NCBI GenBank assembly: GCA_023150915.1
Contig: JAKLKA010000022.1
Coordinates: 1-64,000, forward strand
DNA length: 64,000 nt
Source of the DNA: Polyangiaceae bacterium
GTDB taxonomy: Bacteria; Myxococcota_A; Polyangia; Polyangiales; Polyangiaceae
Reading direction: 5' to 3'
The notes under the pieces were generated by a model. It searched no databases. It had not been told where the DNA came from and saw only the letters and a program-made list of their open reading frames with translations. Within the stretch, counting starts at the first letter, position 1, and every line of letters starts with the position of its first letter. Made by a program: the position numbers and the translations under genes. Positions 1-64,000 of the stretch are shown here, piece by piece.

Positions 1-63
1 GCCCCGTCGCCCCCGCCCACGGACGCCAGACCTCACCGGCACCCGCGGCAGCCGAAACATCCA

Positions 64-107
64 CTTTGAATCCCTGAATCATGGTTCGAATCCATGCGCC
101 GGAACCA
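64..107 (+). tRNA. 3' half of a tRNA-Gln (TTG), 5' half missing
   Basis: The stretch reads as a tRNA from the anticodon loop onward: loop CTTTGAA (anticodon TTG), T-stem CATGG/CCATG around loop TTCGAAT, acceptor strand CGCCGGA, discriminator A and encoded CCA at 105-107. The matching 5' acceptor strand TCCGGCG and a D-arm are absent from bases 1-63, and the bases before the loop (ATCCA) do not pair with TCCCT after it. It is therefore a 3' fragment. Integrative elements commonly leave such a piece at one end after inserting into a tRNA gene, so this may be an attachment-site remnant; no integrase is visible in the window. Confidence 0.6.
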
Positions 108-364
108 AAGCTTGCAGCGAGGCCAGCGGCCGAGCCCTGCGCCAATGCCGCCGGGCACGAGGCGGCCCGCTCGCTCCGACAGCCCGTTCCGAGCCCAGGT
201 TCCCGAGAATCTTCGGCGGAACCCGCGGCATGCCCGGGTGTCGCTCGGCCGTGGCCACCTCGCGCCTTCGGCTGCCGAGCGACCCCTCGATCCCGCTCGA
301 GGCTGCATCGGATGACGACGCCTCGCGCCTTTCCGGCTACCGTGAACCGGCCTTCTGGTGGGAC

Positions 365-973
365 GTGTCGGACTCCGTCGAAGACAGTGAGCTCAAGTTC
401 ATCGAGCGCCTGAAGAGGCACGACGAGCGCGCGTTCAACGAACTGGTCGAGACCTACGAGCAGCGGGTCTTCCGGCTGGTGTTCCGCATGCTGGGTCGTC
501 GCGACGAAGCCGAAGACATGGCCCAAGAAGTCTTCGTCCAGGTGTTCAAAGCGATCTCGACGTTCCGTGGCGACAGCAAGCTCAGCACCTGGGTCTACCG
601 TATTGCGGTCAACCTCTGCAAAAATCGCCTCAAGTATCTGTCGCGGCGCCACGACGGCACGCAGCAAGAGCTGGAGCCGGTGGCCGAGCGTGCGCCGCTC
701 AGCGAGGCCAAGGGCGTGACCTTCGGTGACGTGGCCCGCCCCGACCACATGGTGGAAGGGTTTCAGGTCGAGAAGCTGGTGCACGCCTGCATCACCGAGC
801 TCGACCCCGACTTCCGCGAGGTGCTGATTCTGGCCGACGTGGAAGACTTGTCCTATCAAGAGATAGCTCAGATCACGGGCTTGGCCGACGGCACGGTGAA
901 GAGCCGCATCCATCGCGCCCGGGCCATGCTCAAGGCCAAGGTGGAGCGCGCCTTGGGGGAGAAGATTCGATGA
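365..973 (+). CDS. ECF-type RNA polymerase sigma factor
   Basis: An RpoE-like extracytoplasmic-function sigma factor of about 200 residues that would direct RNA polymerase to a stress or envelope regulon. Region 2 is visible in FNELVETYEQRVFRLVFRML and DEAEDMAQEVFVQVF, followed by STWVYRIAVNLCKNRL; region 4 has the helix-turn-helix DLSYQEIAQITGLADGTVKS and RIHRARAMLK. The frame is open back to ATG 230, but homology begins near the GTG at 365 (MSDSVEDSELKF), which I prefer. The stop overlaps the start of the next gene (ATGA), so the two are translationally coupled and the neighbour may be its anti-sigma factor. Confidence 0.9.
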   Translation: MSDSVEDSELKFIERLKRHDERAFNELVETYEQRVFRLVFRMLGRRDEAEDMAQEVFVQVFKAISTFRGDSKLSTWVYRIAVNLCKNRLKYLSRRHDGTQQELEPVAERAPLSEAKGVTFGDVARPDHMVEGFQVEKLVHACITELDPDFREVLILADVEDLSYQEIAQITGLADGTVKSRIHRARAMLKAKVERALGEKIR

Positions 974-1335
974 GCGACACGCCGGACGACGAATCAGCGC
1001 CCGAGAGCGGCTTGGAGCTCGACCCGGCGGAAGAGTCCAAGATGCGCGACCTGCTCAAGGGCGCGCTGGACCTGAAGCGCGAAGAGCCGCCGCCCGACAG
1101 CCAGTTCTTGCGGGGCGTGCAGAAGCGACTGCGCGATCGCAGCGGGGGGAAGTTCTACGCCGACGGCTGGAGCACGGCGAAGCACCCGCCGACCTACACC
1201 TACCTCTGGACCAGCATCTTGATGCTGGCCATCGTGCTGGTGGTCTACGCCACGCTGACTTCGCTGGTGGGCGAAGCGATCGACGTCGAGAACCAGCCGG
1301 CCCCGGTTCAGATCGTCTTTCCCAAGTCGCGCTAG
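970..1335 (+). CDS. Single-pass membrane protein, putative anti-sigma partner
   Basis: A 121-residue protein overlapping the ECF sigma gene by 4 bases (ATGA). It has an acidic N-terminus, a charged helical cytoplasmic region (about residues 18-65), one transmembrane segment (about 78-100, SILMLAIVLVVYATLTSL) and a short C-terminal tail. No zinc-binding HxxxCxxC anti-sigma motif is present. Its place behind an ECF sigma and its cytoplasm-membrane topology fit an anti-sigma role, but this is inferred from context only. Confidence 0.75.
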   Translation: MSDTPDDESAPESGLELDPAEESKMRDLLKGALDLKREEPPPDSQFLRGVQKRLRDRSGGKFYADGWSTAKHPPTYTYLWTSILMLAIVLVVYATLTSLVGEAIDVENQPAPVQIVFPKSR

Positions 1336-1386
1336 CGCAATCGTTGCGTTTGACCGCCCATCGATCGATGACAAACTCTGGTGTCG

Positions 1387-2205
1387 ATGCGGCGAGTCGG
1401 GTTCGTGGTGTGTGCGCTCGCTGCAGCGGCTTGTGGTGAGCGCCCGCTCGAGCCGCGAGAGCCCACGCCCGGCGTCCCACACTACGAGATCCAGTCGTAC
1501 AACGTCGAAGCCGGCGATCACGGCGACCCGGGCACGATCGCGGCGGTGGGCAAGAACCACTCCGACGTCGTCTGCCTGCAAGAGACCACCCCCGAGTTCG
1601 AAGCGGTGCTGCGGGCGGAATACGCCAGCGAATATCCGTATCAGATCTACCAGCACAACGATCCCGATCCGGGCGCCGCGGGCCTGGCGGTGCTGTCCAA
1701 GTTCCCGGTGGCCGACAGCGGCTGGCACCCAGGCCCGAAGGGCTGGCACCCGGCGTGGCACGTGGTCGTCGACACCCCGGACGGCAAGCTGCAGATCCTG
1801 AACTTGCACCTGCGCTCGAAGCACGACGGCAACGGCAACGTCGTGAGCTCGTACTTGAGCTCGAACGACGACCATCTGTACGAGATCGAGCTGTTCGTCG
1901 AGCAGTGCGACAACGGGCTGCCCACCGTGGTGCTCGGCGACTTCAACGAGGGGGTCGGAGGGGTGGCGGTCGAGTACCTGGAAGATCGCGGGTACACCAA
2001 CGCGCTGCCGCTCTACCGCCCGGGGCAGTTCACCTGGCGCGGCAACTCGGTGGCGAACCAGTTCACTCAGACGCTGGACCACGTGCTGTTCGACGCGGCC
2101 TTCGAGCCGCTGAACGCCTGGGTCACCAACGCCGGTGGCTCCGATCACCTGCCGCTGATCGTCCACCTCGAGCAGGCCTACGACTGGGACGCCGCTCCCC
2201 CCTGA
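1387..2205 (+). CDS. Endonuclease/exonuclease/phosphatase-fold lipoprotein
   Basis: An exported member of the DNase I-like EEP superfamily, which cleaves phosphodiester or phosphomonoester bonds in nucleic acids, sphingomyelin or phosphoinositides. The protein starts with a signal peptide ending in the lipobox AAAAC. EEP landmarks are in order: SYNVEAGD, the metal-binding Glu in CLQETT, NLHLRSKHDG, VVLGDFNE, LDHVLFD and the terminal GSDHLPL. Start is ATG 1387, with GTG 1381 as an alternative. The substrate cannot be told from sequence. It is followed 7 bases later by another lipoprotein gene on the same strand. Confidence 0.85.
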   Translation: MRRVGFVVCALAAAACGERPLEPREPTPGVPHYEIQSYNVEAGDHGDPGTIAAVGKNHSDVVCLQETTPEFEAVLRAEYASEYPYQIYQHNDPDPGAAGLAVLSKFPVADSGWHPGPKGWHPAWHVVVDTPDGKLQILNLHLRSKHDGNGNVVSSYLSSNDDHLYEIELFVEQCDNGLPTVVLGDFNEGVGGVAVEYLEDRGYTNALPLYRPGQFTWRGNSVANQFTQTLDHVLFDAAFEPLNAWVTNAGGSDHLPLIVHLEQAYDWDAAPP

Positions 2206-2212
2206 CACGCCC

Positions 2213-2767
2213 ATGCTGCGCTGGTTGGTCGGGCTGGTGCTGGTCGGCTGTGGCCCCGTCTCGAGCTTTCGGCCCGCGTCGGGCTTGATGCCCGACCGTC
2301 GGATCGAGGCGGGGTTCGGGCTGTCGCAAGTCTCGCCACGACCGTATGTGACCGAAGACCCAGCCAGCGCGGGGCAAGCCTGGCTGAGCGGCGACGTGGT
2401 GCGCGGCTTCGCGCTCACCGGCATCGCGGCGTTCGACGACGACGCGGCGGCCGGCGGCCTGGCGGCGCGCTTCACTCCGATCCGCTTCGACCGTTTCGCG
2501 GCCGCGTTCGAGCAAGAGGTGGGCTACGCGTGGTTCGCCACGTCGACGCCGCTGGCGCTGCGGTTGTTCGATCAGACCTGGCTCTATTCCGCTCCCCGCC
2601 TCGGGACCTGGGGCGCCGACATGTCGTTCATGGTCGGCCTGGGCGCCAGCGTCCGCATCTATGACGGGCTGATGCTTCGGGCCGAGTGGCAGCGAAGCTG
2701 GCAAGATTTCAAGTACTACAACCGGCGCGACCACCACGGTCTGGCGATTGCGCATCAGTTCCCGTGA
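2213..2767 (+). CDS. Hypothetical lipoprotein, possible outer-membrane beta-barrel
   Basis: A 184-residue protein with a signal peptide and lipobox LVGC. The body alternates aromatic and small residues (for example AEWQRSWQDFKYYN) and ends in a short Phe-Pro tail, consistent with a small beta-rich outer-membrane or periplasmic protein. It lies 7 bases after the EEP lipoprotein gene and is probably co-transcribed with it. I do not recognise the family. Confidence 0.7.
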   Translation: MLRWLVGLVLVGCGPVSSFRPASGLMPDRRIEAGFGLSQVSPRPYVTEDPASAGQAWLSGDVVRGFALTGIAAFDDDAAAGGLAARFTPIRFDRFAAAFEQEVGYAWFATSTPLALRLFDQTWLYSAPRLGTWGADMSFMVGLGASVRIYDGLMLRAEWQRSWQDFKYYNRRDHHGLAIAHQFP

Positions 2768-2868
2768 GCGGGGCGCACACCTGAGGTTCCCGGGTCACGC
2801 GCCGTCGGGTCTTGCCCGAGCTTCGTCGCGCACTTCGAGCTGGCACGCTCGCTGCTAAGGTGGGGGTG

Positions 2869-3663
2869 ATGCGAAGAGCCTTGCTCGTCTTGCCTCTCGT
2901 GATGTGCAGCTGCACCACCCTCGGCCCAATGCCGATGGTCACCGGGCAATCCGTGGTGCCCACGCCCCGCCCCGGCGGCGAGGCGCAGATCGCCGCCGTG
3001 CCCGGGTATTACCTGTCGGAAGCGGTGCAAGAACAGCCGCGGGGCGCGGCAATCCAGCAGGCCGCGGTGATGTTCGAGCCCGGCGATCTGATCGGGCTAC
3101 CGGGCCTCTCGGTCGGCGGCCGCTTCGTGGGTGATGGCGACAACGGCGGTTTCCCGGAGCCGATGGTGCGCTATCGCGCGCACGTCGATTCGCAGAAGAT
3201 GCTCGCCGTCGGCGGCGTGGTGTACGGCGGCTATGGCCACGGCTCGGCGTCCGGGGCGTCGTACGAAGCCACGCGCGGTGGCGCCGAGGCAGCGCTCGAT
3301 CTGCGTGCCACGCCCCAGAGCAAGTGGGTCGAGGTGCACCTGTTCGGCAGCCTGGGTCTGATGGGCCTGGATGCCAACGGCGACTATTGCCTCGATGCCA
3401 ACGGTCGCTGGGGCGTGGACTGTGGCGACCCGCCTTTCTCCACGACGCACGCCCAGGCGTCGGGCTTTTACCCGACGGCAGCCGGGGGCATTGCGCTCGA
3501 TCTGGCGCGGCACCTCCACGGCATCTTGCACGGCGGGCGCATTGCGCTGCACGGCGCGGTCGGGCGCATGCCGCACGTCGAAAACGCCGAACAAACCACC
3601 GCCAAGACCTTCACGTCGGCGGGCCTCTCGGTCACGCTGGGCATGGGCGCCAGCGAGCCGTGA
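2869..3663 (+). CDS. Hypothetical lipoprotein, beta-rich
   Basis: A 264-residue lipoprotein: start ATG 2869 (MRRALLVLPLVMCSC) gives a good signal peptide with lipobox VMCSC; the frame is open further upstream, but that part has no coding character. The body is rich in Gly and alternating hydrophobic/polar residues (VGGVVYGGYGHGSASG, GRIALHGAVGRMPHVEN), typical of outer-membrane beta-barrel proteins. No known enzymatic motif was found. It forms a same-strand run with the preceding lipoproteins. Confidence 0.7.
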   Translation: MRRALLVLPLVMCSCTTLGPMPMVTGQSVVPTPRPGGEAQIAAVPGYYLSEAVQEQPRGAAIQQAAVMFEPGDLIGLPGLSVGGRFVGDGDNGGFPEPMVRYRAHVDSQKMLAVGGVVYGGYGHGSASGASYEATRGGAEAALDLRATPQSKWVEVHLFGSLGLMGLDANGDYCLDANGRWGVDCGDPPFSTTHAQASGFYPTAAGGIALDLARHLHGILHGGRIALHGAVGRMPHVENAEQTTAKTFTSAGLSVTLGMGASEP

Positions 3664-3723
3664 GCTCGACCTCGGCTGACACTCGACCTCCTGCTCGCCG
3701 GCGCGTACGATCCCGATCTCGGG

Positions 3724-6249
3724 ATGGGTTCACGTCGGCTCGAGGGGGGCGGGCGAGTCCGGTGGCTCGTGGGCATCGCGGCGGCGGGCGTGGTCGGCGC
3801 CCTGGTGGCCCAGCATTTCGTCGGGCGCGAGCGCGAGCGGCTGCTCGACTCGTGGCGCCGCGAAGTGGACGCGACGGCTGCGCACCGCGCCGAGGTCGCG
3901 CGACTCTGGTTCTTCGAGCGGCGCGCCGACGCCCAGGTCATGGCCCACAGCCCGCTCACGCGCGCGGCCCTGGCCAACGCCGCCCGGGGTGAACGCGCAC
4001 CACCCGCCGAGCTGACTCAGGCCCTCGAGCATTTCCGGGAGTCCTACGGATACACCGAAGCGTACGTCCTGTCCGCCGACCTCACCGTGGTGGCCGGAGC
4101 GCCAACGGCCGAGTCCCACCCCAGCGTGCGCGATCTGGCCGACCGAACGCTCCGCACCCAGCAGGCCCAGGTGATGGTGGTCGACACCGGCGCCCACGTC
4201 GCGTTCTCGTCGCCGGTGCGCGGCGAAACCGCCGGCGTCGTGATCCTGGAAATGGACCCGCGCACCGAGCTGCACCCGCGCCTCACGGGAATGGAGACGA
4301 CCCTCACCGGCGAGACCTTGCTGGTCGGCGCGCTGGGCAACGAGCTGGTCTTCGCATCCCCGCGCCGCCACGGCAAAGACCCGACCAAGCCGCTCTTGCT
4401 GGTGCCGCCCGCCGACGCGAGCTTGGCAGCGACCATCGCAGTCACTGGCCAAAGCCGGGTGGGCGAGTTCGTCGACTATCGCGGCTCTCCCGTCCTGGCA
4501 GCCACTCGGGGCATCGGCGTCGGCGGCTGGGGCATCGTGACCAAGATCGACCGCGCAGAGGCCCTGGCCCCGCTGGGCCGCCACGCATCCATCGCCCGCT
4601 CGATCGCTGGCCTGGTGGTGCTGGCGCTGGCAAGCATCGGCGCCGCCTTCCGCATGCGTTCCCGGGCGCGCAGCCTGAGCGAGGCCCTGCAGCGGCAGCA
4701 GAGTGAGCTCGAGCTGCGCCGCGTCGAAGAGCGAGCGGCACGCCTGGGGCGCGCGCTCGACGAGTCGAACGAAGAGCTCTACATCCTCGACGCCAGCTCG
4801 CTTCAGATCCTGGAGACGAACGCGCGCGCGCGCCTGGCCACGCTCTACGACGCAGAACGGCTGACCCAGCTGTCCCTGGAACGGATCGCGCCCGACTCTG
4901 CCGGGGGCGCAATCGCCGAGCAGCTGGCCGAGGTCTCGAGCGGGCGGCGCGACCGGGCAAACTACTCGGGGAAGCACCGCCGCGCCGACGGCACCACCTA
5001 CCCCGTCGACGTGCGCGTGCATCGGGCCGAGATCGGGGACGAGCCCGTGCTGGTCCTGTTGGCCGCCGACGCAACGCCGCGCCTCGAGCTCGAGGCGCAG
5101 CTGGTGCAGGCGCAGAAGATGGAGGCGGTCGGGCGGCTTGCCGGCGGGGTGGCCCACGACTTCAACAACCTGCTCACTCTGATCCTGATGGCGGGCGAGT
5201 CATTGAAGGCCTCGCTCGCCGCGGGCCAAGCGCGGGAAGACGCCGAAGAGATCGTATCGGCCTCGAAGCGGGCGGCAGAGCTCACGCGGCAGCTGCTCTC
5301 GTTCAGTCGCAAGCAGACGCTCCAGCCCGTGGTGCTCGACGCCAACGAAGTCGTCCGCGGGCTTCTGAAGCTGATGCAACGGGCCCTCCGCGCCGACATC
5401 GCGCTCGACCTCGAGCTCGAGGAGAGCTCGGCCTGGCTTCGCGCCGATCGGACGCAGCTCGAGCAAGCCCTGCTCAACCTGACGGTGAACGCGCGGGACG
5501 CCATGCCCCAGGGCGGCCGGTTGGTGGTGGGCGTGGCGCGGCGCGATGCGGCAGCGGCCCCGGCGGGGGCCAGCCTGCCCGCCGAGCGGTGCGTCGCCAT
5601 CTGCGTCCGCGACACGGGCGAGGGCATGGACGCCGAGACGCTGGCCCACGTCTTCGAGCCCTTCTTCACCACCAAGCCAAGGGGCGCGGGCACCGGTCTG
5701 GGGCTGGCAATGGTCTACGGATTCGTCAAGCAGAGCGGCGGCGCGGTCCAGGTGACGAGCCGCGTGGGCGAAGGGACGTGCTTCGAGCTCCAGTTCCCTG
5801 CGTGCGACGCGCCAGCGCCCACGGTGAGCGCGCGACCCGCCACCCGCGCGCGCGACGAAGCACGAGCGACCATCTTGGTGGTGGACGACTCGCCCGACGT
5901 GCGCAACGTTGCCGCCCGCGTGCTTCGCGGCGAGGGATACGTCGTGCTGATCGCGCCCGACGGGCCCGAGGCGCTCGAGCTGTTCGAGGGTCACGCGGAG
6001 GAGATCGACCTCTTGCTCACCGACGTGGTGATGCCGAAGATGGGCGGCCGGGCCGTGGCCGACGCAGTGCGGCGGCTGGCGCCCCAGCTGCGCGTGCTCT
6101 TCATGTCGGGCTACAACGAGGACTCGATTCTTCGCACCAGCGTGGGCGAAGCGCGAGAGGCCTTCCTGCCCAAGCCCTTCACGCCCGAGCGACTGCTGGA
6201 AGCGGTGCGATCGGTGCTGGACGGAGCCGCCGCCCGAAAGGGAGCGTGA
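3724..6249 (+). CDS. Membrane-bound hybrid sensor histidine kinase (NtrB-like) with receiver
   Basis: An 841-residue sensor kinase. Order of parts: transmembrane helix near 12-30, extracytoplasmic sensor domain (about 31-280, Cache-like length), second helix near 286-306, coiled linker, PAS domain (about 340-455), HisKA box with the phospho-acceptor His in GGVAHDFNNLL (about 477), N-box NLTVNARDAM (about 584), G-boxes DTGEGMD and GTGLGLAMVYGFV, then a receiver domain with DDS, phospho-acceptor Asp in LLTDVVMP (about 765) and Lys in FLPKPF (about 816). The GGVAHDFNN type H-box is typical of NtrB-class hybrid kinases. No cognate regulator is adjacent. The stop abuts the stop of the convergent PP2C gene. 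Confidence 0.93.
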   Translation: MGSRRLEGGGRVRWLVGIAAAGVVGALVAQHFVGRERERLLDSWRREVDATAAHRAEVARLWFFERRADAQVMAHSPLTRAALANAARGERAPPAELTQALEHFRESYGYTEAYVLSADLTVVAGAPTAESHPSVRDLADRTLRTQQAQVMVVDTGAHVAFSSPVRGETAGVVILEMDPRTELHPRLTGMETTLTGETLLVGALGNELVFASPRRHGKDPTKPLLLVPPADASLAATIAVTGQSRVGEFVDYRGSPVLAATRGIGVGGWGIVTKIDRAEALAPLGRHASIARSIAGLVVLALASIGAAFRMRSRARSLSEALQRQQSELELRRVEERAARLGRALDESNEELYILDASSLQILETNARARLATLYDAERLTQLSLERIAPDSAGGAIAEQLAEVSSGRRDRANYSGKHRRADGTTYPVDVRVHRAEIGDEPVLVLLAADATPRLELEAQLVQAQKMEAVGRLAGGVAHDFNNLLTLILMAGESLKASLAAGQAREDAEEIVSASKRAAELTRQLLSFSRKQTLQPVVLDANEVVRGLLKLMQRALRADIALDLELEESSAWLRADRTQLEQALLNLTVNARDAMPQGGRLVVGVARRDAAAAPAGASLPAERCVAICVRDTGEGMDAETLAHVFEPFFTTKPRGAGTGLGLAMVYGFVKQSGGAVQVTSRVGEGTCFELQFPACDAPAPTVSARPATRARDEARATILVVDDSPDVRNVAARVLRGEGYVVLIAPDGPEALELFEGHAEEIDLLLTDVVMPKMGGRAVADAVRRLAPQLRVLFMSGYNEDSILRTSVGEAREAFLPKPFTPERLLEAVRSVLDGAAARKGA

Positions 6250-7023
6250 TCACTCGATCCAGCGGGCCAAGATGCAGCTGATGTTGTCGGGGCCGCCGTT
6301 CTCGTTGGCGGCCTCGATCAGCCGGCTGGTGGCCGAGGGCAAATCTGGCGCGTTCACCACGATGTCGCAGATCTTCTCGTCGGTCACCGGGCCCGAGAGC
6401 CCGTCGGTGCAGAGCAGCATGGTGTCGCCGGCGCGCGGCGCCTCGAAGCGCGTGTCGACCTTGACCGTGTCCTTCATGCCCAGGGCGCGCACGATCACGT
6501 TCTTGTGGGGGAAGTTCGCAATCTCTTCCTCCGTCAGGCGCTTCATCTTCTTGTAGTCGTTGAGCAGCGAGTGATCTTCGGTGAGCTGCTCGATCTTGCC
6601 GTCGCGCACCCGGTACATTCGGCTGTCACCGACGTGCGCGAGATAGACGCCGTCTTCCACCGCGAACAGGGCAACCAGGGTGGTGCCCATGCCGCGTTGC
6701 TTGGCGTTGCGCTGCGCCTGCTCGTAGATGCGCAGGTTGCAGAGCTTGATGCCGGTGACCAAGCGGTTCTCTTCGTACCCCTTGGTGCGGTCCATCTTGT
6801 AGGGCCAGGTGCGCTCGGGATCGTCCGCCGTTGCCGCGAAGAACTCTTGCAGCGTGTCGACGGCCATCTTGGATGCGACCTCGCCCGAGGCGTGACCACC
6901 CATGCCGTCTGCAACGACGTACAGGCCGTACTCCGCAAATATGGCGAAGTTGTCTTCGTTGTGGTTGCGCTTCCGACCGACATCGGTCTGGCCAGCAACC
7001 TCGATGCGCAGGGGCCGACTCAC
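6250..7023 (-). CDS. PP2C-family Ser/Thr protein phosphatase
   Basis: A 257-residue soluble PPM/PP2C phosphatase that would dephosphorylate Ser/Thr kinase targets. Metal-binding motifs are in the standard order: RKRNHNEDNF, VVADGMGGHASGE, LAHVGDSRMYRV, TEDHSLL, LLCTDGLSG and GGPDNISCIL. All catalytic Asp residues are present. Start is the GTG at 7023. Its stop codon directly follows that of the histidine kinase on the other strand (no gap). Likely partner kinases of the PknB type exist in such genomes; one large kinase is at 46.4 kb. Confidence 0.93.
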   Translation of the reverse strand: MSRPLRIEVAGQTDVGRKRNHNEDNFAIFAEYGLYVVADGMGGHASGEVASKMAVDTLQEFFAATADDPERTWPYKMDRTKGYEENRLVTGIKLCNLRIYEQAQRNAKQRGMGTTLVALFAVEDGVYLAHVGDSRMYRVRDGKIEQLTEDHSLLNDYKKMKRLTEEEIANFPHKNVIVRALGMKDTVKVDTRFEAPRAGDTMLLCTDGLSGPVTDEKICDIVVNAPDLPSATSRLIEAANENGGPDNISCILARWIE

Positions 7024-7152
7024 GGGTAATTCCGCGGAACGCTTGACGAGTTTCCGCCAAGTCCTTTTACCAGCCCGACCCTTCGGAGCCTAGAGGGGGA
7101 AACGATGCACCCGTCGTTCTGTCAAAAGCGCGGTGTTTTGGCGATTCCGAGC

Positions 7153-8310
7153 TCAATCTCGCAGCCCGGGGCGCGGCCGGGGGCGGCGCCGCGCGGGCCA
7201 GCGCTTCAGGGGATCGAGTTGCCGGAAGCCCCCTCGGCCTGGCCCCCGCGGGTCGAGGCGAACCGTGCGGAAGCGCGCCTGGCCGTAGACCAGAAGCTGC
7301 GCGGTGCGACCCGACGCGCGCAGCGCGCTCACCAGCGCGTCAGCGGTGGCCACGGGAACGCCGTCCACGGCGACGATGGTGTCGGCGCCCGGCGAGAGCC
7401 CGGCGAAGGCCAGCGGCGAGCGCGGAGCGACGCTGAGCACCCGCAGCCCCTTCACCACCCCGGCGTCGTGCGCCGTGACGCGCAGCCCGAACGGCGGCGC
7501 CGGCTGCGGGCTCGGGCCCGCCACCCCGCGCAAGAACTCTTTGATGGCGAAGACTGGAGCGGCGAACGCGCCAAGCGTGCACGGCTTGTCTGCAGGCCCG
7601 GTGCACGCCTGCGCCAAGATGGCGACGGCGTCGCCCTTCTCGTCGATCACCGGCGAGCCCAGCTCGGTGGGCTTGTGCTTCTCGTCCAGCAGCTGCGCGC
7701 GCTCGAGCGAAGCGCCGTCACCGCCCACCAGGTTCGCCTCGGACTTGATTCGAACGGGGACGGTGGCAAGGGCCTTCGCCCCGGGCCCGAACGCGGTCAG
7801 CTTCACGCCCGGGGCGCCCGTGGTGCGCGACGCGCGCAGACCCGGCTCGGTGCGCGGGGTGGCCGGCGCCACCAGCGCCAGGTCCCACGCGCGATCGCTG
7901 TGCACCAGGCGGACCGCCACCACGCTGCCGTCCGCGAAGCGCGCGTCCACGTTGTTGCCATGGCCCAAGATCGAGAGCGCGGTGAGCACGCGGCCGTCCC
8001 CCGCCAGCACGCTGCCCATGCCCAGGGGTTTGCCGCCACGCTGAAGCACCACCACCTGACGGCGCGCGCGATCGAGGGGGTTCTCGCCCGGCGCCGCCGG
8101 GTCGTTCGGCGGGGCCTTGGCGGCCGGCTCGTCGCTGGCCACGGCGGGCGCGTCCCAGGGGTTGATCGGCAGGTCTTGGCGCGAGGGCTCGGCGCGCCGG
8201 AAGGGCGATTGCGGGGTGGCCTGCGCAAACGCGCTGCCCGCCACCAGAACCGACACCCCGCCCAGCCACGCCGCGACAACCAGAGGTCGAGCTTTCACGG
8301 GGCCAAGCAT
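7153..8310 (-). CDS. HtrA-like protein with PDZ domain, catalytic triad lost
   Basis: A 385-residue exported protein with signal peptide (cleavage near SAFA-QATP), a trypsin-like double barrel and a C-terminal PDZ domain (about 275-360, LRVLSVAPRSPLAFAGLSPG). It aligns well with HtrA/DegP around VLTALSILGHG...FADG, SDRAWDLALV and GSPVIDEKGDAVAIL. At the catalytic His position (VLTNNHV in HtrA) there is Ser, and the GNSGGP nucleophile loop reads ELGSP, while the Asp is kept. It is therefore probably a non-catalytic binding or chaperone-like relative. Start could also be the GTG at 8298. Confidence 0.8.
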   Translation of the reverse strand: MLGPVKARPLVVAAWLGGVSVLVAGSAFAQATPQSPFRRAEPSRQDLPINPWDAPAVASDEPAAKAPPNDPAAPGENPLDRARRQVVVLQRGGKPLGMGSVLAGDGRVLTALSILGHGNNVDARFADGSVVAVRLVHSDRAWDLALVAPATPRTEPGLRASRTTGAPGVKLTAFGPGAKALATVPVRIKSEANLVGGDGASLERAQLLDEKHKPTELGSPVIDEKGDAVAILAQACTGPADKPCTLGAFAAPVFAIKEFLRGVAGPSPQPAPPFGLRVTAHDAGVVKGLRVLSVAPRSPLAFAGLSPGADTIVAVDGVPVATADALVSALRASGRTAQLLVYGQARFRTVRLDPRGPGRGGFRQLDPLKRWPARRRPRPRPGLRD

Positions 8311-8344
8311 AGCGCCGTTCGCGGCGCCTCCAAACCGCTGCCGG

Positions 8345-9025
8345 TCAGCGCGGCAAACCCAGCTCGCGCACCCCGTTCGGGCCGGCCACGATCACGCGAT
8401 CGGCCCGCCCGACGAACAGCCCGGTCTCGACCACCCCGACCACGGATCGCAGGCGGCGATCGACCTCCGCCGGATCGTCGATGGGCCCGAGGTGCACGTC
8501 GTAGATGTAGTTGCCCGCGTCGGTCATCCAGGGGCGATGCGCGCGGGTGCGCAGCACCACCTTGCCGAAACCCGAGAGCGCCCGCACCGTGCTTTCGTGC
8601 CCGAAGCCCAGCACCTCGACCGGCACCGGCCACTTCTCGCCCAGCTTCACGCTGAGCTTGCTCTCGTCCACGATGATCACGTTCTGCTTGGACGCATAGT
8701 TGACGATCTTCTCCCGGGCGTGACAGCCACCGCCGCCCTTGATCAGGTCCAGGCGCTCGCTGACCTCGTCGGCGCCGTCCACGGTCAGGGCGATCTCCCA
8801 GGGGCCTTCATCGGGCAAGAGCGGGATGCCAAGCTCGGTGGCCTGCACGCGACTGGCCTCACTGGTGGCTACCCCGACCAAGGTGCGCCCCTTCTTCACC
8901 AGCTCGCCCACACCGTCGATGAACAGCTTGGCGGTCGAGCCCGAGCCGAGCCCGATCACCCCGGCCTTGGGCAGAAGCTCGAGGGCGGCACGCGCAGCAA
9001 GCAGCTTGGCTTCGTCTTGAGTCAT
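8345..9025 (-). CDS. rpiA: Ribose-5-phosphate isomerase A
   Basis: Interconverts ribose 5-phosphate and ribulose 5-phosphate in the non-oxidative pentose phosphate pathway. At 226 residues it has the usual RpiA length. Signature stretches are GLGSGSTAKLFID, VATSEAS, TVDGADEV, the catalytic IKGGGGCHAREKI and VIIVDESKLS, with GNYIYDVHLGPIDDP near the end. The frame is open upstream to 9217, but homology starts at ATG 9025 (MTQDEAKLLAARAA). It lies downstream of no obvious partner; the HtrA-like gene follows on the same strand after 34 bases. Confidence 0.95.
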   Translation of the reverse strand: MTQDEAKLLAARAALELLPKAGVIGLGSGSTAKLFIDGVGELVKKGRTLVGVATSEASRVQATELGIPLLPDEGPWEIALTVDGADEVSERLDLIKGGGGCHAREKIVNYASKQNVIIVDESKLSVKLGEKWPVPVEVLGFGHESTVRALSGFGKVVLRTRAHRPWMTDAGNYIYDVHLGPIDDPAEVDRRLRSVVGVVETGLFVGRADRVIVAGPNGVRELGLPR

Positions 9026-9152
9026 CGCCCGCTGGGTGAACCACGGCTTACATGCGCACACAAGACCGCAGGCTCTGGGGGATTTGACCGGGTCGAACGT
9101 CCAACTCCGTGGAAGCCACCTCGGTGAGTTGACGTATGATCGGACGAAGCCC

Positions 9153-10787
9153 GTGACCCCGAACCGCACCCTCGCCCTCTGCCTCGTGTCCCTTGGTTTT
9201 GCCCACGGCTGCACCACCGGCCAGAGCCGCCCGGCGTACCAGCCCGCGCCCTACCCCGGCGGCTACGCCGTCGCGCAAAACCCGCCGCCCCCGCAGGCTC
9301 CGCCGCCGCCCGCGCAGCGGCCCGCACCGTTCTGGGGTTTCCAGCTTCCGCCGCTGCCCCCTCCCCCGCCCGCGTCGGCGTTTCAGATCCCGCCGCCGCC
9401 CGCAGGCTGGGGCAACCTCGGCGGCATCCCGATCCCGCCCATCCCGGGCTTTCCCGGCCAGCCGTCCCAGCCCGGGGGCCAGCCCACGCAACCCGGCGGC
9501 CAACCCTCGCAGCCGCCCGCGGCCAAGGGGATCAAGGGTTGCGGCGTGGCGAACGTCGGCGGCGAGCAGTTCTTGCTCGACTGCATGACGCCCACCTACG
9601 CCAACGTGGCCGAGGCCAGCCAGTACGTGGTGCGTCGCAAGGCGTTCAACGCGAGCCCCGCGCACGAAGGCGCCGACCCCTTACCGACCGTGGTCGATCA
9701 CCGCGCCGCGGGCACCGAAGGCCCGGTGCGCAATCAAGGCCCCGTCGGTGCGTGCACCGGCTTCTCGCTCTCGACCGCCATCGATCACGCCATGGCCACC
9801 ACCACCGGCACGCCCGGCAACGTGAGCGTGATGCAGGTCTGGGCGCGCTATCACTACCCCACGATGCAAGATGCCGCGTCGGCCAACAAGGGCAAGGCGC
9901 TCGGCAGCGAGGGCTCGTGGCCTTACGACAAGGTCGAGGCCTGCAAGTACTGGTCGGGCTCGGGCTGCGACTGCGGTTCGATGCTGAACGTGTCGTGCCG
10001 CCAACCGGTGGACAGCGCCAAGCTGGGCCAGCTCGACTCGGCGCCCACGGCCAAGGTCACCAACATCACGCGCCTGCCCGACGGTGATCTCTCCGAGATC
10101 AAAGGCGCCATCGCCAAGGGCCAGGACGTGTGGTTCGCGATGTGGGTCGACGACGCCTTCCAGGCGGTGAAGGGCTCGCCCGCGGTGATCCCCGACGGCG
10201 ACTTCCGCTACTCGGGCTCGGGGCACGCGATGGTGCTCGCGGGCTACAAGGTGCAGAGCAACGGCACGTATTACCTGATCCACAACAGCTGGGGCACCAA
10301 GTGGGGCGACGGCGGCTACGCCTGGATCCACGAGAAGACGCTGCTCACGAACCTGCGCTACTCGTACCTGGTGGACGTGAGCACGCCGAGCGGCGGCGAC
10401 AAACCCAACAAGCCCGGCGAGCCCACGCCGCCCGCGCAGAGCCCCGGCGACTGCCCGCCCGGCACCGCGCCCGACAGCGGCATCCCGATCTGCGTGCCGC
10501 CCTGCCCCGACGGCAGCCCGCGTCACTTCAACACCTGCCCGGTCGCGCAGAACAGCGGCTGCCCCGCCGGCAAGGTCAACATCTTCGGCTTCTGCGTCAC
10601 CGCGCCGAAGCAAGGCTTCGGTCAAGACGCCGCCACCGGCGTGCGTCACAGCTGCGGCGCCGGCGGCTGCACCTACGTGGTGCCGAAGGGCAGCGCGGGC
10701 TGCAACCTGCCGGTCTGCGTGAAGTCGTGCCCGAGCCCGAAGTATCTGCTCACGGCAGGGCCACTCGGGATGGGCTGCGCGGAGTAG
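9153..10787 (+). CDS. Secreted papain-family (C1A) cysteine protease with Pro-rich linker and Cys-rich tail
   Basis: A 544-residue lipoprotein-type exported protease. From GTG 9153 there is a signal peptide with lipobox AHGC, a long Pro/Gly-rich linker containing repeats such as GGQPTQP and PPPPP, and then a C1A domain: oxyanion Gln and nucleophile in VRNQGPVGACTGFS, catalytic His in SGHAMVLAGY and Asn in HNSWGTKWGDGGYAWI. After a second Pro/Gly linker comes a Cys-rich C-terminal module of about 100 residues ending ...GPLGMGCAE. That terminal module is duplicated downstream at 11595-11799 and its last residues occur in three more places in the window. Confidence 0.9.
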   Translation: MTPNRTLALCLVSLGFAHGCTTGQSRPAYQPAPYPGGYAVAQNPPPPQAPPPPAQRPAPFWGFQLPPLPPPPPASAFQIPPPPAGWGNLGGIPIPPIPGFPGQPSQPGGQPTQPGGQPSQPPAAKGIKGCGVANVGGEQFLLDCMTPTYANVAEASQYVVRRKAFNASPAHEGADPLPTVVDHRAAGTEGPVRNQGPVGACTGFSLSTAIDHAMATTTGTPGNVSVMQVWARYHYPTMQDAASANKGKALGSEGSWPYDKVEACKYWSGSGCDCGSMLNVSCRQPVDSAKLGQLDSAPTAKVTNITRLPDGDLSEIKGAIAKGQDVWFAMWVDDAFQAVKGSPAVIPDGDFRYSGSGHAMVLAGYKVQSNGTYYLIHNSWGTKWGDGGYAWIHEKTLLTNLRYSYLVDVSTPSGGDKPNKPGEPTPPAQSPGDCPPGTAPDSGIPICVPPCPDGSPRHFNTCPVAQNSGCPAGKVNIFGFCVTAPKQGFGQDAATGVRHSCGAGGCTYVVPKGSAGCNLPVCVKSCPSPKYLLTAGPLGMGCAE

Positions 10788-10793
10788 GGAACC

Positions 10794-11186
10794 TCAGGTC
10801 CAAGACATGAGGGCCAGACCGTCGATCTCCTGAAAGTGTTCGTCGCGCGTCAGCACCGCGGCGCCCGAAGCGATCGCTGTCGCCGCGATCCAGATGTCAT
10901 TCTCAGGGATCGGTCTCCCGCGCTGCTTGAGGTCGAGACGCACGCGGCCGTAGGCCGCCACCACCGCTTCGTCTACGGCCGCGAATCGGCATTCGTCGCG
11001 GAGCGCCCGGATTCTGGCCAGGTTCGTATCAGCCATGCGCGAATTCAGGGCGCCGTAGGTGAGCTCTCCAAGAACGACGGCAGACACGAGGACGTCGCCC
11101 GCTGCGTCCAGAATCGCGGCTACTCTGGCGTCACCCGCCAGGAGCGCGATGAACGCGTTGGTATCCGGAATGATGCTACCAGGCAC
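10794..11186 (-). CDS. VapC-type PIN-domain toxin
   Basis: A 130-residue PIN-domain ribonuclease, toxin of a type II toxin-antitoxin pair; family members cut initiator tRNA or rRNA when the antitoxin is degraded. The acidic residues are all present: Asp in IPDTNAF, Glu in VLGELTYG, Asp in ENDIWIAATAI and Asp in LTRDEHF. The start overlaps the 3' end of the antitoxin gene by 11 bases, the normal TA arrangement. The stop lies 6 bases from the papain-like gene's stop, convergent. Confidence 0.92.
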   Translation of the reverse strand: MPGSIIPDTNAFIALLAGDARVAAILDAAGDVLVSAVVLGELTYGALNSRMADTNLARIRALRDECRFAAVDEAVVAAYGRVRLDLKQRGRPIPENDIWIAATAIASGAAVLTRDEHFQEIDGLALMSWT

Positions 11187-11394
11187 TCAGGTCGATCCGT
11201 TCGCAGTCTTCGATGGCACGCGCCATTGCTTCTGCTTCATCACGTCCCAGCGTCCCAACCAGCGCAGCAAATCGGCCGCCCCCGTCAGACGTGCCCGGGG
11301 CGAGCTCGTCGACGAGATGCTTCACCCTCTCGAGCTGCTTGGGTGGCAGACGTCGGAGCTTCTCCAGAAGTGCGTCGAGTTCTGCTGCGGCCAC
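11176..11394 (-). CDS. Type II antitoxin partner of VapC
   Basis: A 72-residue protein immediately upstream of and overlapping the VapC toxin. It is predicted to be helical at the N-terminus (LDALLEKLRRLPPKQLERVKHL) with an acidic C-terminus (AIEDCERIDLSAW), the usual layout for a DNA-binding or dimerising segment followed by a toxin-wrapping tail. The exact antitoxin family is not clear. Confidence 0.8.
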   Translation of the reverse strand: MAAAELDALLEKLRRLPPKQLERVKHLVDELAPGTSDGGGRFAALVGTLGRDEAEAMARAIEDCERIDLSAW

Positions 11395-11458
11395 GCCTCA
11401 AACCTACGCGCGGCTCGATGGATCGGCAAGCCACGCCACGGGCAGCGCCGCGCGTGTG

Positions 11459-11594
11459 TCTTCGGAGCGACGCGTCCCCTCCGCCCGCGTACGCGCGAGC
11501 AATGGCACGAGGCGGGCGGTCTTGGCAGGGCGTCCCCGCTCGCGCGCACCGGGCTTGGAGGGGACCGCGGAGCGAAGCGACGCGAGGGGGAGGC
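11459..11594 (+). repeat. Non-coding leader of dispersed repeat R1, copy 2
   Basis: This block begins TCGGAGCGACGCGTCCCCTCC (at 11462) and ends GGGGGAGGCAGGAA, directly before a copy of the papain-like gene's 3' end. A related block lies at 12660-12771 and the first 20 bases recur at 25972. Alignment between copies is interrupted by small indels, but the order of shared words is the same (CGACGCGTCCC, GGTCTTGGC, GCTCGCGC, CACCGG, GGAGGCAGGAA). Confidence 0.6.
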
Positions 11595-11799
11595 AGGAAA
11601 ATCTGCGTCACCGCCCCCAAGCAAGGCTTCGGTCAAGACGCCGCCACCGGCGTGCGTCACAGCTGCGGCGCCGGCGGCTGCACGTACGTGGTGCCGAAGG
11701 GCAGCGCGGGCTGCAACCTGCCGGTCTGCGTGAAGTCGTGCCCAAGCCCGAAGTATCTGCTCACGGCAGGGCCACTCGGGATGGGCTGCGCGGAGTGAG
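11595..11799 (+). repeat. Duplicated 3' end of the papain-like protease gene
   Basis: About 200 bases nearly identical to 10586-10787, encoding the same 65-residue Cys-rich tail ICVTAPKQGFGQ...GPLGMGCAE and stop. Differences I can see are GCG-CCG to GCC-CCC, ACC to ACG, CCG to CCA and stop TAG to TGA, all synonymous within the tail. It has no protease body; in frame it is preceded by the non-coding R1 leader. It is either a remnant of a second, functional paralogue or an exchangeable C-terminal cassette. Confidence 0.85.
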
Positions 11800-11910
11800 G
11801 CGCAGTACGGCGGACTGCACACGGCGGACCGCGCGGGAACGCGAAACGCGGCCTCCGCTGATCCGACCGAGCCTTTGCGTCGCCACAGCTCGAGCGGTAT
11901 TCTTCCGATC

Positions 11911-12132
11911 ATGGCGCACGCCGAGAAGCCTGGGAGCCAGCCGCCGCCGGAACAGCAGGCGCGTTCGCTCGCTGATCTTGCCGCAGAGCAGGACGTGAAG
12001 CCGGTGCAACAACTCGAGACGGTGAGCGCGCTCTGGCCAGTCGATGACGATCCAGACGCGCTCGACGCTTTTCTCGCGAAGCACCGCTCTTCGCGCCGCG
12101 AGGCGTCCGCAGCTCAGCGGCAAGCCAAGTGA
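11911..12132 (+). CDS. Antitoxin of second VapBC-like module
   Basis: A 73-residue acidic protein starting at ATG 11911 (MAHAEKPGSQ) whose stop overlaps the GTG start of the PIN toxin by 4 bases. The sequence is rich in Glu, Gln and Asp and has a C-terminal stretch DDDPDALDAFLAKHRSSRRE suited to binding the toxin. I see no clear helix-turn-helix or AbrB fold. Its identity as antitoxin rests on the coupling to the PIN gene. Confidence 0.8.
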   Translation: MAHAEKPGSQPPPEQQARSLADLAAEQDVKPVQQLETVSALWPVDDDPDALDAFLAKHRSSRREASAAQRQAK

Positions 12133-12539
12133 GCTCCGTACTCCTCGACACCAGCGTGGCCAGTCTGATCCATCCACGCAGGGTGGGGTCGTCTGTTCGG
12201 GCCGCGTATGAACCCCACATGCGCGGGATGATCCTCGCGGTGAGTTTCCAGACCGTTGCTGAGCTCTGGGCATGGGCGGAAGAGAGCCGCTGGGGCAACG
12301 CCCAGCGTGCGGGTCTCGAGCACTTCCTGTCTCGCTTCGTCGTCGTGCCGTACTCGACCGAGCTCGGACAAACCTGGGCGCGGGTCATGACGGCGGCGCG
12401 ACGAAAGGGTCGGCGAATGGAGGCGGGAGATGCCTGGATCGCGGCGACGGCGGTTTTGTATGCGGCGCCCCTGCTCACGCACGACGAGGACTTCGTCGGT
12501 CTCGACATCGTGGGTCTTGACGTGATCTGCCATGCGTAG
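12129..12539 (+). CDS. VapC-type PIN-domain toxin (second module)
   Basis: A 136-residue PIN-domain ribonuclease. The acidic active-site residues are in VLLDTSV, TVAELWAWAE, EAGDAWIAATAVL and LTHDEDFVGLD. The GTG start overlaps the antitoxin stop (GTGA), implying translational coupling. It differs strongly from the first VapC at 10.8 kb, so the two modules are not recent duplicates of each other. Confidence 0.92.
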   Translation: MSSVLLDTSVASLIHPRRVGSSVRAAYEPHMRGMILAVSFQTVAELWAWAEESRWGNAQRAGLEHFLSRFVVVPYSTELGQTWARVMTAARRKGRRMEAGDAWIAATAVLYAAPLLTHDEDFVGLDIVGLDVICHA

Positions 12540-12659
12540 CGCAGCAGCGAGCCGTGCGTGTTGGCGGCAAGAGAACCTGCGCGCCCGCGCTCGCGGTGCT
12601 GGATACGAGCCAAAGGCGAAGAACCTTGCGTCGCTTTCCTCGAAGCGACGGCGCTGCTA

Positions 12660-12828
12660 GCTCGGAACGACGCGTCCCCTCCACCCGCGCGCGCTCGAGC
12701 ATCGGAACGGACGTGAGTGGTCTTGGCCAGACGCCACTGCTCGCGCTCACCGGCTAAGGGGAGGCAGGAAGACGAGCCCGAAGTATCTGCTCACGGCGGG
12801 GCCACTGGGGATGGGCTGCGCGGAGTGA
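12660..12828 (+). repeat. Dispersed repeat R1, copy 3 (leader plus short tail)
   Basis: The block starts CTCGGAACGACGCGTCCCCT, passes through GGGGAGGCAGGAAGACGAG and ends with codons for SPKYLLTAGPLGMGCAE and TGA. Relative to copy 2 it carries only the last 17 residues of the papain-like tail. Beyond the stop the sequence GGCG... runs into the 3' end of the lipoprotein gene on the other strand, and that whole junction is repeated at 26.0 kb. Confidence 0.75.
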
Positions 12829-12841
12829 GGCGAGGCGACCC

Positions 12842-12990
12842 GGCGTGCGGGGATCAGCCGAGGATCCCTGCGTCGCGAAGTTCTTGATCGGTGTGTTCGG
12901 AGATCCGAATGAGCTGGCCGAGCGGGCGCATTCGGTCCGGAAGCCGCGAGCCCTCCGTGAGCCCACCGATGATGCCACCGGCGAGCGGGA
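12842..12990. repeat. 149-base duplication, copy A (3' end of lipoprotein gene)
   Basis: Bases 12842-12990 match 26060-26208 with only a few substitutions. Both copies are preceded by the R1 tail ending GGATGGGCTGCGCGGAGTGA, and they diverge abruptly after GGCGAGCGGGA. The encoded C-termini differ at some residues (QLIRISEHTDQELRDAGILG here, QLIQISEYTDQELRDAGILD in copy B). Confidence 0.9.
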
Positions 12991-13516
12991 CGAACTTTTC
13001 TTCGCAGAAGCCTAGGGCAACCAGGCGGGCCTTGACCGCGTTCGCGCGTGCGAGATCCAAACCCTGAACGTCCCGCTCGTCCGGAGCAATTTGGCCGAGT
13101 ACGTAGTACCGGCCGGAGCTCTGCTTCAAGCGGGCAGCGCTAATGGCGACGCTGTCAGCGTCAGGTTCGGAACCGCCCCGGGCGAAGTACGCGCGGCCGC
13201 TCTCGCAGAGTGCCATCACGCACGGCCCCGCGGGTCTCCAGCGACCCGTCGCGTCGCAGGTGGCAGGACAGCACCCCGTGAGGTTCCCGCGGTAGTCCAA
13301 TTCGCCTGGTTGGCAGGGTGTCCCGTCAGCGGGGACCTCGAGCCTGCAAGGCGGCTTGGCAGATGCCGAGGCGTCGATCGGCGTGCCCGCGTCCGCGCGG
13401 GCGGGCGGAGCCTCCGCGGTCCGCGGGACGTCGGGCTCGGGGCGAGGAGAGCAGGCCGGGTCAACGACCAAGCAGGCGATCGAGAACGTGCATGCCAAAG
13501 TCACTGGCCAGCGCAC
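12854..13516 (-). CDS. Lipoprotein with Cys-rich middle and OmpA-like C-terminal region
   Basis: About 220 residues. From GTG 13516 (or 13504) a signal peptide leads to lipobox VDPAC; a Pro/Ala linker follows, then a Cys-rich segment (GNLTGCCPATCDATGRW) and a C-terminal domain with AYFARGG, RYYVLGQIAPDE and LDLARANAVKARLVALGFC, resembling the helix of OmpA-type domains. A paralogue with the same layout lies at 35809-36495, and a 149-base copy of the 3' end is at 26060. The binding function is inferred only from weak OmpA resemblance. Confidence 0.7.
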   Translation of the reverse strand: MRWPVTLACTFSIACLVVDPACSPRPEPDVPRTAEAPPARADAGTPIDASASAKPPCRLEVPADGTPCQPGELDYRGNLTGCCPATCDATGRWRPAGPCVMALCESGRAYFARGGSEPDADSVAISAARLKQSSGRYYVLGQIAPDERDVQGLDLARANAVKARLVALGFCEEKFVPLAGGIIGGLTEGSRLPDRMRPLGQLIRISEHTDQELRDAGILG

Positions 13517-13855
13517 GAGCGAGACCCTGCGCCATGCGGCCCGGGCGCGCAACCGGTGGCGGCGCCACCGGCTTACCTCCGCGTTTTCGTGCCGGACCCG
13601 GCGGCGGTGGACGGCGTGCAACGCTCCTTGTCGTCGAGCGCAGCGATGAGCTCGAGCTGATCGCCACGTGCGGGCGGCGGCTCGTGCTCGGCGGCATGAG
13701 CAGCTGAAAGCGAGGATGCGGCACGGCGGCCACGGGGCGCAGAATGAGGTCTGCGGGCTCGAACACGAGCGCGCGCGTGCCGTCCCTCTTCAGGGGCTTC
13801 CAAGGTCGTCGCGCCAGGCCTGGGTGTCCGCGCGGGGCGGTGCTATCTTTCGGCC

Positions 13856-14122
13856 ATGCACGCCCTCAAGGCGCACGTGAAGAACGGGCAGATCGCCTTC
13901 GATGAGCCCGCGGAGCTGCCCGAGGGCGCTGAGGTTGCGGTGCTCGTGCGGAGCGCTACGCCGGGGGACGAGATGGATGACCAGGAGCGCGCCGAGCTCC
14001 TGAAGTCGATCGACGAAGGGCTCGCCGATGTCGATGCCGGCGACGTGATCGACTTCGACGAGTACCTGGCTTCTCTGCGAGCCCGGCGGGCGCGAGAATC
14101 GTCCTCTCGCAACGCGCGCTAG
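13856..14122 (+). CDS. Putative antitoxin (orphaned)
   Basis: An 88-residue protein, MHALKAHVKNGQIAFDEPAE at the start, which resembles AbrB/DUF2281-like antitoxins with a short beta DNA-binding N-terminus and an acidic helical C-terminus (ERAELLKSIDEGLADVD, DFDEYLASLRARR). The usual downstream overlapping toxin is only present as a degraded ParE-like start. A possible purine-rich start context is not obvious. Role inferred from family resemblance and context. Confidence 0.7.
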   Translation: MHALKAHVKNGQIAFDEPAELPEGAEVAVLVRSATPGDEMDDQERAELLKSIDEGLADVDAGDVIDFDEYLASLRARRARESSSRNAR

Positions 14123-14230
14123 CGCAGCTCGATCGGATCGACGCCTGCCTGACGGGTGTTTCTGCGACGCACGCGCCGGACGAACGCGCTAACGTCTCGG
14201 CGTGGCGAAGACAGTGGCGACGGGCACGCT
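14092..14230 (+). pseudogene. Truncated ParE/RelE-like toxin start
   Basis: In the frame one base off the antitoxin, the DNA reads RIVLSQRALAQLDRIDACLT, which matches the N-terminal helix of ParE toxins (beta strand, then A-x2-DLxxIxxYL pattern). After about 35 residues the frame drifts into low-complexity Arg-rich sequence overlapping the next small gene, and no central or C-terminal ParE strands follow. It therefore looks like a toxin gene cut off after its first 30 codons. Confidence 0.55.
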
Positions 14231-14348
14231 CGCGGCGATGGTCGCGGCATCGATCTCGGGGCTCACCGGCTGCAAGCGTGAAGAGAGGATTCCGGGCCCC
14301 GCTCCGACCGCAACCGTGGGGCGAGAGTTTCTGGTGTACAGCAAGTGA
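14202..14348 (+). CDS. 48-residue lipoprotein
   Basis: A short open frame from GTG 14202: M-A-K, a hydrophobic signal segment (LAAMVAASISG) and lipobox LTGC at residue 24, then KREERIPGPAPTATVGREFL and a few more residues to TGA. The length, charge and lipobox match many small myxobacterial lipoproteins. It converges with the propeller lipoprotein gene, whose stop is 20 bases away. Function unknown. Confidence 0.55.
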   Translation: MAKTVATGTLAAMVAASISGLTGCKREERIPGPAPTATVGREFLVYSK

Positions 14349-14367
14349 GCGCGGCCCGTCCCGTACG

Positions 14368-16227
14368 TCACTTGCCGAGTCGGCGCAGACCGCCGAAGCC
14401 GCCGACCGCGAGCAGGTGGCCGGGGTCGGCGCCGAACAAGCCGAAGACAGGCGATTTTCCGAGCTCGGTCTCGGTCCAGGCCCCGCCCTGGTGACGGCGG
14501 ATCTTGGAGTAGGCAGCTGAATAAAGCGTGTCGCCGCAGCCCCAGAACGCCGAGGTGCCGCCCAAGGTGTCCGGCTTGGTCCACGTCGCGCCGTCGTAGT
14601 GAAAGGTTCCGTGCTGGCCGCCGACCCAGAGGTCCGTCGGGCTTCGAGCCCAGATGGCGCGGAGATCCGGATCGGCTCCCTGAGGGTGCTCGGTCCACGT
14701 TGCACCGTCGAAGTGGAGGACCGACTTCGGGCTCGTCACCCACACCGAGCCGTCAGCGAGGGGCCACACCCGGCGAACCACGGCGGTGACGGGTAGCGCG
14801 GGCGGCTCGAAGATCTCGAACGCGACACCGTCGAAACGAAGCAACCCCTCGGCTCCGGCAAGCCAGAGCTCTCCCGACGGCGCGCCTCTCACGTCGTAGA
14901 GGGCGCCGCCGGCGGTCGCCGCCACCTTCCACTGCTTGCCGTCGTAGTGCCAGAGCGCGCCATCCCAGGCGGTGACCCACACGTCGCAGCCTGATCGCCC
15001 CCACACCGAAGTCAGGTTCACGGTGCCCAACGCGTCGCGAGCCCAGGTCGCGCCGTCGAAGTGCAAGAGCGTTCCATCGTTGCCCACCACCCAGGTGTCG
15101 TTCCAGGCGCTGCCCCAGGTGGCGGTCAGCACCTGCGAGGTGAGCAGCCCCTCGGTCGACCAGGCCTTCCCATCCCAATGCATCAGCGTGCCGCCGTTGT
15201 TGGAGCTGCCGACCGCCGCCCAGACGTCTCCGGAAGCGGAACCCGAGAAGCCGTTGAGCCAGGCCGAGGTCGGCGCCTCGAGCGGCGACTGAACGGTCTT
15301 GACCGCGTCGCCGGCGAAATGGGCGACGCCGCCGAACTCGGTGCCGATCCAGACGTCGTTCTTGGACAGCCCCCAGATCTTCGACACGCGTCCCGTCTGG
15401 ACGAGCTCGGACGGCAAGCTCACGAGCTTCACCGACGCGCCGTCGAAGTGGGCCACGGCCGCCGCCGCAGCGATGGAGCCACCGATGTACACGTCGTTCG
15501 GGCCACTCGCCCAGACGGTCTCTACGACCTGTAGCCCGGCCGGGATCTCCGTCCAGCTCGAGCCGTTCCACACATGCGCCTTGCCGAATTGCGTGCCCAC
15601 CCAAGCTTGATCGGCTGACAGCGTCCAGACCGTGGACAGGTCCTGGGAGGGCGAGGGCAGCGACTTCCAGGTCGCTCCGTCGAAGCGCATCACGTCGCCG
15701 TCGAAGCTGACCAGCCACACGTTGTTCGCGGCGCTCCCGGACAGGTCCGAGTAGCCGTTGGCGCCAGTGTTGACGGAAGACCAGCTCGAGCCGTCGAAGT
15801 GGCGCACGGAGTTGCCCATGAAGCCCAGCGCCCAGATGTCGTTCGAGGCCGAGCCCCAGATGGCCTCGAGGTCGAGCTCCGGGTCCTGCACTTGCCAGCT
15901 CTTGCCGTCGAAGTGCAGCGCGCCGTCGCGGGTCGCAGCCCACACGTCGGTGGGCGATGCCGCCCAGATCCCCGTGGCCTCGGCCCCGATCGGGAGCGGG
16001 TTCTCCCAGCACCAGCCGTTTTCACAAAGCCCCTGCTCGACCGCGAGCGCAGGCACGTCCGTCACGCACACGCCGGTCGTGACCGGCGCGCAGCTCGGCG
16101 CACCACCGCTTCCGCCGCTCCCGCCCGTGCCGCCGGCGGCGCCAGCCCCGGGATTCGAGTCCCGCTCGGTCGATCCGCACCCGGCGATGAACATCAGCCC
16201 CGCCGCCAAGCCCCACGCCGCTCGCAT
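14368..16227 (-). CDS. Lipoprotein with repeated beta-propeller-like blades
   Basis: A 619-residue secreted lipoprotein. Start ATG 16227 follows a good Shine-Dalgarno (GGAGGTC) and gives MRAAWGLAAGLMFIAGCG with lipobox IAGC. After a Gly/Ser linker come about a dozen blades of 40-45 residues with the pattern IWGSxxxDIWxxG...HFDGxxW, found in myxobacterial surface propellers. The Trp/Asp motif repeats across the whole protein to the C-terminus, which suggests two stacked propellers. Likely a binding protein; ligand unknown. Confidence 0.85.
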   Translation of the reverse strand: MRAAWGLAAGLMFIAGCGSTERDSNPGAGAAGGTGGSGGSGGAPSCAPVTTGVCVTDVPALAVEQGLCENGWCWENPLPIGAEATGIWAASPTDVWAATRDGALHFDGKSWQVQDPELDLEAIWGSASNDIWALGFMGNSVRHFDGSSWSSVNTGANGYSDLSGSAANNVWLVSFDGDVMRFDGATWKSLPSPSQDLSTVWTLSADQAWVGTQFGKAHVWNGSSWTEIPAGLQVVETVWASGPNDVYIGGSIAAAAAVAHFDGASVKLVSLPSELVQTGRVSKIWGLSKNDVWIGTEFGGVAHFAGDAVKTVQSPLEAPTSAWLNGFSGSASGDVWAAVGSSNNGGTLMHWDGKAWSTEGLLTSQVLTATWGSAWNDTWVVGNDGTLLHFDGATWARDALGTVNLTSVWGRSGCDVWVTAWDGALWHYDGKQWKVAATAGGALYDVRGAPSGELWLAGAEGLLRFDGVAFEIFEPPALPVTAVVRRVWPLADGSVWVTSPKSVLHFDGATWTEHPQGADPDLRAIWARSPTDLWVGGQHGTFHYDGATWTKPDTLGGTSAFWGCGDTLYSAAYSKIRRHQGGAWTETELGKSPVFGLFGADPGHLLAVGGFGGLRRLGK

Positions 16228-16289
16228 CGCAGACCTCCGTGAGGGCTGATACGCGCGCGGGCATCCGAATCCTCCTAGTGGCGGACGGA

Positions 16290-16615
16290 GCGCGCAATCG
16301 CCCGTCGAACGATACGTGGACAGCGAAGTCGACCGCGAATCAGCCGGCTCCGCGCTCCGGGCACAGCGCGGTTTGGACGGGTAGCAAGATGATCGTATGG
16401 GGTGGAGGCACTGCCACCGGGAACGTCGCAGACGGCGGGATCTACGACCCCGGAAGCAACACGGGGACGCCACTCGGCGCGCCGTCGGGGTTCGTCGCGC
16501 GGGCGGAGCACACCGCCATCTGGACCGGCACCGAGATGATCATCTGGGGTGGTGAAGCCGCCGGCGGCAACCGCGCCGACGGCGCCGCCTTCACTCCGAA
16601 GGCGCCCGCACTCGC
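16290..16615 (+). pseudogene. Kelch/galactose-oxidase-like fragment
   Basis: The reading frame contains two Kelch-type units, PRSGHSAVWTGSKMIVWGGG and RAEHTAIWTGTEMIIWGGEA, each followed by DGGIYDP- or DGAAFTP-like turns. There is no signal peptide, and the frame then drops into unrelated sequence at both ends. Intact members carry six or more units, so this is a two-blade remnant of a surface Kelch protein. Confidence 0.65.
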
Positions 16616-16712
16616 TTGTTGCCGCCAGGCGCGCCGGCTCGGCGGCGCTCTGCGACAGGCAGACGTTTCGCAGACGGGCCAGCTCTATGTCTTGAAATAG
16701 CCTACAGTGTAG

Positions 16713-16811
16713 GACAATGTACGCCTCGCCCCGGGCAAGGTCCTCGGGGACGGGCTCGACGGCACAAGCAGCGCTCAGGATCGATGCAGCCAACGCCGAG
16801 AACGCGAGCAT
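16713..16811 (-). pseudogene. Orphan lipoprotein signal peptide
   Basis: On the minus strand from ATG 16811 the DNA encodes MLAFSALAASILSAACAVEP, a perfect signal peptide with lipobox LSAAC, followed by about 13 residues before the frame enters the Kelch fragment region. It appears to be the 5' end of a lipoprotein gene whose body is gone. Confidence 0.45.
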
Positions 16812-16837
16812 CCCAGCGCCGGGCAAGGCGCGACTCC

Positions 16838-17501
16838 ACGCTGACACAGTGTCAGGTCGACGCAGCGCTGCTCTTCGCCAACGACCCGAGCTCGGACGTG
16901 GCGACGCTGCGCGCGGCAGGCGTGCACTCGACGGCGGCGAAGCGCATCGTGCAGGCGCGCGCGGGCGCGCAGGGTGTCGCCTTCGCGACGCTCGAAGAGC
17001 TCGACGCCGTGCCCGGCGGCGCTGAAGAAGCTCTCGTCCAAAGGCGCCTCGAGCTGCCCGGCCGGCGCTTCCTCTTCGAGCCCGCGCGAGACGAGGCCAA
17101 GTCACCGGCGGGCAGCAAGTCCGCACAGATCGAGGCCAAGGACATCGACGTCCGCTTCGTAAACGAGATCATGCACCACGAGTTCATGATCGTGGACGGC
17201 CTGCGCGCGAGTGCCTTCTCCGCGCTCGGCGCCGCGCTCATGACCGGCAGCGGCAATGGTCTCGGGCTTCGTGGAAAACTTCCAGGAGATCTGGCAAACC
17301 GGCGAGGCCGCCGGCGACTGCGCGAAGCTGCCCGACGAGGTGCAGCACGGCACGGGCGCGGTGCCGCTGGTCTACGACTCGATGGCGCTGGATCATCAGC
17401 AGGTCACCGCGCTCAAGCAAGCGATCCGCGACGCCTGCCCCGAGGTCGACTCGCAGGACTACCGCGAGCACCCCGAGAAGCACATGACCTGCCCGCGCTG
17501 A
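16838..17501 (+). pseudogene. Phospholipase D-like protein, frameshifted
   Basis: The first frame encodes helical sequence and then the PLD-type motif MHHEFMIVDG followed by ALMTGSGN, typical of HxK-type phosphodiesterase nucleases although the Lys is Glu here. At about 17256 the reading moves to another frame that continues in family style, SGFVENFQEIWQTGEA, and ends at 17501. The loop between TGSxN and the next helix is shortened. One frameshift plus a small deletion probably inactivated the gene; no start with a signal peptide is visible. Confidence 0.6.
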
Positions 17502-17516
17502 ACGACACATTCGGGC

Positions 17517-17843
17517 TCAGCTGCAGCCGAGCGCGAAACCGAGTGCTTTGCACACTTCGACCATCCGTTCGCTGGCGAGCCCGCTCACGCGCCGCCCGAG
17601 CGCGGCCTTCGGAACCGTGACGACGTGATCCAAGTTCACCGCGCAGCGCGCGCGGACCCCGTCGTCCTCGGTCAGCACGACCTCCGTGGGGATCTCGCGG
17701 ATGGTCGAGGTGACCGGCGCCACCGTCACTCGATTCAAGAAGCGAATCGCGGAGGTTCGTGTCAACACGAGGACGGGACGTTGCTTGTCCGGCGCGGGGA
17801 ACCGCACCATGCGGATGTCGCCGCGAGCTACTTCTCCGGCCAT
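17517..17843 (-). CDS. MazF/PemK-type endoribonuclease toxin
   Basis: A roughly 108-residue toxin with the MazF fold: GDIRMVRFPAPDKQRPVLVL, then VTVAPVTSTIR, EVVLTEDDG, CAVNLDHVVTVPKAALG and a C-terminal helix. Family members cleave mRNA at short specific sequences. The start ATG 17843 (MAGEVARGDI) overlaps the antitoxin gene by 16 bases; an upstream start at 17861 is possible. Expression would be controlled with the antitoxin from the palindromic site upstream. Confidence 0.9.
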   Translation of the reverse strand: MAGEVARGDIRMVRFPAPDKQRPVLVLTRTSAIRFLNRVTVAPVTSTIREIPTEVVLTEDDGVRARCAVNLDHVVTVPKAALGRRVSGLASERMVEVCKALGFALGCS

Positions 17844-18061
17844 GCCTGCACCGAGTCCCACGCGTCGAACTCACCCGGCGCGACGGGCTTCCGCTGGTAG
17901 CCTGCTCGGTGCCGTGCCTCGAGCTCGGCCTCGGCGCGCTTGGCCGAGTAGAACGCGACGGCGCGCCGAATCAGCGCAGAGCGGTTGAGCCCGGCGCTAC
18001 GCGCCTCGCGATCGGCCACCCTCAGTGTCTTGTCGTCCATCACGACCTGAATCGTCTTCAC
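17828..18061 (-). CDS. Ribbon-helix-helix antitoxin of the MazF module
   Basis: A 77-residue protein starting at GTG 18061, with a ribbon-helix-helix N-terminus (KTIQVVMDDKTLRVADREAR, NRSALIRRAVAFY) and a C-terminal toxin-binding tail (AGYQRKPVAPGEFDAWDSVQ). The frame is open further upstream but without coding signal, and the start codon coincides with the edge of a perfect operator palindrome. It would bind that palindrome and repress its own operon. Confidence 0.88.
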   Translation of the reverse strand: MKTIQVVMDDKTLRVADREARSAGLNRSALIRRAVAFYSAKRAEAELEARHRAGYQRKPVAPGEFDAWDSVQAWPEK

Positions 18062-18086
18062 ACTGTGGAGCCTACTCCACAGTGTG
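18059..18086. promoter_or_regulatory. Perfect palindromic operator of the MazEF-like operon
   Basis: CACACTGTGGAG and CTCCACAGTGTG are perfect 12-base inverted arms separated by CCTA. The left arm contains the reverse complement of the antitoxin's GTG start codon, so the site spans the start and the immediate upstream region. Ribbon-helix-helix antitoxins bind such paired sites, so autorepression is the likely role. Confidence 0.8.
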
Positions 18087-18356
18087 ATCCACAGCAAGGG
18101 CGCTGCCGCTCGCGGTGCCGCCGCTCTCGCCGGTCCCGCGGGACGCACCGGCGCGCCGATCTCACCGTCGGCGAAGGGGGCGACCGAGGGGTTTCTCGCG
18201 CGCATCCCCGTTCAGTGACGGCCGCTCGGGACATCGACTTGCGAGCGGGCGCCGAGGACGCGTTCCCTCAGCCAAGTGCTGCCCGCGGCGAAGTGACTGG
18301 CCTCCGTCGGGCGATGCACTCCGCGCGCTGAGTTGCACGCCACTCGTCGCCGTGGG

Positions 18357-19391
18357 TCAGCGGCGGGAGGAGAGGCACGCCCGCAGGAGCTCCGCGGCGC
18401 TTTTCTGCCCGGCGAGCTCCTTCGCCAACGCGCCCGACAGAGGGCGGACCGCGGCCATCATCGCGCGGGGCGCTTCGGCAGCCGCGACGGTCAAGGCATC
18501 GGGGTCGTCGTCCGCCAGCATCACTGCCAGCGTGAGCGCTTGCTGGCGATCCTTCGTGGCCTTCTCGGGGAACGCGCGACGCTGGGTGCTCGAGTAGAGC
18601 TTGTGCCAGACCCAACGGCCTGCGTGGGGCACACGCACTGGCACACAATGACCGCCTGCGAGAACTGCCGCGTCGCTGGGCTCCTCGAGCAGGTAGTCGA
18701 AGTGCGGCACGACCTGTCCCGCCCACCCGAGGTCGGCGAGCGCAGCGACCTTGCCGAGGTGCCTGCCCGCGCAGAGGACATCCACGCGCAGGCCGTGTGC
18801 GCCCGGCAGCTTCGCCGACGTGGGCGGTGACTTGGACGACCAGCCGGGGACCGCGTGGAAGCGTAGGCCGGTGGACTGAAGCGCCGGTAGCAGCTCCAGC
18901 GGAAGGTCGAGGTCGAGCGGGTCGAGGCGTGCCAGGTCGATGTCTTGCGTGCGGGCCGCGACGGCGACGACTCCGAGCTCGTTCAACCAGGCCATGAAGC
19001 TGAGCGTGCCCACGAGCACCAACCCGGCCGCAAACGCTCCGCGATTGTGGAGCTCGACCAGCACGCGCGCCGAGGGCTTGTCGGCGACTTGAAAGCCGAG
19101 CTTGCGCAGGGCCGAGATCTGCCGCGACACCCACTCGGAGAGCTCGATGCGTTCCCGCATCGCCTCGAGCGTCGCGCGATCTCCGTCCCGGCAGACGTGC
19201 TCCTCCGACTGCTTTCCAGGAAAAGGGTAGAACACCCGGTACCAGTGCGGCTGGCCCGAGCCGGCGCGCAGTGCGAGGCTCCCGGGAGTCCCCGCAAGCA
19301 GGCGCCCCGCGCCGAGGACGCGCTCTTTCAGCTCGGCGTATTGGGTACGGAACGCGAGCTCCTGGCGGCGGGCGACGAGCCGGGCGGACAA
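18357..19391 (-). CDS. GSU2403-family nucleotidyltransferase-fold protein
   Basis: A 344-residue protein with start TTG 19391, forced by an in-frame TAG two codons upstream. It contains LLAGTPGSLALRAGSGQPHW, YRVFYPFPGKQSEEHV, the nucleotidyltransferase-like stretch LVLVGTLSFMAWLNELGV and ARTQDIDLARLDPLDLDLPL (acidic metal-binding pair DID), and a helical C-terminal half. The layout recalls the GSU2403 family of predicted nucleotidyltransferases related to those of abortive-infection toxins. No antitoxin-like partner is adjacent. Low-GC palindromic DNA lies directly upstream. Confidence 0.75.
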   Translation of the reverse strand: MSARLVARRQELAFRTQYAELKERVLGAGRLLAGTPGSLALRAGSGQPHWYRVFYPFPGKQSEEHVCRDGDRATLEAMRERIELSEWVSRQISALRKLGFQVADKPSARVLVELHNRGAFAAGLVLVGTLSFMAWLNELGVVAVAARTQDIDLARLDPLDLDLPLELLPALQSTGLRFHAVPGWSSKSPPTSAKLPGAHGLRVDVLCAGRHLGKVAALADLGWAGQVVPHFDYLLEEPSDAAVLAGGHCVPVRVPHAGRWVWHKLYSSTQRRAFPEKATKDRQQALTLAVMLADDDPDALTVAAAEAPRAMMAAVRPLSGALAKELAGQKSAAELLRACLSSRR

Positions 19392-19428
19392 GGCCTACCC
19401 AATATATCACAATATTATTGGGTAGGCC
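19392..19428. promoter_or_regulatory. AT-rich 13-base inverted repeat between divergent genes
   Basis: GGCCTACCCAATA and TATTGGGTAGGCC are perfect inverted arms around an 11-base AT-rich spacer TATCACAATAT. It abuts the TTG start of the nucleotidyltransferase gene and lies upstream of the TonB receptor frame. In such GC-rich DNA it stands out. It could be an operator covering a promoter, or the trace of an inserted end. Confidence 0.7.
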
Positions 19429-19560
19429 GCCCGCCGCCTACTCCGCCGCGCTCGGCGGCGAAGACGTGCGCCAGGAGCCGGGCCCATCGTTTGCGCGGTC
19501 GCAGCTCACGACCCGGACCCGGCTGAGGCTCCCCGGCCGGATCACGTCGAGCACGATGCC

Positions 19561-21564
19561 GTGGAGGTCGAAGTGCACGAGGATCCCCGGGGGACGGAGG
19601 CTGCATCGCGGCTGCTCGTCGGACGCCGCGAGCTCGAGCTTCGGCCGCGCCGGCGACCGGCAGATCTGGTGGAGACGGTTCCCGGCGCGTTCGCGGTGCA
19701 GCACGCCGGCGGTGGCAAGGCCGCCCAGTACTTCGTGCGCGGCTTCGACGCGGACCACGGCACGGACGTCGCCTTCTTCGTGGACGGCGTGCCGGTGAAC
19801 CTTCCGAGCCACGGGCACGGGCAGGGCTACACCGACCTCGGCTTCTTGATCCCGGAGCTCGTCATCTACCTGGACGCTCACAAGGGCCCGAACTGGGCGC
19901 GCTTCGGTGACTTCGCCACGGCGGGTGCGATCGACTTCCAGCTGGCGGAGGTCGTTCCAGAGTCGTACGCGAGCGCGCAGGTGGGCCAACACGGCGTCGC
20001 TCGCGGGTTGGTCGTCGCCTCACCCGCGCTGGACGACGATTGGCGCGCCGTCGTCGCCGCGGACGCGAGCGTCCAGGACGGACCGTTCGTCCACTCCGAG
20101 AAGCTCGGGCGCACCAGCCTGTTCGCGCGCAGCACCCACGACCTCGGACCGCGCCAGAAGCTCGCGCTCACGCTGTCCTCGTACGCCGCTCGCTGGCACG
20201 GCTCAGGGCAGATCCCCGCGCGGGCGGTGTGCGGCGAGGGCGAAACCGGGGCGGCGCGCCCGTCCGCGTACGCCGAACCTTGCCTCGACCGCTTCGGCTC
20301 CGTGGATCCGAGCGAGGGCGGCTCGCACGCGCGGCACTCGGCGGCTCTCTCCTACAGGCTGGCTGCGCACAGCTCGGAGCTCACGGCCCTCACCTACGCG
20401 ACGCTCTCGCGCTGGAATCTCTTCTCGAACTTCACGTTCTTCGCGCGTGACCCACAGAACGGGGACGGCATCGAGCAGGTGGACGACCGCACGACGCTGG
20501 GCGGCCACGTCCGCGTGCTCCGCCACCTCCACCATGGGAGGACGCGCTTCGCGGCCGCGTTCGGCGCCGAGCTCCGCGCCGATCTGATCGACAACGCGCT
20601 CTGGGACCAGCGCGAGCGGGAGCGCCTCGGGCAGCGGGTGGGCGCGAGCGTGAGCGAGACGCAGTCGGCGCTGTACGTCGAGGGCGACCTCAGGCTGACG
20701 CCACAGCTGCGCTTCCTGTCAGGCTTGCGCGTGCAGCGCGTCGACGTCCGCGTCGAGGACCGGCTCGAGGACCTGGGCGTGCTGGGCAACCGTACGAGCG
20801 GTGCGCGCGCGGAGTCACTGGCCCTGCCCAAGCTCGGCGTCGTGGTGACGCCGGTCCCGGGCTGGGACCTGTCGGCGCACTACGGTCGCGGCTTCCACTC
20901 CAACGACGCGCGCGGCGCCGTGCGCGCCGCGGGCACGGTGGACCTGCTCACGCCGGCCCTCGGCTACGAGGTAGGCACCCGCGTCGAGCCCTGGCGCGGC
21001 GTGAGCGCGTACGTCAGCGCCTTCCTGCTCGACCTCGACTCTGAGCAGGTCTGGGTCGGCGACGAGGGCACGACCGAAGCGTCCGGCGGCACGCGACGTC
21101 TCGGTCTCGAGCTCGGCGCGCGCGCCAAGCTAGGCGGCTGGCTCTACGCGGACGCCGACCTGACGCTGGCGCGGGCCGGGTACCGTAACGGACCCGAGTC
21201 GGGAAGCCCCGTGCCGCTCGCGCCCACGCGCACCTTCACCGCTGGCATCGGCGTTCGGCACGCGCTCGGCCCGTACACGCCGTTCGGGGCGCTTCGCGTC
21301 AGAGCGCTCGCGGACCGTGCCGCCGTGGAGGAGGGAAGGCTCACCGCCGAGGGCCACACTCTGCTCGATGCGTCGGCTGGCGTGCGCTGGAAGCAGCTCG
21401 AAGCCGGCGTGGACGTGCAGAACGTCACCGACGCGCGCTGGCGCGAGGTCAGCTTCGCGACCGAAAGCCGGCTCGCGTACGAGCCAGCTCCCGTGACCGG
21501 CGTGCACTACACGCCCGGCTGGCCGCGCACCGTGCTGGGGCGAGTCACGCTGTACCTGCCCTGA
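19561..21564 (+). CDS. TonB-dependent outer-membrane receptor lacking its 5' end
   Basis: 667 residues with plug domain (ADLVETVPGAFAVQHAGGGK, FVRGFDADHGTDVAFFVDGV, NLPSHGHGQGYTDLGFLIPE) and a 22-strand-type barrel ending in aromatic TVLGRVTLYLP. Family members import metal chelates, cobalamin or sugars with ExbBD-TonB energy. No signal peptide is present: the open frame runs upstream only to a TAG near 19423 inside the palindrome, with no good start, so secretion sequence and any N-terminal carboxypeptidase-like domain were lost. GTG 19561 is the first usable start but lacks a convincing ribosome site. Probably a non-functional gene. Confidence 0.8.
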   Translation: MEVEVHEDPRGTEAASRLLVGRRELELRPRRRPADLVETVPGAFAVQHAGGGKAAQYFVRGFDADHGTDVAFFVDGVPVNLPSHGHGQGYTDLGFLIPELVIYLDAHKGPNWARFGDFATAGAIDFQLAEVVPESYASAQVGQHGVARGLVVASPALDDDWRAVVAADASVQDGPFVHSEKLGRTSLFARSTHDLGPRQKLALTLSSYAARWHGSGQIPARAVCGEGETGAARPSAYAEPCLDRFGSVDPSEGGSHARHSAALSYRLAAHSSELTALTYATLSRWNLFSNFTFFARDPQNGDGIEQVDDRTTLGGHVRVLRHLHHGRTRFAAAFGAELRADLIDNALWDQRERERLGQRVGASVSETQSALYVEGDLRLTPQLRFLSGLRVQRVDVRVEDRLEDLGVLGNRTSGARAESLALPKLGVVVTPVPGWDLSAHYGRGFHSNDARGAVRAAGTVDLLTPALGYEVGTRVEPWRGVSAYVSAFLLDLDSEQVWVGDEGTTEASGGTRRLGLELGARAKLGGWLYADADLTLARAGYRNGPESGSPVPLAPTRTFTAGIGVRHALGPYTPFGALRVRALADRAAVEEGRLTAEGHTLLDASAGVRWKQLEAGVDVQNVTDARWREVSFATESRLAYEPAPVTGVHYTPGWPRTVLGRVTLYLP

Positions 21565-21606
21565 CTCACTTCTGGTCCAGATCGCCGCCGGCCCAGCCCA
21601 CGCTGC

Positions 21607-21915
21607 TCACGTGCTTGCCGTGTGCGCGTCTGCGACGCTCGCCAGGCCGAGCTCGCGCTTGGCGCGCCAGCGCAGCGAGCGGTCCACCTCCGCCATGAAC
21701 CCGCTCACGACCTTGGCGCAGAGCTTCCGGTCATAGCCGAGCAGGGCGCGCAGACCCCAAGGCAGCGAGCAGATCCAGTGGCGGATGGGCACGCGCGGCA
21801 GGACGCTCTGCTCCAAGTGGACGGCAGTGTCCGCCATCCGAGGCAGGAGGGGCAAAAGCCGCGAGGCGGGGAGCTTGCAAGCCGCGTGCAACTCGAACAA
21901 GCCCGCGCAATGCTC
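21607..21915 (-). pseudogene. IS91-family transposase, N-terminal fragment
   Basis: Minus-strand coding sequence reads PRMADTAVHLEQSVLPRVP, IRHWICSLPWGLRALLGYDR and FMAEVDRSLRWRAKRELG. It matches the region after the zinc-binding domain of IS91-type (Y2 rolling-circle) transposases. The zinc-binding part GFCPSCLGWR is in a different frame, and the catalytic Tyr region is absent. So it is a frameshifted, truncated remnant. Confidence 0.65.
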
Positions 21916-21944
21916 GCGTCGATCCTGATGTGCGGATGGATGCG

Positions 21945-22031
21945 AGGAGTGCGGCCGCGGCCGGCGGCCAGATCGGCGTCGATGATCTCGCGGATGAAGT
22001 CCTTGGGGCGGTCGGCAGTCACGGCGGGCAC
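21945..22031 (-). pseudogene. Glutaminyl-tRNA synthetase N-terminal fragment
   Basis: The minus strand from GTG 22031 reads PAVTADRPKDFIREIIDADL and AAGR, which corresponds to the first residues of bacterial GlnRS (DFIREIIDxDLxxGK before the TRFPPEPNGYLH signature). The signature itself is not reached: the frame changes to TPRIHPHIRIDASI and then into the IS91 fragment. It is a roughly 28-codon piece of glnS. Confidence 0.55.
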
Positions 22032-22103
22032 CTCGGAAGCAACGACCGCGGACTTTAGAGGCTAACGTCGGGGGCGACCACGAGGCCGGGCCCCCGAGAC
22101 GCG

Positions 22104-22317
22104 ACGGCGCGGCCTGACAGACGCCGTTGCTCCACGCCGTGCCGTCGGCCTTGGCAGGATTCGAGCACACGCCGGTTGCCGCGTTGCAAGTTCCTGCGTC
22201 ATGGCACTGATCGCTGGCGCTGCAGACCACCGGAGTCCCGCCGGTGCAGGTGCCGACCTGGCAAGAGTCCGCCTGCGTGCAGGCGTTGCCGTCGTTGCAG
22301 CTGTTGCCGGTGCGGGG
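22104..22317 (-). pseudogene. Cys-rich disulfide-repeat protein fragment
   Basis: In the minus strand the DNA encodes GNSCNDGNACTQADSCQVGT, CTGGTPVVCSASDQCHDAG and CNAATGVCSNPAKADGTAW, a typical unit of long myxobacterial cell-surface repeat proteins. Neither signal peptide nor further units are present. It sits between the glnS fragment and other debris, so it is a one-and-a-half repeat remnant. Confidence 0.6.
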
Positions 22318-22535
22318 CGGACCGCGCGCGAGCTCGAGAAGCTTCGCCCGCCGAGCTGCACGGTCCGGAAAGGTGTCTGCTGCTTCAAGGACGAAGAGAA
22401 GCTCGAAAGGGCGCTCGCGCGGCTCCGCGACAGGAGCCACGACCCGGACGGGGCTGCGCCGCCCTGAAGCGAGCCGAGCCCGCAGGTCGCGCAAGATGTG
22501 ACCTCGGCACGCGCGGCGCGCGCGGACTCACGACA

Positions 22536-22728
22536 CTAGGGCGCCTTGCCTCTCGCAGCCCAAGCGCGGGCTTCGAGCTCGATCGGTGGACGCAAACGTC
22601 GGCGGAGCCGTTCGCCTAGCTCCGTTCGCCGAGTCTGCTCCAGCTTGGCGACCCAGGCCCCGGCCGGGCCCTGCCCGAGCAGGAACGGGTCCCATGAAGC
22701 GCTCGTACGCGTCGGCCTGGAAGAACAT
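22536..22728 (-). pseudogene. SAM-dependent methyltransferase, ends joined by internal deletion
   Basis: From ATG 22728 the first frame gives MFFQADAYERFMG, the typical start of a class I methyltransferase. A one-base change of frame then gives DPFLLGQGPAGAWVAKLEQ and LEARAWAARGKAP-stop, the typical end of the same family. The roughly 200 residues between, with the SAM-binding motif, are missing. A clean internal deletion that also broke the frame explains this. Confidence 0.6.
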
Positions 22729-22792
22729 GAATCCGACCTCTCACCCCCCAAGCTCGCCCAGCTTCGCACGCGCGCATTGCCCGGGCCAGCCG

Positions 22793-23380
22793 CTAAGCAG
22801 GCGCGGCGCGCTGCCCGTGGCTGGCGACCTTGCGGGCGATCGAAGCGGTGGCGCGTGCCAGGTGATCGAAGGCGGCCTGCTGGAACTCGAACACCGTCCT
22901 CCGTGCCAGGACCCGCCCGCCACGCACCTCGATCCAGACTTCCCCGGCTCGGCTCACTGCCTCTCGTAGCGCGTCGTCGAGCCAAGCTCGGCACAGTTCG
23001 GGGTCGGAGGATTCGACCACGAAGATCAGGTCGAAGACCGGATCTCCGGTCGAGACCGGGGACTTGCTCGCCAGCCAGTTCGGCGGCTTTGGATGGATTG
23101 TCATCACGAAGCCTTCCGGATGCTGCACGGGGGCCGTGACGAAGACCTCGTGCTTGCGGCCAGCACGGAGTTCCACGCTTTGGCCATCGATCTCGACCCA
23201 GATCGAGCACGTCACGCCGGGCCAGTCCGGTTCGACTCGAAGCTCGCCACCCAGGCGGGACGCAGCTTCGCTCCAGAGCCGCTGCGTCCTACGGGAGTGC
23301 CAGCGCAGGACCGCGACGAGACCGGCGAACGAGGAGACCACCAAGAGGGTGACTCCGATGACTTCGAGCAAGGTCCTCAT
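22793..23380 (-). CDS. Membrane-anchored hypothetical protein
   Basis: A 195-residue protein starting at ATG 23380 with one N-terminal transmembrane helix (LLEVIGVTLLVVSSFAGLVAVL) followed by a basic stop-transfer (RWHSRRTQRLW) and a mixed alpha/beta cytoplasmic or periplasmic domain with motifs GDPVFDLIFVVESSDPELC and EVWIEVRGGRVLARR. It appears intact with good codon use. I do not recognise the family; it stands alone among fragments. Confidence 0.7.
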   Translation of the reverse strand: MRTLLEVIGVTLLVVSSFAGLVAVLRWHSRRTQRLWSEAASRLGGELRVEPDWPGVTCSIWVEIDGQSVELRAGRKHEVFVTAPVQHPEGFVMTIHPKPPNWLASKSPVSTGDPVFDLIFVVESSDPELCRAWLDDALREAVSRAGEVWIEVRGGRVLARRTVFEFQQAAFDHLARATASIARKVASHGQRAAPA

Positions 23381-23432
23381 CAGCACCGTCTCAGTCTGCT
23401 ACGAGCCCTCGAACTGGAGCGGACGGAACCCG

Positions 23433-23960
23433 CTATTTCGCCTTGCCGACCCGATCGCCCTTGAGCCAGGTGTACTCCTTCATCACTTCGCTCTTGCCGT
23501 CGCGGGAAACTGGTACGTCCTGGAAGATTGGCTCGATTCCCCAGCTCTTCTCGAACAGCGGGCCAACTTGGAGCTGAAAGTGGAGGTGCGGCTCGCTGGA
23601 GTTGCCGGAGTTGCCGCACGAGCCCAGCACCGCCCCGCGCTTCACCTTCTGCGCGTAGGAACAATGAACTGCCAAAACCCACCGAGGGCTAGGGTACGCG
23701 GTCGGCATGGGCTGGTCGAGACTGGCCCCCGAACCGCCGCGGCACGCGCCGAGCATGTCAGTGTGGAAGCGGCCGTCGGATTCCGCCGCGATTTGTTCGC
23801 CGTCGCCGGACCGGGAACCTCGCGGAACTATTCTGAGGTCGTCGAGCTCCTGGGCGATCAAGACGCCGCGCTTTGGCGCGATCGTCTCCGCGAGACGCCT
23901 CGGGCTGCGCCGAAACGCTGGTCGCGGCTGTCACCGCCGCGGCCAGCAAGCTCATCCCTC
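23433..23960 (-). pseudogene. M23 metallopeptidase, truncated
   Basis: The C-terminal half reads GAVLGSCGNSGNSSEPHLHF then QLQVGPLFEKSWGIEPIF, with the HLHF zinc ligand motif of lysostaphin-type endopeptidases that cut peptidoglycan cross-links. A signal-peptide-like start (SLLAAAVTAATSVSA-QPE) lies upstream in a different frame, and the first zinc ligands (HxxxD) and the central strands are missing. A frameshift and deletion are likely. Confidence 0.6.
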
Positions 23961-23983
23961 GCAGATGCGTCCAAGGCATCGTG

Positions 23984-24420
23984 CTACCCGCCTGCCCCCG
24001 TCGCGATGCATGCGCTCAGATACGACTGGTAGCTGGACACCACGGCGCAGCTCGAGGTGGCTCCTCCACAGTCAGCGTCCGTGCAACAGAGCCGCGCGCA
24101 CCGGCCGGTCGGCAGACACACGAGGCCCGGCGCGCAGTCGGGCGCAATCTCGTTCCCAGGGCTGCACGCAGCGCAGATTGGCGCATCGCCCGCGGAGCCA
24201 ACGCACTCGAAGTGGCCCTGGTAGTTGATGCAGTTGCAGAACAAGTTCGGGTTCGTCGGGGCGGGCGAGAGGAGCATGGGGTTGCAGTAGCCGAGGCCGG
24301 CGTAGCAGCTACCTCCTGAGGGGACGGCTGCCTGAGATTCGCAAATCGGGTCCGTTGTCGACCACCCTTCTGGCGGCGAGTCTTGCGAATCCGAGCAGGT
24401 TGGCACGCCGACCAGGCAAC
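23984..24420 (-). pseudogene. C-terminal part of a Cys-rich secreted protein
   Basis: The minus strand encodes a Cys-dense segment with PLLSPAPTNPN-like linkers and stretches such as APICAACSPGNEIAPDCAPG, LVCLPTGRCARLCCTDADC and CAVVSSYQSYLSACI before the stop at 23984. This resembles the end of myxobacterial Cys-rich lipoproteins. Upstream the frame runs into Arg-rich sequence without signal peptide, so the 5' part has been lost or shifted. Confidence 0.55.
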
Positions 24421-24806
24421 CCGATCGCCGCGACGACCGATACAGCACGGGACCGCGCGGTCCCTGGTGGCGAGCGTTCGCCCTCTGATGTCGTCGCCAT
24501 CGCCCATACGCTGAACCCCGCCGGCCGCGACGGCTATGGTCACTCCTTGCGTTACAACGAGCCGGCCCCTCGCCCCGTCGCCGCTGCTGACGGCAGTTGA
24601 CGCGAGCGGCCTCGCGTGGGCGATACGTGCGTTCGAACCAGCGTGTACCTACTCGCACACCCTGATGCCATCGTAGGAGGGGCGGCACCGGGGAACGGCT
24701 TGCACGGGCTCACTCGGCGCGGGTGCGACAGAACCCGTCGCAGCGATCGTCGAACCGGGGTCGACGCATGCGCCGGAGCCGCGACGCGCATGATAATGTT
24801 CATGCG

Positions 24807-25940
24807 ATGGGGACATGTTGCCTGCGCGCGTTGGTCGCTCTCGGCGGCGCATTCTTGGTGGCAAGCGCGTGCTCGTCGAGCTCGACAAACCCCGGCAGCC
24901 AGGAGTGCCAGCTGGGCGAGAAAGACCCCTGCATCGGTCTCAACGATTGCTCGGGCGTCCGGACCTGCGGTCCCACCCGCGTGTACGGAACGTGCGACTG
25001 CGGTGCGATCACCGGCGGAGCTGGCGGGGTGGATGCCGCCACCTCTGGCGGCGCCTCTGGCGTCGGAGGCAGCGGCGGCAACGCCGGCTTCGGTGCAAAC
25101 GGCGCAACGGGCGGAACCGGTGGCGGTGGCGGCGACGGTGGCGGCAGCGGTGGTGGCAGCGGTGGTGGCAGCGCTGGTGGCAGCGCTGGTGGCAGCGGCG
25201 GTGCGGGCGGAGGCGGTTCAGGAGGTTGCCCTTCAGGCCTCTCGGGTCCGGCTCTCGTGAAAGTGCCCGCTCCCCAAGGGGGTAGCTACTGCGTGGATTC
25301 GACGGAAGTCACCAATGCACACTACGCCGCGTTCCTGGCCGCGAAGGGAGGCAACGCCGGCGGCCAGCTCCCGGAGTGCGCGTGGAACAGCTCGTTCCTC
25401 CCCGCAGGCACATGGCCGCTCACCGGCAAGGACAATCATCCCGTCGCGCGAGTCGACTGGTGCGACGCGCACGCGTACTGCGCTTGGGCAGGCAAGCACC
25501 TCTGCGGAAAAATCGGCGGCGGCGTGCTGATGTACGGGGACTACGCAGACGCTACCAAGAGCGAGTGGATGAATGCTTGCTCCGGAGGCGGACTCACCAA
25601 CTACCCGTACGGGAACCCGTACAACGGCAAGGCTTGCGTGGGCGAGGACTACGACGGCGTGCCGGGATATCAGGCCGGGCAAGATGTGACCCAGCCCGTC
25701 GCGTCTGCCGCTGGGTGCCAGGGCGCGTTTCCAGGCGTCTTCGACCTGAGCGGAAACGTTTGGGAATGGGAAGCAGCCTGCGATGGCACAACCGGCCAAA
25801 CCGACAAGTGTCGCCGCCGCGGCGGAGCCTTCTACATCTTCTCGGCGAATCTGCGCTGCGACACGGAGGTCGTCGCGGGCTACTTCCGCAACTTCGAGTC
25901 GGACAGCATCGGATTCAGGTGCTGCGCTCCGTCGCAGTAG
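24807..25940 (+). CDS. Lipoprotein with FGE-sulfatase (SUMF1-like) domain
   Basis: A 377-residue secreted protein. From ATG 24807 there is a signal peptide with lipobox ASAC, a short Cys-rich region, a long Gly/Ser linker (tandem GGGSGG units), then the formylglycine-generating-enzyme-like domain (about 160-377): VDSTEVTNAHYAAFLA, HPVARVDWCDAHAYCAWAGK, DLSGNVWEWEAACDG and the end RGGAFYIF...IGFRCC. The domain is used both in true FGEs and in ligand-binding relatives; the paired active-site Cys residues cannot be assigned with confidence. Confidence 0.88.
   Translation: MGTCCLRALVALGGAFLVASACSSSSTNPGSQECQLGEKDPCIGLNDCSGVRTCGPTRVYGTCDCGAITGGAGGVDAATSGGASGVGGSGGNAGFGANGATGGTGGGGGDGGGSGGGSGGGSAGGSAGGSGGAGGGGSGGCPSGLSGPALVKVPAPQGGSYCVDSTEVTNAHYAAFLAAKGGNAGGQLPECAWNSSFLPAGTWPLTGKDNHPVARVDWCDAHAYCAWAGKHLCGKIGGGVLMYGDYADATKSEWMNACSGGGLTNYPYGNPYNGKACVGEDYDGVPGYQAGQDVTQPVASAAGCQGAFPGVFDLSGNVWEWEAACDGTTGQTDKCRRRGGAFYIFSANLRCDTEVVAGYFRNFESDSIGFRCCAPSQ
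25137..25205 (+). repeat. In-gene tandem repeat GGTGGCAGCGGT
   Basis: About five units of a 12-base repeat (GGTGGTGGCAGC with AGCGCT variants) encode the GGGS linker of the FGE-domain lipoprotein. Such a tract is prone to length change by slippage, altering linker length without changing the frame. Confidence 0.75.
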
Positions 25941-25970
25941 TCACCCAACGCGCCGAAGCGCACCAGACTC

Positions 25971-26047
25971 GGAACGACGCGTCCCGTCCGGCCGCGTGTG
26001 CGCGGGCTTCGGAACGTGGGCCTCTCGGGATGGGCTGCGCGGAGTGA
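25971..26047 (+). repeat. Dispersed repeat R1, copy 4 (shortened)
   Basis: Starts ACTCGGAACGACGCGTCCCG and goes after only about 45 bases to CTCGGGATGGGCTGCGCGGA and stop TGA. The inner part of copies 2 and 3, including GGAGGCAGGAA and most of the tail codons, is missing. Downstream it joins the 149-base duplication copy B exactly as copy 3 joins copy A. Confidence 0.75.
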
Positions 26048-26059
26048 GGCGGGGACCTC

Positions 26060-26208
26060 GGCGTGCGGGGATCAGTCGAGGATCCCCGCGTCGCGAAGTT
26101 CTTGATCGGTGTATTCGGAGATCTGAATGAGCTGGCCGAGCGGGCGCATTCGGTCCGGAAGCCGCGAGCCCTCCGTGAGCCCACCGATGATGCCACCGGC
26201 GAGCGGGA
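26060..26208 (-). pseudogene. 149-base duplication, copy B: 3' end of OmpA-like lipoprotein gene
   Basis: On the minus strand it encodes the C-terminus PLGQLIQISEYTDQELRDAG and two more residues to the stop, matching the end of the lipoprotein at 12854. The match stops abruptly after GGCGAGCGGGA; upstream of it there is no related coding sequence. The changes against copy A include amino-acid replacements, so the source was a diverged paralogue. Confidence 0.85.
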
Positions 26209-26501
26209 GCGACCGCGGCGCGCGGCGGCGGCCAATTCACGACGCTGAGCTCCGCTCGGCGCACTCGTTTGGCCGCCACGAACGGACGACTAGAGAAGCT
26301 CGCCCGGCGCCGGGGGGCCTCACGTCCCGCGCTCGCTCGAGCCTTGCCGAAGGCGCTCCCGACCCCAGTTGTCCCAGCTCTGCGCTGGCGGAGTTCGCGC
26401 ATCCCGCGCAGCGAATCGTGCGCGCTCCGCCAACCGGATCGCGAAGACCCCGGAGCCTCCTGCATTTCCCGCCTGCCCCGGATCTTGCGTGGGGCAACGC
26501 C

Positions 26502-28505
26502 ATGGTGGTGCGTCTGCTCGGGGTGTCGGGGGTCGTGGCCGTGGGGTCGGTGCTCCTCTGGAGCTGCAGCGACGGCGGTGGGTCTGCCGAGAACGGCAAG
26601 CCGGACGCGGGTGGCGACTCCGGGAGCGACTCCGCGAGCACGCCCTGCAAGACCGGTGAGTTCCGCTGCGTGGGGGACGCGCTCGAGACCTGCACCGCGG
26701 ACCAGACCCACTTCCAGCCCGTGGCGACGTGCAAGGCCGGACTGTGCGACGCGGAGGGCAAGCAGTGCGACAACTGCGTGGCCGGCGACGGCGCCTGCGA
26801 GCCGAACGGCACGTCGTACAAGGCCTGCGACGCGACGGGGCAGAAGGAGCAGGCGACGACCTGCACGGGGGCGACGCCGTTCTGCACCGACAAGGCGGGG
26901 AAGGCCTCTTGCGTCGCGTGCAAGGTAGCGTCCGACTGCCCGCCCAGCGCGAGCGAGTGCTCACTCGCCGCGTGCTCTACCGAGGGCGCCTGCGGCGTCT
27001 CGGCTGTGGCCAAGGGCGCGCCGTGCGGCGCCGCCGGCGCAGGCGGCTCGTGCGACGGAGCCGGAGCCTGCGTGTACTGCACGCCCGGCGAGAAGCGTTG
27101 CACGGGTCTGGTCCCCGAGACCTGCGACGCCAAGAGCCAGTGGAGCGCCGCGGCGGCGTGCTCCGGCGCGGATCCCATCTGCCTTGCCGGAGCCTGCGTG
27201 CAGTGCACCGCGACAGCCGACTGCGCCGCGTCCACCAACGACTGCCTGAGCGCCACTTGCGCCAGCAACAAGTGCGGGTACTCCCCGCAGGCCCAGGGCA
27301 CGGCTTGCGGGAGCGGGAGCGGGACCGGGACCTGCAACGGCTCGGGCCAGTGCAACGTCTGCCAGCCGGGGAGCAAGACCTGCAACGGCAATGTCCCGCT
27401 GGTCTGCGGGAGCAACGGGCAGTACTCCGCCCAGACCGCGTGCGGCGGCGGGACGCCGGAGTGCGACCCCGCGAGCGGGAGCTGCGTACAGTGCACGTCG
27501 CTTGCGCAGTGCCCGACCTCGAGCAACCCCTGCCTCTCGCCGCTGTGCACGACGGGCTCGTGCGGGTTCGCCCCGAAGGCCGCCGGGACGACCTGCCCGG
27601 GCGGAACCTGCTCCGCGACCGGAGTGTGTCAGATCTGCACGCCCGGCACGAAGACGTGCAGCGGGAACAGCGTGCTCACCTGCAACGCGCAAGGGCAGTA
27701 CGACGCGCCGGTGCCGTGTAGCGGTGGAACGCCGGTCTGCGCCGGCGGCGTCTGCCAGGCGGGCCCCATCTGCGGCAACGGAACGCCGGAGGGCACCGAG
27801 CAGTGCGACGACGGGAACGCGACGAACAGCGACCTCTGCTCGGCAACGTGCAAGGTTTGTGACCCTCCGATCACGGCCCTCACCAACAACGGCGCAGGCT
27901 TGGGCGATGGTGGTTCCTATGCAGGCTGGGCGCTAGGCGGCCAGGCTTCCGTCGAATTCTGGGTGCGATTCAAGTCCCCTTCCGCTTCGGACATGGCGGT
28001 GTCCACCGCGTATGATGATTCCAGCACCGGCGGGTGGTTCTGCTTGGCTACTCCGACACAGGTGTCGTTCACACTGCGGTACGCCGATCCGACAGCGGAA
28101 CTGAACGCAGCCATTGCACCTGCACTCGACGTTTGGCACCACGTAGCTTGCCAGTACGATGGTGGAACAATGCGCCTATTCCTGGATGGCAGCCAAGTCG
28201 GCTCCAAGGCGGCCACCGGATCGCTCCACGCCTACTCGCAGCACCTGCTCATTCTGCACCGAAACAAATGGGTGAGCGCAATGGCCGGTGGCTACGCCGC
28301 GCGCGAGATTCGCATCGGAAACCAGGTCGTGTACTCGGGCGCGTTCAAGCCGTCGTGGACACTTGCTCCAGTCGCGGGGACTGTCGCCTTGTATCACCTG
28401 AACGAGGGCAGCGGCTCGACGCTGGCCAGCGCGGTTTCTGGAGCACCGTCACTGCTCCTCACCGGTACGACCTCGTGGACCGGATACGGGAGTGCATGCC
28501 AGTAG
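26502..28505 (+). CDS. Cys-rich disulfide-repeat lipoprotein with C-terminal LamG-like domain
   Basis: A 667-residue surface lipoprotein. From ATG 26502 a signal peptide ends in lipobox LWSC. Eight or more Cys-rich modules follow, with alternating patterns such as CTPGEKRCTGLVPETCDA and CTATADCAASTNDCLSATC, then a single CGNGTPEGTEQCDDGN unit typical of Myxococcota. Residues about 455-650 form a concanavalin/LamG-type lectin domain (SVEFWVRFKSPS, WHHVACQYDGGTMRLFLDG). The terminal part is slightly less GC-rich than the repeats. Likely a carbohydrate or matrix-binding surface protein. Confidence 0.85.
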   Translation: MVVRLLGVSGVVAVGSVLLWSCSDGGGSAENGKPDAGGDSGSDSASTPCKTGEFRCVGDALETCTADQTHFQPVATCKAGLCDAEGKQCDNCVAGDGACEPNGTSYKACDATGQKEQATTCTGATPFCTDKAGKASCVACKVASDCPPSASECSLAACSTEGACGVSAVAKGAPCGAAGAGGSCDGAGACVYCTPGEKRCTGLVPETCDAKSQWSAAAACSGADPICLAGACVQCTATADCAASTNDCLSATCASNKCGYSPQAQGTACGSGSGTGTCNGSGQCNVCQPGSKTCNGNVPLVCGSNGQYSAQTACGGGTPECDPASGSCVQCTSLAQCPTSSNPCLSPLCTTGSCGFAPKAAGTTCPGGTCSATGVCQICTPGTKTCSGNSVLTCNAQGQYDAPVPCSGGTPVCAGGVCQAGPICGNGTPEGTEQCDDGNATNSDLCSATCKVCDPPITALTNNGAGLGDGGSYAGWALGGQASVEFWVRFKSPSASDMAVSTAYDDSSTGGWFCLATPTQVSFTLRYADPTAELNAAIAPALDVWHHVACQYDGGTMRLFLDGSQVGSKAATGSLHAYSQHLLILHRNKWVSAMAGGYAAREIRIGNQVVYSGAFKPSWTLAPVAGTVALYHLNEGSGSTLASAVSGAPSLLLTGTTSWTGYGSACQ

Positions 28506-28509
28506 CCCT

Positions 28510-28605
28510 TCAGAAGTGATACCCGAGCCCCACGCCCGAGCGCACGACCGCCCGCGCCGTCTGCGACAAGCCCGCTCGTGGCCGCGTCTGCGCGGGCGGG
28601 CGGCA
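28510..28605 (-). pseudogene. Possible outer-membrane barrel C-terminal remnant
   Basis: On the minus strand the last codons before a stop read RAGLSQTARAVVRSGVGLGY then HF. An aromatic-terminated final strand of this type is typical of outer-membrane barrels. Upstream there is no coherent barrel sequence. The match is short and rests on pattern only. Confidence 0.3.
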
Positions 28606-28687
28606 CAACTCGGCACAGCGCCCGCGGACGGCAGCGAGAAACGGCGACGAAATCAGGCCGGCACGTGAGTTGCTACCCCATCCGGCC

Positions 28688-30043
28688 ATGGCGTCGCTCT
28701 CGCCCGCCGCGCGTTTCCTGAGTCTGGGGCTGGCCATGTCGCTCGCCCCGGGTGCCTGCAGCCCCACGCCCGCGGCGAAGCACGAGACGGCCGCGCACAT
28801 CGTCGCGGGCTCGCCCGAACGTCGCCTGGGCACGCCCGAGAAGTCTCTGGCGACCGCGACTCAGCGCCTGGCGATGGTGGCAACCGTCGGGAGCGAGCAC
28901 TGGGTCGTCTACTCCGACGAGCGCGCACAGAGCGGCGAGGAATATGCGACACGCGTGTCGAGCAACGGCAGCGTGCTCGACGAGAAGGGCTTCCGCCTGG
29001 CCTTCTCCGGCCCGATTGTCGCAACCAGCCCGAGCGGGTTCTTGTCCGCGCGGACGGAGTGCGCGAGCGGCGTTTGCACGGCGAAGGCCTCGCTCACGAG
29101 CTGGACGCCCGGCGCGCCGTCAGGCACACCGGTGACGCTGGAGACGAGCACCACCGGCACGCTGAGCACGCCGTACGGGGCGTACTTCGACGGCGCCTTC
29201 GTCCTCGTCTGGGAGTGGAGGCAGCAAGCGGGCGGCAACGGCGGCGCAGCGGGAAGCTCAGGGACGAACCTCAGCGAGACGCATGCCATGCGACTCGATG
29301 CCGGGGCTATGCCCATCGATTCCCAGCCAGTCACCCTGGCGGGCATCCAGGCCGGCGTGCTCGTGCCTTCCGACTCTGCGCTCGCGTCGTTCTCGGGGAA
29401 CGCTGCGGCCATCATCGAGACCAAGCCCGAGCTCGCAGTGGGGACGATCAAGTCACTCCCTCTGGAGCTCAGCGGCTCGTGGTACTCGAGAGTCGCCTTC
29501 GGCGGCGGGGTCTACCTCCTGACCTGGCAGGATGCCAAGAACACCATGGCCCTTCGCCTCGACTCGCAGCTGGAGGTGCTCGGGGCACCGTTCGTGGTCG
29601 CACCCGTGGCCTCGCCCCTCTACGCCCCCGGAGCGAACGTCGCATTCGTGAACGGAGCCTTCCGGGTTTCCTGGCCGTTCGAAGATGCGCTCGGGACCGG
29701 GTTTCGCCAGAGCCTGGTTCAGCCGGACGGCTCCGTCGCCCCCGATGAGCTCCTGGTCGCGAGTGCCGAACGCCTGATCTGGAGCTCGACAGCCGACGTT
29801 CCCAGAGCGTTCGGAGAGGCGCGCGCCTCGCCGGGAGCGAATCTGCGCCTCTTCCACGCAGGCCGCCGCGAAACTCCGGGGCGTGGGCCGTCGCAGCCTG
29901 AGGCGCCGCCCTCGACGGGCGGCGCCCCGCGAACGGCAAGTCAGCGCCCGTGGTGCGCCAGGACGGCCATCGCGCGCCCGGCGGTGTCGGCGCCGAAGCG
30001 GCTCGTCCAGCGCGCGGACATCTGCGCCACCAGCTCGTCGTAG
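28688..30043 (+). CDS. Hypothetical lipoprotein, propeller-like
   Basis: About 450 residues. ATG 28688 gives a signal peptide with lipobox APGAC. The body has repeats with the pattern GSEHWVVYSDER, YGAYFDGAFVLVWEW, SRVAFGGGVYLLTWQDA and VAFVNGAFRVSWP spaced 60-70 residues, as in secreted beta-propellers of myxobacteria. The last 80 residues are Arg/Pro-rich and overlap the 3' end of the convergent metalloprotease by about 100 bases, so the original C-terminus has probably been lost by frameshift. Confidence 0.65.
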   Translation: MASLSPAARFLSLGLAMSLAPGACSPTPAAKHETAAHIVAGSPERRLGTPEKSLATATQRLAMVATVGSEHWVVYSDERAQSGEEYATRVSSNGSVLDEKGFRLAFSGPIVATSPSGFLSARTECASGVCTAKASLTSWTPGAPSGTPVTLETSTTGTLSTPYGAYFDGAFVLVWEWRQQAGGNGGAAGSSGTNLSETHAMRLDAGAMPIDSQPVTLAGIQAGVLVPSDSALASFSGNAAAIIETKPELAVGTIKSLPLELSGSWYSRVAFGGGVYLLTWQDAKNTMALRLDSQLEVLGAPFVVAPVASPLYAPGANVAFVNGAFRVSWPFEDALGTGFRQSLVQPDGSVAPDELLVASAERLIWSSTADVPRAFGEARASPGANLRLFHAGRRETPGRGPSQPEAPPSTGGAPRTASQRPWCARTAIARPAVSAPKRLVQRADICATSSS

Positions 30044-31971
30044 GTCGTGTCGTCGTTGGTGTTTTTTAGCGCCCTGACGACGGCGTCCGTGACATTGCTG
30101 ATCACGACGTTCTGCAACGTGTCGCGCCAGATGTCGTTCCCCGGGCCGCGCACGTCCACTAAAATGGAGGGAGGGTTTCCGGGCACTCGGCACGACGTCA
30201 CCGTGCAGTCCCGGTTGAAGAGGAGCTCCCACAGCGCCTGGTTCAGACCGCGACCCTCGTCGTGGACGTCGCTCGCGTTGCAGTCGTTGGTATCGTCCAC
30301 GACGATGTCGCTGGCTCGAACGTGCGGTTCCCACACCGTGTCCAGGCTGGCGTTGTAGGCGGCCTGGATTTGGCTGTCGCTCGCAGCCTGGACCGAGAAG
30401 AAGAAGTCCGCGAGCGTCTCGGTGATCCGCTCTCCCTCGGAGATGCCGGCGAAGCAGATCCCCCAGCCGAGACCGTACGAGTGGGCCACGTAGTGACCGT
30501 ACTCGTGAAACAACGCGTGCAGGCGGTAGTTGTCGCGCTTGTGGATGTTGATGTCGTGGAGGGTCGGGTGGTAGTGCGACCTGTCGAAGAGGACGTTTTC
30601 GTACCTCACGTGGACGTTGACGTCGGTCAGGTCGTTCGGCGCGCGATTGCCCCATGCGTAGGTGTTCATGACGGTGCGCATCCGGCCCAACCACGCGAAG
30701 GCGTTCTCCTCGAAGAAGGACTCGGTGCTGGTGCTGGCGAAGCGCGGCAAGGTCGGGTCACTGCACGCCTGGGAGTCCTCCACCTCGCCGCCCGCGTCGT
30801 CCAGGACGCGCGCGAAGCCGTTGGCGACGTTGGTGCGCTTGAGCTGCCACGGACAGTTGCCAAACCACTCGTCAGCGCCGCACGTGGAGATGCCGACGAC
30901 GGACGGCGCGCGCAACACGTCGTTCGAAGCGATGGCGACCCAGTCCGCGCGACCGTCGGAGTTGGTGCGGGGTACGGCGCCGCGACGGACCTCGCACTGG
31001 CTCGAGGTGTACGGCAGGCGCGAGCTGGTCCTCGCCACGACCTCCGCGCGCGCTGCGTCCACGGTCAGGCGCTCGCCCGCCTCTGCTTCCACGAGCCACA
31101 CGGCGCGGCGGCTGACGCGGTCGATGGCGGGGCGCATCACGCCGCGCCCGGCGGCCGGCAGACCGCCTCCGCCAAGGCGCACGGAGAGCGCCCGGGTATC
31201 CCGGCGGTCCGCCGGCCCGGCTGGGTCGTCACGCTCCAACGTCAGGGTCTCAGCGCCTGCGCGCACCAGGGACGGCGCTGGTCCGGCGAAGTCGCTGGCG
31301 GCTGCTGGGAAGTCCTCGACCTGTCCGGCGACGGAGTAGAGCGCGCCGTCGGAGTAGAAGGTGAATGTGACTCCGGCGTCGGCGATGCGCACCCCGCCGC
31401 GCGCCTGGAAGAAGCGCACGGTCGAGAGCGCGTCGTCGCGCTCGAGCTCGTCGAGCTCGAGCCAGTCGGCCTCGACGGGTCGGCTCAGCCCGAAGAGCTC
31501 GCGGTGCGCGTTCAGGAAGTCGACACAGCCCTGGACGATCTCCTGATCGGACGCCTGAGCCAGGCTCTTGCCGAGCGCCGGGAAGCGCCCGATGACGGTG
31601 CGGAACCCGGCTTGGTCGGCCCGCGGGACGGCGTGGAGCAACGCGGGCTCTCCAACGTGGAGTGCCCTGAGTCGAGCGTTGAGCGACTGCCCGTCTTGCA
31701 CCAAGTGGCCTCGGTCCAGGCCGAGCCGGATGGCGGTGAGCTTCGGCGCTTCCTCGGTCGCGCCTTCAGGCCGGTCGTCCGGCGCAACGTCCACCGCGCA
31801 CGCGGAAGAGACCGCGAGCGAGCAAGCGCTGAGGATCACCGCCGCGGCGCGACGGCGCGAGCGCCCTCCGAGTGGGGCACGATGAGAGTGCGAGGCTGAA
31901 GAGCAGGAAGAAGAGACTGGCGCAGTTGGTTGAGTTCGCAAGATTGTCCCCTTTCTCGAGACCGGTTTCAT
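29941..31971 (-). CDS. Secreted M36/M4-like zinc metalloprotease with propeptide
   Basis: A 676-residue exported protease. The N-terminal part carries a hydrophobic segment with lipobox AVSSAC (about residue 58), followed by an FTP-type propeptide (about 60-280, AQASDQEIVQGCVDFLNAHR, VRFFQARGGVRIADAGVTF). The catalytic zinc site is HEYGH (about 486-490) with a downstream Glu in GERITETLADFF, as in thermolysin and fungalysin families. A disulfide-rich C-terminal region follows. The start is uncertain: ATG 31971 gives a long basic leader, and a later start may be used. Confidence 0.82.
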   Translation of the reverse strand: MKPVSRKGTILRTQPTAPVSSSCSSASHSHRAPLGGRSRRRAAAVILSACSLAVSSACAVDVAPDDRPEGATEEAPKLTAIRLGLDRGHLVQDGQSLNARLRALHVGEPALLHAVPRADQAGFRTVIGRFPALGKSLAQASDQEIVQGCVDFLNAHRELFGLSRPVEADWLELDELERDDALSTVRFFQARGGVRIADAGVTFTFYSDGALYSVAGQVEDFPAAASDFAGPAPSLVRAGAETLTLERDDPAGPADRRDTRALSVRLGGGGLPAAGRGVMRPAIDRVSRRAVWLVEAEAGERLTVDAARAEVVARTSSRLPYTSSQCEVRRGAVPRTNSDGRADWVAIASNDVLRAPSVVGISTCGADEWFGNCPWQLKRTNVANGFARVLDDAGGEVEDSQACSDPTLPRFASTSTESFFEENAFAWLGRMRTVMNTYAWGNRAPNDLTDVNVHVRYENVLFDRSHYHPTLHDINIHKRDNYRLHALFHEYGHYVAHSYGLGWGICFAGISEGERITETLADFFFSVQAASDSQIQAAYNASLDTVWEPHVRASDIVVDDTNDCNASDVHDEGRGLNQALWELLFNRDCTVTSCRVPGNPPSILVDVRGPGNDIWRDTLQNVVISNVTDAVVRALKNTNDDTTYDELVAQMSARWTSRFGADTAGRAMAVLAHHGR

Positions 31972-32099
31972 CGGTTGCGACCTCGGCGCGCGGCGTTCAC
32001 TGCTCGCGCGCGCGCCGCGCGCCCGTACTGCGATCTGATGAGGACGCCTCGTTACGTTTCGCGAGACCGACCAGCCGACCGGCGGTCACGCTCCGACCC

Positions 32100-32146
32100 C
32101 GCGCGATGCTGGCGAGCGCCGAGGCGGCAGGGCACCGAGAGCGGGA
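32100..32146 (+). repeat. Dispersed repeat R2, copy 1
   Basis: GCTGGCGAGCGCCGAGGCGG plus CAGGGCACCGAGAGCGGGAC is nearly identical to 37529-37570, and its first half also occurs at 44429-44456 inside the small protein gene there. It appears derived from the hydrophobic segment of that small-protein family (ALASAETAG). It lies just before the DUF4132 gene pair. Confidence 0.7.
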
Positions 32147-32159
32147 CGACGGGTCACCG

Positions 32160-32558
32160 GTGTCCGCCGTCATCACCATCCGCGACGAAACCGCGAGCGG
32201 CCAGCTCGTGGCCGAGCTCTCGCTCATGCTGCCCGCTGCCTGCATCAGCATGCGCGATCTGATCGCCACCCGCGTACGCTTCGAGGTCGAGGCCTTCAAC
32301 GCCCGCTCCGGCGACGAGGTCTTCCGGGGGCTGGTTCAGCCCTCGGGCGCGGAGCAGGTCCCGACCGGCTTCAAGCTGAAGCAGCGGCGGCAAGTGGACG
32401 CTCAAGAGCAAGTGACGCGCGCGCTCGAGGCGTTCGAGCGGAACGGGTTCTTCGTCGTGGTGGACGACCGGCAAGTGGACTCCCTGGACGACGTGGTGGC
32501 CGTACGGCCGGCCACCCGGGTCAGCTTCGTCAAGCTCGTGCCGCTGGTCGGGGGCTGA
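32160..32558 (+). CDS. Small conserved hypothetical protein paired with DUF4132 gene
   Basis: A 132-residue protein from GTG 32160 (MSAVITIRDETASGQ). It has a beta-strand start, then RDLIATRVRFEVEAFNARSG and a C-terminal part with VVDDRQVDSLDDVV and VSFVKLVPL. The gene ends one base before the start of the DUF4132 gene, so the two are an operon. I recall similar small proteins beside DUF4132 genes in other myxobacteria but cannot verify that here. The function is unknown. Confidence 0.75.
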   Translation: MSAVITIRDETASGQLVAELSLMLPAACISMRDLIATRVRFEVEAFNARSGDEVFRGLVQPSGAEQVPTGFKLKQRRQVDAQEQVTRALEAFERNGFFVVVDDRQVDSLDDVVAVRPATRVSFVKLVPLVGG

Positions 32559-32559
32559 C

Positions 32560-35166
32560 GTGGCGCTGGAGCAACTGCGCGCGTTTCGCGCGGGCAGGCC
32601 CGAGAGCGAGCTCGGCCCCACCCGACGACTCGAGCCGGACGGGTTCCCGCTGCTCGAGTCGTCGGAGCTCGCCGCGGAGCACGCGGCGCTCGAGCCGTTG
32701 ATCGCGGCGTTGAACCAGCACGGCCGGGGCGAAGTGGACCACCCCGAGCTCGACGCCTGGCTCGCGCGGGACGCCGCCTCGCGCACGCGGGCGTATCTGG
32801 CGTTGCTCGAGCGCATGTTCTCCTACGATGCCAAGCTGAGCGCGACGGGCGGCGGCTACGCCTTCTCGGGATTCTTCGACTACGGACCGGCCGCGCTGGT
32901 CCTGGCCCGGCTCTTCGACGCCGGCGTGGACCGCGAGGCCGTCGTCTTGCCCACGCTGGAGTGGTTCACGTCGTACCGCTTCGTCTACTACGGCACCGAG
33001 CCGCTGCTCAGGGTCATCGACGCGCTGACGGCGCCGACGGGCGCGCTGTCCGAGCTGCTCGTTGCCGTCCACGGCCAGTGCCTGGATCTGGGCGGATATC
33101 ACCAGATGGGTCAGACCCTCCGCGACAAGGTCGCGGCGCTGCTCGGGCCCGGGCCGTGGGAGGTGCTCCCGCCTTGCGAGATCTGGACGGGGACCCTGCT
33201 CGCGAGAGTCGGGAGCCGCGAGCCCTGGCTGGCGCTGCTCCGGCACTGTCACGGCGCCAGCTCGGCGCGGCCCAGCGCGAAGTGGTCGAAGACCGCTCGG
33301 GCGCTGGCCGACGCCGTCGGGCGCGCGGAGCTCCGCACTACGCTGCTCGAGGTCTTCCCGCTGGTCGACAAGGCTCGCCCGCGCCCGATGGTCGGCCCGA
33401 GCTGGGAGAACGTCGACGAGCGGCAGCGGATGCACGAGCTCTCCGCGACCGTGCTACGCGGACTGGTCTGGCTCACGCCGGAGCTGAAGGACGCGGAGGT
33501 GACGCGCGCCGTGAGCAAGCTGGCGGGCAGCGCGTACCGCAAGGTGCGCGGGCTGGGGCCGCGGGCGCCCAAGGTCGGCAACGCCTGCATCTACGCCCTG
33601 AGCGAGATGGCCAGCCCTGACTCGGTCGGACAGCTGGCGGTGCTCCGTGCCCGCGTGAAGTCGGTGCCCGCGCAGAAGGAGCTCGACAAGGCGTTCAGCG
33701 CCGCGGCCGCGGCGCTGGGCTACGAGCGCGACCAGATCGAGGAGATGTCGGTGCCGACCTACGGGCTCGAAGAGGTGGGCCTCCGCCGCGAGAGCTTGGG
33801 GGACGTCGTCGGGGAAGTGCGCGTCGATGGCACGAGCGCGACGCTCGCGTGGCTCAAGGCCGACAAACCCGTGAAGAGCGTGCCGGCGAGCGTCAAGAAG
33901 GAGCACAAGGAGGAGCTGAAGGAGCTCCAAGCCTCGATCAAGGATCTCTCGGCGATGCTGCCCGCGCAGCGCGACCGCATCGACGCCTCGTTCCTGGCCC
34001 GGAGACGCTGGCCGCTCGCCGTCTTCCGCGAGCGCTACCTGGACCACCCGCTGGTCGGCACGCTGGCGCGCCGCCTGATCTGGAGCTTCTCGAGCGGCGG
34101 CGGCGCGCGCGCCGGCTCGTTCCACGACGGCCGCTTCGTGGACGCGCTGGGCGCCGAGCTCCGAGTCGAGTCCGACGCCGAGGTCGAGCTCTGGCACCCC
34201 ATCGGCTGCTCGTTGGACGAGATCGCAGCGTGGCGCGCGCTGCTCGAGCGGCACGAGCTGCGCCAGCCGTTCAAGCAAGCGCACCGCGAGCTGTACGTCT
34301 TGACCGACGCCGAGCGCACGACCAGCGTCTACTCCAACCGCTACGCCGCGCACATCCTGCGGCAACACCAGCTCAACGCGCTCGCCACCGCGCGCGGCTG
34401 GCGGGCCAAGCTCCGCATGATGGTGGACGACGAGTACCCGCCCCTGACTCGTGCGCTTCCGGCGTGGGACCTGCGCGCAGAGCTCTGGGTCGAGGGCGCG
34501 GGCGACGAGTACGGTCGCGACACCAACGAGTCGGGCGCCTACTTGCGCGTGGCCAGCGACCAGGTGCGCTTCTACCGGGCGACGGCCGCGGAGAACAGCG
34601 CGCACGCAGGCGGCGGCGGGTACACCGCCGCGGCCGCCGGTCCGGGCCCGGGCGGCGCGAACGCCCCGATCCCGTTGGCCGATGTGCCCGCCTTGGTGTT
34701 CAGCGAGGTGATGCGCGACGTCGATCTGTTCGTGGGCGTCACGTCCGTCGGCAACGACCCCGCCTGGCAAGACGGCGGGCCCGAGGGCCGCTACCTGGAC
34801 TACTGGCGGCGCTACGCTTTCGGCGAGCTGAGCGAGACCGCGCAGACGCGCCGCGCAGTGCTCGAACGGCTGCTGCCGAAGCTGAAGATCGCCGACCGCG
34901 TGTCCCTCGAAGAGCGTTTCCTGGTCGTCCGCGGCAGCCTCAGGACGTACCGCATCCACCTCGGCAGCGGCAACATCCTGATGGAGCCGAACGACCAGTA
35001 CTTGTGCATCGTGCCGTCGCGGGGTGAGGCGGCCGTGCAAGACCGCGTCTTCCTGCCGTTCGAAGGCGACTCGACGCTGTCGGTGGTCCTGAGCAAGGCC
35101 TTCATGCTCGCCGCCGACGAGAAGATCGAAGACCCGACCATCACGAGCCAGATCGCCCGGCGCTGA
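32560..35166 (+). CDS. DUF4132 domain-containing protein
   Basis: An 868-residue cytoplasmic protein beginning at GTG 32560. The middle contains AYRKVRGLGPRAPKVGNACI and LRARVKSVPAQKELDKAFSA, and the C-terminal half has VPTYGLEEVGL, YSNRYAAHILRQHQLNALA and WRRYAFGELSETAQTRRAVL, which match DUF4132. It has no signal peptide or membrane segment. The family is uncharacterised. The upstream coupled small gene probably encodes a partner protein. Confidence 0.85.
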   Translation: MALEQLRAFRAGRPESELGPTRRLEPDGFPLLESSELAAEHAALEPLIAALNQHGRGEVDHPELDAWLARDAASRTRAYLALLERMFSYDAKLSATGGGYAFSGFFDYGPAALVLARLFDAGVDREAVVLPTLEWFTSYRFVYYGTEPLLRVIDALTAPTGALSELLVAVHGQCLDLGGYHQMGQTLRDKVAALLGPGPWEVLPPCEIWTGTLLARVGSREPWLALLRHCHGASSARPSAKWSKTARALADAVGRAELRTTLLEVFPLVDKARPRPMVGPSWENVDERQRMHELSATVLRGLVWLTPELKDAEVTRAVSKLAGSAYRKVRGLGPRAPKVGNACIYALSEMASPDSVGQLAVLRARVKSVPAQKELDKAFSAAAAALGYERDQIEEMSVPTYGLEEVGLRRESLGDVVGEVRVDGTSATLAWLKADKPVKSVPASVKKEHKEELKELQASIKDLSAMLPAQRDRIDASFLARRRWPLAVFRERYLDHPLVGTLARRLIWSFSSGGGARAGSFHDGRFVDALGAELRVESDAEVELWHPIGCSLDEIAAWRALLERHELRQPFKQAHRELYVLTDAERTTSVYSNRYAAHILRQHQLNALATARGWRAKLRMMVDDEYPPLTRALPAWDLRAELWVEGAGDEYGRDTNESGAYLRVASDQVRFYRATAAENSAHAGGGGYTAAAAGPGPGGANAPIPLADVPALVFSEVMRDVDLFVGVTSVGNDPAWQDGGPEGRYLDYWRRYAFGELSETAQTRRAVLERLLPKLKIADRVSLEERFLVVRGSLRTYRIHLGSGNILMEPNDQYLCIVPSRGEAAVQDRVFLPFEGDSTLSVVLSKAFMLAADEKIEDPTITSQIARR

Positions 35167-35186
35167 CTCCGCGGGCTCTCGGTGCC

Positions 35187-35702
35187 TTGCCGCTTTGGCT
35201 CTCGCCGGCGCGCGGGCGATCTGCAGCGGAAGACGAGCCCGAAGTACCCGCTCACCGCAGGGCCGCTCGGGATGGGCTTGCCGATCCGAATCTCGGCTCT
35301 CCCTCCTGGCATCAAGCGGCAGCGAGTCACCCGCGTGCGTGCATCGAACCTTGGCAGCGCCCGCCGTGGTCCGTTGTTGCAGGGAACGCGCTCGCGTGGC
35401 CGGTTGCCGATTCGTCCGGCGAAGGCGGCGGACCGACCGGTGTCGAGCGAGACAGCTTCATCCTGTCACCGGAATCTGCCATCGGAGCCAGGGCGCTCGC
35501 TCTGTTCGGCATCGTGATGACGGCCTTCGAGCTCGCCCTGCTCGGGCGTGTGATCTTTGGCGGCACCGCGGCCGTGCTCTTCATCGCGAGCTTCTGGATC
35601 ACCGAAGCCCACATCGCACTTGGCGCGCGGGCGCTGCTCGTTCTCGTAGGCGCTGGCGCCATCATCTTTGCGCGTTTGCGCGGCGCAGATTGGCTCGGGT
35701 GA
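35187..35702 (+). CDS. Possible small membrane protein
   Basis: The frame is open for 171 codons, but only the last 75 residues look like protein: three hydrophobic segments (ALALFGIVMTAFELALLGRV, GGTAAVLFIASFWITEA, ALLVLVGAGAIIFARL). The start is unclear; ATG 35517 cuts into the first helix, and the N-terminal part reads through an R1 tail copy in another frame. It may be a truncated membrane protein fused to the repeat. Confidence 0.35.
   Translation: MPLWLSPARGRSAAEDEPEVPAHRRAARDGLADPNLGSPSWHQAAASHPRACIEPWQRPPWSVVAGNALAWPVADSSGEGGGPTGVERDSFILSPESAIGARALALFGIVMTAFELALLGRVIFGGTAAVLFIASFWITEAHIALGARALLVLVGAGAIIFARLRGADWLG
35226..35280 (+). repeat. Dispersed repeat R1, copy 5
   Basis: GCGGAAGACGAGCCCGAAGT, then ACCCGCTCACCGCAGGGCC and GCTCGGGATGGGCTTG match the short-tail version at 12766-12822 with several substitutions (one turns Leu to Pro). 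The final CGCGGAGTGA is replaced by other sequence, so the stop codon of the tail is lost. Confidence 0.7.
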
Positions 35703-35808
35703 CGCCCGAGCGCTCGCGGGCGGGCGCGACGAGGCGAGCCGCCGCGGAGGGGTCGGCGCCTGACCTCGACACGCCGGCTCGGGTCGGACATTCTCACGGC
35801 GTGAGGTG

Positions 35809-36495
35809 ATGAAACTCGGTTGGCTTGCCGCTGCGACTCACAGCCTTGCGGTCGTCGTCCTGGCCATCGGGTGCTCGGGCTCGGTGACGCCTCCACCGGT
35901 GCGGCGAGGAACAGCGACCCCGAAGCTCGAGTCGGATCACGATACCGATGCAGGGCCGGAGTACCGCTGGAAGGCCCTAACGTGCGCGCTGGAGCGCTTG
36001 GATCCTGAAGCACCGTGCACGCCGGGCGAATCGGATGCACTGTTCTTCGGCAACGTCTGTCACGCGGAGTGCAACCAGAGCGGGCGGTGGGTCCTTCCAA
36101 CGGGCTGCCATTCGATCTACGCGGGCGTGCAGCCAATCGCGAGCTTCGCGCCGCGTTCTGCCGTTCCGAGCGCACGCGAGCTCTACTTCCTTGCGCATCG
36201 AACGTCCCAGATTCGTGGCCGGTTCTACGTCGTTCCCCACGTCTCGGAGTCGGAGCTCGACCTTCCTGCCCTCGGAAAGGCGCGAGCCGAAGCCGTGTTC
36301 CGCGGACTGGTCGATGCGGGTCTGTGCCCGGAGAAGCTCGTGGTGGTCACCGACGCGATTGTGGTGCGAGGCGACGCGGTGCGTATCGACTTCGGGCGTT
36401 TCATCGGCGTCGCGCTGGCACCGGCCACTCCCGAAACCGCGCGAGACCTCCGCAGCGAAGGGATAGCCGCTCCGGATCCGCCTGCGTTGCGATGA
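35809..36495 (+). CDS. Lipoprotein, paralogue of the OmpA-like lipoprotein at 12.9 kb
   Basis: A 228-residue protein with a signal peptide and lipobox AIGC. It has the same order of parts as the 12854-13516 protein: Pro-rich linker, Cys-rich centre (FFGNVCHAECNQSGRWVLPT), then SARELYFLAHRTSQIRGRFY, ELDLPALGKARAEAVFRGL and a final basic segment. Start is ATG 35809 (or GTG 35806) preceded by GTGAGG. The C-terminal domain resembles OmpA-type peptidoglycan-binding domains weakly. Confidence 0.75.
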   Translation: MKLGWLAAATHSLAVVVLAIGCSGSVTPPPVRRGTATPKLESDHDTDAGPEYRWKALTCALERLDPEAPCTPGESDALFFGNVCHAECNQSGRWVLPTGCHSIYAGVQPIASFAPRSAVPSARELYFLAHRTSQIRGRFYVVPHVSESELDLPALGKARAEAVFRGLVDAGLCPEKLVVVTDAIVVRGDAVRIDFGRFIGVALAPATPETARDLRSEGIAAPDPPALR

Positions 36496-36545
36496 CCCCT
36501 CGCGGCGGCGGCTTCGGCGGCGGCGCCGGCTCGGACCGCGATCCG

Positions 36546-36713
36546 AATGCGCCGATCGATGCTCGCGCGCCCGAGCCAGACCTGCACGTTCGGCGCGAGC
36601 CAGTTCTCGGTCATGCAGCGGTTCTCGCCGACCTCGAGGGTTTCGGCGAGGGACAGGTCTCGGGCTCGGCGTGCGCGAGCGAGCGAACTGCAGCCGAGCA
36701 GAGGCACGACCAA
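36546..36713 (-). pseudogene. Lipoprotein 5' fragment
   Basis: The minus strand, 10 bases downstream of the next gene's stop, reads MVVPLLGCSSLARARRARDL, ETLEVGENRCMTENWLAPNV and QVWLGRASIDRRIRI. This gives lipobox LLGC and a believable protein for about 55 residues before entering Ala/Arg-rich sequence antisense to the lipoprotein at 35809. It looks like the truncated second gene of a minus-strand pair. Confidence 0.4.
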
Positions 36714-36723
36714 ACGCAGAGCT

Positions 36724-37389
36724 TCAGATGCACTCGCATGCGCAGCCGGAGGCGGGGCAGGGGTCGTTGCAGCCGTTCACGGCGCAGGCGGTGTCGCCAC
36801 AGGCAGAGTACGCACAGCTGCACATCATGCCGAGACTGGAGCAAAAGACGGCGCAGTCCACGGCGCTCAGGCTGGGCTCGCACAGGGTGCACTTGCCGGC
36901 GGTGCACTTTCCGCATGCTTTGCAGTTGGCGCAAGCCGCGCAGGACAGCTCGAGCGATTGCTCCACCGATGCGCCCTTGTGGGTCGTGTCCGAGAACTCG
37001 ATCAGGACCGTCCTGGTGGTCTTGGCGCCCACGCCCAAGATGATCGGCTCGACGTCGTTCAGTGCGAGCCAGCTCACGGTCTTCGTGAACGTTCCGCCGC
37101 TGACTTGGTCGAACGCGCCCAGGAACTTCGACTTGTCTTTGCTGTAGAGCTTCCCTCCCACGATGTCGGCCAGCCCGTCCGGGTCGTTGACGTCCACCGT
37201 CAACGTCACGCTCCTGTCGTCGTAGTCGAGCGCGCCGCTGACCAGCACGCTGGCGATGACGGGAGCGCCGTCACCGGCGTCGGCCGGCGCGCCCGCCGCC
37301 CCCGCCGCGCCGCCGCTGCCCGCGGGGTCGGGCGGTGCTTCCGAGCAAGCCAGGACCGAGAGCGCCGCGAGACCCCAGACCACCCTCAT
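36724..37389 (-). CDS. Lipoprotein with Cys-rich C-terminus
   Basis: A 221-residue protein, start ATG 37389 (MRVVWGLAALSVLAC, lipobox VLAC), then a Gly/Ala linker, an Ig-like beta domain (about 45-155, VTLTVDVNDPDGLADIVGGK) and a Cys-rich tail (CAACANCKACGKCTAGKC, CPASGCACEC). The arrangement suggests a surface lipoprotein with a disulfide-stabilised tip. No enzymatic motif. Confidence 0.75.
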   Translation of the reverse strand: MRVVWGLAALSVLACSEAPPDPAGSGGAAGAAGAPADAGDGAPVIASVLVSGALDYDDRSVTLTVDVNDPDGLADIVGGKLYSKDKSKFLGAFDQVSGGTFTKTVSWLALNDVEPIILGVGAKTTRTVLIEFSDTTHKGASVEQSLELSCAACANCKACGKCTAGKCTLCEPSLSAVDCAVFCSSLGMMCSCAYSACGDTACAVNGCNDPCPASGCACECI

Positions 37390-37525
37390 CACCTGGTCAT
37401 GATACGCCCGCCGCGCACCGCGCGGTTGAGCGCGTTTGCGCTCAGCTCGGGCGGCCAGCGCCCGAAAAACCCGGGGAAACGCCGTGGTCCGGCGCTTGCT
37501 CGTAGATCCTACAAGCACCCCCTCG

Positions 37526-37572
37526 ATACTGGCGAGCGCCGAGGCAGCAGGGCACCGAGAGCGGGACGGCGG
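37526..37572 (+). repeat. Dispersed repeat R2, copy 2
   Basis: TACTGGCGAGCGCCGAGGCA then GCAGGGCACCGAGAGCGGGA matches copy 1 at 32105-32146 with one difference in the first 40 bases. Neither side is inside a recognisable gene; to the left is the promoter side of the minus-strand lipoprotein, to the right an IS91 remnant. Confidence 0.7.
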
Positions 37573-37659
37573 GGTGGTGGCAGGTCAGCGCGGCGGGTCA
37601 GAGCGGATCCGTGAGCGGGAACGGGCCGCAGAGCGCAGGTTGGCCTCGTCGACGGCGCT

Positions 37660-37860
37660 TCAGTGGGCGTCGAACAACTCCATCTGCGCGGGCTGCGCGG
37701 GCGAGGTACCGCGCGATGTCAACCGGGGTCATGACGAGAGCGCGGAGCTTCATTCGCCCGCCCTGATGAAGCCTTCGAGCTCGCGCCTCACGAAGCCGGG
37801 GAGCACGGGCTGCGGTTCCATCGCGGCCCGAGCTAGCCCGGCAGGGCCAGCCCCGCCATG
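37660..37860 (-). pseudogene. IS91-family transposase remnant with internal deletion
   Basis: Three pieces in order on the minus strand: PQPVLPGFVRRELEGFIRAG (the N-terminal motif of IS91-type transposases), then in another frame GRMKLRALVMTPVDIARYLA (near the C-terminus, where intact proteins read GRMxxxALV...IARYL), then in a third frame PAQPAQMELFDAH-stop. Most of the protein, including the HUH and Tyr motifs, is deleted and two frameshifts remain. A second IS91 piece is at 21.6 kb. Confidence 0.55.
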
Positions 37861-37983
37861 GCCGGGCGCCGCCCGCCGGGGCGTGGGCACAAGTCCGCGA
37901 CAGCTGGCGCGCGAATCGAGGCACGGCGGTTGCTCCGTGTCCCGCCACCGGGCGCCCACCCGGCCAACCCCAGGAGTCCTCCC

Positions 37984-38265
37984 ATGTCCGCTTCGAAACT
38001 CGCCCTCGCCTTCCTGCTCGCCATCGCTGCTTCGTCCGTCGCCTGCGGCGGAGGGGACGGTGACGACGGCAACGAACAAGGCGGCGGCCCAGGTGGCGGC
38101 AGCGTCTGCGAGCAAGCCTGCAACAAGCTCGAGCAGTGCAGCCCAGGCTCCGTCTGCACGGTCGGCGGGAATGGCTCGTGCGACGGCAAAGCCGCCGAGA
38201 TCTCCCAGTGCATCCTCGACAAGCCCTGCGATCAGACCAACGCCTGCTTGCTGGGCGGAGCTTGA
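37984..38265 (+). CDS. 93-residue Cys-rich lipoprotein
   Basis: Start ATG 37984 gives MSASKLALAFLLAIAASSVA and lipobox SVAC, a Gly/Asp/Glu linker and a compact domain with eight Cys (VCEQACNKLEQCSPGSVC, SCDGKAAEISQCILDKPCD). Intact and well separated. Similar small Cys-rich lipoproteins are common in myxobacteria; function unknown. Confidence 0.75.
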   Translation: MSASKLALAFLLAIAASSVACGGGDGDDGNEQGGGPGGGSVCEQACNKLEQCSPGSVCTVGGNGSCDGKAAEISQCILDKPCDQTNACLLGGA

Positions 38266-38266
38266 G

Positions 38267-38400
38267 TCAGCGCGCGATGCCGAGCTGTCGCCCGCGCTTC
38301 GTGAGCCACCCGCCCGCCAGCTCGTCGAGGCCCTCGTGCCGGTGCAGCCGGCGCTTGACCTCCAAGCCGCCCGCGAAGTGCAGCTCGGGTCGTCGTCGCT
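38267..38400 (-). pseudogene. Unassigned C-terminal coding fragment with R2-like tail
   Basis: On the minus strand one frame reads ELHFAGGLEVKRRLHRHEGL and DELAGGWLTKRGRQLGIAR-stop, with protein-like composition but no start. On the plus strand the same area (38380-38412) holds codons VQLGSSSLCA and a stop, identical to the centre of the small protein at 44370. I cannot name the source gene. Confidence 0.35.
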
Positions 38401-38455
38401 GTGCGCCGTGTGACTTCGGCCAACCTGCCGTACACGCGCGCGAAGAAGCCGGGGC

Positions 38456-39754
38456 TCAGAGCTTGTCCGCGGCGCACGAGCACGGGCTCCCGCCGCAGCG
38501 CCAGCCGCTGAAGATGATGGTCTCTTGGTCGAGGTAGCTCGGGTGCGAAGCGCACAGGTCGGGGGGCAGCGGGAGAGCCTGTCGCCCGCTGCCGTCCGGC
38601 GCCATGCGAAACAAGGGCTGCTTCACGATTCCAGCCGAAAAGTCGATCTGGATCTCCCAGTAGACCAGCTCGCCGCCGTCGGGGCGCCACTGCATGTAGG
38701 ACTGGATCGTCGTCGGCGGCGTGCTCGCCGGGCTGATGTTGGTCTGCGGCTTGCCGAGCTGTGCCACGCTCTGGCGATACGGATGCACCTTGGTGCTGCC
38801 GACCGGGAAGCTCAGGTCCGCCTCCTGCTGCATCCATGCCACGTGGGAACCCTGCGGATGAACGATGGGGTCGTTGGTGCCGATCACTGCACCCAGCGTC
38901 GGAAACGCGCAACAGCCGTTGTTGGCTGGGCAGAGTGGACAGCCGACGACTTTGACGTCGCTGACCTTCGTCGTGCCGGTCGCAGGCATCTGCCAGATCG
39001 GCCGCATGAAGCCCGTGGGATGCTGGAAGATCGCCGGAAACACGATGAAGCCGCTGCCGTCGCTGTTGCCGGACTGATACGGATCCACCGGGAAGAGCTC
39101 GGCGGGGACGTCCACGACGCTGGTGCTGGCGACGCTGGGCAGCGTCGAGAAGGTCGCGCGCTTGAAGCGGGGCCGTGCCGCGTTGGCGGGATCGTCCTGG
39201 TGCAGATAGAGCAGCTTTCCGTCTTGGGTGAACGAGCTGTTCGCGCACAGCCTTCCGGGTGTGCCTCCTGCAATCGCCGTGATCGCGCCGGGGCTCTGTC
39301 GCTGCAAGAGCACGATCTCGGTGCCGCCGTAGTGAGGCTCCGTCCCGCCTTCGCCTTCCATGGCCAGCCCGTTCTTGTCGCTGTCTTCGTTGTAGCGAGT
39401 CGCGGTAAGCCAATCGCCCGGACCCTTGCGCACGTGGGTCAGCTGCTTGCCGCCGGTGTCGATCAAGAGCTCGAGCTTCGATCCGTCGACCTTGACCGTG
39501 AACACACCGAGGCGCGGAAGGCCGGTCGCCCCGTCGCCGGCGTCGTTCCCCCCGCCTGCATCGTTCCCCCCGCCTGCATCGGTGCCCCCGCTCGCGTCGG
39601 TGCCAGAGTCGGAGGGCGCTCCGCCGGCCGCCCCGCCTGTCGAAGATCCGCCGCCGGCGTCCTTCGGTCCCAGCTGCGTGTCCGAATCCGACTCGCCGCA
39701 GCTGATCAGCGCCGACAGCGCCAGCGCCGCACTGAGACCCGCTCGTGCGCTCAT
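38456..39754 (-). CDS. Lipoprotein with TolB-like propeller
   Basis: A 432-residue secreted lipoprotein. Signal peptide ends in lipobox LISC; an Asp/Gly-rich linker contains the repeat GGGNDAGGGNDAG; the body has WD/TolB-type units such as SFTQDGKLLYLHQDDP, GSHVAWMQQEADLSFP, MQWRPDGGELVYWE and LDQETIIFSGWRC, and it ends in a Cys cluster (CGGSPCSCAADKL). Probably a beta-propeller binding protein; ligand unknown. The linker-coding DNA has three near-identical 18-base units around 39540-39600. Confidence 0.82.
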   Translation of the reverse strand: MSARAGLSAALALSALISCGESDSDTQLGPKDAGGGSSTGGAAGGAPSDSGTDASGGTDAGGGNDAGGGNDAGDGATGLPRLGVFTVKVDGSKLELLIDTGGKQLTHVRKGPGDWLTATRYNEDSDKNGLAMEGEGGTEPHYGGTEIVLLQRQSPGAITAIAGGTPGRLCANSSFTQDGKLLYLHQDDPANAARPRFKRATFSTLPSVASTSVVDVPAELFPVDPYQSGNSDGSGFIVFPAIFQHPTGFMRPIWQMPATGTTKVSDVKVVGCPLCPANNGCCAFPTLGAVIGTNDPIVHPQGSHVAWMQQEADLSFPVGSTKVHPYRQSVAQLGKPQTNISPASTPPTTIQSYMQWRPDGGELVYWEIQIDFSAGIVKQPLFRMAPDGSGRQALPLPPDLCASHPSYLDQETIIFSGWRCGGSPCSCAADKL

Positions 39755-39767
39755 GGCATCAGGCTAA

Positions 39768-40108
39768 CCGAGGCTGTGCGCAACGCCAAAGCAAGCCGCT
39801 GGCTGCGCTGGCTGCACCGGATTTGAGGTATGAGCAGAGGGCATGACGCTCTGGACTGCCACGGCCGGTGCCTTCAACGGAGGGCCAGCCATGATGGTCA
39901 CCGGCAGCATCGAGATCGCCGTCGAGAACCAAGCGCCCTACCTGCACCCTGGCACGTGGTACTGGCACGTGGGCTTCCCGACAACGTCGGATCCTAGCCG
40001 CTGCGCATCGGACGCGGGGGGCTGCCTCGGAACAGGAGGACCACGGCCCGGCGAAGCACTGGCTTCAGCTTCCGCTCGGCCGGCCACGTGGGTCGTCATC
40101 AGGGCCCT
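39768..40108. other. 340-base stretch without a confident gene
   Basis: The plus strand from ATG 39843 has about 50 protein-like codons (VTGSIEIAVENQAPYLHPGT, WYWHVGFPTTSDP) and then enters sequence antisense to the methyltransferase. No signal peptide, ribosome site or family match supports a gene. It may be a fragment of a secreted protein. Confidence 0.4.
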
Positions 40109-40981
40109 TCAGCCCGCGCGCGCCGAGACGATCCAGGTGCTCGACGCGCCGAACACGCCTTCGGGGCGCGCCAGCGGCTCGAGCACCTCGCTGAGCGCCC
40201 GCAGCACCTCGGGCCGCCGTCGCTCGCCCTCCTCGCCGGCGAGGCGCAGGATCTCGCCGGCCGGACCGAGCGCGGTGGCGAACTCGAGGGCGTGAGCGAC
40301 GTCTTCACCGATCTTCACCGGCGCGTCGAAGCGCTCGAAGCCCACCCGATCGAAGCCGGCGGCGCGCAGCTGCTCGCTCACCACGTGGGGGTCGGCCATC
40401 GAGAACGGCCCCGGGCCGCAGGTGACCTGATCCGCCTTCTTCTCCGGGTGGGGGATGATCTCGAGCACGCGCTGCTCGATGTCGTAGAAGAACGGGTTGT
40501 CCACCTTGCGACGCCAGACCACCATGCTGAGGAGGCCGCCGTCCTTCATCGAGCGGCGGATGTTGCGGAAGGCGGCCACGGGGCTTGCGAAGAACATCGT
40601 GCCCATGCGCGCGAAGGTCTGATCGTAGGGACCCTCGAGGTTCCCCGTCTGCACGTCGACGACCAGGAAGCGCGCGTTCTCGACGCCGGCGGCCTTCGCC
40701 TCCTCGCGCGCCGCGCTGATGAAGCGCTCCGCCGCGTCGACGCCCACGGCTTCGCCCTTCGGCCCGACCTTGCGCGCGATGACCTGCGTGGTGTCGCCGA
40801 AGCCGCAGCCCACGTCGAGCACCCTGGAGCCCGGCTGAGGCGAGTGGCGTTCGAGCACCGCGGTGCCGTGCGCGCCGAGCGCGGTGGTGACGAGGTCGCG
40901 GAAGCGGACGAACTTCTCGAACAGCACCGTGTTCCAGGCCTCCACGGCCTCGAGGTTCTCTTGATCGACGTTGATGCCCAT
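40109..40981 (-). CDS. Class I SAM-dependent methyltransferase
   Basis: A 290-residue methyltransferase. Motif I is GSRVLDVGCGFGDTTQVIA, followed by AVGVDAAERFISAAREEA, VDVQTGN and SMVVWRRKVDNPFFYDI; the C-terminus carries EQLRAAGFDRVGFERFDAPV. The fold resembles UbiE/CmoA-type methyltransferases of small molecules. Start ATG 40981 (MGINVDQENLEAVEAWN). The substrate is not evident. It is divergent from the MarR gene, with about 280 bases between. Confidence 0.88.
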   Translation of the reverse strand: MGINVDQENLEAVEAWNTVLFEKFVRFRDLVTTALGAHGTAVLERHSPQPGSRVLDVGCGFGDTTQVIARKVGPKGEAVGVDAAERFISAAREEAKAAGVENARFLVVDVQTGNLEGPYDQTFARMGTMFFASPVAAFRNIRRSMKDGGLLSMVVWRRKVDNPFFYDIEQRVLEIIPHPEKKADQVTCGPGPFSMADPHVVSEQLRAAGFDRVGFERFDAPVKIGEDVAHALEFATALGPAGEILRLAGEEGERRRPEVLRALSEVLEPLARPEGVFGASSTWIVSARAG

Positions 40982-41198
40982 CCCACGCTCCCCGCTGGCC
41001 GGAGCATAGGGCATCGCCCCCGCACCGTCAGGGGATCGGGAGCAGCAGGTGTTGGAAGCCCAGAGCGGCGTGCCCCCCGGGTAGTGCGCTTGCTCACCGG
41101 GTCGCCGGCGGAGAACTGCGGCTGAGCCCCTCGCCTCGACCGGCGGAGTTCGCCTTTCCCCGCGGCCTGGCGTTCTGGCCTTCACGCGAGCCAGGCGC

Positions 41199-41242
41199 TT
41201 GACACGCTCGGCGGCCGGCACCAATGATTCGTACCTTAACGA
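41199..41242 (+). promoter_or_regulatory. Promoter and operator of the MarR-NmrA operon
   Basis: A consensus -35 box TTGACA (41199-41204) is followed 17 bases later by CAATGA, a weak -10. Just after it lies TCGTACCTTAACGA (41229-41242), an inverted repeat TCGT-N6-ACGA. This position between promoter and ATG 41264 is where a MarR repressor would bind to control its own operon. Confidence 0.5.
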
Positions 41243-41263
41243 TTAGTACCCGAGCGAATCCCG

Positions 41264-41755
41264 ATGCCCACGCGATACCTTGGCCCGAAGCGCGAGACAC
41301 GTGCCCTGGACACGTTCATCAAGTTGCTGCGAGCCACCGACAGCGTCTACGACCGGTTGCAGAGCGGATTGACCGAAGCAGGCATCACCCACGCGCAGCT
41401 GGCGGTGCTCGAGGCCCTCTGGCACCTCGGGCCCATGTGTCAGCGCGAGCTCGGCCAGAAGCTGCTGCGGAGCGGCGCCAACACCACCGCCGTGGTCGAC
41501 ACGCTGGAGAAGCGCGGCTGGGTCGCCCGCACGCGGCGTGCCGACGACCGGCGTGTCTACCAGGTCGCGCTGACCGCGAGCGGCAAGCGATTCATCCAGA
41601 CCATCTTCCCCGCCCACGCACGGCGGGTGGCCGACGCCCTCTCGGTGCTCGGCAGCGCAGAGCAAGAGCAGCTCGGCCGCTTGTGCAAGAAGCTCGGCCT
41701 CGCCCTGTCGGGGCGAGCGTCCACGCACTCCGACAAACCGAAACCAAGAGGATGA
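41264..41755 (+). CDS. MarR-family transcriptional regulator
   Basis: A 163-residue winged-helix repressor. The DNA-binding part is ITHAQLAVLEALWHLGPMCQ, RELGQKLLRSGANTTAVVDT, with the wing in LEKRGWVARTRRADDRRVYQ and VALTASGKRF. It is 7 bases upstream of the NmrA-like gene in one operon and probably autoregulated from the inverted repeat upstream. Family members respond to small aromatic compounds or oxidants; nothing here shows the ligand. Confidence 0.9.
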   Translation: MPTRYLGPKRETRALDTFIKLLRATDSVYDRLQSGLTEAGITHAQLAVLEALWHLGPMCQRELGQKLLRSGANTTAVVDTLEKRGWVARTRRADDRRVYQVALTASGKRFIQTIFPAHARRVADALSVLGSAEQEQLGRLCKKLGLALSGRASTHSDKPKPRG

Positions 41756-41762
41756 AGACGAC

Positions 41763-42611
41763 ATGGCCAATGAACGAACGATTCTGATCACGGGCGCGAC
41801 CGGGCAGCAGGGCGGCGCGGTGGCCCGTGCGCTCGCCGGCAAGGGCTTCAAGCTGCGGGGCATGACCCGCAAGCCGGACGGAGACGCCGCCAAGGCTCTC
41901 GCTCAGCTCGGTGTCGAGATCGTCAAAGGAGATCTCGACGACGACGCTTCCTTGGGAGCTGCGCTCGCCGGTGCGTGGGGCGTGTTCTCCGTGCAGAACA
42001 CCTGGGAAGCCGGGGTCGAGCGCGAGGAGCAGCAGGGCAAGCACATCGCCAAGATGGCGAAGGAAAAGGGCGTTCAGCACTTCGTCTACACGTCGGTCGG
42101 CTCGGCCCACAAGAAGACGGGGGTCCCGCACTTCGACAACAAGTTCCGCGTGGAGGAGACGATCCGCGGGCTCGCGCTTCCGTCCCACGTGATCCTGCGT
42201 CCGGTGTTCTTCATGGAGAACCTGGTGTCGCCCTGGTTCCTGAACGGTGACACCTTGGCAGCCGGCATGAAGCCCGAGACCGTGCTGCAGATGGTGGCGG
42301 TCGAGGACATCGGGCGCATCGGCGCGCAGGCGTTCATCAACGCCACCGAGCTCAACCGTGCCGAGATCGACATCGCGGGCGACGCCGTCACCATCCCCGC
42401 GGCCGCCGAAGTGCTGAGCAGCGCGATGGGCAAGAAGATCGACTTCTTCCAGGTGCCGATCGCCGAAGTGCGGAAGAACAGCGAAGACTTCGCGCTCATG
42501 CTCGAGTGGTTCGACAGCACCGGCTACAGCGCCGACATCGCCGACCTCGAGAAGAAGTTCGGCAAGCTGACCAAGCTCGCGGACTGGGCGAAGAAGAAGC
42601 TCGGCGGCTGA
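41763..42611 (+). CDS. NmrA/HSCARG-like NAD(P)-binding protein
   Basis: A 282-residue atypical short-chain dehydrogenase: Rossmann motif ILITGATGQQGGAVARALAG, then GVEIVKGDLDD, GVFSVQNTW, HFVYTSVGSAHKKTGVPHFD and NKFRVEETIR. As in NmrA, the YxxxK catalytic pair of SDR enzymes is not clear, suggesting a redox-sensing rather than catalytic role. Co-transcribed with the MarR regulator. Confidence 0.9.
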   Translation: MANERTILITGATGQQGGAVARALAGKGFKLRGMTRKPDGDAAKALAQLGVEIVKGDLDDDASLGAALAGAWGVFSVQNTWEAGVEREEQQGKHIAKMAKEKGVQHFVYTSVGSAHKKTGVPHFDNKFRVEETIRGLALPSHVILRPVFFMENLVSPWFLNGDTLAAGMKPETVLQMVAVEDIGRIGAQAFINATELNRAEIDIAGDAVTIPAAAEVLSSAMGKKIDFFQVPIAEVRKNSEDFALMLEWFDSTGYSADIADLEKKFGKLTKLADWAKKKLGG

Positions 42612-42632
42612 AGCGCTCGTCGTCCGGAAGGG

Positions 42633-42661
42633 CCGGCGCCGTCTGTCGACGGCGGCGCCGG
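42633..42661 (+). terminator. Hairpin after the NmrA gene
   Basis: CCGGCGCCG and CGGCGCCGG form a 9-base perfect stem around TCTGTCGACGG, 22 bases after the stop. There is no long T-run, as is common in GC-rich genomes, but position and stability suit a transcription terminator. Confidence 0.55.
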
Positions 42662-42852
42662 TCGGCTCGGCGCACGATGCCGATCCAGGCGATCACGAGC
42701 GAGCGATCCGAGCGTGAGCAGTGCGGCACCGCGACGCCGGCCGTCGATGTCGTGGTCGCCGGCCGGCCTACCTGATGCCCGAGCGATGGGTGATCACGCT
42801 GGGGCCCGCCGTGCGCTGGGACGTCACCGACTTCGACGACGACGCCTGAAGG

Positions 42853-44268
42853 TCACTTGACCCGTTCCGCGAACCATCCCTGCTGGCAGCCCTGGCCCGA
42901 CAATCGGCAGGTCTCCTGGCCGCGGTTCGAGGGCGTGGTGCCGACGCAGCACACGTAGCCTTTCCCGCACAGCACGCCGCCGCAGCGGACGAAGCCCGGT
43001 GGCGCGGGTCCCTCGTCCGGGGGGGCGCTCCCCGGACCGAGCGACTCGAGGAAGCACGCATGACAGCTCTTGCCGGTCTTGCGACACGCGCGCATCTCCG
43101 GTGTCTCGCAGGCTGGTGCGGTCGCCGACATGTCGATGGGCTCCTTCGGGCCGCTGGTGGTGCGCGACGCGGCGCGCCGGCGCTCGGCCTCGGCGCGCTC
43201 GCGCTCGGCCTTCTCCCAGCGCTCGCGCGCGGCGGCGTCGGCGCGTCGGCGCGCTTCGAGTTCCGCGTCGTCCTGCGCCTCGATCTCCTTGGCAGCCTTC
43301 TCGAAGGCCGCGAGGAGCTTCTCTCGCGAGTCGAGGCTCGGGTCGAGGAGCGTCGAGACGATCTTCTCCATGTTCTTGTGGAGCTCTTTGCAGCTCTTTC
43401 CTTGGGTGCACGGCCCCCGATTCCACAGCTCGCGCACTGCGCCCCGGAGGTCGTTGCCGCGGGAGTCCTTGGCGCGCACGTCCGCTCCGGCCTTCAACAG
43501 CTCTCGGATCGTCTTGTGGCCATAGGTAGTGATGGACGCGGCGAGCACGGTCCGGCCGTGCTTGTCGCGCGTCTCCGGCGGGGCTCCGAGATCGAAGTAC
43601 GCTCTGAGGGTGGCTGCACGGTTCTCCCGCGCGAGCCAGTGCAATAGCGGAAGCGACGCCTCCTGCTCCCAGTAGAGGGGACTCTTGTCGCCCAGGTCCT
43701 TCGGGTTCAGGTGACTCTCCGGATGAGTCCAGGGCAGAGGCGCCATCTTCACGCCGGACTTGGCGAGAAAGCGCACGAGCTCCGCCTCCTTCTCGTCGCC
43801 CAGCGCCTTGTCGAAGCGACGCCCCGGAGGATGCAGGATGAGCGGCCAGGTGTCGCCCTCCTTCGTCTTGCGCCACGGGTCGGCGCCGCGTGCGAGGAGC
43901 AGGCGCAAGATCTCGCGCTTGGCGGGGAGGTCCTGTTCGAAGGGCGTGAGCGCGAAGTGGAATGCAGTCCAGCCGCGCGAGTCGGCCAGGTTCGGGTCGG
44001 CGCCGAGCCCGAGCAGGCGCTTCACCACCTCCGGCTTGCCCATCAGCGCGGCGTACATCAGCGGGGTGACCTTCTGCTGGTAGAGCTCCCCTCCGCGGTC
44101 GATCTCGACGCTCAGCTCGTTGGGCTCGTCTCCGACCAACGCTTCGACGCGAGCGGCGTCGCCAGCAGAGATGGCGTCGGGGAGCGCGGTCTTCGACGCG
44201 CAGGCCCAGCCGAGAGCCAGCGTGGCCAGGGCAGTCCAGCCGGCGGACTTCAATGCTGGATTCCTCAT
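42853..44268 (-). CDS. Ankyrin-repeat lipoprotein with coiled coil and Cys-rich tail
   Basis: 471 residues. Signal peptide with lipobox GWAC; then ankyrin repeats (about 25-275), for example VTPLMYAALMGKPEVVKRLL, GLGADPNLADSRGWTAFHFA and DKHGRTVLAASITTYGHKTI; then a charged coiled coil (about 300-365, Arg/Glu/Ala-rich); finally a Cys-rich tail (CRKTGKSCHACFLESLG, CGGVLCGKGYVCCVGTTPSN). The combination suggests a periplasmic or surface binding protein. Unusual for combining ankyrin repeats with a disulfide-rich tip. Confidence 0.83.
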   Translation of the reverse strand: MRNPALKSAGWTALATLALGWACASKTALPDAISAGDAARVEALVGDEPNELSVEIDRGGELYQQKVTPLMYAALMGKPEVVKRLLGLGADPNLADSRGWTAFHFALTPFEQDLPAKREILRLLLARGADPWRKTKEGDTWPLILHPPGRRFDKALGDEKEAELVRFLAKSGVKMAPLPWTHPESHLNPKDLGDKSPLYWEQEASLPLLHWLARENRAATLRAYFDLGAPPETRDKHGRTVLAASITTYGHKTIRELLKAGADVRAKDSRGNDLRGAVRELWNRGPCTQGKSCKELHKNMEKIVSTLLDPSLDSREKLLAAFEKAAKEIEAQDDAELEARRRADAAARERWEKAERERAEAERRRAASRTTSGPKEPIDMSATAPACETPEMRACRKTGKSCHACFLESLGPGSAPPDEGPAPPGFVRCGGVLCGKGYVCCVGTTPSNRGQETCRLSGQGCQQGWFAERVK

Positions 44269-44369
44269 CGTCGCGTGCCTAGCACGAGCGCGGCGCTGCA
44301 GGGATTCCTTCCGGGCTGGTCGCGCGAGGAGATGAGTTTCCTCCGCGACGGGGGCATCATCCGAGTGCC

Positions 44370-44522
44370 ATGGCCGACAGCGACCCCAAGCGACTGATCC
44401 TGGCTCGACGCGCCCGCTTCGTGGCGCTGGCGCTGGCGAGCGCCGAGACGGCAGGGCTCGTGCAGCTCGGGTCGTCGTCGCTGTGCGCCGCGACGGCGGA
44501 TCCCCTGGACGAGCAACACTGA
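44370..44522 (+). CDS. 50-residue small protein with one hydrophobic helix
   Basis: ATG 44370 opens MADSDPKRLILARRARFVAL then ALASAETAGLVQLGSSSLC and a short acidic end DPLDEQH before TGA. The pattern (charged start, RRARFV, Ala-rich helix, Cys) is that of a small protein family I associate with myxobacteria. The 28 bases coding ALASAETAG are shared with repeat R2, and VQLGSSSLCA recurs at 38380, so fragments of its paralogues are scattered in the window. Confidence 0.5.
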   Translation: MADSDPKRLILARRARFVALALASAETAGLVQLGSSSLCAATADPLDEQH

Positions 44523-44525
44523 GCC

Positions 44526-44930
44526 GTGCGCTCGACGCGCTCGACTCGAGCTCGGTTCACGGCAGCGTCTCGGGCGACGCGGGCAACCGCGTCGCGCGAG
44601 CTGGCAGCCGGCGGGGCCCACGGCAAGGGTGAGGTCTACGAGCGCGGACAGCTCGTCGGCACCACGCGTCTCACTCAGCTCTCGCTGGGGCTCGCGCTCG
44701 GCGGGCAGGCCTACTCGGAGCTGATCTTCTTCCGCGACAAGGCGGCCCTCGACGACTTCAAGTCGGGCAACTTCGAGCTCGGGGCCCAAGCCTCGGCGAT
44801 CGCCGTGACCGCGGGCGCCTCGACCGACGCGAGCTACGAGAACGGCGTCGCCATCTTCACACTGCCCAAGGCAGGGTTGATGTACGAGGCCGCGGTCGCG
44901 GGCCAGAAGTTCAGCTTCTACCCGCTGTGA
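44526..44930 (+). pseudogene. SYLF-domain (Ysc84-like) protein, C-terminal half only
   Basis: From about codon 28 the frame matches lipid-binding SYLF proteins: GGAHGKGEVYERGQLVGTTR, LTQLSLGLALGGQAYSELIF, FFRDKAALDDFKSGNFELGA and FTLPKAGLMYEAAVAGQKFS. Intact proteins have a signal peptide and another 70 or so residues before GGAHG; here that part is Arg/Ser/Thr-rich and unrelated. The 5' half was probably replaced by a join to the small-protein gene region upstream. Confidence 0.7.
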
Positions 44931-45050
44931 AGGGCGCGCGAGCGATCTGCAGCACGTCGCCGGCGTCGTTGGTGAGGAAGGGCAACGGGTGAAAGACGAG
45001 CTCGCCGCCTTCGTCCTCCGCGAAGACGCCGACCTTTCCTACGCGCGACG

Positions 45051-45836
45051 CTAGCGCTTGGGGCCGCAGGCCCAGTCGTCCGGCAGGGCGACCGCGAGCT
45101 CGGGCGGTAGCGGCCGCTCGACCCAGGCGCAGAGCGCTGCGACGGTCCACACGCGCACGTCGAACGCGGGGTGCGGCACCTCGCGCGCGTGGAATTGGCC
45201 GGCAGAGTCGGAGCGACCGATTCTGATCGGGCGCGTCAGAGCACCGAGCTTGCTGCTCGCCTCGGCGGCTCCCGCGTTTTCGACCACGAGCGCGCAGTCA
45301 CGCGTCTTGTCGTGCGGGTCGCGATGCTCGCCCTCCTCGAGCCAAAGCTGACGGGCGCTTTCCGCCAGAGCCGGCGGTGCGGCGATGCGCAGGCCTCGAA
45401 ATCCCTTTCCGGGGCGGTACCACGCGAGCAGCCAGTCTGCGTCGCGCCCGACGGCGACGAGCGCCGACTCGCAGCGGAAGCTCGGCAACACGGTGACACG
45501 CGCCGTGCCCGAGACGAGCGAGACTTCCGGGTCTCCCAGCACGGCGACGCCGTCGCCGCGCAGGTGGCACTCCTCGGGATCCCCGGAGAACCTGAGCTGC
45601 CCGCTCGCGTCGCTGACGCCGCGGATCCAGCCATCGGTGTCGCGCGACCGGTGGGTCCGTGGCGCCAGCGGGTCGAGTCGCCCGCACCACAGAGCCACTC
45701 CCGCAGCGGGAAGCCCGTCGGGTTGGAGCACGAGCAGCGCCGGGTCGGGTAGCTCTGGCGCGAGCGCCCGGGCGCCCGCCGCCATGGCGCAGGCCAGCGC
45801 GACGCCGGCGGCGACGGGGATCCGTCGATGCAGCAC
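45051..45836 (-). CDS. Secreted hypothetical protein
   Basis: About 261 residues from GTG 45836, with a signal peptide (RRIPVAAGVALACAMAAGAR-ALAPELP). The body has a beta-rich look with motifs LVLQPDGLPAAGVALWCG, VLPSFRCESALVAVGRDADW and REVPHPAFDVRVWTVAALCA, and six or so Cys. No known domain was recognised. The open frame upstream of 45836 lacks coding character. Confidence 0.65.
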   Translation of the reverse strand: MLHRRIPVAAGVALACAMAAGARALAPELPDPALLVLQPDGLPAAGVALWCGRLDPLAPRTHRSRDTDGWIRGVSDASGQLRFSGDPEECHLRGDGVAVLGDPEVSLVSGTARVTVLPSFRCESALVAVGRDADWLLAWYRPGKGFRGLRIAAPPALAESARQLWLEEGEHRDPHDKTRDCALVVENAGAAEASSKLGALTRPIRIGRSDSAGQFHAREVPHPAFDVRVWTVAALCAWVERPLPPELAVALPDDWACGPKR

Positions 45837-46024
45837 GTCGGGGAGTCTATCCAAGTTCCAAGCCCTTGGGGTGATGCATCGCCCGGCGCCCCCTCCCCCG
45901 CCCACGCGAGCGAGTTTGCCGTCAACGACCTGTCCAACGGCAAGGTCGAGCGCGGCGAGGCACCCCCTCCCGCGAGCCCGTGGCGATCGGCCGCCTGCCG
46001 CGGCATCGCAATCGAGAGCCGGTA

Positions 46025-46372
46025 TCAGCAATCGTCGGGCACGGTGAAGACGTGACCGCCCTTGGCGACGGCAATCCAGCTCCGTGTGCTGTCGCTCCAG
46101 ACGTAGCGCACCAGCCGCGCTTGCTGGGGCGAGGGACCTCTTGCGGCCGCGATCAGGCGAAACATCTGGTGGAGGTTGCAGCGGGGTTTCGCCAGGGGTG
46201 GTCGACACCCGGCTGGAGCGGAGACCGCCGGCTCTTGCGCCGGCGTGGACAGCGGGACGGTCGGGGGCAAGCCCGCGCTCGGCAAGGTGCTCTTGTGCAG
46301 CGACGGTGCGCTCTCCCACGTCGGCGCCGCCGGCGGTGCCGACGAGAGCTGCTGCTCGCACACCTGCAGCAT
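46025..46372 (-). CDS. Possible small secreted or linker protein
   Basis: A 115-residue frame: Pro/Ser/Thr-rich N-terminus and a more protein-like C-terminus with RLVRYVWSDSTRSWIAVAKG and GHVFTVPDDC. It has no clear signal peptide. It would be divergent from the kinase gene, 53 bases away. It may be the end of a larger gene whose start is lost. Confidence 0.35.
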   Translation of the reverse strand: MLQVCEQQLSSAPPAAPTWESAPSLHKSTLPSAGLPPTVPLSTPAQEPAVSAPAGCRPPLAKPRCNLHQMFRLIAAARGPSPQQARLVRYVWSDSTRSWIAVAKGGHVFTVPDDC

Positions 46373-46425
46373 GGAGCCTCGCAGTCCAGGCCCCTCGCGC
46401 CGCAGCTGTGTCTTATGATGGCCCC

Positions 46426-49400
46426 GTGAAGCGCCCCGCCTTTCTCGGCGAACGTTTCCGGCTGCACGAGCAGGCGGGCGTCGGCGGCATGGGCACCGTC
46501 TATCGCGCCACGGACACCCTCACCGGCGGCACGGTGGCGGTCAAAGTGCTGAATGCGCAGGCCGACGACGTCGTCGAGCGCCTCGAGCTCGAGGGCACGC
46601 TGCTGGCCGAGCTTCGTCATCCTGCGGTCGTCCGCCACGTCGCGCACGGTCGCACGTCGTCGAACGAGCCCTACTTGGTCATGGAGTGGCTCGACGGCGA
46701 GCCGCTCTCACGTCGCCTCGCACGCGAGCCGCTCACGCTGACCGAGACCGTGGCGCTCGCCCGCCGGGTGGGAGACGGACTGGCAGCGGCGCACGAGCGA
46801 GGCGTGGTGCATCGCGACATCAAGCCGGGCAACTTGTTCCTGGTCGGTGGCGAGCCGGCTCGCGCCAAGATCTTGGATTTCGGTATCGCCCGACGCTGGG
46901 CGGAGACTCATCACGTCACGGCCACCGGCTTCCGCGTCGGCACGCTCAGCTACATGTCGCCGGAGCACGCGCGCGGGGAGCGCGACGTCGACGCGCGCGC
47001 GGACGTGTTCTCGCTCGGCTGCGTGCTCTTCGAGTGCCTCACCGGGAAGAAGGCGTTCGCCGGCCGTCATGCCACCGCGGTGCTGGCCAAGATCCTGATC
47101 GACGAGGCTCCGCGCGTGCGCGAGCTGCGCTCCGAAGTGCCCCGTGCGCTCGACCAGCTGGTGGCGCGCATGCTCGCCAAGGACCGGACCGCTCGACCGC
47201 CCAATGCCGCGGCGGTGCTCGCGGAGCTCGCCGACCTGGAGGGCATGGCGCTCGGCTCGTTGCCGCCGATCGAGCCGACGGCGGCCCGCCTCGGCGTCGA
47301 AGAGCGACGCTTCGTGGCTGTCCTGCTCACCCGCGATTCCAGCAACGACCCGGAGCGGACCGTGGCCCTGCGCGGCGGCCAGCCTCCATCGGAGGGGTTG
47401 GCACTCGACCGCACCGTGGGCTCCTTCGGCGGGAAGCTCGACGTGCTCGCCGACGGCTCGGCGCTCGCGGTGTTCTCGGGTACGGGTCCGGCCACGGACC
47501 TCGCGGTGCGTGCAGCGACGTGTGCGCGCGAGGTCTCGGTCGCGCACCGCGGGGCGCAAGTCAGCATCGCGGCTGGGCTCGAGGCGCTGTTGATGCGGCT
47601 GCCCGTCGGCGCGGTGATCGATCGGGCCGCCGACGCGCTGGTCGAGTCGCCCGCTGGGCGCGTGCGCATCGACGAAGTGACCGCGGGCCTGGTCGCCGAT
47701 CGCTTCCACGTCGAAGCCGAAGACCGCGGCCTGTTCCTGGGGAGCCCCAAGCACGGGGCCGAGCCCGCGCGCACGCTGCTGGGCAGGGCAACCCCCTGCG
47801 TGGGACGTCGCCGCGAGCTCGCGCTGCTCGAGGCGTCCTTCGACGAGTGCATCTCCGAGCGAGTGGCGCGCGTGGTGCTGGTGGTGGCGCCCGCCGGGAC
47901 CGGAAAGTCCCGTCTGAGATACGAGCTGGTGGAGCGGCTGCGCACGCAGGGCGAGCCGTTCTCTCTGCTCATCGGGCGCGGCGACTCGATGAGCGCCGGC
48001 GCGCCATTCGCGCTCCTCTCCGACGCCTTGAGGCGCGCGGCCGGGATCCAGAGCGGACAACCACCGAAGCTGGGGCGCGCTCGCCTCAGAGCACGCCTGG
48101 CACGCGTGCTGGGCCACGACGAGGCGCGCATGCAGCGGACGGCCGAGCTGATCTCGGAGCTCGTCGGGATCCCGGTCCCAGAGGCCGAGTCGGGCCCGGA
48201 GCTCCGCGCGGCGCGGCGTGATCCCACCCTGCTCGGCGACGCCATGCGCAGCGCCTTCGAGGAGCTGGTGGTCGCCGAAGCGAGCTCTGCCCCCCTGCTC
48301 TTGGTGCTCGAGGACTTGCACTGGGGTGATGGTCCCACGGTGAGCTTCGTCGACTCGGCGCTGCGCAACACCAAGGATGCCCCAGTGTTGGTGCTCGCGC
48401 TGGCGCGGCCCGAAGTGCATCAGCGCTTCCCTTCTTTGTGGAGAGAGCGCGCTCCGCTGGAAATGAGCCTGCCGCCGCTCTCGCCACGCGCCGCCCAGGA
48501 GCTCGCGCGCAGCGTGCTCGGAGACCAGGCCCCTGACGAGGTCTTGCGCTCGGTGGTCGAGCTCGCCGGCGGCAACGCGTTCTATCTGGAGGAGCTCCTT
48601 CGCTCCGTGGCTCGAGGCGACGGAGCCGCGCTCCCTGAGACCGTGGTGGGCATGGTGCAAGCTCGGCTGGATGCGCTCGGCACCGAGGCGCGCCGCGTGC
48701 TGCGTGCCGCCAGCATCTTCGGCGAGCGGTTCTGGCTGGGCGGGGTCCTCTCGTTGCTCGGGGGCAACGACGAGCCGACCTTGGCCGACGACCCCTTCGG
48801 CGACATGGAACGCGCGGAGCTGATTTCCCGGCGCGTCGAGTCGCGCATCCCCGGTGACGTCGAGCTGACGTTCCGCCATGCGCTGGTGCGCGAGGGGGCC
48901 TACGCCATGCTCACCGACGAAGATCGCCTGTTGGGGCACCGCCTCGCCGGCGAATGGCTGCTGTCCGCCGGGGAAGCGGACGCCGCGATTCTGGCGGAGC
49001 ACTTCGCGCGGGGGGGCGCGGCCGATCGCGCGATTGGCTTCTACCAAGAGGCCGCCCGCCAAGCACTGGAAGGGAACGACTTCTCTGCCGCGATGTCGCT
49101 GGTCGAGCGAGGCCTCGCGCAGGGTGCGGCGGGCTCCGCGCGGGGCCAATTGCTGGTCATCCAGGCAGAGGCGTGTCGCTGGCAGGCCCGCCCCGCCGAG
49201 GCCCTCACGGCGGCCGATGAGGCACTCGGCTGCTTGGCGAAGGGCAGTGGCGGCTGGTTTCGCGCTCTGAAGGAGGCGATCATCGGCGGCTCCGGCTGCG
49301 GCGAGATCGAGCGGGTTCGGACCTTCTTCGAGCTCGCGGTGGCCACCCCGGCCGATGCGGCGGGCGCGGTGGAGCGCCTGGTGTGCCTGTGCCGCGCCAA

Positions 49401-50307
49401 CGTGCTCTCGTTCGAGCTCGGCGCTCCCGAGATCTCCGCCGCCACCGAGCACGAGGCCGAAGCGCTGGCTCGCACCATCCCGAGACCCGACCCGTACGTC
49501 GACGGCTGGGTGGGTTGGCTCCGGGCCCGGGCGGCGGTCCACGGTGGAGATCTGGGCCGCAGCGCGCTCGCCACGCTCGAAGCCATGGCGGCGTTCGAGA
49601 GGGCCGGTGACGTCCGCAACGCCACCACCCAGGCCCTCAACGCCGGGCACCTGCTCAGTTTGCTCGGTGATCTCGAGAGCTCGATCGAGATGCTGCGCCG
49701 CGCGGTCGACAACGCCGAACGGCTGGGTCTCCCGTTGGTGCGCGGGTACGCCCTTCACCACCTCGGGCATGTCATGGGTCTCACGGGCGACATCGCCGGC
49801 GGCATCGCGCTTCAGGCTCAGGCGGTCGCGTTCGCTGTCGAGAGCAAGATCCCGTTCCTGGAGTCTGCGGCGCGCGGATACCTGGCGCTGGCCGAGCTCG
49901 CGCGCGGAGATCTCGACGAAGCGGAGCGCCAGGCGGACCTGGCCTTGACCTGTGCTCCGACTCCCCATGCGACCATGGTCGCTCTCGGCGCCCGTGCCAG
50001 GCTGCACTTGGCGAAGGGCCATGCCGACGCGGCGCTCCGAGATGCGCGCGCCGCGATGGAGCAGCTGGCCTCGTTGGGCGCTCAGGAAGAGAACGAGAAC
50101 GATCTGCGCGTTCCCTTGGCCGAGGCGCTGATGGCCACCGGAGACGAGCAAGGCGCCCGAAACGCCATCACGGAGGCGCGCGCCGCCGCGCTCAGCGTCG
50201 CGAGTCTCATGCCGGACGAGCGCCGACGGCACGCTGTGCTCGAGCGTGTCTGGGCCAATCGCCGTGCGCTCGAGCTCTACGACGCTTGGGTCTTGGCGCC
50301 CGAATAG
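46426..50307 (+). CDS. Ser/Thr protein kinase fused to AAA ATPase and TPR region
   Basis: A 1293-residue cytoplasmic regulator starting at GTG 46426. The PknB-type kinase domain (about 8-265) has GVGGMGTVYRA, catalytic Lys in VAVKVL, HRDIKPGN (about 129) and DFGIARR (about 150), so it should be active. A degenerate cyclase-like segment (about 300-435) follows without metal-binding Asp residues. The AAA ATPase has Walker A APAGTGKSRL (about 488) and Walker B LLLVLEDLHWGD. The rest (about 830-1290) is helical TPR-like. The layout is common in Polyangia, where such proteins are thought to integrate signals. Confidence 0.9.
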   Translation: MKRPAFLGERFRLHEQAGVGGMGTVYRATDTLTGGTVAVKVLNAQADDVVERLELEGTLLAELRHPAVVRHVAHGRTSSNEPYLVMEWLDGEPLSRRLAREPLTLTETVALARRVGDGLAAAHERGVVHRDIKPGNLFLVGGEPARAKILDFGIARRWAETHHVTATGFRVGTLSYMSPEHARGERDVDARADVFSLGCVLFECLTGKKAFAGRHATAVLAKILIDEAPRVRELRSEVPRALDQLVARMLAKDRTARPPNAAAVLAELADLEGMALGSLPPIEPTAARLGVEERRFVAVLLTRDSSNDPERTVALRGGQPPSEGLALDRTVGSFGGKLDVLADGSALAVFSGTGPATDLAVRAATCAREVSVAHRGAQVSIAAGLEALLMRLPVGAVIDRAADALVESPAGRVRIDEVTAGLVADRFHVEAEDRGLFLGSPKHGAEPARTLLGRATPCVGRRRELALLEASFDECISERVARVVLVVAPAGTGKSRLRYELVERLRTQGEPFSLLIGRGDSMSAGAPFALLSDALRRAAGIQSGQPPKLGRARLRARLARVLGHDEARMQRTAELISELVGIPVPEAESGPELRAARRDPTLLGDAMRSAFEELVVAEASSAPLLLVLEDLHWGDGPTVSFVDSALRNTKDAPVLVLALARPEVHQRFPSLWRERAPLEMSLPPLSPRAAQELARSVLGDQAPDEVLRSVVELAGGNAFYLEELLRSVARGDGAALPETVVGMVQARLDALGTEARRVLRAASIFGERFWLGGVLSLLGGNDEPTLADDPFGDMERAELISRRVESRIPGDVELTFRHALVREGAYAMLTDEDRLLGHRLAGEWLLSAGEADAAILAEHFARGGAADRAIGFYQEAARQALEGNDFSAAMSLVERGLAQGAAGSARGQLLVIQAEACRWQARPAEALTAADEALGCLAKGSGGWFRALKEAIIGGSGCGEIERVRTFFELAVATPADAAGAVERLVCLCRANVLSFELGAPEISAATEHEAEALARTIPRPDPYVDGWVGWLRARAAVHGGDLGRSALATLEAMAAFERAGDVRNATTQALNAGHLLSLLGDLESSIEMLRRAVDNAERLGLPLVRGYALHHLGHVMGLTGDIAGGIALQAQAVAFAVESKIPFLESAARGYLALAELARGDLDEAERQADLALTCAPTPHATMVALGARARLHLAKGHADAALRDARAAMEQLASLGAQEENENDLRVPLAEALMATGDEQGARNAITEARAAALSVASLMPDERRRHAVLERVWANRRALELYDAWVLAPE

Positions 50308-50406
50308 ATCCGGGTCAAGGTCGGCCCGAAGGCGAAGCGCGCGAAAAGTCGAGGCGCGCCCCGCGAAGTAGTCTCTGCAGGACACCGCGCGTGGCAGGCG
50401 GACCGC

Positions 50407-51054
50407 TCACTCGAAGTCCCAGTCGGTGTTGTCCACCGAGGTGATCGCGGCCAGGCCTTCGCGCGCGCCCGCGCTCGCTTGGCCCAAGATCTCCCGGCTG
50501 TCGGCGACGCACTGCTCCACGTAGGCGTCCACGCGCTGCCTCCACTGGGGAGCGTCCGCAACGGCGCGCGCGGCGCTTCGCAGGCCGTGAAGCGGCGTGA
50601 CCTCGCGGAGCTCGCGGAGCTCCCGCGCGTCGAGCCAGGAGAAGCGCCGGAAGTGCGAGCTCATGAACTCCGCGCTGCGCGTGGCTGTTTGCGCCGGCAC
50701 GAGCCAAGGGCAACCCGTCGCTGATTCGAGCAACCAGCCGACGACGCCGAAGCTACCCCGGGTGAGCTCGTGCGCGTGCCGCGCGCGACGGTGCAGGAAG
50801 ATGCCGGGCAGCGTGGTCGTCGCCAAGGAGACCAGCCGCAGTTGTGAGTCGCCCTCGGCCTCGAGGGCGTCGTAGAGAAAGCCGCCGGCGGTGCGCGCGT
50901 CAGGTTTGAGCCCCAGCCCGGACAGGGCGAGGTGGATGCGTCGCAGGCGTTCGGCCTTGGGCGCGGTGGTGAAGCTCGCGGTGGCGAGCGGAGCGACGTG
51001 GAGCCGAAAGGCATCGACGTCCGAGTCCGGCAGCAGGCTGAGCTGGTACCGCAT
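50407..51054 (-). CDS. Hypothetical protein
   Basis: A 215-residue soluble protein from ATG 51054 (MRYQLSLLPDSDVDAFRLHV). It is mostly helical with SWLDARELRELREVTPLHGL and ends in ITSVDNTDWDFE. Not recognised. The ORF directly upstream on the same strand ends just before its start, so it probably belonged to a two-gene operon. Confidence 0.65.
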   Translation of the reverse strand: MRYQLSLLPDSDVDAFRLHVAPLATASFTTAPKAERLRRIHLALSGLGLKPDARTAGGFLYDALEAEGDSQLRLVSLATTTLPGIFLHRRARHAHELTRGSFGVVGWLLESATGCPWLVPAQTATRSAEFMSSHFRRFSWLDARELRELREVTPLHGLRSAARAVADAPQWRQRVDAYVEQCVADSREILGQASAGAREGLAAITSVDNTDWDFE

Positions 51055-51057
51055 GAC

Positions 51058-51394
51058 CTCAAGAGCCCGAGGTCCACGCGCCCGCGCAACGCGCGCAGCC
51101 GAAGAGCACGACGCCGGGGACGTCTCCACCGTTCACCCGCTCAGCATGGACGCTCGCTTCGCCCGCATCCAGCGCAATGTGGGCGCCTGGGCTCGCCGCT
51201 TCTCGCCGCGCGCCCGCGGGAACCTCGAGCTTGCACCCCCAGTCGCCGCACCAGGTCGACCCGGCGTCGACCGAATCATGGTGACTCGCGCAAGCGTGAC
51301 CACCGCCACGTGCCCGCGGTCGGCAGGATCGAAGTACACCTTGCGTTCCGAGTTCCCGTTGCCGCGAATCGGCCGCTGTGCGACACGGCCATTC
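51058..51394 (-). pseudogene. Frameshifted hypothetical gene upstream of 50407-51054
   Basis: The minus strand first reads RGNGNSERKVYFDPADRGHV then AVVTLARVTMI. About 100 bases on, protein-like sequence continues in another frame: STWCGDWGCKLEVPAGARRE, ASPGAHIALDAGEASVHAER and CARCAGAWTSGS-stop at about 51060, just before the next gene's ATG. A single frameshift near 51280 would join the two into one gene of about 110 codons. Confidence 0.4.
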
Positions 51395-51937
51395 ATGTTC
51401 CGACGTGTCCTGCTCGCTGGCGGCATCATCCCAGTCCTGCTCACCGCATGCGCGTCCAGCTCACCGCCGGGCGCGGAGCCCGCGAAGGCGCCCACCGCCC
51501 CGAGCGCCGCCGCGCCGGCCGTCGAATCGGCGAAGGCGACCGAGCCGGCGGCCGCGGGCCCCGTCGAGGGAACGGTCATTCTCCGAGGGAAGAGCTCCCC
51601 GATCAAGGCGATGAAGCTCACCAAGGAAGGCGGTGAGTTCTACTTCTACGCCCATGGCGAGAGCGACGAAGGGATCGGGCTCAGCCTCGGAGCCACGCTG
51701 AAAGTGGGGGAGAAGATCCAGCGTGATCGCGGTGTGATGGGACACATCACCGAGGACGGGAAGAAGCTGAACGTGGGCGACAGCTCCTCGTTCACGTTCG
51801 AGGTCACGAAGCTCGAGCTGGGTACGTGGGAGAAGCCCGGCAAGTGCTCGGGGCGATTCAGCGCCGAAGTGAAGACGAAGGGCGACGTGATCAAGGTATC
51901 CGGCCCCTTCGTCGACATCGAGTGCTACGCGATGTGA
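51395..51937 (+). CDS. Hypothetical lipoprotein
   Basis: A 180-residue lipoprotein from ATG 51395 with signal peptide and lipobox LLTAC, an Ala/Pro linker and a beta-sandwich-like domain (about 60-180; AGPVEGTVILRGKSSPIKAM, LNVGDSSSFTFEVTKLELGT, GRFSAEVKTKGDVIKVSGPF). It resembles small periplasmic beta proteins found in myxobacteria; function unknown. Confidence 0.75.
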   Translation: MFRRVLLAGGIIPVLLTACASSSPPGAEPAKAPTAPSAAAPAVESAKATEPAAAGPVEGTVILRGKSSPIKAMKLTKEGGEFYFYAHGESDEGIGLSLGATLKVGEKIQRDRGVMGHITEDGKKLNVGDSSSFTFEVTKLELGTWEKPGKCSGRFSAEVKTKGDVIKVSGPFVDIECYAM

Positions 51938-51984
51938 AGGCGCCGCGATCCCGCGTCGTCGAAAGCTCATCGGGTCCGGCAAGG

Positions 51985-52377
51985 TTAGGCGTGCGAGCGC
52001 GTCTCCACACCCGCAACGAACAGCACCAGCGCTCCGAGCGCAGTGATCCACAGACCCGCAAAGGTCGTGTGGTAGAGCAAGCGCAGCACCTCTACTGCGC
52101 CCCAGCCGAGGAAGGCGCCACCCACCAGCATCGCGAGCGTCCCGGCCGCGCGGCGGTCCACCCAGGCGACGAAGCCGGCAAGCAGCGCGCCCACGGGCAA
52201 GAGGTAGAGCAGCGCATAGGCCAGGGCGCGGTCCTTCGCGAAGGCGATGACCTGCCAACCGTTGACGAAGAGGCCTCCGCCGAAGCCGCGCAGGCCGAAC
52301 CAGCCCAGACAGAATCCCGCCACCACCAGCACCGCGCCAATCAGGACCCAGACGTTCCGAAGCTTCATTGCGCTCAC
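51985..52377 (-). CDS. Four-helix membrane protein
   Basis: A 130-residue integral membrane protein with four hydrophobic segments (VWVLIGAVLVVAGFCLGWFG, LLYLLPVGALLAGFVAW, LAMLVGGAFLGWGAV, LWITALGALVLFVAGVE). It is divergent from the LysR gene and shares the regulatory region with it, so it is the probable LysR target. Family not recognised. Confidence 0.75.
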   Translation of the reverse strand: MSAMKLRNVWVLIGAVLVVAGFCLGWFGLRGFGGGLFVNGWQVIAFAKDRALAYALLYLLPVGALLAGFVAWVDRRAAGTLAMLVGGAFLGWGAVEVLRLLYHTTFAGLWITALGALVLFVAGVETRSHA

Positions 52378-52434
52378 CTCGGGTCGTTCCTACGGGCCGG
52401 TTCCGCAAATGTGCCCGAATTAGTTCTACTCGTG

Positions 52435-52455
52435 TTGATAAGCTCTGCTAATCAA
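52435..52455. promoter_or_regulatory. T-N11-A LysR-type operator
   Basis: TTGAT and ATCAA are perfect inverted halves separated by 11 bases, the classic LysR recognition form. The site lies in an AT-rich intergenic region, 5 bases before the LysR GTG start and 58 bases from the divergent membrane-protein start. Confidence 0.65.
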
Positions 52456-52460
52456 TATAC

Positions 52461-53312
52461 GTGCAGCTCAATCGACTGGAGGGCTTCTTCCACGTGGCCC
52501 GGCAGCGCGGTTACGCCCGAGCCGCCCGCGCGTTCCCGTACCCGATCACGCAGCCTGCGGTGCACCAGCAGGTGAAGAAGCTCGAGCAAGAGCTCGGCGT
52601 CGCGCTGTTCGAGCGCGTGGCGAAGGACGAGGTGCGGCTGACCGCAGCCGGTGAGCGCCTGTACGCTTTCTGTGCCCCGTTCTTCGAAGAGGCGGGCGCC
52701 GTCGCCGACGCCATCCGCAGCGAGCGCTTCGGTGGCGTGCTGCGTGTCGACACCTCCGGGCTGGTGCTGCGACAGCTCTTCCCGCCCTGGCTGCGCGCCT
52801 TGCGCGCCGCGCGTGCGGACATCCACGTGGACGTCGAGGAGGTCGCGCTGCCCGATCTCGCGCGCCTGAAGAGCGGCGCGACGCACCTGATCGTGGACTA
52901 CTTCGACGCGCCGCCCGCGGGCTTCGAGTCGCGGAAGGTCGCGACCAGCCACGCCTGGTTGGTCGTGCCCGCCGACCGCGACCCGAGCCGACTGCGCGGC
53001 GAGGCCTTCGTCAGCTACCACCCGTCACTGCCCCACTACGCGCTCCAGATGGACGCGGTGGCGCGCCACTTCGGCACGCCGTCGCGGACCATCTCGGCTA
53101 GCAGCGTGGACGCCATCCTTGCCTTCGTCAGCGCGGGGCTCGGCTTCTCGGTCGTGCCCTGGTTGGACGACGCGGGACCCCGCGTGGACGGCGTGGTCGC
53201 CCGACGCCAGCACGGCCCGGGCACTTCCTTCTCGATCTTGGCGGTGTGGCGAGCAGAGCCTCGTCACCCACTGGTGCAAGCCGCGCTCGAGCGACTGCCG
53301 GCGGAGCCTTAG
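52461..53312 (+). CDS. LysR-family transcriptional regulator
   Basis: A 283-residue regulator. The N-terminal helix-turn-helix is FFHVARQRGYARAARAFPYP, ITQPAVHQQVKKLEQELGV, then ALFERVAKDEVRLTAAGERL; the effector domain runs to 283 with VSAGLGFSVVPWLDD near the end. Start GTG 52461. It is divergent from the membrane protein and convergent with the aldehyde dehydrogenase. Confidence 0.92.
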   Translation: MQLNRLEGFFHVARQRGYARAARAFPYPITQPAVHQQVKKLEQELGVALFERVAKDEVRLTAAGERLYAFCAPFFEEAGAVADAIRSERFGGVLRVDTSGLVLRQLFPPWLRALRAARADIHVDVEEVALPDLARLKSGATHLIVDYFDAPPAGFESRKVATSHAWLVVPADRDPSRLRGEAFVSYHPSLPHYALQMDAVARHFGTPSRTISASSVDAILAFVSAGLGFSVVPWLDDAGPRVDGVVARRQHGPGTSFSILAVWRAEPRHPLVQAALERLPAEP

Positions 53313-53360
53313 CGCAAGAGCAGCGTCACCAGCGCTGCCAGCAGACCGAGTGCAAGCACC

Positions 53361-53505
53361 GTGCAAGCAGCGGGTCGTAGCTCGACGCCGAGCGAAGACA
53401 GCGGCGCGGGTTGCGGCTGTCGCATGACGACCACGCCGAGCGGCGCACCACTGCTCTGGCTCCTGGCGCTGGCGCTGTTCGGCCGGCGCCGACTGGGCCT
53501 CGGCT
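53361..53505 (+). pseudogene. Orphan MYXO-CTERM-like sorting tail
   Basis: Immediately after the LysR stop the plus strand encodes SEDSGAGCGCRMTTTPSGAP and LLWLLALALFGRRRLGLGFS: a Gly-Cys motif, a hydrophobic helix and an Arg cluster, the tripartite form of C-terminal sorting signals in Myxococcota. There is no protein body upstream, and no stop follows the Arg cluster because the frame runs into the antisense of the aldehyde dehydrogenase. It is an isolated 3' end of a surface-protein gene. Confidence 0.5.
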
Positions 53506-55047
53506 TCAGCTGTGGAAATCGACGCCCTGCGCCAGGTGGATCTCGCCACCCCAGTTCACCGTGTTGGTCTGACGGCGCATGTACTGCTTCCAGGAGTCGG
53601 AGCCGGACTCGCGGCCGCCGCCCGTCTCCTTCTCGCCGCCGAACGCGCCGCCAATCTCGGCGCCAGAGGTGCCGACGTTGACGTTGGCGATGCCGCAATC
53701 CGAGCCCACGTAGCTCAGGAAGCGCTCCGCCTCGGACAGGCTGTCGGTGAAGATCGCCGACGAGAGCCCTTGGGGCACACCGTTCTGCAAGGCGATGGCC
53801 TGCTCGAGGCTCGAGTACTTCATCACGTATAGGATCGGCGCGAACGTCTCGGTCTGCACGATGGGCGCGCCGTTGTCGATCGCCACGACGGTCGGCTGCA
53901 CGAAGGTGCGCCGGCCGAACGGCGGCTCGAGCACCTTGCCACCGTACAGGATCTCGCCGCCCTGTTGCCGAGCCGCCGCGACGGCCTTCTCGAAGTCGCC
54001 GACCGCGCCCTCGTCGATCAGCGGGCCCATCAGCGTCTTGGGGTCGAGCGGGTCGCCGATATTGACCTTCTGGTAGTTGGTGACGAGCTTGTCGAGGAAG
54101 GCGTCGTAGACCCTCTCGTGGATGATCAGCCGGCGCGTGGAGGTGCAGCGCTGGCCCGCGGTGCCCACCGCGCCGAAGAACGCCGAGGCCAGGGCGCCCG
54201 TGAGGTCGGCCTTGTCCGAGATGATCAGCGCGTTGTTGCCGCCGAGCTCGAGGATGGTGCGGCCGAGCCGAGCCCCCACCACCTGCCCGATGTGCTTGCC
54301 GACCCGGGTCGAGCCGGTGGCGCTGATCAGACCGAGGCGCGGATCGGCCAGGATACTCTCGCCCACTCCCGAGCCGCGGCCGATGATCACGTTGGACACG
54401 CCCACCGGCACGCCGGCGGCGCGGAGCACGTCGCGCGCGATGTTCTGGCAGGCAATGGCACAGAGCGGCGTCTTGCTCGAGGGCTTCCAGATCACCGGGT
54501 CGCCGCACACGAAGGCCAGCGCCGAGTTCCACGCCCAGACCGCCACGGGGAAGTTGAAGGCGGTGATCACGCCGACGGGCCCGAGCGGGTGCCACTGTTC
54601 CATCATGCGGTGCTTGGGCCGCTCGCTCTGCAACGTCGGTCCGGAGAGCGTCCGCGACAGGCCGACCGCGTAGTCGCAGATGTCGATCATCTCCTGGACC
54701 TCACCCAGGCCCTCGGTGAGGATCTTGCCCATCTCGAGCGAGACCAGCCGGCCGAGCGGCTCCTTCTTCTCGCGCAGCGCCGCGCCGAGCAGGCGCACCA
54801 CCTCGCCGCGCTTCGGCGTGGGCACCGCGCGCCAGGTCTCGAAGGCGCGGCTGGCCTGCGCGGCGACCTGTTCGTAGTCGGCCTCGCTCGCCTGCTCGAC
54901 CTTCGCCAAGACCTCGCCCGTGGTGGGGCTCTTGACCTCGATGAAGTCCTTGCTCGACGCGAACCACTCGTCCCCCACGCTCGCGCCCTCGAGGCTCGGG
55001 CCGAGGCCCAACGATTCGAAGATCCCGTGCTTGTCTTGCGTCGCCAT
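53506..55047 (-). CDS. amaB: ALDH7-type aldehyde dehydrogenase (piperideine-6-carboxylate dehydrogenase-like)
   Basis: A 513-residue NAD-dependent dehydrogenase. Start ATG 55047 (MATQDKHGIFESLG). Family features: GPVGVITAFNFPVAVWAWNS, ELGGNNALII with the catalytic Glu, and GTAGQRCTSTRRLI with the catalytic Cys (about 300). The ELGGNNA and QRCTSTRR forms fit the antiquitin/ALDH7 class, which oxidises alpha-aminoadipic semialdehyde in lysine catabolism. No lysine-degradation genes are nearby, so the substrate is inferred from family only. Confidence 0.88.
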   Translation of the reverse strand: MATQDKHGIFESLGLGPSLEGASVGDEWFASSKDFIEVKSPTTGEVLAKVEQASEADYEQVAAQASRAFETWRAVPTPKRGEVVRLLGAALREKKEPLGRLVSLEMGKILTEGLGEVQEMIDICDYAVGLSRTLSGPTLQSERPKHRMMEQWHPLGPVGVITAFNFPVAVWAWNSALAFVCGDPVIWKPSSKTPLCAIACQNIARDVLRAAGVPVGVSNVIIGRGSGVGESILADPRLGLISATGSTRVGKHIGQVVGARLGRTILELGGNNALIISDKADLTGALASAFFGAVGTAGQRCTSTRRLIIHERVYDAFLDKLVTNYQKVNIGDPLDPKTLMGPLIDEGAVGDFEKAVAAARQQGGEILYGGKVLEPPFGRRTFVQPTVVAIDNGAPIVQTETFAPILYVMKYSSLEQAIALQNGVPQGLSSAIFTDSLSEAERFLSYVGSDCGIANVNVGTSGAEIGGAFGGEKETGGGRESGSDSWKQYMRRQTNTVNWGGEIHLAQGVDFHS

Positions 55048-55183
55048 GCTCGCCTGCCGTCTACCCGGCTCGTCCGTCGAGCGGGGTGACGCATCCAAGC
55101 GCCGCTCGGCGCGGCGGGCAAGGGGAAGCCGGAGGCCAGAGGAGTGCGGGCGCGGGCGGGAAGCGCCACTTCGCCGCAGGCGC

Positions 55184-56269
55184 TCAGTGCAGCGTGTGTT
55201 TCTGGAAGAAGTCCCACATGGCGTCGTTTGCGCTGAGGTCCTTGGTGGTCTTCCCCAGACCCACGGAGAAGAGGGCGGGGCCCCCCGGCCAGGTGTGCCC
55301 ACCCCCTTCCACGGTGCAGAACACGACCTCTGCCCCGGCTTTGCAGCCCGAGTAAGTGCTGCAGTGGCTGTCGCCGTGCTCGAACGTCTGCGTGGGCGTG
55401 GGGTTGCACCCGTTGCGCGCCACCCAGGCTTGGTTGGAGCTCTGGCTCCACCCGTAGCTCACCAAAGGGTCGGAAGTTCCGTTGAAGCTGAGCATCGGGA
55501 TTGCGCGTGACGGGTTGCACGTGAGCATCGTGTTGTAAGCCGCCACCGGCGCCACGGCGGCGAAGACGTTCGCGCGTTCGCAAGCGAGTCGGTGGGACAT
55601 GAAGCCACCGTTGGAAATCCCGGTTGCATAGATGCGCGCGTCATCGATGCACAGCTCTTGCTTCAGCTGAGCGATGACCGCGTCGACGTAACCGACGTCA
55701 TCACGACCCTGGTCCGCAGCGCAACACAGCCCGGCGTCCCAGGTCTGCTCCCCGTTCCCGATCAGACCCTGCGGATTCACGACGATGAACCCTGCCGCGT
55801 CGCCCTTCGCGTACAGACCGCTCGAGATCTCCTGTGCCACCGCGGCTTCACCCAGCGCCGTCAGCGTGCGACCGTGGAAGTTCAGCACGAGGGCCGTGGG
55901 TTGCGACGGGTCGTAGCCCTTGGGCACGTGCAGCTGGTAGCTGCGCTTCCCACCGCCGTGGAAAAGCGTGCGCTTGCCGTTGGCTGGTGGCGGACTGCCG
56001 CAACCGGACGCGCTGCCAGCTCCCGAGGCTCCACCCACGCTGGCGCTTCCGGCCATGCCTGCCGCGTCGGCCGTGACGCTGCCGCCCGACGTGCCCGCCA
56101 CGCCAGCCATGCCGCCGTTGCCCGCAGCGGTTTCGACCGCGCCGTTGCCCCCACCGCCGGGACCCGACGAGTCGCTGGCACCGCAGCCGACCGCGGCGAG
56201 CGGAACCAAGATCGCCAAGACCACACGGAGTCTGCCACCGGCTCCGAACACGCAGGGCTCTCCCGTCAT
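55184..56269 (-). CDS. Lipoprotein esterase of the LpqC/PHB-depolymerase (CE1) type
   Basis: A 361-residue secreted alpha/beta hydrolase. ATG 56269 gives a signal peptide with lipobox AVGC and a Gly/Ala/Ser linker. The hydrolase domain (about 120-361) has RSYQLHVPKGYDPSQPTALV, oxyanion region LNFHGR, nucleophile in YATGISNGGFMSH (Ser about 221), Asp in SFNGTSDPLVSY and His in VEGGGHTWPGG. Relatives are feruloyl/acetyl xylan esterases or short-chain PHB depolymerases. Confidence 0.88.
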   Translation of the reverse strand: MTGEPCVFGAGGRLRVVLAILVPLAAVGCGASDSSGPGGGGNGAVETAAGNGGMAGVAGTSGGSVTADAAGMAGSASVGGASGAGSASGCGSPPPANGKRTLFHGGGKRSYQLHVPKGYDPSQPTALVLNFHGRTLTALGEAAVAQEISSGLYAKGDAAGFIVVNPQGLIGNGEQTWDAGLCCAADQGRDDVGYVDAVIAQLKQELCIDDARIYATGISNGGFMSHRLACERANVFAAVAPVAAYNTMLTCNPSRAIPMLSFNGTSDPLVSYGWSQSSNQAWVARNGCNPTPTQTFEHGDSHCSTYSGCKAGAEVVFCTVEGGGHTWPGGPALFSVGLGKTTKDLSANDAMWDFFQKHTLH

Positions 56270-56564
56270 CGAGCCGATGGCAAAGCAGCTGTCGTGCCAG
56301 AACGCGGTCGGCCCTTTTCTGCGGCTTCGCGCGCCAGAAGCCGCAGTTGAACCCGACGCCGTCCGGAATTCGGGCGGAACCGTCCGGAGCTCTGTGGACC
56401 CAGGTCTCGGCCAGATCGGCAGCGCGGGCGAAGCGCACGCGGTAGCCCGGGACGCCACGCGCGAGCTCGTTCCCCGTGCGCGCCTCCGGCGCTCGGTCCA
56501 CGAACAGCCCTCTGGGCACTCCAGACCCGGGTCACGGCGCGCCTGGAGGGCGCTCAGCCAGTGT
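56270..56564. other. 295-base gap without a confident gene
   Basis: On the minus strand the sequence RARFARAADLAETWVHRAPD and SARIPDGVGFNCGFWRAKP looks protein-like but has no start, family match or clear frame. Possibly the end of a broken gene. No hairpin or repeat was seen. Confidence 0.35.
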
Positions 56565-56815
56565 TCAGCCAGTGTTCTTGCGCGCCACGCGCTCGGCGAC
56601 CAGACGTCGGAGGCGGCTCGGCTCGAAGGGCTTTGCGATGCGCGCGTTGGTCACGCGCTCGAGATGGCTGGTGACGCCCGGCGTGAACGCGCCACCGGTC
56701 ATGAACACGACCTTGTCGGCGAGCTTCGGGTCCCGCTCGTTCAGACGCAGGTGGAGCTCGGCCCCGGTCATGCCCGGCATCATCATGTCGAGCAAGATGA
56801 CGTGACCGGAGCGTC
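56565..56815 (-). pseudogene. Receiver-domain fragment of a hybrid kinase or regulator
   Basis: Minus-strand codons read VILLDMMMPGMTGAELHLRL, VVFMTGGAFTPGVTSHLER and ARIAKPFEPSRLRRLVAERV, i.e. the second two-thirds of a CheY-like receiver with the phospho-acceptor Asp and the switch Lys. Upstream an in-frame TGA precedes the VILLD strand, so the first helix and acidic pocket are missing. It is the end of a hybrid kinase or regulator whose body was lost. Confidence 0.65.
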
Positions 56816-56948
56816 AGGCTACGCGTCGGAAGTTGCCAGGTCCACCGCCGGGCGGCCGCGCGGCGTGCGCGCACGATTTGCGAGACGCCCCACGGCGGCG
56901 TGACCGTTGGCGTCGCGGGCGGTGGGAACCGGTGTAGGGTGCGCGGCC

Positions 56949-58313
56949 ATGGCGGCGGATGAGCCCAAGTCCATGGGCCTGGGCGAGACCCTCTCGGTGT
57001 TGCTCAAGGCCTCACGTGGGTTCTGGCTGGTCAACTGGGTGAACTTCGGCGACGGCATCGCCTACTTCGGCTTGCTCGCGCTGATGACCTTGTTCTTGGA
57101 GTCGCGCGCGGGGTTCTCGGCGAGCTCGTCGACCATCGCCGTGAGCGTGTTCACCGGGCTGGTCACGCTGTTCATGGTGCTCGGCGCAGGCGCGCTCAGC
57201 GACCGTCTGGGGTCCCGGCGCGCGCTCTCGGTCGCCATGGCGGTCGTGCTGGCAGGGCGCGTGATCTTGGTGCTTGCGCCGAACGCGGGCGGCGCCACGG
57301 CCGTCGCGACCCTGGCGTGGGCCTCTATCGCGGTGATGGGCTTCGGCGAGGGCGTGGTGCAGCCGGCGATGTATGCCGGCGTGAAGGAGTACACCGACGC
57401 GCGCACCGCCACGCTCGGTTACGCCTTCCTCTACTCGATCATGAACCTGGGCATCGTCGCGGGCGAGGCGGTCTCGCCCATGGTGCGCGAGACCTGGGCT
57501 CGGCGGATGGAAGGCGCGGACGTCGCGAAGCAGCCCACCGCCGGCATCACCGGCGCGTTCTGGTTCTTCATCGGCGTGACCGCGCTGGTGTTGCTGGTGA
57601 ACTTCGTCCTGTTCACCAAGAAGGTCGAGCGGCGGGACCGCGTCCTGGTGCCGGCGGCGCCCGCCGAAGAGGGGCCGCGCGGGCTGTGGGAGAAGGCCAA
57701 GGCGCTGCCCATCACGGATCTGCGCTTCGTGTTCTTCATCTTCGTGCTCTTGCCGGTTCGCACTCTGTTCGCGCACCAGTGGCTGACCATGCCGCATTAC
57801 GTGACCCGCTGCTTTCCCGCCGAGGTCGGCGCGCGCTGGGAGTGGGTGAACGGCCTGAACCCGCTGATCATCGTGGTGGCCGTGCCGCTCCTGGCCGCCT
57901 TCACGCGCACGCGTCGCGTGATCGACATGATGATCGCCGGCACCCTGGTATCGGCAGGTGCCACCGTGCTCTTGATGGGCGCGCCCAGCCTCTCGATGCT
58001 GCTCGCCTACGTGGTGGTGTTCTCCCTGGGCGAGGCGCTGTGGTCTTCGCGCTTCCTGGAGTACGTCGCCGACCTCGCGCCGGCGCACCGGGTCGGCATC
58101 TACATGGGCATCGCTGGCTTGCCCTGGTTCGTCGCCAAGACCATCACCGGGTTTTACGCCGGGTCGCTCCTCGACCGTTTCATCCCCAAGCAAGGCGCGC
58201 AGGCGCCGGGGACGCTCTGGATGATCCACGGCGCGGTCGGGCTGCTGTCGCCCATCGGACTTTTGCTCGCGCGGCGCTGGTTGCTCTCGAAACAGCACGC
58301 GGCCGCGACCTGA
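56949..58313 (+). CDS. Major facilitator superfamily transporter
   Basis: A 454-residue, 12-helix membrane transporter from ATG 56949. Features: [17 protein letters not shown] at helix 1, loop 2-3 motif [37 protein letters not shown], a long central loop ([20 protein letters not shown]) and helix-12 end [13 protein letters not shown]. It resembles POT/PTR2-like peptide transporters and drug exporters; the substrate is not evident. Confidence 0.85.
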
Positions 58314-58385
58314 GCGGCGGCTCACGCCCTCTGCGCGCGCTGCCGAGACTCGGGCGACCAGAGCACAGGTTGGGACGCGCCCTGA

Positions 58386-59025
58386 TCAGCGCCCCGGCTT
58401 GAACTCGTCCGAGCGAAGCCCGTAGCGCTTGAGCAAGCGATGCAAGGTCTCCCGCTCCATGCCTGCGCGCTCGGCCGCCTGGGTCACGCTCCCCTTGAAC
58501 TCCCGCATCAACGCGATCAAGTACTCTCGGGAAACCCGGTCCCGAGCAATGTCGACCACCTCGCGATAGGTGAAAGCGGGCAGCGAGCACGGGGATGTCC
58601 TCGCGCCGCTCGCGCAACGGCGGCAGCCGGACGGGAAACACGTTCAAGCGGTAGAACAGATCCTCGCGGAAGCGACCGGTCGCGACCGCGGCCTTCAGAT
58701 CCACGTTGGTGGCAGCCACGACCCGAGCGCTGACCCTGCGCTCTTGCGACTCGCCGACGCGGCGGATCATGTGCTCTTGAAGCACGCGCGTCAGCTTCAC
58801 CTGCATCGGGAGCGGGAGCTCGCCCACCTCGTCCAAGAGCAGCGTTCCCCCCTCGCCCTCTTCGAACAGACCGCGCCGGTCGCCCACCGCTCCCGTGAAC
58901 GCGCCGCGCACGTGCCCGAACAGCTCACTCTCGATCAAGCTCTCGGGGATGGCACCGCAGTTCACCGCGACGACGCGCCCACTCTGGCGCGAGCTGGCAG
59001 CGTGGATGACGCGAGCCGCGAGCCT
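58386..59025 (-). pseudogene. Sigma-54-dependent activator, lacking Walker A and with damaged C-terminus
   Basis: The minus strand contains the AAA+ core from [20 protein letters not shown] onward: [20 protein letters not shown] with [60 protein letters not shown]. It stops abruptly after EDIPVLAAR, then a different frame supplies the Fis-type [23 protein letters not shown] and ends at 58386. The 5' part with Walker A and receiver is missing and a TGA precedes the fragment. It cannot act as an ATPase. Confidence 0.8.
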
Positions 59026-59113
59026 TCAGCGACTCCTGCTGCAACGCGCGTGCCGGGCACCGCAGCGCCGAGTCGCGGTCGCCAGGCGCGCTATGCCCTC
59101 GGCGGAGGCAGTC

Positions 59114-59830
59114 ATGCGAAAGATTCAAGTGTCGTGCGCTTTCGTGGTCGCGCTCGCGGCGGTGGCTCGTGGCGGTGGGAACGACGAGACCCCGTCCTCG
59201 CATGGGGCGAGGGACCGTGTGTTCGTGGCGGACGAAGAGAGCGGAACGATCTCCATCGTCGAAGAAGGCAGGAACAAAGTCCTGAAGGCCATCGTGCTCC
59301 CCGCGACCCCCGACATGTTCATGCCGCACAACGTTCAAGTCGCGCCCGACGGCAAGAGCGTCTGGGTGGCCGCCGCGCCGATGAGCGAAGGCGAGCCCGA
59401 GAAGGCCTTCGTGCTCGATCCCGCGACGGGAGAGATCACCGCCGACATCGAGCTCGGCAAGGAGCTCCACGTCGCCCACGTCGTGCTCAATGCCACGTCG
59501 TCCAAGGCATACGTCAGCGCGAACGAGGGCAACGCCGTGCTGGAGATCGACGCCAAGACGAAGAGCGTGGTTCGGACCATCGATCTCGGCGCGGATCGCG
59601 GTCCTCATGGGGGCATCGACTCCTTGCAGGTCACCGGCAAGGTCGAAGTCGGTCAAGGCGCTCACGGCGTCGTGCTCAGCGACGACGGGGCGCTGGCCTA
59701 CGTGACCAACCTCGCGGCCAACACCGTCTCGGTGGTCGACACGGCGAAGATGCAGGCCGTCGCGACCATCGACGTCGGCACCAAGCCCAACGGGATCTCA
59801 CACTGGCACGTCAGCGGCGGCATGCCCTGA
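59114..59830 (+). CDS. YncE-like beta-propeller protein, lipobox Cys replaced by Arg
   Basis: A 238-residue exported protein from ATG 59114 (MRKIQVSCAFVVALAAVARGGG). Propeller units include RVFVADEESGTISIVEEGRN, VQVAPDGKSVWVAAAPMSEG, TSSKAYVSANEGNAVLEID and LAYVTNLAANTVSVVDTA. The signal peptide would end in LAAVACGGG in lipoprotein relatives; here codon 19 is CGT (Arg) instead of TGT/TGC, so lipidation is lost. The short length suggests half of a 7-blade propeller. Confidence 0.75.
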   Translation: MRKIQVSCAFVVALAAVARGGGNDETPSSHGARDRVFVADEESGTISIVEEGRNKVLKAIVLPATPDMFMPHNVQVAPDGKSVWVAAAPMSEGEPEKAFVLDPATGEITADIELGKELHVAHVVLNATSSKAYVSANEGNAVLEIDAKTKSVVRTIDLGADRGPHGGIDSLQVTGKVEVGQGAHGVVLSDDGALAYVTNLAANTVSVVDTAKMQAVATIDVGTKPNGISHWHVSGGMP

Positions 59831-59979
59831 GCCCGGGGCGCGCCGGGCGTTGCCGAGTTGGCGGAGTCTGCTCGACCGGACGCGCAGCGTCGGCGTGAGC
59901 TGCCGAAGAGTCTCTCGGCGTACCGTTGGGGACTTCTGGGCTCGTGAGGCATCGGCGCTCGTTGGCGAGCGCTTCGTCG

Positions 59980-60342
59980 TCAGCCCCGAGGTCGCAGTAC
60001 GCGAACCTTGCGCGGAGAGGCGACCACCAAGCAACCCGACCAGCTCTGGGATTCCTCCTCCGAAAACCAGGCTACGACGTGGTCGGCGACGCGCCACTGT
60101 TCATCGTCCGGCACGCGCGCCAGCAGGACTCCATGGTGCGTGCCTGGCGCGAATGCCCTCGCATCGGAGAAGTCGAGGTCCTGGGTGACGAGAAAACGGC
60201 CCGCGCTCTGCGCTGCTGACCAGACATCGGCGTCCGAACGGCCTCCGAGCCCTTCGTCGAGCACCGTGTCGGCGTCGAATCCCAACGCCCGCAGACGCGC
60301 CGCCAGTGTTGCGGGCAGGTTTTCGTCGAGCTTCAGCTTCAC
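59980..60342 (-). CDS. DUF5615 PIN-like toxin
   Basis: A 120-residue PIN-like nuclease, the usual partner of DUF433 antitoxins. Acidic residues: LDENLPATLAARLRALGFDA and VTQDLDFSDARAF. The start overlaps the stop of the DUF433 gene (ATGA). The pair forms a complete type II toxin-antitoxin module; relatives are predicted RNases. Confidence 0.85.
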   Translation of the reverse strand: MKLKLDENLPATLAARLRALGFDADTVLDEGLGGRSDADVWSAAQSAGRFLVTQDLDFSDARAFAPGTHHGVLLARVPDDEQWRVADHVVAWFSEEESQSWSGCLVVASPRKVRVLRPRG

Positions 60343-60590
60343 GCGCTGCGCAGCTCGCTGGGTACTGGAGGCGGCGAAGGCAGATCCTCGGCGGCTGACG
60401 CTGCCGCGAAAGCGATCACAGCGCGCACGTCCTCAGGCACGAGCGAGGGGAAGTCACGCAAGATGGCCTCGGTCGATTCGCCGTGGGCCAAGTAGCCGAG
60501 GATCGCTCGCACCAGGACACGGGTGCCTTTGATCGTCGGCTGGCCTTGGCAGATTGCCGAGTCCCGAACGATTCGGTCCGCGAAGGGCAT
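60339..60590 (-). CDS. DUF433 antitoxin
   Basis: An 83-residue protein starting at ATG 60590 (MPFADRIVRDSAICQGQPTI). The DUF433 core is KGTRVLVRAILGYLAHGEST and EAILRDFPSLVPEDVRAVIA, a helical DNA-binding module. The frame is open upstream, but the conserved part begins at this ATG. Coupled by an ATGA overlap to the DUF5615 toxin. Confidence 0.87.
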   Translation of the reverse strand: MPFADRIVRDSAICQGQPTIKGTRVLVRAILGYLAHGESTEAILRDFPSLVPEDVRAVIAFAAASAAEDLPSPPPVPSELRSA

Positions 60591-60775
60591 GCCCAAATGG
60601 TCATTCGAACGGGGCGTTCGTGCAAGTGGTGTCGCATTGGCTGGGAACGATCGATGGTTTCCGCCGCGCTCTGGTCGCCGCCGCGGGAGTAGGAATTCGC
60701 GGAAGTGCCCGAGCTTCGGCGTGGTTCCCAAGCGACCAAGACGCCGCGTTTTCGTGGGATCGTCTCTAGGATGGG

Positions 60776-60943
60776 CCAAGCGCCAATCGACCTGGGTCGA
60801 CCTCGACGCGCATCGCCGCGCCGATGATCGGCGGGCTCGCGACGTCGTTCTTGATGGAGCTCCTAGTCTACCCGGCGGTCTACTACCTCTGGCGGAAGAA
60901 GCAGTTGCCGGTGGAGACACCGGTGCCCGCCGCGGCGGCCTGA
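60776..60943 (+). pseudogene. CzcA/CusA-type RND pump C-terminal fragment joined to another gene piece
   Basis: From about 60803 the plus strand reads TRIAAPMIGGLATSFLMELL, VYPAVYYLWRKKQLP and an Ala-rich end at 60941-60943. This is the very conserved C-terminus of heavy-metal RND pumps. Just before it, 60776-60805 matches 62322-62351 (28 of 30 bases), coding part of the gene at 62132. So the 3' end of an RND gene is joined to a piece of an unrelated gene. It overlaps the 3' end of the gene on the other strand. Confidence 0.7.
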
Positions 60944-62031
60944 GCTTCCGTGATCGCACCCGTTCGGGGCTCGCGCGGGGCGGTTTCTTCCGGAGGCGTA
61001 GGCCTGAAGCCAGAAGCCGCGAGCGCAGCAAAGAACTGCTCCGGGTCCATGATCTCCTCGGGAAGCCAGACGCCGGGTGCGGCGAGGGCCCCCGAGGCGA
61101 GGGCGCGCGCGGTCACGGCAGCGGCAGCAGCAGTGGCCTCGGCCTGATGTCGTCCGGCGAAGCTCATTCGCACGGCGCGACCGCCGGCCTCGACCGTGAC
61201 CACCAGCGCGAAGCAGTCGCGGCCCACGTACGCCTTCCGGAGCTGCTCGATGATGCTACCGCTCACCCAACGGCGTGCGCGCGCGCGCGCTAGCAGCGAG
61301 GCGGCGCGGCCCAGCCATGGTGGATCCAAGGCGAGGCGACCGAGCGCCGTCGCGGCGCCGAGGGTCGTCGGATAGCGGACCACGTCCGACCACGGAAAGA
61401 GGTAGGCGATCCGCTCGCCGACAGGCTCCGGGAAGCACACCGGGCGTCCGTTCGGGAGTGCCGCGCGGAGCCCGCCGGCCTCCGCCACCGCGAACGGCCG
61501 CGCGAGCGCCTCGAGCACATGGCGCAGCGAATCCGGCCCGTACTCGTCGCCGACGCCGAGCGCGATCGCGGTCTCGACCGAGTCGACGCGCCCGAGGTCC
61601 CGGGCGAGCTTCCTCGCCATCATGTTCGATACCCCCGGAGAGAGCCCGGCGCCCAGGACGACGCACGCGCCGGACTCGCGCGCCGCGGACCCGAGCCGGT
61701 CGGCGTCGGACCAGAAGGCCAGGGCGGGTGCGACGTCGGTGTACCCGACGCCTCGTGCGACGCATGCCTCCAACAGGTGCCGCTCGCGCTGGACGACGCA
61801 GCTGATCACCGTCCCGACCCCAACGAGCGCATGCTCGATGGTCGCCGCGTCGTCGACGTCGAGGCGTCGCGCCCGGGACCCGTGGCCGATCTCACGGCAG
61901 AGAGCTTCCGCGCGCTGCAGATCACGACCGGCGATCACCACGCGTTCCGGCAGCTCGCCCGCCAAACGCGCACCTAGCCGGCGCCCGACGACGCCGTACC
62001 CGCCAGCGATCAAGAGGTCCTTCGAAGCCAT
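60883..62031 (-). CDS. Saccharopine dehydrogenase-like NAD(P)-binding protein
   Basis: A 382-residue protein with an N-terminal Rossmann fold (LLIAGGYGVVGRRLGARLAG, VVIAGRDLQRAEALCREIG, SCVVQRERHLLEACVARGVG) and the C-terminal domain of the saccharopine dehydrogenase family. Family members reduce small imines or act in trans-reduction. The last 20 residues come from the antisense of the RND fragment, so the natural end has probably been replaced. No lysine-pathway gene is adjacent. Confidence 0.8.
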   Translation of the reverse strand: MASKDLLIAGGYGVVGRRLGARLAGELPERVVIAGRDLQRAEALCREIGHGSRARRLDVDDAATIEHALVGVGTVISCVVQRERHLLEACVARGVGYTDVAPALAFWSDADRLGSAARESGACVVLGAGLSPGVSNMMARKLARDLGRVDSVETAIALGVGDEYGPDSLRHVLEALARPFAVAEAGGLRAALPNGRPVCFPEPVGERIAYLFPWSDVVRYPTTLGAATALGRLALDPPWLGRAASLLARARARRWVSGSIIEQLRKAYVGRDCFALVVTVEAGGRAVRMSFAGRHQAEATAAAAAVTARALASGALAAPGVWLPEEIMDPEQFFAALAASGFRPTPPEETAPREPRTGAITEAQAAAAGTGVSTGNCFFRQR

Positions 62032-62131
62032 CTTCGCTCACGGGACATGCATCGCTCGCGCCGGTCCCCCGTCTCGCGAGACCCGTCACGCGCCGGCTCG
62101 GTGGTACGGGAATTGCCCCGTGAAGTGCCGC

Positions 62132-62611
62132 ATGAACGCGGATGCAACCGGCGAGAGTGAAGAGCTGCGGCGAGCGCGCCTGCGGGCGCTCGCGGCCCGA
62201 CACGGCGTCGTGTTCGAGGTGCGCGGAGCCCAAGTCCCGTGTGTTCGCGGACTGCGTGTCATCGGCTACGATGTGTACCTCGTCGGCCGGCACTCCGAGC
62301 CCATGCTCCGCCCGGGATGCACCAAGTGCCAATCGATCTGGGTCGACCTCGGCGCTCTGGCGCATGCGGCGCTGCCAAGAGTCGAGCGCAAGACACGCTT
62401 CTCGATCCGGCCCTTCGATCATGCGTTGCACTTTGCGACAGCCGAGGCTCCCGCGCAGGTGGAGTTGGTCATCGAGGTGCGGCACCGAACGGACTACGCC
62501 CACGCGCTCGATGATTGCGAGGAGGTGTGCCTCGCCCGACTGCTGGGCAACCTGCGAGCGCTGGGCATCACGGAGAGCAGGGCGGGCCAGCATCTCGGCT
62601 CCTCCCGCTGA
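62132..62611 (+). CDS. Hypothetical protein with CxxC motif
   Basis: A 159-residue soluble protein from ATG 62132 (or GTG 62120). It has helix RARLRALAARHGVVFEVRG, strands LRVIGYDVYLVGRHS, the CTKCQSIWVDLGALAHAAL segment with a CxxC pair, and FHALHFATAE-like beta structure (RFSIRPFDHALHFATAEAPA). A related piece with Cys replaced by Arg is at 60770. Not recognised. Confidence 0.6.
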   Translation: MNADATGESEELRRARLRALAARHGVVFEVRGAQVPCVRGLRVIGYDVYLVGRHSEPMLRPGCTKCQSIWVDLGALAHAALPRVERKTRFSIRPFDHALHFATAEAPAQVELVIEVRHRTDYAHALDDCEEVCLARLLGNLRALGITESRAGQHLGSSR

Positions 62612-62801
62612 GCGATCTTGCCGGCACGCAGTCTCACTCGACTGGTACGCGATCGCTGCCCGTCGCCGGAGGAAGGGCTCCTGCGGGTGCGGACAGCGGG
62701 GGGCGACCGCCGGGTCGGATTCCGCCAGCAGCACAAGCCCGAGATCATCGACCCACGCGGAGGAATCGCCGGAGCTTCGGAGCCTGTGATCCGAAGCGTC
62801 A

Positions 62802-62830
62802 CACTGGACCGATCGAGTCACGGTCCAGTG
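62802..62830. promoter_or_regulatory. 9-base inverted repeat upstream of lipoprotein gene
   Basis: CACTGGACC and GGTCCAGTG are perfect inverted arms around an 11-base spacer. The site is 72 bases before ATG 62903, in a position suitable for an operator. No regulator is adjacent, so its protein partner is unknown. Confidence 0.45.
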
Positions 62831-62902
62831 ACCAGAACCTACGCGCGAGGGCTGGGCACGAGCCATGCAACGCACCGGGCAGAACTCACCGGAGGAAGAG
62901 CC

Positions 62903-63640
62903 ATGCTCCAGCACCTCGACAAGCTCAGCGGCATGCTATCCCTGGTCGCGTTGGGCTGCGCGGCTGCGACGCCCGGGGCCAGCCCACACGACATGAGCGC
63001 GGCGCACCACGAGTCCCAGGCGAGTGACCACGACCGGCGGAGCGCGGAGCACGCTGCGGAATACGACCCCAAAGCCAGGGAATCCGACGTGCGCTGCGGC
63101 GGATCGCGGCAGCGCGCCAACGCCATACTCGAGGCCGGCGCGTGCTGGACGTCGACCCGGAATCCGACCGCGGCCCACGCGCGTCAGGCGGCAGAGCACC
63201 GCCGCCACGCAGCGGACCACCGCGCCGCATCCGCCAACCTGCGCCGAGCCGAGGCTGAAGCGTGCCAGGGCATCGCAGGGGACGACCGGGACATGAGCCC
63301 CTTCGCCCACGTCGAGGACATCGCGAGCGTCGAGGAGCTGCGAGAGAGCGCCGGTGTTCGCGACCCATCGACCCGTCTCCGGGGCGCGATCGTCACGTTT
63401 CGGGCCGTCCAGGGCATGACGGCCGAGTGGCTCCAGCGGTTGATCGACTGCCACGTCGCCCGCAACTCGGCCTTGGGGCACGTCGTGCCGGAAATGGCCG
63501 ACTGCCCGCTGGTCCCCAAGGGCGTCTCGGCGCGCGTCACGTCGACGGGCAGCGGCTTCGCCGTCAGCATCGCGGGCGAGGACACGGCCGCCGCGGAGGA
63601 GATCCTGGCACGTTCTCGGCCCCTCCTTCCCCGCAAGTAG
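62903..63640 (+). CDS. His/Ala-rich lipoprotein
   Basis: A 245-residue protein. ATG 62903 has a strong ribosome site (GGAGGA, 62891-62896) and gives a signal peptide with lipobox ALGC. Residues about 30-115 are rich in His, Ala, Glu and Arg (SAAHHESQASDHDRRSAEHA, ARQAAEHRRHAADHRAAS), likely a helical, metal-binding-prone stalk; the C-terminal part is a globular alpha/beta domain (RGAIVTFRAVQGMTAEWLQR, VSARVTSTGSGFAVSIAGED). A terminator hairpin follows. Role unknown; a periplasmic metal or stress role is possible. Confidence 0.75.
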   Translation: MLQHLDKLSGMLSLVALGCAAATPGASPHDMSAAHHESQASDHDRRSAEHAAEYDPKARESDVRCGGSRQRANAILEAGACWTSTRNPTAAHARQAAEHRRHAADHRAASANLRRAEAEACQGIAGDDRDMSPFAHVEDIASVEELRESAGVRDPSTRLRGAIVTFRAVQGMTAEWLQRLIDCHVARNSALGHVVPEMADCPLVPKGVSARVTSTGSGFAVSIAGEDTAAAEEILARSRPLLPRK

Positions 63641-63652
63641 CCCATCCAAGAG

Positions 63653-63688
63653 CACGGGCCGCCCCCCTCCCCCACGCGGCGGCCCGTG
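63653..63688 (+). terminator. Hairpin after the His-rich lipoprotein gene
   Basis: CACGGGCCGCC and GGCGGCCCGTG form an 11-base perfect stem around a 14-base C-rich loop, 13 bases after the stop. It lacks a T-run but is well placed as a terminator. Confidence 0.65.
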
Positions 63689-63821
63689 GAGCCGTTTACC
63701 GTCGTGCTCGGGACCAGAGCGGATGCCCTTCTTCGCAGTGCGCGACCGGGCGTAGCTTCCAGCTTCGCATCGTGAGACTCCTTTCGGCGCCGACAGCGCG
63801 TGCGATGCACAAGCACGAGCT

Positions 63822-64000
63822 GTGCCGAGAGCGCCACCACCGCTTCCATCCACCGGACAAAGCGGCGAGCATGGGGCCGTGGCCGATCTAGCCGTCGCCT
63901 TCGTGGATCTCGCAGGGTTCACCGCCCTCACCGAGGTGCACGGTGACGAGGACGCCGCGGACGTCGCGGGCGCGTTCTACGCAATGGCCAAGAGCTGCCT
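63822..64000 (+). CDS. Class III adenylate/guanylate cyclase (5' part, runs off the window)
   Basis: The frame open at the window end reads VADLAVAFVDLAGFTALTEV, HGDEDAADVAGAFYAMAKSC, the start of a class III nucleotidyl cyclase catalytic domain with the first metal-binding Asp in FVDLAGFT. GTG 63822 or GTG 63879 are possible starts. The gene is incomplete here. Confidence 0.8.
   Translation, partial: MPRAPPPLPSTGQSGEHGAVADLAVAFVDLAGFTALTEVHGDEDAADVAGAFYAMAKSC

Follow-up and report, generated by a model that had tools for sequence, protein, structure and literature searches.

Copies of gene 3' ends behind a structured repeat: a possible gene-capture system in a genus of myxobacteria

Resident genes in one genus of myxobacteria share a recurrent plan, in which the gene and its stop codon are followed by (i) a small accessory gene cassette, often a toxin-antitoxin pair, (ii) a structured repeat of ~130 nt (R), which is dispersed in the genome and ends in GGCA, (iii) 6 nt, and (iv) a copy of that gene's own 3' end. 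The plan occurs at at least 15 unrelated genes (here termed anchors), including rpoD, hemB, rtcB, clpB and genes for a release factor, ArsA/Get3, a GMC oxidoreductase, a radical SAM protein, GNATs, CAAX proteases and others. The reading favored here, with modest confidence and from sequence comparison, is that the displaced tail is the right border of an inserted cassette, with cassettes recombining via the target gene's own 3' end and R serving as the right-hand joining site. More tentatively, the arrays may represent a new gene-capture system, in which R, with its constant end, is recognized by a putative DNA- or RNA-based enzyme that joins cassettes behind any resident gene of which the 3' end travels with them or is copied in the process, such that essential genes act as self-repairing attachment sites. 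Gene addition of this kind, which leaves the host gene unbroken, is apparently undescribed so far; the open-access literature yielded no description of such a system, which is a weak negative.

The plan is laid out in the window, the whole 64,000-nt stretch of DNA analyzed (contig JAKLKA010000022.1 of a Polyangiaceae bacterium, assembly GCA_023150915.1), behind a gene for a papain-like protease (Table 1). R lies directly 5' of tail copies 2 and 3, a toxin-antitoxin pair on the minus strand separates the protease gene from copy 2, and an unrelated second pair on the plus strand lies between copies 2 and 3. The initial annotation had described the protease tail as repeated downstream without a protease body, with about five differences that all keep the amino acid. 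Both points hold: 10591-10787 recurs at 11602-11798, and 10591-10785 aligns with 11602-11796 without gaps at 97.9% identity with five differences. All four coding changes (GCG/GCC, CCG/CCC, ACC/ACG and CCG/CCA) are synonymous, for which the neutral chance is about 0.004, and the stop is switched from TAG to TGA. While the copy is real, the start first assigned to it (11595) is the last base of R, and the copy proper runs from 11602. Adenine-directed diversification (DGR) was rejected for the tail differences, as the changes are not A-specific.

Searching related genomes for other proteins with this tail finds it as the end of full-length orthologues in G001 (87% identity), G002 (96%) and G017 (60%); thus, the tail belongs to this gene. 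The 8-Mb genome contains no further full-length gene with the tail, which removes the intact paralogue first suggested as its source, and the other contigs of this genome hold no convincing copy. The alternative suggestion, that the tail is an exchangeable C-terminal cassette, also fails, as the protein is not altered and the tail is restored unchanged; it is the DNA between the tails that would move in. The displaced tail is likewise not a stray pseudogene or paralogue; R and a toxin-antitoxin cassette precede it. Downstream of the array, the 3' part of the neighboring gene (12799-12990) is repeated 13 kb off at 26018-26208, behind a truncated R.

Table 1. Features of the protease array in the window and loci of DUF559 genes. 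Positions without a prefix are those of the window.
Feature	Position	Strand	Evidence
Anchor gene, papain-like (Peptidase_C1) protease with Cys-rich tail, stop TAG	9153..10787	+	Pfam PF00112, E=2.4e-17; full-length orthologues with same tail in G001, G002, G017
Tail copy 1, inside protease gene (p to stop)	10591..10787	+	Repeat alignment
Cassette 1 (TA1), PIN-domain (VapC-like) toxin	10794..11186	-	PF01850, E=1.3e-21
Cassette 1, putative 72-aa antitoxin overlapping PIN gene	11176..11394	-	ORF position; no significant family match
Repeat R, full length, ending GGCA	11465..11595	+	cmsearch 119.9 bits, E 9.7e-18
6-nt spacer GGAAAA before tail copy 2	11596..11601	+	Exact +6 spacing common to about 20 R copies
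Displaced tail copy 2 (195-nt repeat + stop TGA)	11602..11798	+	Repeat alignment
Cassette 2 (TA2), putative antitoxin	11911..12132	+	ORF; orthologue directly behind protease in G001
Cassette 2, PIN-domain toxin	12129..12539	+	PF01850, E=1.8e-11
Repeat R, second copy, without hairpin 2	12665..12766	+	R search
6-nt spacer GGAAGA before tail copy 3	12767..12772	+	Sequence
Displaced tail copy 3 (54 nt + stop TGA), 96% over 12773-12826	12773..12828	+	Genome search with tail
Truncated R (first ~46 nt) joined to tail fragment	25972..26017	+	R search
Tail fragment (28-34 nt, 26018-26051) + 3' part of neighboring gene; repeats 12799-12990 at 95%	26018..26208	+	Sequence comparison
Tail fragment (45 nt, 35234-35278, 91%) with GGAAGA spacer, without R; repeats 12767-12817 at 88%	35228..35278	+	Sequence comparison
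DUF559 nuclease genes or remnants	L052:16246-16641; L053 about 10955-11377; G001:C2:43325, 100218, 152233

In 39 of 66 R copies, the sequence on the right side of R is a direct repeat of DNA further upstream, as compared to 23 of 400 random positions; about 27 of the 66 are without a nearby tail repeat. In about 20 copies the repeat begins exactly 6 nt past GGCA. In the typical case, this segment corresponds to the 3' terminus of an upstream gene and extends to its stop codon (0 to +4 nt for most), an end that may partly reflect the limit of similarity between species. The distance from its internal starting point in the gene (p) to the stop ranges from 39 to 720 nt across anchors, and the tail copies include 44 nt at rpoD and 724 nt at ArsA/Get3 (99.4% identity). 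On contig C203, R is followed by 275 nt of the hemB 3' end, with the intact hemB 5 kb upstream, while R on contigs C149 and C132 has its own local tails. The latter two contigs overlap by 66 identical bases (L051:17770-17835, L052:1-66) and may be neighbors that form one large R array. Mis-assembly is an unlikely source of the R-spacer-tail pattern, as the 5-contig genome G001 has the same pattern and the copies differ in sequence.

The junction point is variable, with four different positions of p in the protease gene alone (10591, 10698, 10707 and 10732). Upstream of p, the gene has a pyrimidine at -1, a non-G at -2 and a non-C at -3 more often than background (permutation p<1e-4 for 19 junctions, treated as independent), a preference to which codon-position bias contributes, with p at a codon boundary in 11 of 18 cases. 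This preference suggests joining by a sequence-aware enzyme. The spacer is neither a copy nor the complement of the bases upstream of p, and its 6 nt are not common with the gene side. R is oriented as the anchor at 15 of 16 anchors by our own count; relative to the stop codon, R is reversed in one anchor family (L052, L101-L104, L157). In the inserts inspected, of which part of the ORFs were scanned, the recognized payloads are toxin-antitoxin pairs, Uma2, DUF4143 and lipoproteins, and no integrase is recognized. The DUF4143/AAA ATPase payload of the rtcB cassette of G002 (L115) recurs at 89% in G000:C250:47572-48818 (L217), with no R nearby.

An alignment of 23 R copies defines the constant ...GGCA end. 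The predicted fold consists of one long hairpin and a second hairpin, with compensatory double changes at 11 of 31 predicted pairs and, outside the inner helix, an excess of G-U over C-A pairs (16 vs 4). By covariance model, R is present in 17, 35 and 16 copies in three congeneric genomes (about 70 in total, with 16 in G002), and matches among 115 genomes of the order are confined to these three and to three weak ones in one other. The R-bearing genomes (G000, which includes the window, G001 and G002) are of one genus of soil/groundwater myxobacteria; several of the genomes are metagenome assemblies, among them G002, a groundwater MAG of the Myxococcales, and a Polyangiaceae MAG that is more distantly related. 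No Rfam match was found for R (as sampled in the window, L053, L073, L105 and L109), and the search found no R in plasmids or phages. A Y1/RAYT transposase of the REP type was rejected as the mobilizer of R, as PF01797 is absent from G000, G001 and G002. Tyrosine recombinase content was likewise rejected as a correlate of R, as every genome checked is rich in these enzymes, whether it carries R or not.

Several variants and neighbors of R are observed apart from the main plan. Short R variants (L156:7412-7491, L162:7950-8030 and L168:7702-7780) abut in reverse the stop of one gene, which encodes a protein ending ..AQLYEK in all three species and is without a tail copy; this is an old fixed position of R. 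Repeated fragments of RHS-like coding sequence follow a larger variant of about 177 nt (L110:777-2600; L111:7745-10604), which suggests that the tail-copy rule also applies at an RHS gene. At many loci, R is preceded by a divergently oriented gene for a DUF559 nuclease, or by what remains of one, which is a possible source of the activity at R. In two regions of G001 (C2:1-160000 and 3178000-3220000), repeated genes are highly abundant, and nearly identical copies of R recur at distances of tens of kilobases.

The differences between gene tails and displaced copies are largely synonymous. Over 16 gene-tail/copy pairs, 107 synonymous and 29 nonsynonymous differences are found (pN/pS 0.09), where derivation of the copy from the gene, followed by decay, predicts a ratio of about 0.5. 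The nonsynonymous share is 21% as compared to about 60% under neutral decay (p about 1e-13 to 1e-20); p stays below 1e-13 with correction for transition bias, and independent anchors alone give 86 vs 26 differences (p 5e-15). Thus, duplication followed by neutral decay is rejected, and the tails look like alleles that diverged while coding and functional. The initial annotation had reasoned that a dead copy should gather replacements and had proposed a substitution ratio as the check; the reasoning extends from the protease pair, which has no replacements, to the pooled pairs, with a ratio not near one. The 275-nt hemB copy holds ancestral bases that the gene has lost and is, thus, a separate allele. 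Several short, older copies carry replacements, as expected for the time since their displacement.

This pattern bears on the possibility that R is the end of a transposable element, of which staggered cuts 40-720 nt apart copy the 3' end of the gene as a long target-site duplication. Such an element would account for inserts that each lie between two copies of the same segment, for the constant R end and for the target preference at p; at Get3 and rpoD, tails that are 99-100% identical are also compatible with simple duplication. We regard this origin as unlikely, however, in view of the low pN/pS, a second boundary that is nearly always a stop codon, and an orientation ratio of 15:1 where 1:1 is expected. 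The tail copies also vary in length far more widely than known target duplications. IS/MITE elements are similarly dispersed, structured, non-coding repeats of about 130 nt; the short constant target duplication and terminal inverted repeats of these elements are missing at R, where the repeats are 39-720 nt and only one end is conserved.

Comparison of the sister species shows anchors in occupied and less occupied states. In G000, rpoD has no cassette, R or tail copy, and its stop is followed by 29 nt and a conserved block. A 450-bp cassette fragment follows the rpoD stop in G002, with neither R nor tail, and the same fragment is joined in G001 by a lipoprotein gene, R and the 44-nt rpoD tail. 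At rtcB, R and a second tail occur in G002 alone; in G000 and G001 the tail is single and R is missing, and a block further downstream is common to all three genomes. Behind the protease gene, TA2 follows directly in G001, while TA1, R and the tail stand in front of TA2 in G000; TA1, thus, was inserted later and on the anchor side.

Under the favored reading, toxin-antitoxin pairs, candidate defense genes and lipoproteins would be added directly behind the stop codons of resident genes, in units ordered as payload, folded R ending in GGCA, 6 nt and the anchor's 3' end from p to the stop. The incoming molecule may bring another cell's allele of the anchor 3' end, linked to payload and R. The left joint would form by recombination within the shared coding tail, and the right joint by connection of the R end to p of the resident tail through a putative factor that recognizes the R fold. 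Joining via the shared tail would always leave the anchor with a complete reading frame and displace one of the two tails downstream; the stop-codon boundary is explained in this scheme by similarity between genomes of the genus that ends right after the stop. Repeated rounds would place new cassettes beside the anchor, as with TA1 in front of TA2.

Islands that rebuild the 3' ends of protein genes offer a close likeness, as exemplified by e14, an element that contributes the end of icd and leaves 163 bp of it in duplicate, keeping the target gene whole with the truncated 3' end downstream (PMC6379469). The arrays described here share the second 3' end beside an intact gene, at at least 15 anchors. 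They differ in comprising dozens of small cassettes without a recognized integrase at many target genes, with tails of variable length and one common structured repeat before the displaced tails. That R units are themselves such islands, each supplying a new 3' end and recombined at p by a site-specific tyrosine recombinase, is a rather improbable account. The gene-repair logic is the same, and 6 nt is a typical overlap length of tyrosine recombinases; however, p differs at every anchor and among copies at one anchor, such that no fixed core (attB/attP) is found per target, the spacer has no counterpart on the gene side, and the scanned ORFs of the inserts inspected yield no element-encoded integrase.

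Integron cassettes (attC, CALIN arrays) also form small toxin-antitoxin-rich arrays in which each cassette is followed by a folded repeat, and the newest cassette adjoins the anchor, as here at the one locus where order can be judged. By contrast, insertion is here behind housekeeping genes, in units that carry the tail of the anchor gene. Only one of 23 R copies has any match to the attC core boxes (RYYYAAC / GTTRRRY), and this match lies away from the end; attC sites were, therefore, rejected as the identity of R. Without a fixed core, a recognized integrase in the inserts or attC boxes, the system is placed in neither the integron nor the e14/icd class.

Under an RNA route, transcription would read through anchor, payload and R, and the product would be copied by a reverse transcriptase, primed at the R end from a nick at p; this route is considered quite improbable. 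The biased orientation of R with its anchor, the G-U excess in R and the several reverse transcriptases inside R loci are in its favor; however, those examined belong to group II introns, and were rejected as the joining enzyme, and RVT_1 has no match in G002 (assembly 94% complete) despite its 16 R copies. Group II introns (Rfam RF02005/RF02001/RF00029 with RT ORFs) lie within R clusters, next to the hairpins, at L052:14261-16238, L054:1192-3485 and L181:8043-9931, and the first of these introns in L054 interrupts an R copy. They are nested passengers with domains of their own, while the sampled copies of R itself match no Rfam model, including those of group II domain V and D1-D4. An origin without a dedicated system, through segmental duplication or gene conversion of the ordinary kind at a dispersed repeat, is very improbable, as the duplication seen for some blocks (U-R-tail, lipoprotein genes) does not account for the exactness of the 6-nt spacing, the constant end of R and the boundary at the stop codon, which recur at unrelated genes of three genomes.

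If the favored reading is correct, the arrays would add a further route to accessory and defense gene arrays, beside integrons and integrase islands, in which the ends of essential genes serve as landing sites and the genes are unharmed. It would also account for dead-looking gene fragments without replacements, which are liable to be annotated as pseudogenes. A structured repeat, 6 nt and a copy of the upstream gene's end, thus, provide a search rule for such arrays and for the joining enzyme.
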